From positions 1 through 31,764 of the IMG/VR virus record IMGVR_UViG_3300034524_000023: a DNA stretch of 31,764 bases; one strand, written 5' to 3'. The DNA comes from a virus. Shown one piece after another: positions 1 through 31,764 of this stretch. Positions within the stretch are counted from its first letter, which is position 1. Every line of letters begins with the position of its first letter. The position numbers and the translations under genes are program-made. The notes beneath the pieces were generated by a model that had not been told where the DNA came from, searched no databases, and was given only the letters and a program-made list of their open reading frames with translations.

Positions 1-127
1 TACTGACAAGTGCTAAATTGACTCAACGGCCTTTCGTAACTCTTCGGTGTCGCTTCTAGTGTAGATGTCGGCAGTAGTCGAATACTTCGAGTGACCTATG
101 ACTCGCTGTATAGATAAAGTATCTACC
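1..127. repeat. Terminal overlap of a circular contig (copy 1)
   Basis: The first 127 bases are identical to 31638-31764. The repeat lies inside the 3' end of the integrase gene and has no repeat-like internal structure. A perfect overlap of exactly 127 bases is what a k=127 assembly graph leaves at the join of a circular contig. I read it as an assembly overlap on a 31,637-bp circle, not as a biological terminal repeat. Confidence 0.9.
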
Positions 128-1053
128 TTTGCCCTGCTCAATAGGGTGGCGAAAGTGTGCCTAGCCGCATGTGGCGTCAGCCCTTCAATTTCCAACCGTT
201 CCATCATTGGGTGAAAGATAACTTTTCGGTAGCGGTTGGTCGTAACCCTTTTACTGTCTTTCGATATGAAATACTCGCCTTCTTCTTTCAACCACGACTC
301 AATAAAAGGCTGTATTTTTGAATGGATAGGTATAACCCTGTCCTTCCCAGCATCCGTCTTGATGCCACCGGTAATAGTTTTTTCTTTCATGTCTACATCA
401 AATTTTGTCAACGTCAACAATTCACCGATTCTCAATCCGGTATATATAAGAATAAGAACCGTCTGCACCCATTTATCCGTTGAATTGTCAAATAGCTTCT
501 TGATGTGGGCATCCGTGAAGATGGCTTTTTCCTTTTTCTCCTGTCTGGGAATGTCAACAAATTTAGCATAGTTTTTATCGACAATATCATCTTCCATCGC
601 TTTGTCTAATAGTATCCCAGCCAAAACTTTAACCTTTGATGTCGATGACTGACTCAAACCATTGGCCGTCATATCGTCTATGATGGCTTGTAAATGGCTT
701 TTTTTAATTTCCCTGACTTCTGTATCGGCTATCGGTTTAAGGTGCCTCCATGCCGTCACATAGGTCTCCACGGTCTTTTTATTCATGCTTGGGTAATTCT
801 TTGCATAATTATCGTAGATGTCTTGTAGAGTGCTTTTCAAAAGTCCGCCGATAGGTTTTTTATTGTAAGAGACTAAAGTATCTAAAGCATCTTTTCTTTT
901 CTCAAAATATCCTAGGTTCAAGGTTTTTCTTTTTAGTCTGGGACCGTTTTCGGTTTCCACCTTTTCGTATCCTAAAGTGACCATCGCAGTCCAAGGTCTC
1001 CGCCTGTTACCGGGCAACTTGTAGACACTCCCATAACCATTTGGAAGTTTCAA
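13..1053 (-). CDS. int: Tyrosine integrase (site-specific recombinase)
   Basis: Catalyses integration and, with an excisionase, excision between attP and a host attB. The N-terminus (about residues 1-66) looks like the AP2-like arm-binding domain of Tn916/phage integrases, residues 75-160 are the SAM-like core-binding domain, and 175-340 the catalytic domain. Catalytic residues visible are R208 (GLRIGE), K232 in the beta-hairpin (KTDAG), H295 and R298 (HAARH), H321 (GHSKYS) and nucleophile Y331. The 346-residue length is normal. The start is TTG with GAAGGTG about 7 bases upstream. It is the last gene of the minus-strand lysogeny operon, and its 3' end abuts the repeat-rich region I assign as attP, the usual int-attP arrangement. 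Confidence 0.96.
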   Translation of the reverse strand: MKLPNGYGSVYKLPGNRRRPWTAMVTLGYEKVETENGPRLKRKTLNLGYFEKRKDALDTLVSYNKKPIGGLLKSTLQDIYDNYAKNYPSMNKKTVETYVTAWRHLKPIADTEVREIKKSHLQAIIDDMTANGLSQSSTSKVKVLAGILLDKAMEDDIVDKNYAKFVDIPRQEKKEKAIFTDAHIKKLFDNSTDKWVQTVLILIYTGLRIGELLTLTKFDVDMKEKTITGGIKTDAGKDRVIPIHSKIQPFIESWLKEEGEYFISKDSKRVTTNRYRKVIFHPMMERLEIEGLTPHAARHTFATLLSRAKVDTLSIQRVIGHSKYSTTADIYTRSDTEELRKAVESI

Positions 1054-1080
1054 TTAATTCACCTTCTTCAATATTTTTAA

Positions 1081-1452
1081 TTACTTTTCTAAAACATGTA
1101 CCATCACGTCACACGGATCCGCCTCTGAAGGATTAGATTTGGATATACGCAACCCAATGATATAGGCAGAAACTTCATCATCAAACTTATTAAGTTTATC
1201 AATAAAATCATCCGGCACAAACCCAATGCATCCGTAAGATTCCATTGTTAATTTAATAGCATTGTCACTGTGGTTGCCAAAAGGATATGGACAGAACCTA
1301 AGGCCACCAAAATGATTAAAAGAAAATGAAGAAAATTTATAATTCACACCAGAATCAGACAAAAAAGCTTCTATTACCTTCCAAGTGTTGGAACCATCGT
1401 TATCTATACAGTTAAGATAAAACTTCAAAGACTTTTTTTCAGTTAAACTCAT
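1081..1452 (-). CDS. Small HIRAN-like protein
   Basis: A 123-residue soluble protein of unknown role. The segment around residues 58-88 (GNHSDNAIKL then CIGFVPDD) follows the HIRAN pattern, an NpyDxNAixV strand followed by the iGYvP turn. HIRAN is a small fold that binds DNA ends or stalled forks when fused to helicases, and it also occurs alone in phages. The match is weaker than in the neighbouring gene at 1486-2214, so this may be a diverged paralogue. The ATG at 1452 is preferred over an in-frame GTG at 1461 because the GTG lies inside the Shine-Dalgarno (TTAGGTG). It sits between integrase and the larger HIRAN gene, in the operon expressed from the repressor promoter in the lysogen. Confidence 0.8.
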   Translation of the reverse strand: MSLTEKKSLKFYLNCIDNDGSNTWKVIEAFLSDSGVNYKFSSFSFNHFGGLRFCPYPFGNHSDNAIKLTMESYGCIGFVPDDFIDKLNKFDDEVSAYIIGLRISKSNPSEADPCDVMVHVLEK

Positions 1453-1485
1453 TTTTATCACCTAACCCTTTTATATTCTAACTTT

Positions 1486-2214
1486 TCATCCAAAAAGCCT
1501 GACACCAACAACATAAAGCCCTTTTTCAACAACGACTGTGTCTCCGTCGACCATTTTTTTGGGGCCACCCATCAGCACACTCTCGGTCTTAAAAAACTTG
1601 TTTTTGTCCATAAAATCCTTAACATCTAAAGTATCATCTTCAGGAACGTATCCTATATGTCCAATTTCATCGTGATAAATCTTTATTGCATTCTTGCTGT
1701 ATTTATTATCTGGCTCTGGAACAAACTTGATAGCATCGTACCAATCAATAGGTTCAAAATAGTATACTTCATCCATAAAATCTTCAATCATCTCCTTGTT
1801 TTTTACACCCATATAAGGAGGGTTCCAATCATCAAAAGAATCTTTCACATAATCTGATAATAAGGTCTGAACGCGTTGGCCGTTCTCGTTGGTCTTCGAA
1901 ATACCTGCAACCCTAAACTCAATATCCGGCTCTGGAAATTTATTAGGGATAGGACCTTTGACATTGCTAACAGCATCAGAAGATCTAATAGCCGCATTTG
2001 AGTTTGAAGTTTCTGAGTAATTTGAAACAGAACTTGAGGGGCTTTCCTTTTTTCGGAAAAGAGGCTTTAAACGGTCGCCAAGCTTATAACGAATAAAAAT
2101 TAAGTTTGCCAAGAAAATAAGAAAGATCACGACAGTAAAAGCTTCGAACACAAGTAAAGTAATCAAGCCCCAAAGAACTGTAAGTGTTAACCAAAGATAA
2201 TAAAAAAATTTCAT
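1486..2214 (-). CDS. Membrane-anchored HIRAN-domain protein
   Basis: A 242-residue protein. Two hydrophobic segments at about residues 4-21 and 24-42 are followed by a basic stretch (RYKLGDRLKPLFRKK), so the rest should face the cytoplasm. A Ser/Asn-rich linker runs from about 55 to 85. From about 100 there is a HIRAN-like domain: FRVAGISK, then EPDNKYSKNAIKIY and IGHIGYVPEDD near 165-195, with an insertion between the first strand and the core. The ATG has AAAGGAGTG upstream. It is transcribed with the repressor and should be made during lysogeny. A membrane-tethered putative nucleic-acid-binding fold in this position suggests superinfection exclusion or host interaction; that is inference. 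Confidence 0.83.
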   Translation of the reverse strand: MKFFYYLWLTLTVLWGLITLLVFEAFTVVIFLIFLANLIFIRYKLGDRLKPLFRKKESPSSSVSNYSETSNSNAAIRSSDAVSNVKGPIPNKFPEPDIEFRVAGISKTNENGQRVQTLLSDYVKDSFDDWNPPYMGVKNKEMIEDFMDEVYYFEPIDWYDAIKFVPEPDNKYSKNAIKIYHDEIGHIGYVPEDDTLDVKDFMDKNKFFKTESVLMGGPKKMVDGDTVVVEKGLYVVGVRLFG

Positions 2215-2228
2215 TTTAAATCACTCCT

Positions 2229-2696
2229 TTAATAATTTAACCGATTTTTTATCTTAATTACATTAAGCGGATCAAAAGAAATTGTAAAACCACCTATAAC
2301 ACAAGTAACACCGTATACACATTTGTAATATTCAAGACTTTCTTGCAAAAATTTCTCAGTAACGTGTAAAAAATCGGCTAACTCGTAGCCGTCCCTGATT
2401 CCTGCGTTGTAAGCTTTAATAATGTCCTCAATCTTAACCAGTCGCCTGTATGCTCGACGTCTAGCGACACATTCCTGTTTTATGCATCCAAAATCATTTA
2501 AATTAAGAATGTTGCCACATGTTGTATAGTGGTGCTCTAACTCCTCTGCCACAGTGCAGTTTTTTTCTGATTGACTCAAATCATCTCTAATGTATATTAC
2601 ACTATCTCCATAAAGGCCTTTTATATTGCCCTCGAAAGGCACCTCATGAATTTCTACACCTTCCAGATCTATTTCCTCGTACATGTCTTCATGCAT
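2229..2696 (-). CDS. ImmA/IrrE-family metallopeptidase-like protein
   Basis: ImmA-type proteases cleave CI-like repressors to trigger induction, and this gene lies directly downstream of such a repressor. The zinc-motif region reads AEELEHHYTT at residues 50-59, followed by E75 in KQECVARRRAY and a C-terminal ELADFLHVTEKF segment, as in phage ImmA proteins. Where the classical motif is HExxH, the first His is Glu here (E51-E52-L-E-H55-H56); this variation is common in phage members and may alter metal binding. Two ATGs compete. The G-run Shine-Dalgarno touches the first (2702) and sits about 7 bases from the second, so 2696 is used. Confidence 0.87.
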   Translation of the reverse strand: MHEDMYEEIDLEGVEIHEVPFEGNIKGLYGDSVIYIRDDLSQSEKNCTVAEELEHHYTTCGNILNLNDFGCIKQECVARRRAYRRLVKIEDIIKAYNAGIRDGYELADFLHVTEKFLQESLEYYKCVYGVTCVIGGFTISFDPLNVIKIKNRLNY

Positions 2697-2713
2697 AAGC
2701 ATCCCCCCCTTAG

Positions 2714-3031
2714 CTATTTCTTTTTTGATTTAAGGTAGTCCAAGAATTTTTCGATGTCACGAAGATCTTCGTCTGAGTATTCGTCTCCATCAAAGTGTGC
2801 AGCGATCGTTTCTGGGACGTAAAAATCTTTTTCTTTGTTAACACCGAGAAGATAATCCGTAGTTACATTAAAAAAAGCGGCTAATTTGACTAACTTACCA
2901 TAATCGGGCGAACTATCTCCTGTTTCATATTTTCCATAAGTGCTTCTTTCTATGCCAAGTAACGAAGCAACATCTTGCTGGCTCATTTTTTTTGATGTCC
3001 TCAATGATTTCAATTTTTCTCCTAAGCTCAC
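2714..3031 (-). CDS. CI-like lysogeny repressor (HTH_3)
   Basis: A 105-residue DNA-binding protein with an N-terminal HTH of the Xre/lambda-repressor type at about residues 5-60 (MSQQDVASLLGIERSTYGKYETG) and a short acidic tail with no peptidase domain. Short repressors of this kind are typically paired with ImmA, the next gene. The GTG at 3031 is chosen because AAGGTGG lies 8 bases upstream; the longer GTG start at 3043 falls within that ribosome binding site. It probably binds the TGTGAA-N5-TTCACA sites just upstream and so controls both its own promoter and the early promoter. Confidence 0.93.
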   Translation of the reverse strand: MSLGEKLKSLRTSKKMSQQDVASLLGIERSTYGKYETGDSSPDYGKLVKLAAFFNVTTDYLLGVNKEKDFYVPETIAAHFDGDEYSDEDLRDIEKFLDYLKSKKK

Positions 3032-3057
3032 GGCACAAACCACCTTTCAATAAGAAT

Positions 3058-3086
3058 ATTATATGTGAAAATAATTCACAAATCAA
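3058..3086 (-). promoter_or_regulatory. Repressor promoter (PL-type)
   Basis: On the minus strand a TTGATT -35 (3081-3086) and a consensus TATAAT -10 (3058-3063) are separated by exactly 17 bases. The spacer is operator O1 base for base. It would drive the repressor, ImmA, HIRAN and integrase genes and be autoregulated. Confidence 0.75.
3064..3080. promoter_or_regulatory. Operator O1, palindrome TGTGAA-N5-TTCACA
   Basis: TGTGAAAATAATTCACA is an inverted repeat with 6-base arms around a 5-base centre. It occupies the whole spacer of the repressor promoter, so binding there should block that promoter. Confidence 0.8.
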
Positions 3087-3090
3087 TATA

Positions 3091-3107
3091 TGTGAAAATA
3101 ATTCGCT
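3091..3107. promoter_or_regulatory. Operator O2, imperfect copy of O1
   Basis: TGTGAAAATAATTCGCT matches O1 over 14 bases and diverges in the last three. It lies 7 bases upstream of the -35 of the rightward promoter, suited to a lower-affinity site controlling the cro side. A further isolated TTCACA half-site is at 3163-3168 in the cro leader. Confidence 0.7.
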
Positions 3108-3114
3108 AAAAGTA

Positions 3115-3143
3115 TTGACACGGGACGAATCATCACTTAAGAT
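3115..3143 (+). promoter_or_regulatory. Early rightward promoter (PR-type)
   Basis: A consensus TTGACA at 3115-3120 and TAAGAT at 3138-3143, spaced 17 bases, lie 41 bases upstream of the cro-like start. It would transcribe the whole early region and be repressed in the lysogen through the adjacent operator. Confidence 0.8.
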
Positions 3144-3183
3144 ATAAAATAAGAGAAAAAACTTCACATAAAAGAGGTGTAAA

Positions 3184-3381
3184 ATGGATTTACGTGAAAA
3201 AAGAGAGCATAAAGGAATGACTCAATTAGGTTTAGCTCAACTTATAGGGAAAGACAGGAGTTTAATAACAAAAATAGAATGCAAGGCAACTAAACCATCA
3301 GTTGATACCGCAAAAAAAATAGCTAAAGTTTTAGGTTTTGACTGGACAGAATTTTTCAAAGAAGACAAGAACGCAAGATAA
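3184..3381 (+). CDS. Cro-like HTH regulator
   Basis: A 65-residue HTH_3 protein, essentially only the DNA-binding domain (MTQLGLAQLIGKDRSLITKIE, about residues 12-33). It is the first gene rightward of the divergent control region, the usual place for a Cro that shuts off the repressor promoter after induction. AGAGGTG lies 6 bases before the ATG. Binding to O1/O2 is inferred from position. Confidence 0.92.
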   Translation: MDLREKREHKGMTQLGLAQLIGKDRSLITKIECKATKPSVDTAKKIAKVLGFDWTEFFKEDKNAR

Positions 3382-3394
3382 GGAGGTGAAGGAG

Positions 3395-3619
3395 ATGGAA
3401 AAGAAAAGAATCAGCATAAAAGAAGCGGCTACAGTACTGGGAGTGAGCGAGCAATTTCTCCGGGTTTGGCTAAGAGACGAGAACCCACCTTTTGGCAAGG
3501 CGGTTAAAATGTCACCAAAGAGGTGGACGTATTACATAAACCAAAAGAGACTAGACCAATATGTAGCAGGGGAAAACGAGAGTGATGATCAGAGGGGGAA
3601 GAAGAAATGGAAGAACTAA
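3395..3619 (+). CDS. Excisionase-like HTH protein
   Basis: A 74-residue protein with a winged HTH of the MerR/HTH_17 type: ISIKEAATVLGVSEQFLRVWLRD at about residues 6-28, then an aromatic wing (RWTYYINQKRL). Small proteins with this fold act as Xis or as early regulators; as the second gene of the rightward operon it could direct excision with the integrase. The ATG at 3395 has AGGAGGTGAAGG directly upstream; a longer reading from 3338 overlaps cro and is not supported. Xis function is inferred. Confidence 0.83.
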   Translation: MEKKRISIKEAATVLGVSEQFLRVWLRDENPPFGKAVKMSPKRWTYYINQKRLDQYVAGENESDDQRGKKKWKN

Positions 3620-3789
3620 ACAAGAGAATTGACGAACTGGGGAAAAGGGTGGATGCGCTTGAAGGGCAAGTTCTGCAAAAAGAATATTATTCCGGAGTGA
3701 TATCGATAAATGCAACTAAAAATGAAGAAGAAATGAGAGATGTAATTGATTCGATGATAGAAGAAATAAGAAGAGCTGGCGATGTGTAG
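3607..3789 (+). CDS. Small coiled-coil protein
   Basis: A 60-residue acidic protein overlapping the preceding gene by 13 bases, with GGGGGAAG upstream of the ATG. Residues 3-24 form a short heptad coiled coil (LNKRIDELGKRVDALEGQVL) and the C-terminus is a second amphipathic helix. It may be an oligomerising accessory to the HTH protein before it. No family recognised. Confidence 0.7.
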   Translation: MEELNKRIDELGKRVDALEGQVLQKEYYSGVISINATKNEEEMRDVIDSMIEEIRRAGDV

Positions 3790-3819
3790 GAGCACAAAAC
3801 CAGCAACTCTTAAAAGGAA

Positions 3820-4215
3820 TCAATTGTCAATAAAACTTGCGGCAATAACTTGATCAAAGAAAACGACTAAATTTTTGAAGTTGATTTCTTGGTTTGAATA
3901 AGTAATTAAAACAGCTTCTTTTAACAAGATACAGTCTTTGGGATATTTTGAATCATGATTTTTGGAGTACCGGCTAAAACTATCCTTGTAAATCATAGAA
4001 GTAATATCTATTTCGGAAAGAGTAGGATAATCAACAAAATTTTCATCAGAAACCTTGCCGCTGATTCTTCCAGCACTAGTGACAAACATCACTTTTAAAT
4101 TATCGAAACCAGATATTGATACTTCTTTTGGAACGTTGTTATTGATTTCTTCATCGGTTTTCAACGTGGTTCTGGACATTAAATCGAGAAGATCTTCTTT
4201 GAAAGAATAATCCAT
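3820..4215 (-). CDS. Isolated minus-strand phage protein of unknown function
   Basis: A 131-residue predicted cytoplasmic protein of mixed alpha/beta composition. A beta-rich centre (SISGFDNLKVMFVTSAGRISGKV) is followed by a central YPTLSEIDITSM segment and a hydrophobic C-terminus (FKNLVVFFDQVIAASF). It has no signal peptide or motif I recognise. The ATG at 4215 is used because GGGAGGTGAT is 5-9 bases upstream; the GTG at 4224 lies inside that site. It is the only minus-strand gene within the rightward early operon and has its own promoter-like sequence, so it may be expressed in the lysogen like a moron or a defence/immunity gene. That role is inference. Confidence 0.82.
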   Translation of the reverse strand: MDYSFKEDLLDLMSRTTLKTDEEINNNVPKEVSISGFDNLKVMFVTSAGRISGKVSDENFVDYPTLSEIDITSMIYKDSFSRYSKNHDSKYPKDCILLKEAVLITYSNQEINFKNLVVFFDQVIAASFIDN

Positions 4216-4241
4216 ATAAATCACCTCCCTTCATAGGATTG

Positions 4242-4270
4242 ATTATACCACTTATGGAAAGGTGATTTGA
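4242..4270 (-). promoter_or_regulatory. Promoter of the isolated minus-strand gene
   Basis: On the minus strand there is an extended -10, TGG then TATAAT (plus-strand 4242-4247), with a weak TTCAAA -35 about 18 bases upstream. It lies 27 bases before the start codon at 4215 and diverges from the gene at 4297. Confidence 0.6.
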
Positions 4271-4296
4271 AAAAAATATAAAAGTGGAGGGATTTG

Positions 4297-4551
4297 ATGA
4301 ACGAAAAAACAACAAAGACCTTAGCCAGGGCGATTTTAAGATATCTTAATGGCGACACTAAAGAGTATTTAGACTTGGCCATGAAAGTATCAGGTGATTG
4401 CACCGTATGCGGTGGGAAAATGATTAAAGCACGAAAATGCAATAAGAGTTATACCCACCGTATTTATTTATGTACAAATTGTGGGAAGGAGCTAGAAGAT
4501 GGACTGGAAAAAAGAAAAACAAAACCTATGGGTTGGAGAAAAAGGATTTAA
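4297..4551 (+). CDS. Small zinc-ribbon protein
   Basis: An 84-residue protein with an N-terminal helix and a zinc-ribbon-like pattern, CTVCGG then CTNCGK, with one extra Cys and His between. Such small ribbons are common in phage early operons and probably bind nucleic acid or protein. The ATG at 4297 follows GGAGG by 6 bases; an overlapping TTG three bases earlier is less likely. Specific function unknown. Confidence 0.75.
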   Translation: MNEKTTKTLARAILRYLNGDTKEYLDLAMKVSGDCTVCGGKMIKARKCNKSYTHRIYLCTNCGKELEDGLEKRKTKPMGWRKRI

Positions 4552-4798
4552 TGATGGAGAAACGATAGGGCTTGAAACTATAAGGAAACTTGCAGAAATA
4601 AACGCAAGAAACAGGCGGATGATTGAAAGGTTGGCAGATGTAGAAGATTTTTTAGAAATACTAATTGAATCTGATGCAGATCAAGATTACATCAAAGGAT
4701 TTAAAGCAGCAATAAACTATGTAAAGGGGCGTGAGAATGAAACATTTAAGAAAGCTGACCTTAAAGGAAAAGAAGATGGCCATATCTGCGGGACTTGA
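4499..4798 (+). CDS. Hypothetical early protein
   Basis: A 99-residue predominantly helical, charged protein (residues 25-85) with no recognised family. Its ATG follows GGAAGGAG by 7 bases but lies inside the 3' end of the previous gene, and its own 3' end overlaps the next by 62 bases, a dense packing typical of phage early regions. Confidence 0.65.
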   Translation: MDWKKEKQNLWVGEKGFNDGETIGLETIRKLAEINARNRRMIERLADVEDFLEILIESDADQDYIKGFKAAINYVKGRENETFKKADLKGKEDGHICGT

Positions 4799-4913
4799 CC
4801 CAAAACACATATATAGGACCGGACGAAGTGGTATTACTACATGGCTATTTGACCAAAAGAAAGATATAACACACATATTTGAAAAAGAAAAAAAGGTAGG
4901 AGAGGAGGCGTGA
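4737..4913 (+). CDS. Small DUF6906-like protein
   Basis: A 58-residue basic protein beginning MKHLRKLTLKEKKMAISAG. The N-terminal MKH-x-KxLTxxEKxxxxxxGLDP pattern resembles the DUF6906 family of short phage and mobile-element proteins, whose role is unknown. AAAGGGG lies 7 bases before the ATG at 4737; a GTG two codons earlier overlaps this site. It ends one base before the next gene. Confidence 0.7.
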   Translation: MKHLRKLTLKEKKMAISAGLDPKHIYRTGRSGITTWLFDQKKDITHIFEKEKKVGEEA

Positions 4914-4914
4914 A

Positions 4915-5196
4915 ATGGAGTGGGAGATTAAAGAAAGCACGCAAGAAAACTTCCTTGCGCTCGCACTTGCGATTTTTAAAACAGTGACACCGGAACAGGC
5001 ACTTAATTTGATTTACGGCGATGAAAATATGGTTACAAATGACATTGCCGACTACATAGATTACTACTACAAAAAAGGATTATCGATGAAAGAAATAGAA
5101 AAAAGCACTAGCTTAAATAGGCATCACGTAAGAAAGGCAATTAAACAGATTCACGGAAAGTGGCAACCGGCAAAGAAGGGCCAAAAAAGATTCTAG
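4915..5196 (+). CDS. Hypothetical protein with HTH-like C-terminus
   Basis: A 93-residue protein. Residues 5-45 are helical and acidic; residues 55-85 (GLSMKEIEKSTSLNRHHVRKAIKQ) read as a helix-turn-helix, suggesting a small DNA-binding protein. GAGGAGG is 5 bases before the ATG. It is followed after 9 bases by another HTH-containing gene. Confidence 0.72.
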   Translation: MEWEIKESTQENFLALALAIFKTVTPEQALNLIYGDENMVTNDIADYIDYYYKKGLSMKEIEKSTSLNRHHVRKAIKQIHGKWQPAKKGQKRF

Positions 5197-5205
5197 GAGG
5201 AACCC

Positions 5206-5769
5206 ATGGAAACTAAAGAACAATTTATCATAGACCATTGGAATGAGATGACAAATAATGAAATGGCCGAAAAACTAGGGATCGAATATAACAAAGTGCT
5301 GGCGATTATGACCAGATTAAGACGGCATGGAAAAATAGGAGCAAAGAAGCGTGGAGGGGAAAAAGTGAAAAAATTCAAAGTGATCTGCGAAGTTAATGGG
5401 ATAACAAAAGAAATGAACGTCAAAGCATCAAATGAGACCTTGGCCAAGGAAGGCATGATAAGCAAATTGGAAAAAGAATATCCAGACTACACCGTAAATG
5501 TGATTAAAGTGCAGCAATCAGTAACGTCAAAAGAGGAAAATGAAGAAAAATCAGAAGAGAGAATAAAAAGACCAAAAGTTACAAAAGAAATACCTGTAGG
5601 GGAAATTAAAGACATAGAGGAAACTGAAAATTACCGCGGGAAACAAAGCCCGGTTGCGTGGCTTGACAGCAAAGGGACTCTGACGGTTAAGTGGTTACCT
5701 CTGACAAAAGAAGAAACATTGGAACTGATTGAATTTGTTGACAAGATCAAAGAAATCACAGTGAGGTGA
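5206..5769 (+). CDS. HTH-containing early phage protein
   Basis: A 187-residue protein. Residues 5-45 (WNEMTNNEMAEKLGIEYNKVLAIMTRLRR) look like a helix-turn-helix of the kind used to choose target sites. Residues 55-105 resemble a small alpha/beta domain, 105-145 is a charged linker, and the C-terminus (SPVAWLDSKGTLTVKWLPL) is beta-rich and ends in an amphipathic helix. AGGAGG precedes the ATG by 5 bases. It is probably a regulator, but no family is recognised. Confidence 0.78.
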   Translation: METKEQFIIDHWNEMTNNEMAEKLGIEYNKVLAIMTRLRRHGKIGAKKRGGEKVKKFKVICEVNGITKEMNVKASNETLAKEGMISKLEKEYPDYTVNVIKVQQSVTSKEENEEKSEERIKRPKVTKEIPVGEIKDIEETENYRGKQSPVAWLDSKGTLTVKWLPLTKEETLELIEFVDKIKEITVR

Positions 5770-5774
5770 TAGAA

Positions 5775-6530
5775 GTGAACGAAATGCAAATATTCAACAA
5801 TGCCGAATTTGGACAGGTCAGAATCATTAACAAGGATGGAAGTCCCTGGTTCGTGGCAAAAGATGTAGCTGAAGCGCTGGGATACGAAAGAGCAGACAAT
5901 GCAGTAAGATCTCACGTTGAAGATGATGAAAAGCTGATGCACCAAATCAGTGCATTAGGTCAAAGTCGCAATATGACAATCATTAATGAGTCGGGATTGT
6001 ATTCTCTTATAATGTCCAGCAAGTTAGCCTCTGCGAAGAAGTTTAAAAAGTGGGTTACAAGTGACGTCTTACCTTCCATCAGAAAACATGGCCTTTACGC
6101 AGCCGATGAACTACTGGCAAATCCGGATCTGTTTATAAAAGCCCTTGAGGAATTAAAAAGCGAAAGAGCCGCAAGGAAAGAAGCAGAGAATCTTGTCGAA
6201 TACAAAAATGAAGTAATCAATGGGATCGTGGACGATATAGACATATTAACAAAAAGAAACGTCCTTAACAGAGTCGTAAAACATAAGGGGGCAGACTTTA
6301 GAGAACGATGGGCTGAACTTTACAAGGTTTTTAGGGAAACTTATAGCATAGACCTTAAAGCAAGGTGCGAGGGATATAACAAAAAGCAAATAAAGAAGAA
6401 AGACCAACTTACGACAGTGAAGTACGCTGAAAAATTCGGTCACATGGACAAGCTATACAAGATAGCAGTAAGGCTTTACGAAAGCGACATCAACAAAATA
6501 CTTGATGAATTAAGAACGGAGGAACATTAA
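5775..6530 (+). CDS. ant: BRO-N domain antirepressor
   Basis: A 251-residue protein. Residues 1-108 form a BRO-N/Bro-like domain: FVAKDVAEALGYERADNA, then DDEKLMHQ, ESGLYSLIMSSKL and SDVLPSIRKHG. Residues about 120-160 are a charged coiled coil, and the C-terminus holds a helical domain seen in Ant-type proteins. Phage antirepressors of this type counteract the repressor or redirect DNA binding during induction. The GTG at 5775 is chosen because AGGTG lies 6 bases upstream; the GTG at 5766 is part of that site. The stop codon abuts the next ATG. Confidence 0.9.
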   Translation: MNEMQIFNNAEFGQVRIINKDGSPWFVAKDVAEALGYERADNAVRSHVEDDEKLMHQISALGQSRNMTIINESGLYSLIMSSKLASAKKFKKWVTSDVLPSIRKHGLYAADELLANPDLFIKALEELKSERAARKEAENLVEYKNEVINGIVDDIDILTKRNVLNRVVKHKGADFRERWAELYKVFRETYSIDLKARCEGYNKKQIKKKDQLTTVKYAEKFGHMDKLYKIAVRLYESDINKILDELRTEEH

Positions 6531-6743
6531 ATGATTAGTTTCAACGAAGCGATAATAAGGTTGGAAAACTACAAAGCAGAATCAAATGAGGCATTAAAGG
6601 CTGAAAAAGTAGAGGGAATAAAAAAAGATCACGAAAAAGACATACAAGCATTTGATTTGGCGCTTAAATATCTTAAAGGTGTAGCAGAAGGAGCATATGA
6701 AATCATAGTATCTGAAAAAATAGGAGGTCGCAAATATGTCTAG
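6531..6743 (+). CDS. Small hypothetical early protein
   Basis: A 70-residue helical protein (FNEAIIRLENYKAESNEAL, then DIQAFDLALKYLKG). Its ATG follows the antirepressor stop without a gap, with GGAGG about 8 bases upstream. No family recognised. Confidence 0.7.
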   Translation: MISFNEAIIRLENYKAESNEALKAEKVEGIKKDHEKDIQAFDLALKYLKGVAEGAYEIIVSEKIGGRKYV

Positions 6744-6864
6744 TATATTTGAAGCTCTCAACGGAGGCCTAGGGTTTTTGATAATTGTGGTGGTAGCGGC
6801 TAAAGAATCTTATAAATTAAACAGGGCATATGTAAAAAAACACTATGGAGAGGAATACCTATAA
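6736..6864 (+). CDS. 42-residue single-span membrane peptide
   Basis: An ATG 5-9 bases after GGAGGTCG opens a 42-codon frame with one hydrophobic span (GGLGFLIIVVVAA, residues 10-22) and a basic C-terminal tail. It overlaps the preceding gene by 8 bases and is the last gene before the non-coding structured region. Confidence 0.55.
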   Translation: MSSIFEALNGGLGFLIIVVVAAKESYKLNRAYVKKHYGEEYL

Positions 6865-7041
6865 AGAACCAGGGCAGAAAAAAACAACCCAATCGCCCGA
6901 TTAAGGTTGTTTGCGAGATAAAAACCACATCTATATATTATCACGTTCTGCCCTAAAAAACAACAAAATACCGAAGAAAGCAAGGTCTTTTAGTCCTCGT
7001 AATAGGTATTATCTTTACGACCACACCAAGGAGAGAGCGAG
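6865..7041. other. Structured intergenic region upstream of rep, candidate double-strand origin
   Basis: This 177-base gap contains several exact dyads. AGGGCAGAA at 6871-6879 pairs with 6946-6954 (9 bp) and encloses a hairpin whose 8-bp stem (6882-6889 with 6905-6912) continues into AATC/GATT around a GCCC loop. Downstream, TCGTAA (6997-7002) pairs with TTACGA (7015-7020) around a 12-base loop, overlapping a second dyad AATACC/GGTATT (6967-6972, 7005-7010). None has a T-tract like a terminator. Because the next gene is an HUH Rep, this may be the nicking origin, or a structured leader RNA. The nick site is not identified. Confidence 0.5.
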
Positions 7042-7791
7042 ATGTTATATAGAGAAAAAAGGATACACGCTGGGAAATATCTAGAGATAGAAATATACCC
7101 TATAAGTCCACAAGAAAGAAAGCATAGCAGAAAAAAGAAATTAAAAGAGTCTCGTAGAGAGCAGAAGAATTTGAATGATAAAAATGCTAAAAAAAAACTA
7201 CGGAGATTGATAAATAATAATTTTGACAACAAGGACCTTGCCCTCCACCTGACATTTGACAATGAGCATATCCCAAAAACAGAAGAGGAGGCTAAAAAAG
7301 AGGAGGTTAATTTTTTAAGAAGGGTGAAAAGGTATAGAAAGAAGAATGGGCTTGAAGAGCTTAAATACATATCGGTGATGGAGTACGTGGAAGGCAACCT
7401 TGAAGACAAAAGAACAAAAAAGAGAGTCCACCTGCATATGATCCTTAGTGGAATGGACAGGGACGAACTAGAAAAGCTTTGGGGGAAAGGAAGGGCAAAT
7501 GCAGACAGACTTCAACCTGATGAAAGTGGTTTTGAAGCGCTGGCAAGATATATCTCAAAAGACCCCAAAGGGAAAAAGAGATACTCAAGGTCAAAAAACT
7601 TAAAAGAGCCAGATATCAAAATCAATGATTTTAAATGGAGCAAAAGAAAAGTCGAAGAGATATCCAGGTGTCCAGAACACAGGGATCAATTTGAAAAACT
7701 ATATCCAGGATACATATTTACAGACTGCTCTGTGCAAGTAAATGAAATCAACGCAGCGCATTATATTGAAATAAAGATGAGGGGGAGCTGA
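7042..7791 (+). CDS. rep: HUH-family rolling-circle replication initiator
   Basis: A 249-residue endonuclease expected to nick one strand of the phage origin and start rolling-circle replication. Conserved Rep motifs appear in order: the first-strand motif LALHLTFDN (67-74), the metal-binding HUH motif RVHLHMIL with H130 and H132, and the catalytic YxxK motif ARYISKDP with Y170 and K173. After that comes a conserved basic segment and a C-terminal YPGYIFTDC region, as in Rep-like proteins of Bacillota phages. There is no helicase domain, so unwinding must come from the host. AAGGAG lies 8 bases before the ATG. It is the only recognisable replication initiator in the genome. Confidence 0.9.
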   Translation: MLYREKRIHAGKYLEIEIYPISPQERKHSRKKKLKESRREQKNLNDKNAKKKLRRLINNNFDNKDLALHLTFDNEHIPKTEEEAKKEEVNFLRRVKRYRKKNGLEELKYISVMEYVEGNLEDKRTKKRVHLHMILSGMDRDELEKLWGKGRANADRLQPDESGFEALARYISKDPKGKKRYSRSKNLKEPDIKINDFKWSKRKVEEISRCPEHRDQFEKLYPGYIFTDCSVQVNEINAAHYIEIKMRGS

Positions 7792-7802
7792 CAATCAGAT
7801 AT

Positions 7803-8150
7803 ATGATAATGCTGTTTATAACAATGGCCAATCTAAACAGCGCACCTATAGAGGTACCACCAGAACCGCCAAAAACATACGTGGTAGAGGCAACAGCGTA
7901 CTGCACATGCAGTAAGTGCACGCCAGGAAAAGGAATAACTGCATCCGGCACAGTACCAAAAGAAAATCATACGGTAGCTGCAGACTGGAGTGTTTTCCCT
8001 AAAGGAACGAAATTGGAATATGACGGAATAGTATACACAGTAGAAGACACTGGGTCGGCAATCAAAGGCGACAAGATAGATATTTACTTTAAGACACATA
8101 AAGAAGCATTGAATTTTGGAAGAAAAGATATAGAGGTGACAGAAAGATGA
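7803..8150 (+). CDS. 3D-domain cell-wall protein
   Basis: A 115-residue protein. A short hydrophobic N-terminus and a Pro-rich linker (IEVPPEPPK) precede a 3D domain at about residues 26-113. Its three signature aspartates lie in AADWSVFP, VEDTGSAI and GDKIDIYF, and TAYCTCSKCTPG is the usual first strand. 3D domains share the double-psi barrel of MltA-type lytic transglycosylases, so it probably cuts or binds peptidoglycan. The only strong Shine-Dalgarno (GGGGGAG) is 15 bases before this ATG, so the start may be non-canonical or coupled to the rep stop. Its place next to rep, not in the lysis module, is unusual. Confidence 0.87.
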   Translation: MIMLFITMANLNSAPIEVPPEPPKTYVVEATAYCTCSKCTPGKGITASGTVPKENHTVAADWSVFPKGTKLEYDGIVYTVEDTGSAIKGDKIDIYFKTHKEALNFGRKDIEVTER

Positions 8151-8311
8151 TAGAGGGAAAAGAATTGAAATATAATTATTTGCTACAAAGAAAAAAAGGT
8201 CGAGAGTGGGAAGACATGTGCATGGGAAATGATTTAAAGGCACTTAAAAGTTTGATACCGAAAAAATCCACCAAAAGCAACTACAGGATTGTGGAGAAAA
8301 AGAATGTATAA
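8147..8311 (+). CDS. 54-residue hypothetical protein
   Basis: An ATG overlaps the stop of the 3D gene (ATGA), giving a basic 54-residue frame with no recognised motif. It overlaps the next gene by 8 bases. The ATGA coupling and lack of any other gene in the interval support it. Confidence 0.55.
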   Translation: MIEGKELKYNYLLQRKKGREWEDMCMGNDLKALKSLIPKKSTKSNYRIVEKKNV

Positions 8312-8669
8312 GTCATGCTATATTTGTGGAGAAACTTACGGTATAGAGGAACACCATGTTTACGAGGGTAGAGGACGGAGGAAGTTGAGCGACAAGTACG
8401 GTATGGTCGTTGACTTATGCAACAAACATCATAAAGGTTCGAATGACTCTGCGCACTTCAATTCAGATATCAACCTTAAACTAAAATGCATCTTTCAGGA
8501 AGTTTTTGAAGCCCAATATGACAAAGAAACCTTTATCAAAACTTTTGGCCAAGATTACATAGAAAAAGCAAAACACAGAGGAGAGGATAATCCCATGCTA
8601 AAAGATTTTGAAGATCTCTGTAGAGGAGCAAGGCAGAAAAACATATGGATACAGGAGGCTAGCGAATGA
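8304..8669 (+). CDS. HNH-like zinc protein
   Basis: A 121-residue protein. CYICGE at residues 5-10, then EEHHVYEG near 16, VDLCNKHHKG near 37 and SAHFN give the C-C / HH / C-HH / H layout of phage HNH-like endonucleases. A helical tail follows. Related small HNH proteins in phage early operons are thought to act in recombination or as nucleases. The ATG at 8304 follows GGAG by 8 bases; an in-frame TTG at 8289 has no ribosome binding site. Confidence 0.8.
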   Translation: MYKSCYICGETYGIEEHHVYEGRGRRKLSDKYGMVVDLCNKHHKGSNDSAHFNSDINLKLKCIFQEVFEAQYDKETFIKTFGQDYIEKAKHRGEDNPMLKDFEDLCRGARQKNIWIQEASE

Positions 8670-8839
8670 GCATTGAAAAAGAAGCAGAAGTATATAAGCT
8701 ATACTGCGATGTGTGCGGAGAAAACGAAGAGTTTCCAACATTTACAGATGCAGTTAAATACAAAAAACCTAACGGGTGGGAATCAAAGCATCAAAATGAT
8801 GAATGGTTTGATATATGTGAGGAGTGCTTAAATGGCTAA
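8666..8839 (+). CDS. 57-residue zinc-ribbon protein
   Basis: An ATG preceded by AGGAGG opens a 57-residue frame with paired CDVCGE and CEEC motifs, a classical small zinc ribbon. It overlaps the genes on both sides by a few bases. Function unknown. Confidence 0.62.
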   Translation: MSIEKEAEVYKLYCDVCGENEEFPTFTDAVKYKKPNGWESKHQNDEWFDICEECLNG

Positions 8840-9116
8840 AACAAAAAGAAGAAAACCACAGACATTCTCTGAACCATACGTAAAAAAGATTCGAAAGAAA
8901 GAAAGGGAAAAAGCTGTAGAAGATTTCTATACAGGAATGATATGCATATATGCTATGGCCCTGCATGACACTTTTGGTTTTGGGAAAAAGAGAATAGAAA
9001 AAGTAAGCATGAGAGTAAAAGAACTATTTGAGGGATTGGAAAGCGGAGAAATATCGAGTAAAGAAGTTGAAAGAGTGGTCAAAGAAGAATTGGATTTAGA
9101 ATATGAACTCAGATAA
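8832..9116 (+). CDS. Hypothetical helical phage protein
   Basis: A 94-residue, strongly charged protein with a basic N-terminus (MAKTKRRKPQTF) and long helices. A central DFYTGMICIYAMALHDTFGFGKKRI segment matches a pattern I have seen in early-region phage proteins of unknown role. GAGGAG precedes the ATG, which overlaps the preceding stop. Confidence 0.75.
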   Translation: MAKTKRRKPQTFSEPYVKKIRKKEREKAVEDFYTGMICIYAMALHDTFGFGKKRIEKVSMRVKELFEGLESGEISSKEVERVVKEELDLEYELR

Positions 9117-9128
9117 CAGGAGGAAAGT

Positions 9129-9536
9129 ATGAATAAAGTGAATTTGATAGGAAGATTAACAAAAGACATAGAGGTGCGATACACAGTCAAAGGCACGGCG
9201 GTAGCGAGCTTTACATTGGCAGTGAAAAGAAGATTTAAACAGGAAGGACAGCCGGATGCAGACTTTATAAGCTGCACAGCGTGGGGAAATCTTGGAGAGA
9301 ATGCTGCAAAATATGTCGGGAAAGGAAGTCAAGTAGGTATAAACGGAAGGATACAGGTAAGCACATATGAGACCAACGAAGGCAAAAAGAGATGGGTAAC
9401 CGAAGTAGTAGCGGAAGAGATTGAATTCTTAAGCTCCAAAAAGCAAGAAGGAACCAATCCGGCAAAAGATGACTACGGAATGCCCCTAGATGACTTTATG
9501 CCTATGGATGAAGAAGAGGGAGACCTTCCGTTTTGA
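9129..9536 (+). CDS. ssb: Single-stranded DNA-binding protein
   Basis: A 135-residue SSB. The OB-fold occupies residues 1-105: MNKVNLIGRLTKDIEVRYT, then ASFTLAVKRRF, DFISCTAWG and GRIQVSTYE. A short linker leads to the acidic tip ending DLPF that recruits host replication and repair proteins. It would coat the single-stranded intermediate made by the upstream HUH Rep. AGGAGG is 6 bases before the ATG. Confidence 0.97.
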   Translation: MNKVNLIGRLTKDIEVRYTVKGTAVASFTLAVKRRFKQEGQPDADFISCTAWGNLGENAAKYVGKGSQVGINGRIQVSTYETNEGKKRWVTEVVAEEIEFLSSKKQEGTNPAKDDYGMPLDDFMPMDEEEGDLPF

Positions 9537-9550
9537 AAGGAGAATAAAAA

Positions 9551-9646
9551 ATGCTTATAGCAGGTTTTTGGATGATGATGGGCGGATTGATAGGTGTAAG
9601 TTGGATGTGTTTGTTTCAAATAGGTAAAAAAGATGAGCAAGTTTGA
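9551..9646 (+). CDS. DUF3789-like membrane mini-protein
   Basis: A 31-residue frame with one membrane span (GFWMMMGGLIGVSWMCLFQIG) and a short charged tail, preceded by AGGAG. The MxGGxxGVxxMCLxQ pattern and the length match the DUF3789 family of tiny phage membrane proteins. Function unknown. Confidence 0.62.
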   Translation: MLIAGFWMMMGGLIGVSWMCLFQIGKKDEQV

Positions 9647-9974
9647 CTATATGATTTTTGCAGATACAGAAGGGGGAAACGCAGAATTTGTGATGCACGG
9701 GAAAAGATTTGACAAAAACCAGTGTCTTAAAATATTTGAAAATGAAATGAAAAAGCCATTAAAAGACAAAGGATATCGAAAACCTGAAATAGAAGATGTA
9801 ATAGCTCAAAGAGCAAGATTCTACGTAAAAGCCCCTAAAGGGAGTCACATAAAAACAGATAAAGGCTTTTATTCTTACTCGGGTGAAGGAAGGGGAACTT
9901 TCCCGGTATGGGTTATAGCAATAGAGGATCTAAAGATAGAGGAGGGCATAAATGACAACGTCAATACATTTTGA
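9633..9974 (+). CDS. Hypothetical early protein
   Basis: A 113-residue alpha/beta protein (FDYMIFADTEGGNAEFVMHG, then GYRKPEIEDVIAQRARFYVKAP). It has no family I recognise. The ATG overlaps the preceding mini-gene, with only AGGT as a weak ribosome binding site, so coupling is likely. Confidence 0.72.
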   Translation: MSKFDYMIFADTEGGNAEFVMHGKRFDKNQCLKIFENEMKKPLKDKGYRKPEIEDVIAQRARFYVKAPKGSHIKTDKGFYSYSGEGRGTFPVWVIAIEDLKIEEGINDNVNTF

Positions 9975-10125
9975 ATACAACGAAGAAGAAAAATACTATG
10001 CTTGTGGAATGAAAGTAGATGGACAATGGATACCCAGGTGTAGCGGACTGGATAAGGACAGAGTATTTAAAAGATTTATAGAGGACTTGGAGCAGTTAGA
10101 AAGAGAAGGGAGATATAACAAATGA
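9952..10125 (+). CDS. 57-residue hypothetical protein
   Basis: An ATG preceded by GGAGGG opens a 57-residue frame with a beta-rich start (SIHFEYNEEEKYYACGMKVDG) and a helical end. Its stop overlaps the start of the ParB-like gene (ATGA). Confidence 0.6.
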   Translation: MTTSIHFEYNEEEKYYACGMKVDGQWIPRCSGLDKDRVFKRFIEDLEQLEREGRYNK

Positions 10126-11444
10126 TTGTCAATATACCGGTTGAAAAAATAGAGGGACACCCACAGAATCCCAGGAAAGACCTAGGGGATCTTACTGAAT
10201 TGGCTGAAAGCATAAAGCAAAACGGAATACTGCAAAACTTAACAGTAGTGCCATGGTTTTCAGAGATTACAGGAGTAGGTGCAGATGATCCGGTACAGCA
10301 AGAAAGATTAGGTTACATAGTGGTTATTGGCCACAGGAGACTAGCGGCGGCAAAACTTGCAGGACTGAAAGATGTACCTTGTATCATATCTGACATGGAT
10401 AAAAAGAAACAGCTAGGAACGATGCTTACAGAAAATATGCAAAGAAGTGATTTGACAGTATACGAACAAGCCCAAGGCTTCCAGATGATGCTTGATATAG
10501 GAGAGAAAATTGAAGATATCACAGAAAAGACTGGATTTTCGAAAAGCACTGTACGAAGAAGAGTAAAGCTGTTAGAACTAGATCAAAAAAAGTTTAAAGA
10601 ATCAGTAAAGCGTGGCGCCACTTTAATGGACTATGCAGAGATTGAAAAAATAAAAGATATTGAAAAAAGAAATGAAGTTTTAGAGAAAGTAGGGACATCA
10701 AACTTTCAATGGGAACTTAAAAGAGCACTAGATGCGGAGCAGAGAGAAAAACAACTAGAAAGCATAGCAAAGGAATTAGATCAGTTTGCCCAAAGAGTAG
10801 AGGAAATAGGATCTAATTTTAAAAAAGTAGGAGGTTATTTTTATGATTACAAAGGGGGAATTGAAAAACCCAAAAACAAGAATAAGTATTTTTATATACA
10901 TAGAGGCTATAGCGTAGATATATACGAAGAAGACCCAGATTACTTTAAAAAATTAGAAGAAGAACAAACTGAAAATGAAAAAGAAAGAGAAAAAACAAAA
11001 GAAAGATGTAAAGAATTAAGAGAACTCCATAATCAGGCAAGATATTTAAGAAAACAATTTATATTTAAAGTGTCGAATACAGATGCAAAAAACAACATGG
11101 GAATAATAGTTGAAAAAATGATATCAAACATGTGGAGAAAATATTATGTAAGCCTTGATGACGAAGACATAATTGAAATATTTGAGCTTCATAACAAACA
11201 AGATGAAATCGAATTTGAAATGTTTAAAGAAAAACTGAGGCAACAACCGGAAAAAACAATCTTACTAACAACCTACAAGCAATTAGACGGAGAAAGAGAA
11301 GAATATTGGTATTATGAAGGAAAATACAAAGAGAACACAAGTCTCGACCAAGCATATGAGCTGCTTGAAGCCCTTGGATATCAAATATCAGACGAAGAGA
11401 TAGCAATGAAAAACGGAACTCACGCAGCATATAAAAAGGAATAG
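10122..11444 (+). CDS. ParB/Spo0J-like protein with long C-terminal extension
   Basis: A 440-residue protein. Residues 1-112 are a ParB N-terminal domain with GHRRLAA (70-76), in the position of the GERR nucleotide-binding box, and TENMQRSDL (103-111). Residues 127-150 form the ParB HTH (TEKTGFSKSTVRRRVKLLEL). The last roughly 240 residues are charged, coiled-coil and unlike ParB dimer domains. ParB proteins bind CTP and load onto parS-like sites. Here there is no ParA, so the role may be replication, DNA protection or regulation more than partition. It overlaps the upstream gene by 4 bases. Confidence 0.9.
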   Translation: MIVNIPVEKIEGHPQNPRKDLGDLTELAESIKQNGILQNLTVVPWFSEITGVGADDPVQQERLGYIVVIGHRRLAAAKLAGLKDVPCIISDMDKKKQLGTMLTENMQRSDLTVYEQAQGFQMMLDIGEKIEDITEKTGFSKSTVRRRVKLLELDQKKFKESVKRGATLMDYAEIEKIKDIEKRNEVLEKVGTSNFQWELKRALDAEQREKQLESIAKELDQFAQRVEEIGSNFKKVGGYFYDYKGGIEKPKNKNKYFYIHRGYSVDIYEEDPDYFKKLEEEQTENEKEREKTKERCKELRELHNQARYLRKQFIFKVSNTDAKNNMGIIVEKMISNMWRKYYVSLDDEDIIEIFELHNKQDEIEFEMFKEKLRQQPEKTILLTTYKQLDGEREEYWYYEGKYKENTSLDQAYELLEALGYQISDEEIAMKNGTHAAYKKE

Positions 11445-11454
11445 AGGTGCAAAA

Positions 11455-11598
11455 ATGCAATATATTATTTACGGAAAAGCAAAAAACAAAGAAGATGATA
11501 TAAACATACACTGCCACGACTTAGACGATATGCTGACATATCGTGATGAGATGATTAAACAGGGATATAGCTGTAAAGTTGAGGAGGATGAAAGATGA
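11455..11598 (+). CDS. 47-residue hypothetical protein
   Basis: An ATG 6 bases after GAGGTG starts a 47-residue frame (MQYIIYGKAKN, ending CKVEEDER) whose stop overlaps the next ATG. No recognised family. Confidence 0.55.
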   Translation: MQYIIYGKAKNKEDDINIHCHDLDDMLTYRDEMIKQGYSCKVEEDER

Positions 11599-11869
11599 GC
11601 GCAAAATCAAAATCAAGAGGTCATAACATAGAGTTTGACACTAAAGACAAATAGCATATGTTTATGCACACCATCTAGGAGAGATATACCTATCTGATAA
11701 ATTGATACCAGGAGAAGATCTGTATTGTGAAATATGCGTTGATTCAGATGTTTATCTAGGCAAAGTGAAAAATAAAAGAGAATTAAGAAACTTGATAGAA
11801 AGACAAAGAAAGTACACGAAAGAATATACAGAGAAAATAGTAAAAAGTTCAGAATTAGAAGGGGATTGA
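11595..11869 (+). pseudogene. Frameshifted small phage gene
   Basis: A good ribosome binding site (GAGGAGG, 7-base spacing) opens ATG at 11595, but the frame stops at TAG 11652-11654 after 19 codons (MSAKSKSRGHNIEFDTKDK). The -1 frame then stays open to TGA 11867-11869 for 72 codons and has no start codon near the join. Adding one A to the AAA run at 11649-11651 restores a continuous protein of about 91 residues reading DTKDKIAYVYAHHLGE across the join. The SRGH-I-F opening resembles short phage proteins. Either the gene is broken or one base is missing from the assembly; no standard slippery site is present. Confidence 0.65.
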
Positions 11870-11875
11870 TTACAG

Positions 11876-11992
11876 ATGCTTAGATGCGAAACAGCAATAG
11901 GCGACTTCTGCGAAGTAAATGGAAAACCATGCGACAGGTCAAGCTGTGAGGACTGCGATCTAATTTATATCGAGGACGGGAGCGGAGATTGA
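11876..11992 (+). CDS. 38-residue cysteine-rich peptide
   Basis: A short frame with five cysteines (C4, C12, C19, C24, C27) in an acidic context (CEDCDLIYIEDGSGD), suggesting a metal-binding mini-protein. The ribosome binding site is distant (AAGGGG about 11 bases upstream), which lowers confidence. Confidence 0.45.
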   Translation: MLRCETAIGDFCEVNGKPCDRSSCEDCDLIYIEDGSGD

Positions 11993-11994
11993 TA

Positions 11995-12285
11995 ATGAGG
12001 AAAGAAACCTATGAAAAAGCATTTATTCTTTGGGGAGAACACAAACAATTAGCAGTGGCCATAGAGGAGCTAGCAGAGTTACAAAAAGAAATTTGCAAAC
12101 ATATAAGAAATAGATTCTCAAACATAGAAAAAATTGCAGAAGAAACTGCAGATGCAAAGATAATGATTGAACAGATAGAGTGGTTCTTTAACATAAAAAA
12201 TGAAGTGGAAAAAATAAAAGAAAAAAAGTTAGAAAGGCTACAAAACAGAATTCTTGCAAAGGAGATAGAAGATGCTAAAAGATAA
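11995..12285 (+). CDS. MazG-like nucleotide pyrophosphohydrolase
   Basis: A 96-residue all-alpha protein. EELAELQKEICKHIR at about residues 24-38 and EETADAKIMIEQI near 54-66 give the ExxE and ExxD pairs that bind Mg2+ in MazG/dUTPase-like pyrophosphohydrolases. Such phage enzymes hydrolyse NTPs, dNTPs or alarmones during infection. The ATG at 11995 has CGGAG 8 bases upstream; a TTG two codons earlier lies within the preceding gene. Confidence 0.83.
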   Translation: MRKETYEKAFILWGEHKQLAVAIEELAELQKEICKHIRNRFSNIEKIAEETADAKIMIEQIEWFFNIKNEVEKIKEKKLERLQNRILAKEIEDAKR

Positions 12286-12670
12286 GATAGTGGATGCAGA
12301 AGATAAATTAAGAAAAGCATGTCTTGTTGGAGGATTAAAGGATACCTTTTATGCAGGTGGATATCCACTGATGATAGAGCTAAGTCATGCAGAAGAAGAA
12401 CCGGATCAGGTCAAGATGCCGATTGTAAGTAAAGAGATCGACCCTTATATGAAAATAAAACTGATATTCAAAGATGATCTAAAAATACAAACAGAAGGGG
12501 ATATAACTATAGACGATGATGTCTTGAGCAAAATCAAAAGATGTGCCAAAAACCTGCACTATCTCTACCTGCAGTTTTATCACCAGGAAGCCATGTTTAA
12601 ACGGTTTAAATATGCCAATGTAGAAACAGGTGAAGTTGTTGAAAAAGAGACAGAAGATAATACCAAATGA
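12272..12670 (+). CDS. Hypothetical phage protein
   Basis: A 132-residue protein with a beta-rich central part (YPLMIELSHAEEE, then YMKIKLIFKDDLKIQTEGDITID) and a helical C-terminus (LSKIKRCAKNLHYLYLQFYHQEAM). AAGGAG precedes the ATG, and the gene overlaps the MazG-like gene by 14 bases. No family recognised. Confidence 0.78.
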   Translation: MLKDKIVDAEDKLRKACLVGGLKDTFYAGGYPLMIELSHAEEEPDQVKMPIVSKEIDPYMKIKLIFKDDLKIQTEGDITIDDDVLSKIKRCAKNLHYLYLQFYHQEAMFKRFKYANVETGEVVEKETEDNTK

Positions 12671-12782
12671 AAAAACTCAAAGGCTTATCTGTGAATATCA
12701 AGAAAAAAACGGAAAGTGTGTAATAATTAAAAACCAGTGCAAAGAAGCTGAAAAGTGCAAGTATAAAATTGACAAGAGGTGA
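12639..12782 (+). CDS. Possible 47-residue Cys-containing peptide
   Basis: Read from a TTG 8 bases after AGGTG, an open frame runs to TGA at 12780-12782 with Cys in LICEYQ, GKCVII, NQCKEAEKCKY and a basic end. It fills the gap before the next gene and overlaps the previous one by 32 bases. The non-ATG start and small size leave it uncertain. Confidence 0.35.
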   Translation: MKKRQKIIPNEKTQRLICEYQEKNGKCVIIKNQCKEAEKCKYKIDKR

Positions 12783-12785
12783 AGC

Positions 12786-13112
12786 ATGAAAATATACCTA
12801 GCGGGGAAAATAAGCGGAGACAACAATTACAGAGAGAAATTCAAAGCGGCAGCCAAAAAAATAAAAGAACAAGGATTTACTGTCATGAACCCGGCAGTTA
12901 TGCCAGATGGTTTTGAGTATGAAGAGTACATGAAAATATGCTTTGCTATGATAGACATATGCCAAGCAGTGTGTCTACTCCCCGATTGGAGGGAATCTCC
13001 AGGGGCAATAAGGGAAAAAGAGAAAGCTAAAAGAAGTAATAAACACATATTTTATCTGCACGAAAAAAATGGAGAATATGAGATGAGAACAAAACCACAA
13101 GGGGGATATTAA
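12786..13112 (+). CDS. DUF4406 / nucleoside 2-deoxyribosyltransferase-like protein
   Basis: A 108-residue Rossmann-like protein. MKIYLAGKISGDNNYREKF is the typical start, followed by VMNPAVMP, a MKICFAMIDICQAVCLLPDW strand and the SPGAIREKEKA helix. The family is related to nucleoside 2-deoxyribosyltransferases, so a role in nucleotide salvage or base exchange is plausible but unproven. GAGGTG lies 4 bases before the ATG. Confidence 0.87.
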   Translation: MKIYLAGKISGDNNYREKFKAAAKKIKEQGFTVMNPAVMPDGFEYEEYMKICFAMIDICQAVCLLPDWRESPGAIREKEKAKRSNKHIFYLHEKNGEYEMRTKPQGGY

Positions 13113-13528
13113 TGATTGAGCGCAGAAATTTTAAGAAACTAGAGTACCACCTTTTCAACTATCATGAAATACTCAACGAGATAAACGACTTAAGAAATGA
13201 CATCATAGAGGCATCACCAAAACCACCAGACGGGATGCCAAAAGGAAACAACATATCAGACCCGACGGGTTCAAAGGCGATAAGTCTTGAAAGAGTAGAG
13301 GGAGATATAAAGTGGTTAACAGCTATAGAGGAACTTGTAGAGGTATATAAGAAGACAAACAAGCATAATCTTTTAAACTTAATACGACTGCATTACTTTG
13401 AAAAGAAGAATCGCATAGAGGTACTGAGGGGGCTGTGCTGCGAAAGATCCACATTCTACGAATGGCGAAAAAAGATAGTGACAGACCTAGCATTAAAGGC
13501 TGCATGCAAGGGGCTAGTAAAATTTTAA
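13112..13528 (+). CDS. ArpU/RinA-type late transcription activator
   Basis: A 138-residue regulator. After a helical N-terminus, residues 68-138 form a sigma-region-4-like domain: WLTAIEELVEVYKKT, then LIRLHYFEKKNRIEVLRGL and the recognition helix CCERSTFYEWRKKIVTDLA. Proteins of this type activate late packaging and structural genes in Gram-positive phages. It is the last early gene and lies directly before the putative late promoter. The ATG overlaps the upstream stop and is preceded by GGGGG. Confidence 0.87.
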   Translation: MIERRNFKKLEYHLFNYHEILNEINDLRNDIIEASPKPPDGMPKGNNISDPTGSKAISLERVEGDIKWLTAIEELVEVYKKTNKHNLLNLIRLHYFEKKNRIEVLRGLCCERSTFYEWRKKIVTDLALKAACKGLVKF

Positions 13529-13567
13529 AAAGTCCAGGACTTTTTGTATATAAAAACGTGGTATGAT
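13527..13567 (+). promoter_or_regulatory. Putative activator-dependent late promoter
   Basis: AAAAAGTCC (13527-13535) and GGACTTTTT (13537-13545) form a perfect 9-base dyad around one A. An extended -10, TGG then TATGAT (13562-13567), follows without a good -35. The dyad centre falls at about -38 from the expected start, replacing the -35, the geometry of an activator site. The ArpU/RinA-like protein just upstream is the obvious candidate. An alternative is that the dyad is a weak terminator of the early operon. Confidence 0.6.
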
Positions 13568-13611
13568 GATAATGTAAAAAAGTATAAATAAATTTGTAGA
13601 GAGGCTCCTCG

Positions 13612-13638
13612 ATGAGCAAAAGAAAACAGATCTTATAA
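13612..13638 (+). CDS. Possible 8-codon leader peptide
   Basis: ATG 7 bases after AGAGAGG starts a frame reading MSKRKQIL before TAA. Its last codons lie in the 5' arm of the following terminator, so its translation could influence termination. Too short to be sure. Confidence 0.25.
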   Translation: MSKRKQIL

Positions 13639-13660
13639 TTAGGGGTCTGTTTTTTTTATT
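13623..13660 (+). terminator. Terminator in the late leader
   Basis: The stem AAAACAGATC (13623-13632) pairs with GGTCTGTTTT (13644-13653) with one G-U, an 11-base loop and an eight-T run. It lies about 50 bases after the late promoter and before the first late gene, so late transcription must read through it or be regulated here. Confidence 0.8.
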
Positions 13661-13681
13661 AGTTAAAAAGGTCGTGACGAT

Positions 13682-13846
13682 ATGCAACATTATAAAGATA
13701 AATGCAAAGGTTGCCTATGGCTGAAAATGTGCGATGAAGGACACTTTGTCTGCTTTTGGTCTAAGTGCCATAAAGAGGTTGGCAGGTCACTGCCAAAGGA
13801 AACAAAACAGATTAAGAGAGATGAGGGTAATGGCAAGAAACGCTAG
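13682..13846 (+). CDS. 54-residue Cys-rich zinc-finger-like protein
   Basis: The frame contains CKGC at residues 8-11, then C17, C24 and C29 with nearby His, a compact metal-binding pattern, and a basic C-terminus. AAGGT lies about 9 bases before the ATG. It is the first gene after the late leader. Confidence 0.6.
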   Translation: MQHYKDKCKGCLWLKMCDEGHFVCFWSKCHKEVGRSLPKETKQIKRDEGNGKKR

Positions 13847-14054
13847 AGAACTTACAGTAACGGTAAAGGTTAAGAAAACAATATATGGCAAAGTTATTCT
13901 TGGTTCCATACCATTATTTGCAAGATTTAAACTTATAACAAAAGAAACAGCTCAGGATATAATAAACGGAAAAATGAACAGGTTATTTAAAATAAGGATC
14001 AATCGTGGAAAATATAAAAAGCTAGAACTGAATAGAGAAATTGAATCAGCATAA
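13830..14054 (+). CDS. Small hypothetical protein
   Basis: A 74-residue basic protein (ELTVTVKVKKTIYGKVIL, then GKMNRLFKIRINRGKYKKL). The ATG at 13830 is preferred over upstream starts because AAGAGAG lies 9 bases before it; it overlaps the previous gene by 17 bases. It sits just ahead of the HNH/terminase genes. No family recognised. Confidence 0.65.
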   Translation: MARNARELTVTVKVKKTIYGKVILGSIPLFARFKLITKETAQDIINGKMNRLFKIRINRGKYKKLELNREIESA

Positions 14055-14076
14055 CACATAATAAAGAAGTGATGAT

Positions 14077-14361
14077 ATGTACAAAGACTCACGCTGGATA
14101 AAGAAAAGAGAAGTGATTCTGAGAATGGATAAGTATCTATGCAGGGAATGCAGTAGGTACGGGAAAAGAAAGCAAGCCAATACAGTTCACCACGTTATAC
14201 CAGTTCAAGAAAGACCAGATCTTAAATATGAAAATGAAAATCTATTGTCATTATGCGATAAATGTCACAACAAAATGCATGACAGAGTGACAAACAAATT
14301 AACACAAACAGGGCTTTATTGGGTTAGAAAACTAATATCCCCCCCACCTTCCAGCATTTAA
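14077..14361 (+). CDS. HNH endonuclease (packaging-associated)
   Basis: A 94-residue HNH nuclease: CRECSRYGK at 22-30, TVHHVIPVQERPDL near 46-59 and LLSLCDKCHNKMHD near 66-79 give the CxxC...HH...N...CxxCH signature with the H-N-H metal centre. HNH proteins directly upstream of P27/HK97-type terminases are needed for cos cleavage and packaging in several Gram-positive cos phages. A weak AGAAGTGAT site precedes the ATG. Confidence 0.92.
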   Translation: MYKDSRWIKKREVILRMDKYLCRECSRYGKRKQANTVHHVIPVQERPDLKYENENLLSLCDKCHNKMHDRVTNKLTQTGLYWVRKLISPPPSSI

Positions 14362-14437
14362 AACAATGCTTAAAGGACCGGCGAGGAAAACCTTTTCCAA
14401 TAGAGCGAACCTGTGAAAAATTTTTTTTGGAGGTGAT
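14339..14437. other. Candidate cos region
   Basis: The HNH-to-TerS junction holds a C7 tract (14339-14345), a 6-bp dyad AGCATT/AATGCT (14353-14370), a second dyad GGAAAA/TTTTCC (14385-14398) and an eight-T tract. HNH plus a P27-type TerS usually marks a cohesive-end phage with cos in this interval. The exact cut cannot be read from sequence alone. Confidence 0.35.
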
Positions 14438-14443
14438 TTGGAA

Positions 14444-14797
14444 ATGTCTGGGAAACGCATTACTAAAGAAGCAATTAAGCGAAAAACGATAGCAGACATG
14501 AAAAAGCTAGGTATTTTTAAACCCGAATATACCCCCTTAGTTGACATTTTTGCAGAACTAAATGAGCAATATGAACGGATCACCAAAGAATACAAAGATA
14601 GCGGTTATAAATTCCAAGAAGAGACACTCCAAGGTGGTGCAAAGAAGTCTCCGATTGTTGCCACGCTGGAAGTGTTAAGAAAAGATATTCTAGCCTATTC
14701 AGACAGGCTTTGTTTAAATCCTAAATCATTAGAAACTGTGACCATTGAGAAGAAAGGCAATTCAAGATTGGCATCTGTGCTTGAAAAGTTAGAATGA
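14444..14797 (+). CDS. terS: Terminase small subunit, P27 family
   Basis: A 117-residue DNA-recognition subunit of the packaging motor. The helical, Lys-rich N-terminus, the central LVDIFAELNEQYERITKEYKD helix and the C-terminal LCLNPKSLETVTIEKK segment are typical of P27-like TerS. GGAGGTGAT is upstream: the ATG at 14444 is 10 bases from GGAGG, a TTG at 14438 only 4, so the ATG is preferred. It overlaps TerL by 4 bases (ATGA). Confidence 0.88.
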   Translation: MSGKRITKEAIKRKTIADMKKLGIFKPEYTPLVDIFAELNEQYERITKEYKDSGYKFQEETLQGGAKKSPIVATLEVLRKDILAYSDRLCLNPKSLETVTIEKKGNSRLASVLEKLE

Positions 14798-16509
14798 AAC
14801 ACAAAAACAAAAGCACAGTAATGAAGTATGCAAACGACATAATAAGCGGGAAAAAGGTTGCTTGCAAAGAATTGATTCAGGCAGCACAACGGTTTCTAGA
14901 TGATTTAGAAAATAAAGAGTATGACTTCAATCCCAAAGATGCAGAGTTTGTTATTCAGATAATTGAAAAAACCTTTGTTCATGATCAGGGAGAAAAACTA
15001 GATGGAACACCAATTGCCGGGACTCCATTCCTTCTTGAACCATGGCAAAAGTTTGTAATATATAATACATTAGGATTTTACCTAAAAAAAACAAAGATAA
15101 GACGATTCAAAGAAGTATTTATATTCATCCCTAGAAAAAATGCAAAGACAAGATTTGTTGCTGCTTTATCCTGGGCATTGGGACTGCTTGAAAGATTATC
15201 GGGTTCAAAAGTTTATATAGTTGGTGCAGCTCTTGAACAATCATTGCAATCTTTTAAATTCATCTTATACAACCTGGACAAAATGGGAGAAAGAGAAAGC
15301 TTCAGAGTTTTAGACAACAACCAGGAACATTCAATTAGTGGTGACTTTGGACAAGGGAGTTTATATATAAAAGCATTGGCGGCTAATCCAGACAGACAGG
15401 ATTCACTAAACTGTAACATAGGGATAGCAGATGAGTTACATGCTTATAAAAGTCCTAAGCAATACAACATCATCAAAGAAGCAATGAAAGCATACACAAA
15501 TAAATTGATGATTGGGATAACAACCGCTGGAGATAACATGAATACATTCTGTTATCGAAGGCTTGAATACTGTAAAAAGATACTTGATAAGACCATCAAA
15601 GATGAGTCTTATTTTGTTTTTATATGCAAAGCTGACCAGGATGAGAATGGGGATGTTGATTATACAAACCCTATTGAGCATGAGAAAGCAAACCCTAACT
15701 ATGGAATTTCAATAAGACCATGGGATATGAACAACGATGCAATGCAAGCTCAAAACGATCCACAACAAAGAAAAGACTTCCTGGCAAAATCGTTGAATGT
15801 TTATACTGCAGCGATGAAAGCATACTTCAATGTTGATGAATTCAGATTATCGGACAGTAAATACAATTGGACCATATCAGAACTAATCAAGCTTCCGATT
15901 CAATGGTTTGGTGGTGCGGATTTATCTAAACTTCACGACTTAACAGCAGCTGCATTGTATGGGACATATAAAGATGTTGACATAATCATTTCACATGCAT
16001 GGTTCCCGATTGTAGCTGCACATCTTAAAGCTGAAGAAGATGGAATTCCTCTTTTTGGCTGGCTAGATGATGGATGGCTAACCATGTGCAACCATCCAGT
16101 AGTCAATCATGCAGATGTAGTGAATTGGTTTGTAGGGAAAAAGAAAGATGGTTTCAAAATTAAAGAGGTAGGGCATGATAGAAAGTTCTGCAGGGAATAC
16201 TTCATAGGGATGAAGGGTGCAGGATTCAAGATAAAAGACCAACCTCAATATTTTTACAAAAAATCAGAAGGTTTCAGGAGGATTGAAGCTAAGGCAAAAG
16301 AAGGAAAGCTCTATTACCTACATTCAGAAGCCTTTGAATACTGTCTCCAAAACGTTAAAGCAATAGAAAAGACAGATGACATGATTCAGTATGAAAAAAT
16401 AACACCAGAAAGCCGAGTAGATATATTCGATGCTTCAGTATTTGCCTGCGTTAGAATGCTTGAAAACTTAGAGAAAGCTTCAAGCTTGAAACAATACTTA
16501 GGAGAGTGA
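14794..16509 (+). CDS. terL: Terminase large subunit
   Basis: A 571-residue packaging ATPase and nuclease. Walker A-like PRKNAKT is at 113-119 after the [11 protein letters not shown] adenine motif, Walker B is NIGIADE (208-214), and the nuclease domain starts at [14 protein letters not shown] with D376 as the first metal-binding Asp. Length and motifs fit the HK97/Sfi21-like group that works with P27 TerS and an HNH protein. Translation is coupled to terS through ATGA. Confidence 0.97.
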
Positions 16510-16513
16510 TTAT

Positions 16514-17713
16514 ATGAGCTTTATGGATCTATTTAGAAGAGCCAGAGCAGAGCCAAAAGAGAAAAGGGATGCATTAGCAATATTTTTAACCTCGGATGAC
16601 TATAGTTCTTGGGTAGCGGAAGGTTACACTAGGCTATCAGATAACCCGGAAGTCAAAACAGCGGTTCACAAGATAGCTGAATTGATTTCAACTATGACAA
16701 TACACTTGATGCAGGACACTGAGGATGGTGCAAAAAGGATAAAGAATGAGTTGTCCAGGAAAATAGACATCAAACCTTATAAATACATGACAAGAAAGAA
16801 CTGGATGTATAACATTGTTTACACGATGCTACTCGCTGGTGATGGAAACGCAATTGTTTATCCTGAAATAGAGGGTGGATTAATAAAGGGACTGAAACCA
16901 TTAGAACCTGAGAAGATATCGATTCAAGCATCGGTAGATGAATATAAGATTATATACAACCAGGTCAGAACATATGCATATGATGAGGTGCTGCACTTTA
17001 TGATCAACCCGGACCCGAATAAGCCATATAAGGGAACCGGATACAAAGTTGTTTTAAGTGATCTGACAACCAACCTAAAGCAAGCATCAACCACTAAAAA
17101 GAATTTCATGACTTCGAAGTGGCGGCCACCTTTAATAATTTCAGTAGATGGTCTTATAGATGATATGACTTATGAAGATGGCAGAGACAAAATTCTAAGC
17201 AAATATGTATCCTCGGTTGATGAAGGAAAACCTTGGGTTATTCCAAATGACATGATAAAGGTTGAGCAAGTAAAACCACTCAGTTTAAGTGATTTAGCAA
17301 TAAATGAAACAGTACAACTTGATAAAAAAACAGTAGCAGGAATCTTAGGAGTGCCTGCTTTTTTATTGGGAGTGGGAGATTTCAATAAAGATGAGTACAA
17401 TACATTCATCAATTCCACAATACTTACTATTGCTAAGGGGATAGAACAAGAACTGACTGGAAAACTTCTTTATTCACCTGATTTGTACTTCAAATTGAAT
17501 CCAAGGTCACTATATTCATACGACCTTAAGGAGCTGGCGGATGTTGGTGGAAGCTTATATGTTAGAGGTGTAATGCTTGGTAATGAAGTCAGAGACTGGA
17601 TAGGGTTGACACCACTTGAGGGACTGTCTGAAAGGGTTATTCTAGAAAACTACATACCTGCAGGCATGATTGGTGATCAAAAGAAATTAGTTCAAGGAGG
17701 TGAAGAGAATTGA
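16514..17713 (+). CDS. Portal protein, HK97 type
   Basis: A 399-residue protein forming the dodecameric DNA channel. The N-terminal [20 protein letters not shown] segment, [13 protein letters not shown], the [10 protein letters not shown] stretch and [13 protein letters not shown] near residue 277 are typical of HK97-family portals. It follows terL after 4 bases with TAGGAGAG upstream, and its stop overlaps the protease start. Confidence 0.95.
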
Positions 17714-18279
17714 AAAACAGAAGGTTTAAAACCATATCAAGTGAATTTAGGGCAGAGGAAACCGATGGAGATCTTTTCATTGAGGGATATTTCTCTGTGT
17801 TCAACAAAGAAACTGAGCTTTGGCCAGGTGCGTTTGAATCAGTATCACCAAATGCTTTTAATGAGACACTTTCCAATGATATCAGAGCACTGACTAATCA
17901 TGACACCAGGTTGGTTCTTGGGAGAAACAAATCAGGCACGCTGGAACTTAAAACAGACGGTAGAGGATTATGGGGAAGAATAAAAATAAATTCAAAAGAT
18001 GTTGATGCATTGAACCTTTATGAGAGAGTCAAGAGGGGTGATGTTGATCAGTGTTCTTTTGGGTTTAACATATTAGAGGAATCCACAGATTTCAGAGAAG
18101 ATGGAACTATTAAATGGACATTAGAAAGAATTGATCTACATGAAGTTTCTGTATGCACATTCCCAGCTTATGATGATACCAGTGTTCAAGCAAGGGAGAA
18201 AGACCTAGAGAAACTGACAGATAAAAAAAGAGAAGCAAAGAAACATGAATTGAAAGTGAGGTTGAAAAAATGGCATTAA
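17710..18279 (+). CDS. HK97-type prohead protease
   Basis: A 189-residue serine protease that removes the scaffold-like N-terminus of the capsid protein during maturation. [23 protein letters not shown] with H64, and [10 protein letters not shown] with S116 mark the fold and catalytic pair. The start is TTG, 7 bases after AGGAGGTGA; its TGA is shared with the portal frame. The gene overlaps the capsid gene by 10 bases. Confidence 0.94.
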
Positions 18280-19673
18280 GACAATTAATTTTAAACAAGA
18301 AGCTTGAGAAGAAACGTTCTGAACTTCAGGAGTTGATTCAAAAAGATACTGAGATTCAAGAAAGAAGTACTCAAGCCGAAGCAGCACTGGAAGAAGCTCG
18401 GACAGATGAAGAAATAAAAGCTGTAGAGGATGAGATTGCAGAAGTTGAAAGAATGCAAGAAGAGAACGATGGAGCAAAATCAAAACTAGAAACAGAGATG
18501 CAAGAGATTGAAGATGAGCTAGAGGAACTTAAAAGAAATGAACCACCAAAGCCTAATGAATCTGGCGAAAGAAGCAAGGCACAAACAATTGAATTTGATG
18601 GAAAGAGAGGTAATACAGGCATGTTAAAAAGAGGATTCTTCAAAGAAATGAATTTAGAATCAAGAGATGCATTTATGCAAAGAGAAGAAGTAAAAGAGTT
18701 TTTAGTTAGGGCAAGAAATTTGATAGGTCAAAAAAGAGCAGTTACAGGTGGAGATTTAGTCATACCGGATGTAATGCTTGAACTATTGAGAGACAATTTA
18801 CACAGGTATTCAAAACTGCTTAAATATTTCACAGTGAAGTCTTTAAAAGGAACTTCTAGACAAAACGTAACAGGTGCGATACCAGAAGGTATTTGGACTG
18901 AAGCAGTTGGATCATTAAATGAATTAGCATTAAGCTTTAGCCAAATAGAGCTTGATGGATATAAAGTAGGTGGATTTGTACCAGTTGCAAATTCTATCTT
19001 GGAAGATTCAGACGTTAATCTTGCAAGTGAAATATTAGATGTACTTGGACAAGCCATAGGTTATGCAGTAGATAAAGCTGGACTATTCGGAACTGGAACA
19101 AAAATGCCAGTTGGTATTGCTACTAGACTAGCTGAAACTGCGGAACCTGCATATTGGGGAACTAATCAGGCAGCATGGACAGACCTACATATTTCAAACA
19201 TAGTGAAGTTTGACGGAGCATCTTTGACTGGTGCAGCATTCTTTAAGGCATTGATCCTTAAATGTGCAGTAGCAAAAGCAAACTATTCAAGTGGAGTTAA
19301 GTTCTGGGCAATGAACTCTACTACTTATGCTACTATAATGGCTAATGCAATAGAATTTAATGCAGCAGGAGCATTGGTTTCAGCAGTAAATAATCAAATG
19401 CCAGTAATCGGTGGAGATATTGTTATTCTAGACTTCATATCTGACAATGATATCATTGGTGGGTTTGGGTCATTATACCTATTGGCAGAAAGAGCGGGAG
19501 CACAACTTGCTGCATCTGAGCATGTTAAGTTCACTGAAGATCAAACAGTATTCAAAGGCACTGCTAGATATGATGGGAAACCAGTATTCGGAGAAGGCTT
19601 TGTTGCAATTAATATAGCCAATGCTGCGGTAACAACAACCAAGAACTTTGCTGCGGATACAGTAAACCCCTAG
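18270..19673 (+). CDS. Major capsid protein, HK97 fold (unshifted form)
   Basis: A 467-residue precursor. Residues 1-95 are a long coiled coil (scaffolding delta domain), removed by the upstream protease, probably near residue 110. The rest is the HK97 fold: AVTGGDLVIPDVM, GAIPEGIWTEAVG, the A-domain IGYAVDKAGLFGTGTKMPVGI and a C-terminal P-domain strand. The frame ends at TAG 19671-19673, immediately after a canonical slippery heptamer, so a fraction of ribosomes should continue in the -1 frame to 19948, giving a 559-residue form. Both forms would assemble in one shell. Confidence 0.95.
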   Translation: MALRQLILNKKLEKKRSELQELIQKDTEIQERSTQAEAALEEARTDEEIKAVEDEIAEVERMQEENDGAKSKLETEMQEIEDELEELKRNEPPKPNESGERSKAQTIEFDGKRGNTGMLKRGFFKEMNLESRDAFMQREEVKEFLVRARNLIGQKRAVTGGDLVIPDVMLELLRDNLHRYSKLLKYFTVKSLKGTSRQNVTGAIPEGIWTEAVGSLNELALSFSQIELDGYKVGGFVPVANSILEDSDVNLASEILDVLGQAIGYAVDKAGLFGTGTKMPVGIATRLAETAEPAYWGTNQAAWTDLHISNIVKFDGASLTGAAFFKALILKCAVAKANYSSGVKFWAMNSTTYATIMANAIEFNAAGALVSAVNNQMPVIGGDIVILDFISDNDIIGGFGSLYLLAERAGAQLAASEHVKFTEDQTVFKGTARYDGKPVFGEGFVAINIANAAVTTTKNFAADTVNP

Positions 19674-19706
19674 ATGCGGCCCTATCTTCGCTGGCGATAG
19701 GGTCGC
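19664..19706 (+). promoter_or_regulatory. -1 programmed ribosomal frameshift signal in the capsid gene
   Basis: A canonical X_XXY_YYZ heptamer A_AAC_CCC lies at 19664-19670, directly before the zero-frame TAG. After a 5-base spacer comes an 11-bp hairpin (19676-19686 with 19696-19706, one G-U pair, 9-base loop), close to the ribosome entry position for stimulators. After slippage the ribosome reads CTA GAT GCG and continues for 92 codons. Confidence 0.9.
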
Positions 19707-19948
19707 TTGAACTGACACCATCATTTGATCAGTCAGTTTACAGCTATACAGCACCTACAACCAACGCTACAAATACAATAACAGCTGTAGTAGCTAAAGT
19801 GGGAGCTGTAATCTCTATTCTTGTAAATGATGTTGCCCATACAAATGGTCAGGCAGCTACATGGAATGAAGGAGAAAATACAGTTGCAATTACTGTAACT
19901 TATGGAACTACAGTTAAGACTTACACAGTTGTTGTTACTAAATCATGA
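19670..19948 (+). CDS. Cadherin-like domain added to the capsid protein by -1 frameshift
   Basis: The -1 frame encodes 92 residues after the slip and has no usable start of its own. The sequence LSSLAIGSLELTPSFDQSVY, then SYTAPTTNATNTITAVVA, WNEGENTVAITV and a final KTYTVVVTKS strand follows the cadherin-like beta-sandwich pattern (PF12733-type) seen on bacterial surface proteins and phage virions. Fused to the capsid C-terminus it should project from the shell, perhaps binding host glycans or mucus. It would be present only on frameshifted subunits. Confidence 0.88.
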   Translation, partial: LDAALSSLAIGSLELTPSFDQSVYSYTAPTTNATNTITAVVAKVGAVISILVNDVAHTNGQAATWNEGENTVAITVTYGTTVKTYTVVVTKS

Positions 19949-19963
19949 TAGGTTGTGATTTGA

Positions 19964-20245
19964 ATGGATGCTGTAACAATATTACCATTCCTAAAAAGTA
20001 GAATGGGTCTTACGAGTTCAGCAAGAGATGAGTACTTAACAAAACGAATAGAAGCGACTCTTGATGAGTTGGAAAATGAGAAGGGGCTTTCACTTGATAG
20101 TGAGAGTCCTAATCATTTGATGTTTGTAGTAGATTATACAGAGTGGCAATATAAGACAGTTGGGAAACAAGAAGGAATGCCTAGACACCTTCAACTTAGA
20201 TTACACAATTTGATGATACGCTCTAATGCAGATACTGAGGTGTAA
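19964..20245 (+). CDS. Head-tail connector (gp6-like)
   Basis: A 93-residue helical protein, MDAVTILPFLKSRMGLTSSARDEYLTKRIEATLDEL, typical of the adaptor that docks under the portal in HK97-like phages. It follows the frameshift extension by 15 bases, with AGGTTGTGAT upstream. Confidence 0.82.
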   Translation: MDAVTILPFLKSRMGLTSSARDEYLTKRIEATLDELENEKGLSLDSESPNHLMFVVDYTEWQYKTVGKQEGMPRHLQLRLHNLMIRSNADTEV

Positions 20246-20247
20246 TC

Positions 20248-20553
20248 ATGCTAATGGATAAAGAGATAACCTTAATCCCTTATACAGTTACCAAAGATGA
20301 CTTAGAGCAGGATATAGAGACACCAGGTAATCCTATAAGTGTTTTTGGTGGAGTCAAAGACATATCACAAACAGAATTCTATAAAGCTGCACAATCTGAG
20401 TACAAGCCATCTATCAAGATAGTTCTGTGGATCTATGACTACAACCAGGAAAAAGAATTTCAATATGATGGCAATACCTACAGAGTCTTGAGGAAGTACA
20501 GACCAGAAGATAGTGAATTTATTGAACTTACTGGTGAAGAAGTAACTGGATAG
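20248..20553 (+). CDS. Head-tail adaptor/closure protein
   Basis: A 101-residue beta-rich protein (VFGGVKDISQTEFYKAAQS, then KIVLWIYDYNQEKEFQYDG and YRVLRKYR) matching the small-barrel head-closure family (SPP1 gp16-like). It is two bases after the connector and has GAGGTG upstream. Confidence 0.8.
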   Translation: MLMDKEITLIPYTVTKDDLEQDIETPGNPISVFGGVKDISQTEFYKAAQSEYKPSIKIVLWIYDYNQEKEFQYDGNTYRVLRKYRPEDSEFIELTGEEVTG

Positions 20554-20564
20554 AGGTGATTAAG

Positions 20565-20969
20565 TTGGGCAGACCTAGAAAGCATGCCCGGGTCGGTGTG
20601 GAGAAAGTAGCCTTGGAGATAATCAATGCAATAAATGATTATACAGAAGAAGTTAGAGAAGCAGCTCAAGAAGCACTGGATAGAAACGCTAAAGAGATGC
20701 TTAGAGAACTTAAATCAACAGCACCTAAAGACCAGGGTGACTACATGAAAAGCTTTAGACTTAAAAAAGTAAATAAGCATAGACTTGTTACAAGGTTGGT
20801 TCACAACAAAGACCACTATAGACTTACTCACCTTCTTGAAAAAGGACATGCTAAGGTTAATGGTGGAAGAACAAAGGCTATTCCACACTTTAAGCCGGTT
20901 GAAAAGAAATATGTAAAAAAATTAGAAGATGAAGTTGAAGAAATCATCAAGAATGGAGGAGCATTATGA
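20565..20969 (+). CDS. HK97 gp10-like tail-completion protein
   Basis: A 134-residue protein. AAQEALDRNAKEMLRELKSTAPKDQGDY followed by RLTHLLEKGHAKVNGGRT and IPHFKPVEKK is the signature of the gp10-like neck family. TTG at 20565 is used because AGGTG is 6 bases upstream; the GTG at 20556 is inside that site. It overlaps the next gene by 4 bases. Confidence 0.88.
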   Translation: MGRPRKHARVGVEKVALEIINAINDYTEEVREAAQEALDRNAKEMLRELKSTAPKDQGDYMKSFRLKKVNKHRLVTRLVHNKDHYRLTHLLEKGHAKVNGGRTKAIPHFKPVEKKYVKKLEDEVEEIIKNGGAL

Positions 20970-21280
20970 CATTGGCAGAGCTTAAAACGAAGCTAAAAGA
21001 TATCGGTTATCCGGTGAGTTATAGTCATTTCAAAGAGAAACAGACTCCACCATTTATAGTCTATTTGTTCGTTGATGATGATGACTTCAAAGCAGACAAC
21101 ATAAATTATGCTTCAATATCAAATGTGGATATAGAACTTTATACAAGCATCAAAGATGAAGCAGCAGAAAAGAAAATAGAGGACCTGCTAAGAGCAAACG
21201 ATATAGCATTCCTAAAAAACGAGACTTGGATTGATGAAGAAAAAATATTCCAGATCACATATTCAATACAAATTATTTAA
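20966..21280 (+). CDS. Tail terminator/joining protein
   Basis: A 104-residue alpha/beta protein (GYPVSYSHFKEKQTPPFIVYLF, then NVDIELYTSIKDEAAEKKIEDLL) in the standard slot for the protein capping the tail tube. GGAGGAG precedes the ATG. Assigned by motif and position. Confidence 0.8.
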   Translation: MTLAELKTKLKDIGYPVSYSHFKEKQTPPFIVYLFVDDDDFKADNINYASISNVDIELYTSIKDEAAEKKIEDLLRANDIAFLKNETWIDEEKIFQITYSIQII

Positions 21281-21294
21281 CAGGAGGTTGAAAA

Positions 21295-22149
21295 ATGAGC
21301 AGGAACAAAGTTAAATATGGTTTCAAAAACGTTCATGTTGCATTTATGAACGATGATACAGTACCTTCATATGATGCTCCTATAGCTGTACCAGGAGCAG
21401 TAAGTTTTGCACCTGGTCCTGAGGGCGATAAAACAACTTTTTACGCAGACGACACTAAATATTTTATCATCACGAGCAACAACGGCTATGCGGGCGATTT
21501 GGTTATGGCAAACGTGCCGGATGATATTCTGGCAGAAATGTTTGGATGGGAAATTGACAACAATGGCATGCTGGTAGAGGTATCAGATGCACAGCCTAAG
21601 TCTTTTGCTCTGATGGGCGAAGTTAAGGGCGATAAAAAAAGCAGAAGGTTTGTGTACTACAACTGCCAAGCATCAAGACCGACAAACGAAAAGAACACCA
21701 AGGGCGAGAGTGTAGAGCCTACTACAGACACTATGACTATGGATGTTTCCCCTATCGTAATAGGAGGAAAAAGCATCGTCAAGGGAGACTTGGAACTGTC
21801 CGACACAAACGCGACAGCATTTAACGAGTTCTTTGATGCTGTTTTGCTTCCGGAGTTTGGAACTATCTCCATCACTGCCCAACCCCAAAACGTATCAGTT
21901 ACAGCTGGGGCCATCACTGAATATTTAAGTGTTGTAGCTACTCATAGCACTGGCGGTGAACTAGGATATCAGTGGTATCAGAATGACCCAAGCGTACCAG
22001 GTGGGTCTGTAGCTATAACTGGGGCGACAAGTGATGAGTTTGCGATACCTTCCACATTGACTGCAGGCGTTTACTACTATTACGTAGCTGTATCGGCAAA
22101 CGGTGCTCCCTCAGTGACCTCTGACGTTGCAACCGTCACTGTTTCGTAG
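21295..22149 (+). CDS. Major tail tube protein with C-terminal Ig-like domain
   Basis: A 284-residue protein. Residues 1-185 are the tube domain (GFKNVHVAFMNDD, FAPGPEGDKTTFYADD, RFVYYNCQASRP, MDVSPIVIGGKSIVKGDLE). Residues about 192-284 are an Ig-like domain (SITAQPQNVSVTAGAITEYL, LGYQWYQNDP, AGVYYYYVAVSANG) that should decorate the outside of the tail, as in several siphoviruses. Here the domain is fused in frame, unlike in the capsid. AGGAGG precedes the ATG. Confidence 0.93.
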   Translation: MSRNKVKYGFKNVHVAFMNDDTVPSYDAPIAVPGAVSFAPGPEGDKTTFYADDTKYFIITSNNGYAGDLVMANVPDDILAEMFGWEIDNNGMLVEVSDAQPKSFALMGEVKGDKKSRRFVYYNCQASRPTNEKNTKGESVEPTTDTMTMDVSPIVIGGKSIVKGDLELSDTNATAFNEFFDAVLLPEFGTISITAQPQNVSVTAGAITEYLSVVATHSTGGELGYQWYQNDPSVPGGSVAITGATSDEFAIPSTLTAGVYYYYVAVSANGAPSVTSDVATVTVS

Positions 22150-22157
22150 GTGGCAAA

Positions 22158-22505
22158 ATGAAAACAATGAAAATCGGGAATAGAGAAATGAACATCGAGG
22201 GGTCAGCATTGACCCCGTTTTTTTATAAAAAAGAATTTAAACAGTCAATGAGTGGAGATCTTGTTAAGATGCAGGACATTGGCGATGACTTATCTAAACT
22301 TGACGATGTAAACATTTTGCAGATGGCATGGGCCTTGGAAAAGACGGCCCTTGTTGATACAGGTAAATCAATAAAAGGCTTTGAGTCTTGGCTGAAAGAC
22401 CTTGGAAAAGTGGACATAACAGAATTCGCATCGGAAGTCATGGAGGAAGTCATGGATGCCACATTTCACGACACCATCAGAGAAGGAGCCGAAGAAGGAA
22501 GTTGA
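22158..22505 (+). CDS. Tail assembly chaperone (G-like)
   Basis: A 115-residue acidic helical protein in the conserved position between tail tube and tape measure. Its 3' end overlaps the next frame by 50 bases. In most siphoviruses the pair is joined by ribosomal frameshifting to make the long chaperone GT, which coats the tape measure. GTGGCAAA upstream gives only a weak ribosome binding site. Confidence 0.83.
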   Translation: MKTMKIGNREMNIEGSALTPFFYKKEFKQSMSGDLVKMQDIGDDLSKLDDVNILQMAWALEKTALVDTGKSIKGFESWLKDLGKVDITEFASEVMEEVMDATFHDTIREGAEEGS

Positions 22506-22689
22506 CGAGGATTTCAACTTTGAATTAAGCGTAATCTTGATGGCGAAAAAAGTGGGACTGACGTTTTCAGAGCTAAAAAATTTCAGCATGCAAGAGTTTA
22601 TAGATTTTGTAGACATGTGGGTAGGCGATGACGATAAAGAAAAAGAAGCTAGTCAAGAAGACATAGACTACTTCTACAGCCATATGTAA
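22456..22689 (+). CDS. Tail assembly chaperone (T-like frame)
   Basis: The frame is +1 (equivalently -2) relative to the upstream chaperone and open from 22420. It encodes about 77 residues, KEVDEDFNFELSVILMAKKVGLTFSELKNFSM and on, the typical T domain that binds the tape measure. It could be reached by +1 slippage, for instance at UUU_C (22464-22467), where tRNA-Phe can re-pair. Alternatively it starts at ATG 22456, which has GGAGG 9 bases upstream. Confidence 0.78.
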   Translation: MPHFTTPSEKEPKKEVDEDFNFELSVILMAKKVGLTFSELKNFSMQEFIDFVDMWVGDDDKEKEASQEDIDYFYSHM

Positions 22690-22701
22690 GGTGGTGAAAA
22701 T

Positions 22702-24603
22702 TTGGCGAACATAAAAGGAATAACCATTGAATTGGGGATGGAAACCAAGGGGCTTGACAAAGCTTTAGCTGATGTCAACAAGCAATCCAGGGACATAGCA
22801 AAAGAGCTGCGAGAAGTGGAAAAAGGGTTGAAGTTTAACCCGAAAGACACTACTCTTTTAGCACAAAAACAAAAGCTCCTTGGAGATCAGGTTGCAACAA
22901 CAAAAGAAAAACTCGACAAGTTAAAAGCCGCGGAAAAACAAGTGCAGGAACAGTTTCAACGGGGCGAAATCTCCGAAGAGCAGTATAGGTCTTTTCAGCG
23001 GGAAATAGTAGAGACAGAATCCAAATTAAAACATTACGAAAAGCAGCTCAAAGAAGTCACGACTGCCAAGAGCAGGTTCGGGCAGCGGATGGACGAACTA
23101 TCAAGAAAAATGGATAGTGCAGGCAAGAAAATGCAGAATGTGGGCGGCAAGCTATCAAAAACTCTGACAGCTCCAATACTGGGCGCTGTGGGTGCTGTGG
23201 TAGGTCTTACAAAAAAGACCGGAGAATATGCAGACAGGTTGTTGGATTTAAGCGCGATCACTGGCATGTCTACCGACTCAATCCAAGAATGGCAACATGT
23301 AGCGAGAGTGGCAGGAGTAGACACAGAGACCATGACAAGTGCTGTAGAGGGACTCGTTAGAAAACTTCCCCAACTTGAAGCAGAAGGCGGTAGAGCAACA
23401 GAATCCCTCAGCAAGCTTGGATTGTCATACGATGACCTTAATAAGATGTCCCCTGATCAACAGGTGGACACATTAATGAAAAGATTATCAGAAATAGAAG
23501 ATCCCCTCGAAAGAAATGCGATTGGAGCACAGTTATTCGGCGGAGCATGGAAAGACATTGCGCCGATCTTAGACATGGGTGCGGATGGAATCAGCGCTGC
23601 AAAGGATGAAGCGCATGAGCTTGGCACCGTCTTAGGGGAAGACGCATTAAACGATGCTAACAACTTCAGGGTCGAGATGGATAAGTTAAAAGGAGTAGTT
23701 GGCGCCGCAGCTATGAAGATAGGGGCAGACTTTGCGCCGCTTCTGAGCAATACCTTAGGACCGTTAATAAAAGACACTATAGTGCCCGCGCTCCAAGACT
23801 TTATAGAAAAAATACGTGGGGTTATAGAGTGGTTTCAAGGACTAAGCCCAAAAACACAGGAAAACATAGCCAAACTGGTAGGGCTTGTGGCGGCTATAGG
23901 ACCATTACTTGTGATATTTGGCAAAGTATCAAGCTTTGTTGGTACTAAACTTGTTCCGGGATTTAAACTTGTAGGGCTAGCTATAGGAGGTATATCTGCA
24001 CCGATAGCGATAGCAATAGGCGCAGTGGCGGCAATCATAGCGGTTGGAGTTTTGCTTTATAGGAATTGGGACACGATAAAAGAAAAAGCATCTCAACTCT
24101 GGTCAAAAATAAAATCGGTTTTTGCAGGCATACGAGATGCGATATCAGCACCTATCAATAAAGCTAGGGATACAGTAAGAGGTGCGATTGATAGTATAAA
24201 AAGCGCATTTAACTTTAAATTCAAATGGCCAAAGCTGCCGATGCCTAAATTTGCAATATCAGGCAGTATGAATCCTGTCAGATGGATAAAAGATGGTGTG
24301 CCTAAGCTATCGGTAAAGTGGAATGCCAAAGGAGCTATTTTTACCAAGCCACACATATTTGGGAATCAAGGCGTAGGAGAAGCCGGACCGGAAGCGGTAC
24401 TGCCGATAAGCAAGCTTGCCGGTATGATTGTAGATGTCATGAAGAAGTTGGAGCTAAGGAACAATACTCAGCAGCTGGCCTTTGCAGATGTAAATTATAA
24501 CCACACTGGAGTAATCCGAGTAGAAGGCATCAACAACAAAGGGCAAATGACGGACGTTGTCAATATAGTCATGGATCAACTACGGAGGGAGGTTCGCAAG
24601 TGA
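22702..24603 (+). CDS. Tail tape measure protein
   Basis: A 633-residue protein setting tail length; at about 1.5 angstrom per residue this implies a short siphovirus tail near 95 nm. Residues 1-165 are coiled coil, followed by the TMP core (MSTDSIQEWQHVARVAGVDTETM, DPLERNAIGAQLFGG). Hydrophobic segments lie at about 385-460 (GLVAAIGPLLVIFGK, APIAIAIGAVAAIIAVGVLL), and GEAGPEAVLPISKL closes the C-terminal part. The start is TTG with AAGGTGG 8 bases upstream. Confidence 0.95.
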   Translation: MANIKGITIELGMETKGLDKALADVNKQSRDIAKELREVEKGLKFNPKDTTLLAQKQKLLGDQVATTKEKLDKLKAAEKQVQEQFQRGEISEEQYRSFQREIVETESKLKHYEKQLKEVTTAKSRFGQRMDELSRKMDSAGKKMQNVGGKLSKTLTAPILGAVGAVVGLTKKTGEYADRLLDLSAITGMSTDSIQEWQHVARVAGVDTETMTSAVEGLVRKLPQLEAEGGRATESLSKLGLSYDDLNKMSPDQQVDTLMKRLSEIEDPLERNAIGAQLFGGAWKDIAPILDMGADGISAAKDEAHELGTVLGEDALNDANNFRVEMDKLKGVVGAAAMKIGADFAPLLSNTLGPLIKDTIVPALQDFIEKIRGVIEWFQGLSPKTQENIAKLVGLVAAIGPLLVIFGKVSSFVGTKLVPGFKLVGLAIGGISAPIAIAIGAVAAIIAVGVLLYRNWDTIKEKASQLWSKIKSVFAGIRDAISAPINKARDTVRGAIDSIKSAFNFKFKWPKLPMPKFAISGSMNPVRWIKDGVPKLSVKWNAKGAIFTKPHIFGNQGVGEAGPEAVLPISKLAGMIVDVMKKLELRNNTQQLAFADVNYNHTGVIRVEGINNKGQMTDVVNIVMDQLRREVRK

Positions 24604-24965
24604 TACAACTTTCAAGCATTGCAAATGAAAAGTTATCAGAAGGCATCAGGAACCTTTCGCCGGAGCTGTACGATACGATCACAATCGAGAACAAACTGAT
24701 TGACGGAACGACTCACATTCAAATTATCGGGGAGCCGGCAAAGTATCTGACCTTTGAAGTGCTGGCGAACCACAACCAAACAAGCGACATCAACGAAGCG
24801 CAATCAACCGGGGAGAAACTGAAACTGACAGTGTACGACGTATATTATATTGGGTTCATCAGCAAACCGGCATGGGAGAGATTCAGTTCAAGAAATCCAA
24901 ATCCGACAAAACGATTTTATGTATCTGAAGTCAGGATAGATGTCACAGAGGAGGGGTCGACATGA
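24600..24965 (+). CDS. Tail protein downstream of the tape measure
   Basis: A 121-residue protein with little similarity to known families by eye. It has alpha/beta content (LYDTITIENKLIDGTTHIQIIGEP, then GEKLKLTVYDVYYIGFISKPAWERF). It occupies the usual distal-tail (Dit) slot but is much shorter than Dit proteins. GTG start, GGAGG upstream, overlapping the tape measure stop. Confidence 0.75.
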   Translation: MIQLSSIANEKLSEGIRNLSPELYDTITIENKLIDGTTHIQIIGEPAKYLTFEVLANHNQTSDINEAQSTGEKLKLTVYDVYYIGFISKPAWERFSSRNPNPTKRFYVSEVRIDVTEEGST

Positions 24966-26464
24966 GAAGTGTGGACCCTTCTCTTTTAACTAAACTGGGA
25001 TCACAGGAGCAGACCATATCGAACAGCGCAGATCCTAAAATGTTTGTGGCTGTTGCAAGGGCGAGGAACACGGTAGTAGACAGTACCTATTGGACCGTTG
25101 AAACGATCCGTGAGGGCGTAAGCCTTGGGGACGTGTCAGTGGCAGCAAGAAGATTCAAAGTCACTGGTCCACCAAACCGAATTTATGAGATCCATGTAGA
25201 CGGTGGAGTCGTTGGGACTTCCATCAGGGAGTACCCGGACAAACTAAAAGACGGATTCATTGATCAATTTTCATTGGGTAGCGGTTCTGCGGTTGCGATC
25301 GCTTTTGATGGCAGGTGGGAGCGACACCGGGAAAGCATGAGACTCATAACAGAAGAAGAACCATGGATCGCATGGGTGGATTCTTCAGGCGTACTGTGGA
25401 CCCAGTTGTGGGACGATGCGACTACAAAGTTACAACTGGACACCAGCGTTGCAAAGGTCAGAGCACTTCGAGCATGGAAGAATATCAACTACGCTGACAG
25501 GGACCAGGGCATCGTTGTAGGTTATATCAAGACGGACGGTTCATTGTGGTATAGGAACTATTGCCAGCAAGCGGATACTACATATATTTGGGAGAGCGCA
25601 AAAGAAGTCACAGACTTTACTGGGACATCGGCGGTCAACTTGAACCTATTTATCACGAACGACTATCGAATGGGTTTTGCTGTTGAGGATAACCTGGGGC
25701 AGATCCATTGGCTTATCACGGATCGCAACTGGTCAGGTATGGCAATCATGCCGGATATCATAGCAACATCCTTGACGGACTTGTCAGTCGATTTGATACC
25801 GGTCGCTTATAAAGACGGTTACGACAACGAAATCATAGCCGGGTCCATAACAGACCTTATCATGGACTTGTACTGGGCAGGAGAAACATTGCCAGTCAAA
25901 GCCGAGAACATAGCAACAACAGACACGGTGACAGCCGAAGCGGTTGGAACAGGGGACGGTTCAGAGACAGTCTTTTCGTTGTTGCATGAACCATTGACGC
26001 AGACCATCTATGTGGATGCTGTCGAGGTGACAAACTACACGGTAAACGGAGAAGACATCACCTTTGCCGCGGCGCCGACTGGGGCAATCACGGCCGACTA
26101 CACTTGGGCGAACTGGGGAAAACGAATCAAGATCACTATGGATCACGGAGTCACGGATGTCACAGGCACTCATTCAGCTTTTGCCGTAGAGGATTCAGCA
26201 TCGACACCGTTCTATCCGACAGCAATCGCAGATGGAGAAGCCGGAGCAAATACACCGTCCACCTTTGACGGTTCGGACGAGTTTATACTGACCGTTGGAG
26301 ATTTTAACAATGCAACGAACCCGTTGACCGTTACATTTACGACACCAGGACCTAAAGGAGAAGCAGGGCAGGCAATAGCTTCTTTTGAAATTGAATTTAC
26401 AGCTACAAATCTGAAGCCAATTGCAGTTGACCCACCGGAAGTGGAGGCGATTTGGAATGAGTAA
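24962..26464 (+). CDS. Modular tail/adhesin protein
   Basis: A 500-residue virion protein. Residues 100-270 contain propeller-like repeats with Trp in DSSGVLWTQLW, KTDGSLWYRNY and NLGQIHWLITD, suggesting a carbohydrate-binding blade structure. Near 270-310 is a TDLSVDLIPVAYKDGYDNE segment that recurs in the next gene, and near 328-385 a GDGSETVF...YTVNGEDITFAAAPTG beta module that recurs in the gene at 27419. It probably belongs to the tail-tip adhesion apparatus. Overlaps upstream by 4 bases. Confidence 0.78.
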   Translation: MRSVDPSLLTKLGSQEQTISNSADPKMFVAVARARNTVVDSTYWTVETIREGVSLGDVSVAARRFKVTGPPNRIYEIHVDGGVVGTSIREYPDKLKDGFIDQFSLGSGSAVAIAFDGRWERHRESMRLITEEEPWIAWVDSSGVLWTQLWDDATTKLQLDTSVAKVRALRAWKNINYADRDQGIVVGYIKTDGSLWYRNYCQQADTTYIWESAKEVTDFTGTSAVNLNLFITNDYRMGFAVEDNLGQIHWLITDRNWSGMAIMPDIIATSLTDLSVDLIPVAYKDGYDNEIIAGSITDLIMDLYWAGETLPVKAENIATTDTVTAEAVGTGDGSETVFSLLHEPLTQTIYVDAVEVTNYTVNGEDITFAAAPTGAITADYTWANWGKRIKITMDHGVTDVTGTHSAFAVEDSASTPFYPTAIADGEAGANTPSTFDGSDEFILTVGDFNNATNPLTVTFTTPGPKGEAGQAIASFEIEFTATNLKPIAVDPPEVEAIWNE

Positions 26465-27401
26465 AGCGGAAGGAAAAAATATAGCGATAAAGTTTACAGA
26501 ACCTTTGGTCGGGGCAGAAGCGACAGAGCATTTTAGAGCAGGAGAATCATACTTGCCGGTCGGAACCGTAACAGCAAGTAGCCAATATTCAAGCTATGCG
26601 CCAACAAGAGCCTTCGATGGAAGCGCTTCATACTATTGGCGAGCGTCCACATATCCATGCTGGATTCAAATCGAACTTGCCGAAGCAGTTGCGATTGCCG
26701 GTTTTAGGTGGGACACGCAAACAACAAGTTACAGACCTAAAGATTTTACAGTACAAGGAAGCAATAATGGAACGGATTGGACCACAATTTATAGTGGGCA
26801 AAGTCCGGCTGAATATTACTGGAAAGAATTTACTTGGGATATAACAAACGATGCTTACAAGTTTTACAGGTGGGACATTTCAACGCTGTGGAGTTCAAGA
26901 ATTCAATTGTACGGAATTGAACTTTTTGCAGTTGAGTCTTACTTTACAAACGGAAATGAAACAGCCTTTGAAGTCAAGGGCAATGTGCCGGATTATGTCG
27001 AATTTCCAAGTGAAGAACTTGGGCCATTGACCGAAAAGATATTTATAGTTGATAACGTGATTCCGCATCCAACAGAATCAAGTACGATTTTATTGACAAT
27101 GAAAGACGTGAATGAATTTAAAAACGTAGACGGGAATTTGTCAGTTTCCTATAATGCATCACTTGGAGACTTGGCAGGACTTGGTGGAGCGGTATCAAGT
27201 TTCACAGAAGTGTTCACGCCAACTAATTTAGTAAGGATACCAAATCCGTTTACAGCAGAAACTTTGGATGTCAGTGTAACCGATTTGGATATTGATTTGA
27301 TTCAAATTTACTACAAAGATGGCTATAAAGCAGAAACGATTGATGTTAGTATAACGGATTTTAGTGTCGATTTAATAAATATCGGAGACTTAGACCCATA
27401 A
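26457..27401 (+). CDS. Tail protein with F5/8 type C (discoidin) domain
   Basis: A 314-residue protein. Residues about 32-170 form an F5/8 type C/discoidin module (SSYAPTRAFDGSASYYWRAS, WIQIELAEAVAIAGFRWDT, FTVQGSNNGTDWTTIYSG, ending IQLYGIELFAV), a galactose-binding-like fold. The rest is beta-rich and ends with two copies of a DVS(V/I)TDxxxDLI motif separated by YYKDGYKAETI. It probably binds host surface glycans. ATG at 26457 has GGAGG 9 bases upstream; an earlier start at 26421 lies inside the previous gene. Confidence 0.88.
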   Translation: MSKAEGKNIAIKFTEPLVGAEATEHFRAGESYLPVGTVTASSQYSSYAPTRAFDGSASYYWRASTYPCWIQIELAEAVAIAGFRWDTQTTSYRPKDFTVQGSNNGTDWTTIYSGQSPAEYYWKEFTWDITNDAYKFYRWDISTLWSSRIQLYGIELFAVESYFTNGNETAFEVKGNVPDYVEFPSEELGPLTEKIFIVDNVIPHPTESSTILLTMKDVNEFKNVDGNLSVSYNASLGDLAGLGGAVSSFTEVFTPTNLVRIPNPFTAETLDVSVTDLDIDLIQIYYKDGYKAETIDVSITDFSVDLINIGDLDP

Positions 27402-27418
27402 AACAAGGAGGTTAAAAA

Positions 27419-28702
27419 ATGTCAAGAATGAATATAAAAGCCGGCGCAAAACTACACAACAAACACCATTTAATTTTGACGGATGCGAAAACAGGAAAAA
27501 TCAAGCAAGAAGGTTGGGCTTACAACGCGATTTTAAACCAAGGTTTCACAAGGCTGATTGGAACGCACTTTAAAAAAGTATCGGCCCAATATAGAACAGT
27601 ATATGGTGAAGTGTTCGGGAAAGGGGGCTGGGCCGGTGTCACGTTTGTCGGCAGCGGGACAGCAGCAGTATCAATAACCGATACGCAGCTTGGTGGATAC
27701 TTAGACCGGAAAGAGAATTCGATGCATGATGCCGGAGAAGACATATCGAGTTTAACCGCTTACCATACAAGGGTGGCCGTTTGGGACGAAACTATGCTAC
27801 AAAACACCGCAATAACTGAGGTGGGTTTAGGAATTGACAATCAAACAACGGGATTGGCCACACGGGCATTAATTAAAGATTCCGAAGGTAATCAAATCAC
27901 AATAAATAAAGGAACAACAGATGTTCTGACAATATACTCGACAGTATACCTTGAACTATCCCACAGCTACGGTTCAAATTTTGCATTTGTTGAAGGGGTA
28001 TCGCCTTATCGTCCCGTGAGCGGCAATTTTTTATTGAGTTGGCTAGCGTATAACGGAGAGCCTGGGTGGTACACGACTCCTGATACTGGAAATTTTAGAA
28101 TCATGGCTGGAACAAACAAAGACGGCATATCAAGTGCTGACGGTGCGGTTAAGTCAGAAGTGGGGAACACCTTGTTACGAGAACCATCAAGCGATTTGAC
28201 ATTTGATACCACCAACAAATCCATCAAGATATTATCAATCGGAACAGGTGGCGGTGCCAGGTTTGGAGCTTCTGTTGCGAACGACCCTGCGGGGATATGG
28301 GAAATCGGCGTATCGTGTGGGATAAAATATGCTGAAGGGGTATCTTTTACGACCAATAGTGAGATGTCTCTTTTCCGTGCAGTAATGCCGATTACCGGAG
28401 TATGGCCAGGAACTACAATAACAGACGAAGAACTTGGCACAGGCGATAGCACAACCGTATTATTCCAAACCACTTGGGCGCCAGTATTGACTGGGACTGA
28501 CATCGTAAAAGTAGCCGGAGTGACACAGACCAGAAACACGGACTATACGATTGATCTTGCAACAGGCGAAATCACTTTTGCAACAGCACCAGGAACCGGG
28601 GATTCAGTCACTTGCACATACGGCATTGAGCAGATTCCGAAAGACTCCAATCATGTTTTAGATATTGGCTTTACGATACAATTTGCAGACGGCAGCGTTT
28701 AA
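27419..28702 (+). CDS. Tail fibre/appendage protein
   Basis: A 427-residue beta-rich protein. It opens with a segment typical of phage appendages (KAGAKLHNKHHLILTDAKTG, then EGWAYNAILNQGFTRLIGTH). Residues about 335-400 carry the GTGDSTTVLF...NTDYTIDLATGEITFATAPGTG module shared with the gene at 24962. The C-terminal IPKDSNHVLDIGFTIQFADG resembles virion attachment domains. AGGAGG lies 8 bases before the ATG. Receptor specificity cannot be read. Confidence 0.82.
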   Translation: MSRMNIKAGAKLHNKHHLILTDAKTGKIKQEGWAYNAILNQGFTRLIGTHFKKVSAQYRTVYGEVFGKGGWAGVTFVGSGTAAVSITDTQLGGYLDRKENSMHDAGEDISSLTAYHTRVAVWDETMLQNTAITEVGLGIDNQTTGLATRALIKDSEGNQITINKGTTDVLTIYSTVYLELSHSYGSNFAFVEGVSPYRPVSGNFLLSWLAYNGEPGWYTTPDTGNFRIMAGTNKDGISSADGAVKSEVGNTLLREPSSDLTFDTTNKSIKILSIGTGGGARFGASVANDPAGIWEIGVSCGIKYAEGVSFTTNSEMSLFRAVMPITGVWPGTTITDEELGTGDSTTVLFQTTWAPVLTGTDIVKVAGVTQTRNTDYTIDLATGEITFATAPGTGDSVTCTYGIEQIPKDSNHVLDIGFTIQFADGSV

Positions 28703-28703
28703 A

Positions 28704-28790
28704 ATGGACGGCTTACTGATCGGCATTTTTTTAATTGGCTTGCTTTATTTTGGAATGGCGATCCTGATTATATTGTGGCGGAGGAGGTGA
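28704..28790 (+). CDS. 28-residue membrane peptide
   Basis: Reads one hydrophobic span (LLIGIFLIGLLYFGMAILIILW) capped by RRR, just before the hub gene. No clear ribosome binding site. A similar-sized membrane peptide lies before the holin. Confidence 0.38.
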   Translation: MDGLLIGIFLIGLLYFGMAILIILWRRR

Positions 28791-28794
28791 TCCC

Positions 28795-30171
28795 TTGCAA
28801 CTAACTTTTGAAGAAATTGCAATAATAGGTGATGGAGCGTACCCGGACTTTGTACAATTCGAACGGACGGAGGGGGAGCTGTTTTTCATTGACGGCGGTT
28901 TGATGTACGGGACATCATCCGAAAAGCTGGAAGGCGACTTTTCAGACCCACCATGGACGGAGACATTCAACGTCACTCCGGCGAACGATACGAATATGAG
29001 TTTGCTTGAATTAAAGACGTTAAGCGGTTTCGGGATCGTGGGGTCCTACTTGACACCAACGGCACAGAAATTGCTGATCTACGAGTTCCAATATGACATG
29101 AGCAAGTACCTTTCCAGCGGATCCATCAAGCACAGCATCGACAGTCCGATATCGTCATTCACATTGACCTTGGAAAACACGGTAGACGAAGAAACAGAGA
29201 TTGAAGGTCCGGTGGTCATGAATGAGAACTACACCTTGTTGAGTCCAGGGGCGAAAGTCGTTTTCGGGTTCAACATGGGTGAGGATTACATTCTTCTTGA
29301 CATGGGGACGTTCTACATCGACCGGTCGAACTTCTCATTGCTTAGTGAAACGGCGAACGTGGACGGAAGAAACCTTATAGGGAAAGCACTCAAAGACCAA
29401 ACCTTGAACAGCAACAACATCATAGCATATGACACGATCACCAACATTGTGGACGGGATGCTGGAAGATGCCAATCTTGGCGTTGACCAGTACCAGGTTC
29501 AAAACGAGTCTACCTATCGAAGATTCAATTTCGATCCGACAAAAACAGTTTACAGCGCTTTGGAGGAGATTTTACAATCCATGATCGATTGGAAGATGGA
29601 GGAAACGGTGGAGGGCGAAATCGTCATTGGTGATCCTACCTATAGCCTATTCCCTTCAAGGTCAACATATTCCTTCCAACGTGGAAAAGACATATTTTCG
29701 AGAGATATCACCATGGACGACCAGGAGAGTTATCGAAAGGTTTGCGTCCATGATAAGGACTGGACCATATCGGTTTATGAAGATGTAGTCTCCTACACAG
29801 GGTGGAACCTACAAAGCAACAAGACGCTATTCGTCGAAGTTTCAACCGGCACGACGCTGGCAAACGCACAGGCAATCGCTGCCGAACTGGCTGACAGGTT
29901 GGAGAGCGTTGGAAAGGTGGAAACCTTTACCGGACCATTCCGACCACAGCTATTGGTAGGCGATGGGGCAACAATCGTAGACGGTGACAGTACTGAACTG
30001 GGACTGATAACAGAGATCACTCACAACTTTGGCAAAAGCGGTTTTTCAACGACATTTGTCGTAGACAGCGGAGGAAGGCTTGGACGTGGATCGTTGTCTG
30101 ACTTTATCAGAGTCATCAACAACGAGAGAGAAGTAGGGTCGGTGTTTTACGAGGACATCCCAGCAGAGTAG
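28795..30171 (+). CDS. Tail hub/baseplate protein (gpD/Tal-like)
   Basis: A 458-residue protein. The central region (SSGSIKHSIDSPISSFTLTLEN, PGAKVVFGFNM, LLDMGTFYIDRSNFS, then VDGRNLIGKALKDQTLN) matches the hub domains of XkdQ/gpD-like tail proteins. A C-terminal QLLVGDGATIVDGDSTELGLITEITHNF segment is typical of the late hub domain. The start is TTG after GGAGGTGATCCC. The gene follows the adhesins and immediately precedes lysis, later than hub genes usually sit. Confidence 0.83.
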   Translation: MQLTFEEIAIIGDGAYPDFVQFERTEGELFFIDGGLMYGTSSEKLEGDFSDPPWTETFNVTPANDTNMSLLELKTLSGFGIVGSYLTPTAQKLLIYEFQYDMSKYLSSGSIKHSIDSPISSFTLTLENTVDEETEIEGPVVMNENYTLLSPGAKVVFGFNMGEDYILLDMGTFYIDRSNFSLLSETANVDGRNLIGKALKDQTLNSNNIIAYDTITNIVDGMLEDANLGVDQYQVQNESTYRRFNFDPTKTVYSALEEILQSMIDWKMEETVEGEIVIGDPTYSLFPSRSTYSFQRGKDIFSRDITMDDQESYRKVCVHDKDWTISVYEDVVSYTGWNLQSNKTLFVEVSTGTTLANAQAIAAELADRLESVGKVETFTGPFRPQLLVGDGATIVDGDSTELGLITEITHNFGKSGFSTTFVVDSGGRLGRGSLSDFIRVINNEREVGSVFYEDIPAE

Positions 30172-30180
30172 GAGAGAGCA

Positions 30181-30273
30181 ATGGAAAAATTAATATTTGG
30201 TGTTATAGCGATCATCCTGATCATGATAATTGGGATGATCATTGCTTTGTGGTGCAAACTTAGAGAATGGTAG
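30181..30273 (+). CDS. 30-residue membrane peptide, XkdX/Bhl-region type
   Basis: An ATG after GGAGAG encodes one hydrophobic span (LIFGVIAIILIMIIGMIIALW) and a short charged tail. It lies between hub and holin, where tiny membrane proteins assisting lysis are common. Function inferred from position. Confidence 0.6.
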   Translation: MEKLIFGVIAIILIMIIGMIIALWCKLREW

Positions 30274-30283
30274 GAGGAGGAGA

Positions 30284-30715
30284 ATGATGGATATTTTAAG
30301 CGTAAAAACATATGTCTTGGCCACCGTGGGAGTAGCAGGGGGTTTTTTGGCAAATCAACTAGGAGGGTGGGATCTCGCGTTGCAGGTGCTCATATTATTC
30401 ATGGCGGTAGACTACATCACCGGCTTAATGGTAGCTGGTGTGTTCAAACAATCGAAAAAGTCAGAAAACGGAGCACTGGAATCCCGTGCTGGGTGGAAAG
30501 GTCTTTGTCGCAAATTTGGAACGCTTTTAATTGTGCTTGTCTCATTTAAACTAGATCAAATAGCAGGTACTGAGATAGTGAGATATGGAGTGATAATTGC
30601 ATATATAGTCAATGAGACCATTTCGATTATAGAAAACATGGGGTTGATGGGAGTATATATACCGGATCCACTCGCAAAGGCAATTGATGCGTTGGCCAAT
30701 AAGGAGGTTGATTGA
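30284..30715 (+). CDS. Holin, TcdE/phage_holin_4 family
   Basis: A 143-residue membrane protein that forms the lysis lesion. Spans are visible at about 8-25, 30-50 (LALQVLILFMAVDYITGLMVAG), 75-92 (FGTLLIVLVSFKLDQIAG) and 98-115. The VDYITGLMVAG and GWKGLCRKFGTLLIV stretches are diagnostic for the Cph1/TcdE holin family. ATG 30284 follows GGAGGAGGAG by 3-8 bases; an ATG one codon later is the alternative. Confidence 0.93.
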   Translation: MMDILSVKTYVLATVGVAGGFLANQLGGWDLALQVLILFMAVDYITGLMVAGVFKQSKKSENGALESRAGWKGLCRKFGTLLIVLVSFKLDQIAGTEIVRYGVIIAYIVNETISIIENMGLMGVYIPDPLAKAIDALANKEVD

Positions 30716-30716
30716 T

Positions 30717-31310
30717 ATGTTGATTACAGAATTAAATAAGAATGGAACCATCGCTAGAGGTATGAGAAGTGCAGAGGTCAAGAGGGTTCAACAGCTCTTG
30801 ATAGAGGCAGGCGAAGATCTTGGCAGGTGGAAAGATGATGGGAATTTTGGCCCCAAAACAGAGGAAGCTGTTAAGGGTTTTCAAACAAAGAAAAAGATTC
30901 AGGTAGACGGCAGAGTAGGTTCCGAAACGCTGTACGAGCTGATGTTCTACGCTTACAAGAACTTCAGAAAAGAGGAGTTCCGCTGCAAGTGTAACGGCCA
31001 GTTCTGCAATGGATACCATACAAGGGTTGATGAAAACTTGTTAGTACTGCTGCAAAAGATCAGAGACCATTTCGGCAGCCCTGTAAATATCAACAGCGGG
31101 CTAAGATGTTTTCCTTATAACAGAACTCCCAGGATAGGAAGTACTGACAAATCGCAACATCCCCAAGGAAGAGCTGCAGACATTGTAATCTCAGGGGTAT
31201 CTCCAAGTACAGTATATGCTTATGCGGACAAGATAAATCCTAACGGCGGAGTAGGTAGCTACAGGACGTTTACCCATGTTGACACGAGAAAAGGAAGATC
31301 AAGATGGTAA
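30717..31310 (+). CDS. Endolysin: PG-binding plus M15 peptidase
   Basis: A 197-residue lysin. Residues 1-75 are a PG_binding_1 domain (RSAEVKRVQQLLIEAGEDLG, DGNFGPKTEEAVKGFQ). Residues 85-193 are an M15 (YcbK/VanY-like) zinc peptidase with ligands in KSQHPQGRAADI (H148, D155) and FTHVDT (H187). It should cut peptide cross-links of the host wall after holin release. No signal peptide. ATG 30717 has AAGGAGG 9 bases upstream. Last gene of the late operon. Confidence 0.95.
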   Translation: MLITELNKNGTIARGMRSAEVKRVQQLLIEAGEDLGRWKDDGNFGPKTEEAVKGFQTKKKIQVDGRVGSETLYELMFYAYKNFRKEEFRCKCNGQFCNGYHTRVDENLLVLLQKIRDHFGSPVNINSGLRCFPYNRTPRIGSTDKSQHPQGRAADIVISGVSPSTVYAYADKINPNGGVGSYRTFTHVDTRKGRSRW

Positions 31311-31312
31311 TC

Positions 31313-31336
31313 AGAGGGCAAAAGCCCTCTTTTTTA
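31313..31336 (+). terminator. Late operon terminator
   Basis: AGAGGGC (31313-31319) pairs with GCCCTCT (31324-31330) around AAAA, followed by a T-run. It lies three bases after the endolysin stop. Confidence 0.92.
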
Positions 31337-31384
31337 TTTGCAAAAAGAGCCTTCCGGCGGCCTAAAACTCTGTTGATAAGTATT

Positions 31385-31407
31385 CGTTACTGACACGTTA
31401 CTGACAA
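31385..31407. repeat. Arm-type repeat, copy 1
   Basis: Two tandem CGTTACTGACA units plus one A. The same 23 bases recur at 31624-31646. The paired direct repeats flanking about 216 bases beside int fit integrase arm-binding sites. Confidence 0.75.
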
Positions 31408-31413
31408 ATTTAA

Positions 31414-31454
31414 CAAATAAAAAAAGTATCAAAGGCTTAAAACCATTGATACTT
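31414..31454 (-). terminator. Minus-strand hairpin, likely integrase terminator
   Basis: AAGTATCAA (31424-31432) pairs with TTGATACTT (31446-31454), and an inner GG/CC extends the stem. On the minus strand it is followed by a seven-T run, so it would end the integrase transcript about 196 bases past the gene. Confidence 0.65.
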
Positions 31455-31539
31455 CTAGCTTTCGTTGGTGAAGACAATAGAACCTGGAAACCTAATGCCT
31501 GATGTGCACTTCTATTCGCTCAAAAAAATGGAAATTACG

Positions 31540-31580
31540 AAACCCTTGATACGCTTGTGTTTCAAGGGTTTTTTATTTTT
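31540..31580 (+). terminator. Plus-strand hairpin with T-tract
   Basis: AAACCCTTGA (31540-31549) pairs perfectly with TCAAGGGTTT (31562-31571), and a T-rich run follows. No plus-strand gene precedes it closely, so it may be the host-derived part of the attP core (attB sites often lie at a gene end with its terminator) or a barrier protecting int from readthrough. Confidence 0.6.
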
Positions 31581-31584
31581 TGAG

Positions 31585-31618
31585 CCTGTGGACAACCTGT
31601 TTATAACCCTGTGAATAA
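31585..31618 (-). repeat. Three DnaA-box-like repeats
   Basis: On the minus strand TTATTCACA (31610-31618), TTATAAACA (31598-31606) and TTGTCCACA (31587-31595) recur every 11-12 bases. The first fits TTATNCACA and the others differ by one base. They adjoin a T-rich stretch. They may bind DnaA, or be further recombination-protein sites. Confidence 0.5.
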
Positions 31619-31623
31619 CCTTG

Positions 31624-31646
31624 CGTTACTGACACGTTACTGACAA
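31624..31646. repeat. Arm-type repeat, copy 2
   Basis: Identical to 31385-31407. Its last nine bases cross the circle junction and correspond to window positions 1-9, four bases before the integrase stop codon. Confidence 0.75.
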
Positions 31647-31764
31647 GTGCTAAATTGACTCAACGGCCTTTCGTAACTCTTCGGTGTCGCTTCTAGTGTA
31701 GATGTCGGCAGTAGTCGAATACTTCGAGTGACCTATGACTCGCTGTATAGATAAAGTATCTACC
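31638..31764. repeat. Terminal overlap of a circular contig (copy 2)
   Basis: Exact copy of 1-127. It re-reads the integrase 3' end, so it should be trimmed to obtain the 31,637-bp circle and should not be annotated as a second, truncated integrase. Confidence 0.9.

Follow-up and report, generated by a model that had tools for sequence, protein, structure and literature searches.

Several phages extend a capsid protein by frameshifting. The shift is -1 in A2, T3, A118 and A500 and +1 in Listeria PSA (PMC5009743), and Ig-like extensions added through frameshifting have been described for many phages, T3 included (PMC5009743, PMC9022992). The -1 frameshift in the major head protein of A2 was reported by Garcia et al. 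2004, as cited in PMC5009743. In the SPP1 tail, a +1 shift adds an FN3 domain to a minority of the subunits (gp17.1/gp17.1*, about 3:1; PMC8718954, PMC9022992). Ig-like domains added to virions by frameshifting are thus already known, and the kind of capsid extension considered here has precedents in A2, T3 and A118.

We analyzed a viral record of 31,764 bases from IMG/VR, here called the window in its entirety, in which the gene for the major capsid protein is followed by a -1 frame encoding a cadherin-like domain. As in A2 and T3, the zero frame encodes the major capsid protein and the extension is a predicted Ig-like beta-sandwich. The locus resembles that of Lactobacillus phage A2 in having a -1 capsid extension at the stop codon that consists of an Ig-like domain of ~85–90 residues. 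However, the capsid gene in the A2 DNA (L217) ends in CCA AAA GCG TAA, and the Ig-like domain in its -1 frame is Big_2-like by eye, whereas that of the window matches PF12733. T3 gene 10, T7 10A/10B and Listeria A118/A500 likewise use a -1 shift at the end of the capsid gene to make a minor extended capsid protein (PMC5009743), but they have Podovirus or other capsid families and their extensions are not cadherin-like. The -1 extension of A118 (L218) resembles a HeH/Rho_N tail, as do those of two relatives of the window capsid (L048, L057). We know of no report, for T3, T7, A118 or A500, of an in-frame sister that differs by one base.

Bacillus phage SPP1 also uses frameshifting to place an Ig-fold domain on a minority of a repeated virion subunit, but there the shift is +1, the subunit forms the tail tube and the domain is FN3, compared with a -1 shift, the capsid and a cadherin-like domain in the window. 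In Listeria phage PSA the capsid is extended by a frameshift at a proline CCC codon (PMC5009743), a codon shared with the window. However, the PSA shift is +1 with a pseudoknot, and a PSA-type slip at CCC_TAG was rejected for the window: there is no long open +1 frame after CCC, as this frame (AGA TGC GGC CCT ATC TTC GCT GGC GAT AGG GTC GCT TGA) shuts after 12 codons. An earlier sequence-only reading of the locus had described capsid frameshifting as occurring in a few Gram-positive phages, A2 and PSA among them. A2 is indeed a -1 case, but PSA is +1 and the class is broader, since it includes T3. Our search of the open-licence literature returned nothing relevant on cadherin-like domains on phage capsids.

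Genomic context

The window phage is of the temperate siphophage type. Its gene order is tyrosine integrase (at the left end), large terminase, portal, protease, capsid, connectors, tail and M15 peptidase, with the terminase and portal assigned by gene order and size. The major tail protein (21295-22149, phrog_88) is itself fused in frame to a C-terminal Ig/PKD-like domain, so that head and tail alike may bear beta-sandwich domains in this phage. Two overlapping ORFs (22158-22505 and 22456-22689) lie between the tail-tube and tape-measure genes, the position occupied by the G/GT tail chaperone in lambda. The second has a separate ATG and is in frame +1 (or -2) with respect to the first, and the PHROG matches of both are to families of unknown function only. 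A tail-region protein (26421-27401) contains an F5/8 type C (discoidin, galactose-binding-like) domain (E 2e-11) and is possibly another surface-glycan binder.

The end of the capsid gene

The features of the locus are as follows.

17710-18279, immediately 5' of the capsid gene: head maturation protease gene (PHROG profile match)
18270-19673, + strand: major capsid protein gene of the HK97-fold type, zero frame, C-terminus ...VNP-stop (PF05065, PHROG 10)
19664-19670, + strand: putative slippery heptamer A_AAC_CCC, the last two capsid codons (sequence; relatives compared with controls)
19671-19673, + strand: zero-frame stop TAG directly after the heptamer (sequence; near or immediate stop also in relatives)
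19676-19706, + strand: putative stimulatory hairpin inside the first codons of the domain, 11-bp stem and 9-nt loop (folding, compensatory changes, covariance model)
19671-19948, + strand: -1 frame extension, 92 codons and a stop, predicted cadherin-like beta-sandwich (PF12733, structural model, dN/dS)

The capsid gene matches Phage_capsid in Pfam (PF05065, E 5e-33) and the major head protein family PHROG 10. Its final codons are GTA (19662-64) AAC CCC TAG (19671-73), and A_AAC_CCC has the in-frame X_XXY_YYZ form of a -1 frameshift signal. The heptamer AAACCCCTAG occurs once only in the whole window, compared with an expectation of 0.05. Among the window's genes there are 9292 in-frame codon pairs, of which 65 have the X_XXY_YYZ pattern, and two of these 65 are within ~4 codons of a stop; the one at the capsid end has by far the stronger downstream structure. 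To our knowledge, AAACCCC is not counted among the experimentally strongest bacterial slip sites.

The heptamer is followed by a 5-nt spacer, TAGAT (19671-75), and an 11-bp stem in which GCGGCCCTATC (19676-86) pairs with GATAGGGTCGC (19696-706) with a single G-U pair (G19679-U19703). This agrees with the stable structure about 5–9 nt downstream, kept by compensatory changes, that belongs to a frameshift signal. The hairpin has a minimum free energy of -19.6 kcal/mol (z -2.55), and equally good folds were found in 4 of 200 shuffles. An intrinsic terminator was rejected as a reading of the hairpin, since there is no T-run and a terminator scan was silent there.

The open -1 frame spans 19613-19948 between two stops and closes with the TGA at 19946-19948. 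Read from the heptamer it encodes KP and then 92 codons, the first of which is CTA, starting at 19670. No ATG, GTG or TTG lies upstream of the domain in this frame of the window, and the earliest GTG is mid-domain. The elements that the sequence-only reading had picked out, the heptamer before the capsid stop, the spacer of 5 bases, the hairpin with one G-U pair and a start-less frame of 92 codons with a cadherin-like domain, are all borne out. By themselves the heptamer and stem are suggestive. The window statistics for both are not decisive alone, and we therefore examined relatives; with the comparative data, the two elements are well beyond chance.

The extension domain

The -1 frame matches the Pfam family Cadherin-like (PF12733) with an E-value of 6.8e-8 and a score of 33.3 bits, compared with a gathering cut-off of 24.2, over positions 3-88 of the 89 in the profile. 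The C-terminal columns 666-740 of the PHROG 10 major head protein profile also match the domain, and such capsid fusions are thus already present in public profiles. The AlphaFold2 model (12-sequence alignment, pLDDT 92.5) is an Ig-like beta-sandwich. Among PDB structures it is matched best by a domain from a Bifidobacterium blood-group galactosidase (E 1e-4, TMq 0.80), and its matches to Ig, FN3 and lambda gpV C-domain structures are distant with weak E-values. The domain is probably a decoration of the shell for surface adhesion or binding.

The dN/dS ratio is 0.05–0.27 in the -1 frames past the stem for the cadherin-type pairs listed, and one near-copy pair shows zero nonsynonymous changes. 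Together with the PF12733 match, these values indicate that the -1 frame is a selected coding sequence. It is under purifying selection, which strongly argues against decay or a chance open frame.

Distribution of the domain and its junctions

At 52 loci (47 distinct after corrections) the domain is encoded in frame -1 relative to an upstream ORF, and at 65 distinct junctions it is fused in frame to capsids or tail proteins. Two loci with AAACCCT and a stop, at which the -1 frame happens to be open upstream (L153, L158), were counted as frameshift loci. Three in which an ATG at the capsid stop starts a long -1 ORF (L051, L054, L056) were not; a coupled separate gene applies to these three and was rejected for the window. 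A search of plasmids gave no matches.

The ORF upstream of the -1 domain nearly always encodes a capsid, of one of several families. It matches PF05065 in 33 of the 40 scanned, and others are major head proteins of phrog_10, phrog_544 or phrog_422; the upstream ORFs of L133 (phrog_3099) and L169 (no match) are unassigned. In a tail-tube-like cluster resembling the tail-tube protein of the window, the domain is in frame in 11 of 11 cases, within a limited sampling. The bacterial contigs with the domain are from Bacillota, mostly Clostridia (Flavonifractor, Ruminococcus, Oscillospiraceae, Desulfosporosinus), and frameshift copies are found on four of them (L202, L205, L207, L208). Two capsids (L018, L111) have one in-frame extension, behind which the -1 frame encodes an additional cadherin-like domain.

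A canonical heptamer is found in the final codons of 32 of the 47 frameshift loci, compared with none of 45 non-frameshift capsid ends and one of the 65 in-frame fusions. The most frequent junction is A_AAC_CCT/CCC/CCG with an immediate stop, and an immediate or near-immediate zero-frame stop recurs among the frameshift relatives. Both heptamers (AAATTTT, AAACCCT, GGGGGGT, AAAAAAC) and spacers differ among dozens of contigs. The sequence-only reading had proposed that A_AAC_CCC with an immediate stop, combined with a cadherin-like domain, may be a new arrangement. The slip site and stop do not set the window apart, being the commonest form in its relatives, but the cadherin-like version is undescribed as far as our searches show. 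What looks new is this version with a putative RNA stimulator that lies within the codons of the domain itself.

Fifteen of the 47 frameshift loci have no canonical X_XXY_YYZ (e.g. A_ACC_CCA_TAA, GGGGGAA). For this part of the family the textbook heptamer does not fit, and the slip would take place on one tRNA or otherwise. Junctions of the form A_ACC_CCA_TAA or G_GAC_CCN are found in eleven loci (L148, L151, L170-L173 and L192; L164, L176, L200 and L205). The first codon there is unable to re-pair while the second would shift from CCN to CCC, which suggests slippage of a single proline tRNA.

Conservation of the hairpin

The stem has a fixed position within the coding sequence of the domain, at codons 5-15 counted from the heptamer. 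In the 11-pair register, with all distinct copies considered and none excluded, frameshift copies form 8.6 pairs and in-frame copies 4.7 (Mann-Whitney p 4e-13). We shuffled synonymous codons by exchanging them between sequences within each codon column, which leaves the proteins unchanged. The observed pairing of the frameshift loci was reached in 0 of 2000 shuffles, whereas the in-frame value was matched by shuffles.

An alignment of 39 frameshift loci, from which those with weak or shifted stems were left out (L084, L147, L169, L177, L185, L207), has 84.6% of its cells paired compared with 34–44% in slid registers, and a covariation of 0.345 compared with 0.122 when shuffled; the cells are not independent, since the sequences share kinship. 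Six stem pairs in this alignment are altered on both sides, and pair 17-39 is found as C-G, A-U and G-C (13/12/11). The 40 in-frame copies have 46.6% of cells paired, compared with 47.2% when shuffled, which is chance level. A covariance model detects the held-out frameshift locus L185, whose stem is displaced by one codon, with an E-value of 3e-13, and the best in-frame copy of the domain with 0.09. RNAalifold alone recovers the 5 strongest pairs only, and in L084 an alternative stem, GCCAATAG...CTATTGGC, is possible by eye.

From these comparisons, compensatory changes appear to preserve the hairpin only in loci that have the domain in the -1 frame. A comparison of homologues had been put forward as a check on the locus, with loss of heptamer and stem alongside a decaying -1 frame as the adverse outcome. 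Instead, the homologues again have heptamer, spacer and stem, with compensatory changes, and their -1 frame is under purifying selection.

A one-base difference between the two states

The closest relative of the window is L096 (domain 70%; capsid segment 77% over 122 residues). Its domain is fused in frame, reading ...DIANPSDAHLSALTIG, compared with ...DTVNP-stop / PLDAALSSLAIG in the window. In the alignment of the junction DNA there is homology on both sides and a lone one-base gap exactly at the slip site. All four frameshift sequences have the gap (window, L149, L002, L082), and the in-frame sequences L096, L136 and L098 are one base longer. A single one-base gap at a homologous junction indicates that the frame state changed through a one-base indel, in one direction or the other, and that the hairpin was gained or lost along with it. 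The best domain tree, built on few columns, requires at least 11 frame switches.

These observations lead to a broader proposal, for and against which we see evenly balanced odds. The domain would carry its own stimulator, the hairpin in codons 5-15 (the first beta-strand), with pairing kept only in the -1 context, and the stimulator would hence move with the domain between capsid families. The slip site would arise at the capsid's own end, and one-base indels would toggle between full and partial decoration.

Other extensions on related capsids

We fetched 80 capsid relatives from viral contigs and inspected those with a readable 3' end. In many, the last two codons form a slip heptamer with a long -1 frame behind it, and the -1 frames behind sister capsids encode unrelated domains. 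The cadherin-like extension is found in the window, L002, L082, L083, L149 and others. In L004-L006 the -1 frame encodes repeats like the C-terminal ones of chitobiase/hexosaminidase, and A_AAC_CCT is one codon ahead of the stop. A -1 domain of ~126 residues without a Pfam match is found in L030, L049, L059, L065, L068 and L070-L076, where the slip sequence is mostly A_AAT_TTA, otherwise A_AAC_CCT, with a stem of the GTCTCA/TGAGAC type. This second domain class has a dN/dS of 0.07–0.17 and corresponds to PHROG 31690, in which it is entered as a separate 'unknown' protein. Short Rho_N-like or Thr/Lys-rich -1 tails occur in L048, L057, L039 and L052, and the remaining relatives have a C-terminal extension in frame or none.

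Extension states change at least 21 times on a tree of 70 capsids. The capsids of L030 and L039/L052 are near-identical (branches 0.003–0.035) while their -1 extensions, behind A_AAC_CCY and a stop, differ, an apparent recent swap of a frameshift-encoded tail. The plain capsid end is usually ...[DST]AN-x-stop with A-AAY codons (GCA AAC/AAT), so that an A_AAY_YYZ heptamer would be a short mutational step away.

Proposed mechanism and alternatives

We interpret the 3' end of this HK97-fold major capsid gene as a cassette for programmed -1 ribosomal frameshifting, with a probability of roughly 0.92 on the sequence evidence. Most ribosomes would read AAC CCC TAG and terminate, producing the plain capsid protein. 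The 11-bp hairpin, which begins 5 nt after the heptamer, and the arrival of the stop codon in the A site would delay a ribosome, whose tRNAs on A_AAC_CCC could then re-pair one base back (AAA CCC), through tandem or P-site -1 slippage. Shifted ribosomes would continue with CTA GAT GCG... and add 92 residues, nearly all of them the cadherin-like Ig-type beta-sandwich. The minor fused subunits would co-assemble, putting the domain on a fraction of the shell subunits, and the shell would be a mosaic with its decoration density set by the shift rate. We infer that the shift occurs, that its product enters the virion and that the domain binds; how often the shift happens, the ratio of the two forms in virions and the display of the domain on the outside are predicted by analogy with SPP1 and with frameshift-added Ig-like domains in general.

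A base lost from the CCCC run through sequencing or assembly error would split a true in-frame fusion borne by all subunits. The window is a metagenomic-type viral record and in-frame fusions one base different exist at the same junction (L096, L136, L098), as such an error would predict. However, the same split recurs on dozens of independent contigs with varied heptamers and spacers, and heptamer and hairpin are both in the split copies, including the window, and neither in the in-frame ones, which makes error highly improbable. The -1 frame might instead be a dead remnant of a once-fused domain, with hairpin and heptamer coincidental, since one-base indels at the capsid/domain junction evidently occurred. 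We regard this as very improbable too, given a dN/dS of 0.05–0.27 downstream of the stem, frames that are open throughout, compensatory stem changes confined to -1 loci and a degree of pairing that synonymous shuffling failed to reproduce.

Other routes to the extension are transcriptional slippage in A/C runs, or a small separate gene with a non-standard start or termination-reinitiation. The heptamer region does have runs of 3–4 identical bases, which are short for polymerase slippage. A TTG or ATG lies within the first 20 codons of the -1 frame in 18 of the 47 relatives, and the stop overlaps TAGATG. However, the other 29 have no ATG, GTG or TTG in those codons, the window has none before the domain, and neither route explains the selection on heptamer and stem; we consider both unlikely. 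Reinitiation at the ATG of TAGATG was rejected, since this codon is in frame 0 and yields MRPYLRWR-stop (8 residues), not the -1 frame.

Implications for capsid decoration

Whether frameshifting is a by-product of where a domain lands or a selected control of dosage has been an open question, and a suggestion related in a review is that the frame of added domains reflects chance (PMC5009743). Related capsids that carry the same domain, some in frame and others in the -1 frame, with RNA pairing kept only in the latter, provide a matched natural control. This comparative evidence argues that partial decoration of the shell is selected, and a comparison of a fully decorated phage with its partly decorated sister could test selected dosage. 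The findings also suggest that the true C-terminal extension is missing from the annotation of many metagenomic capsid genes.
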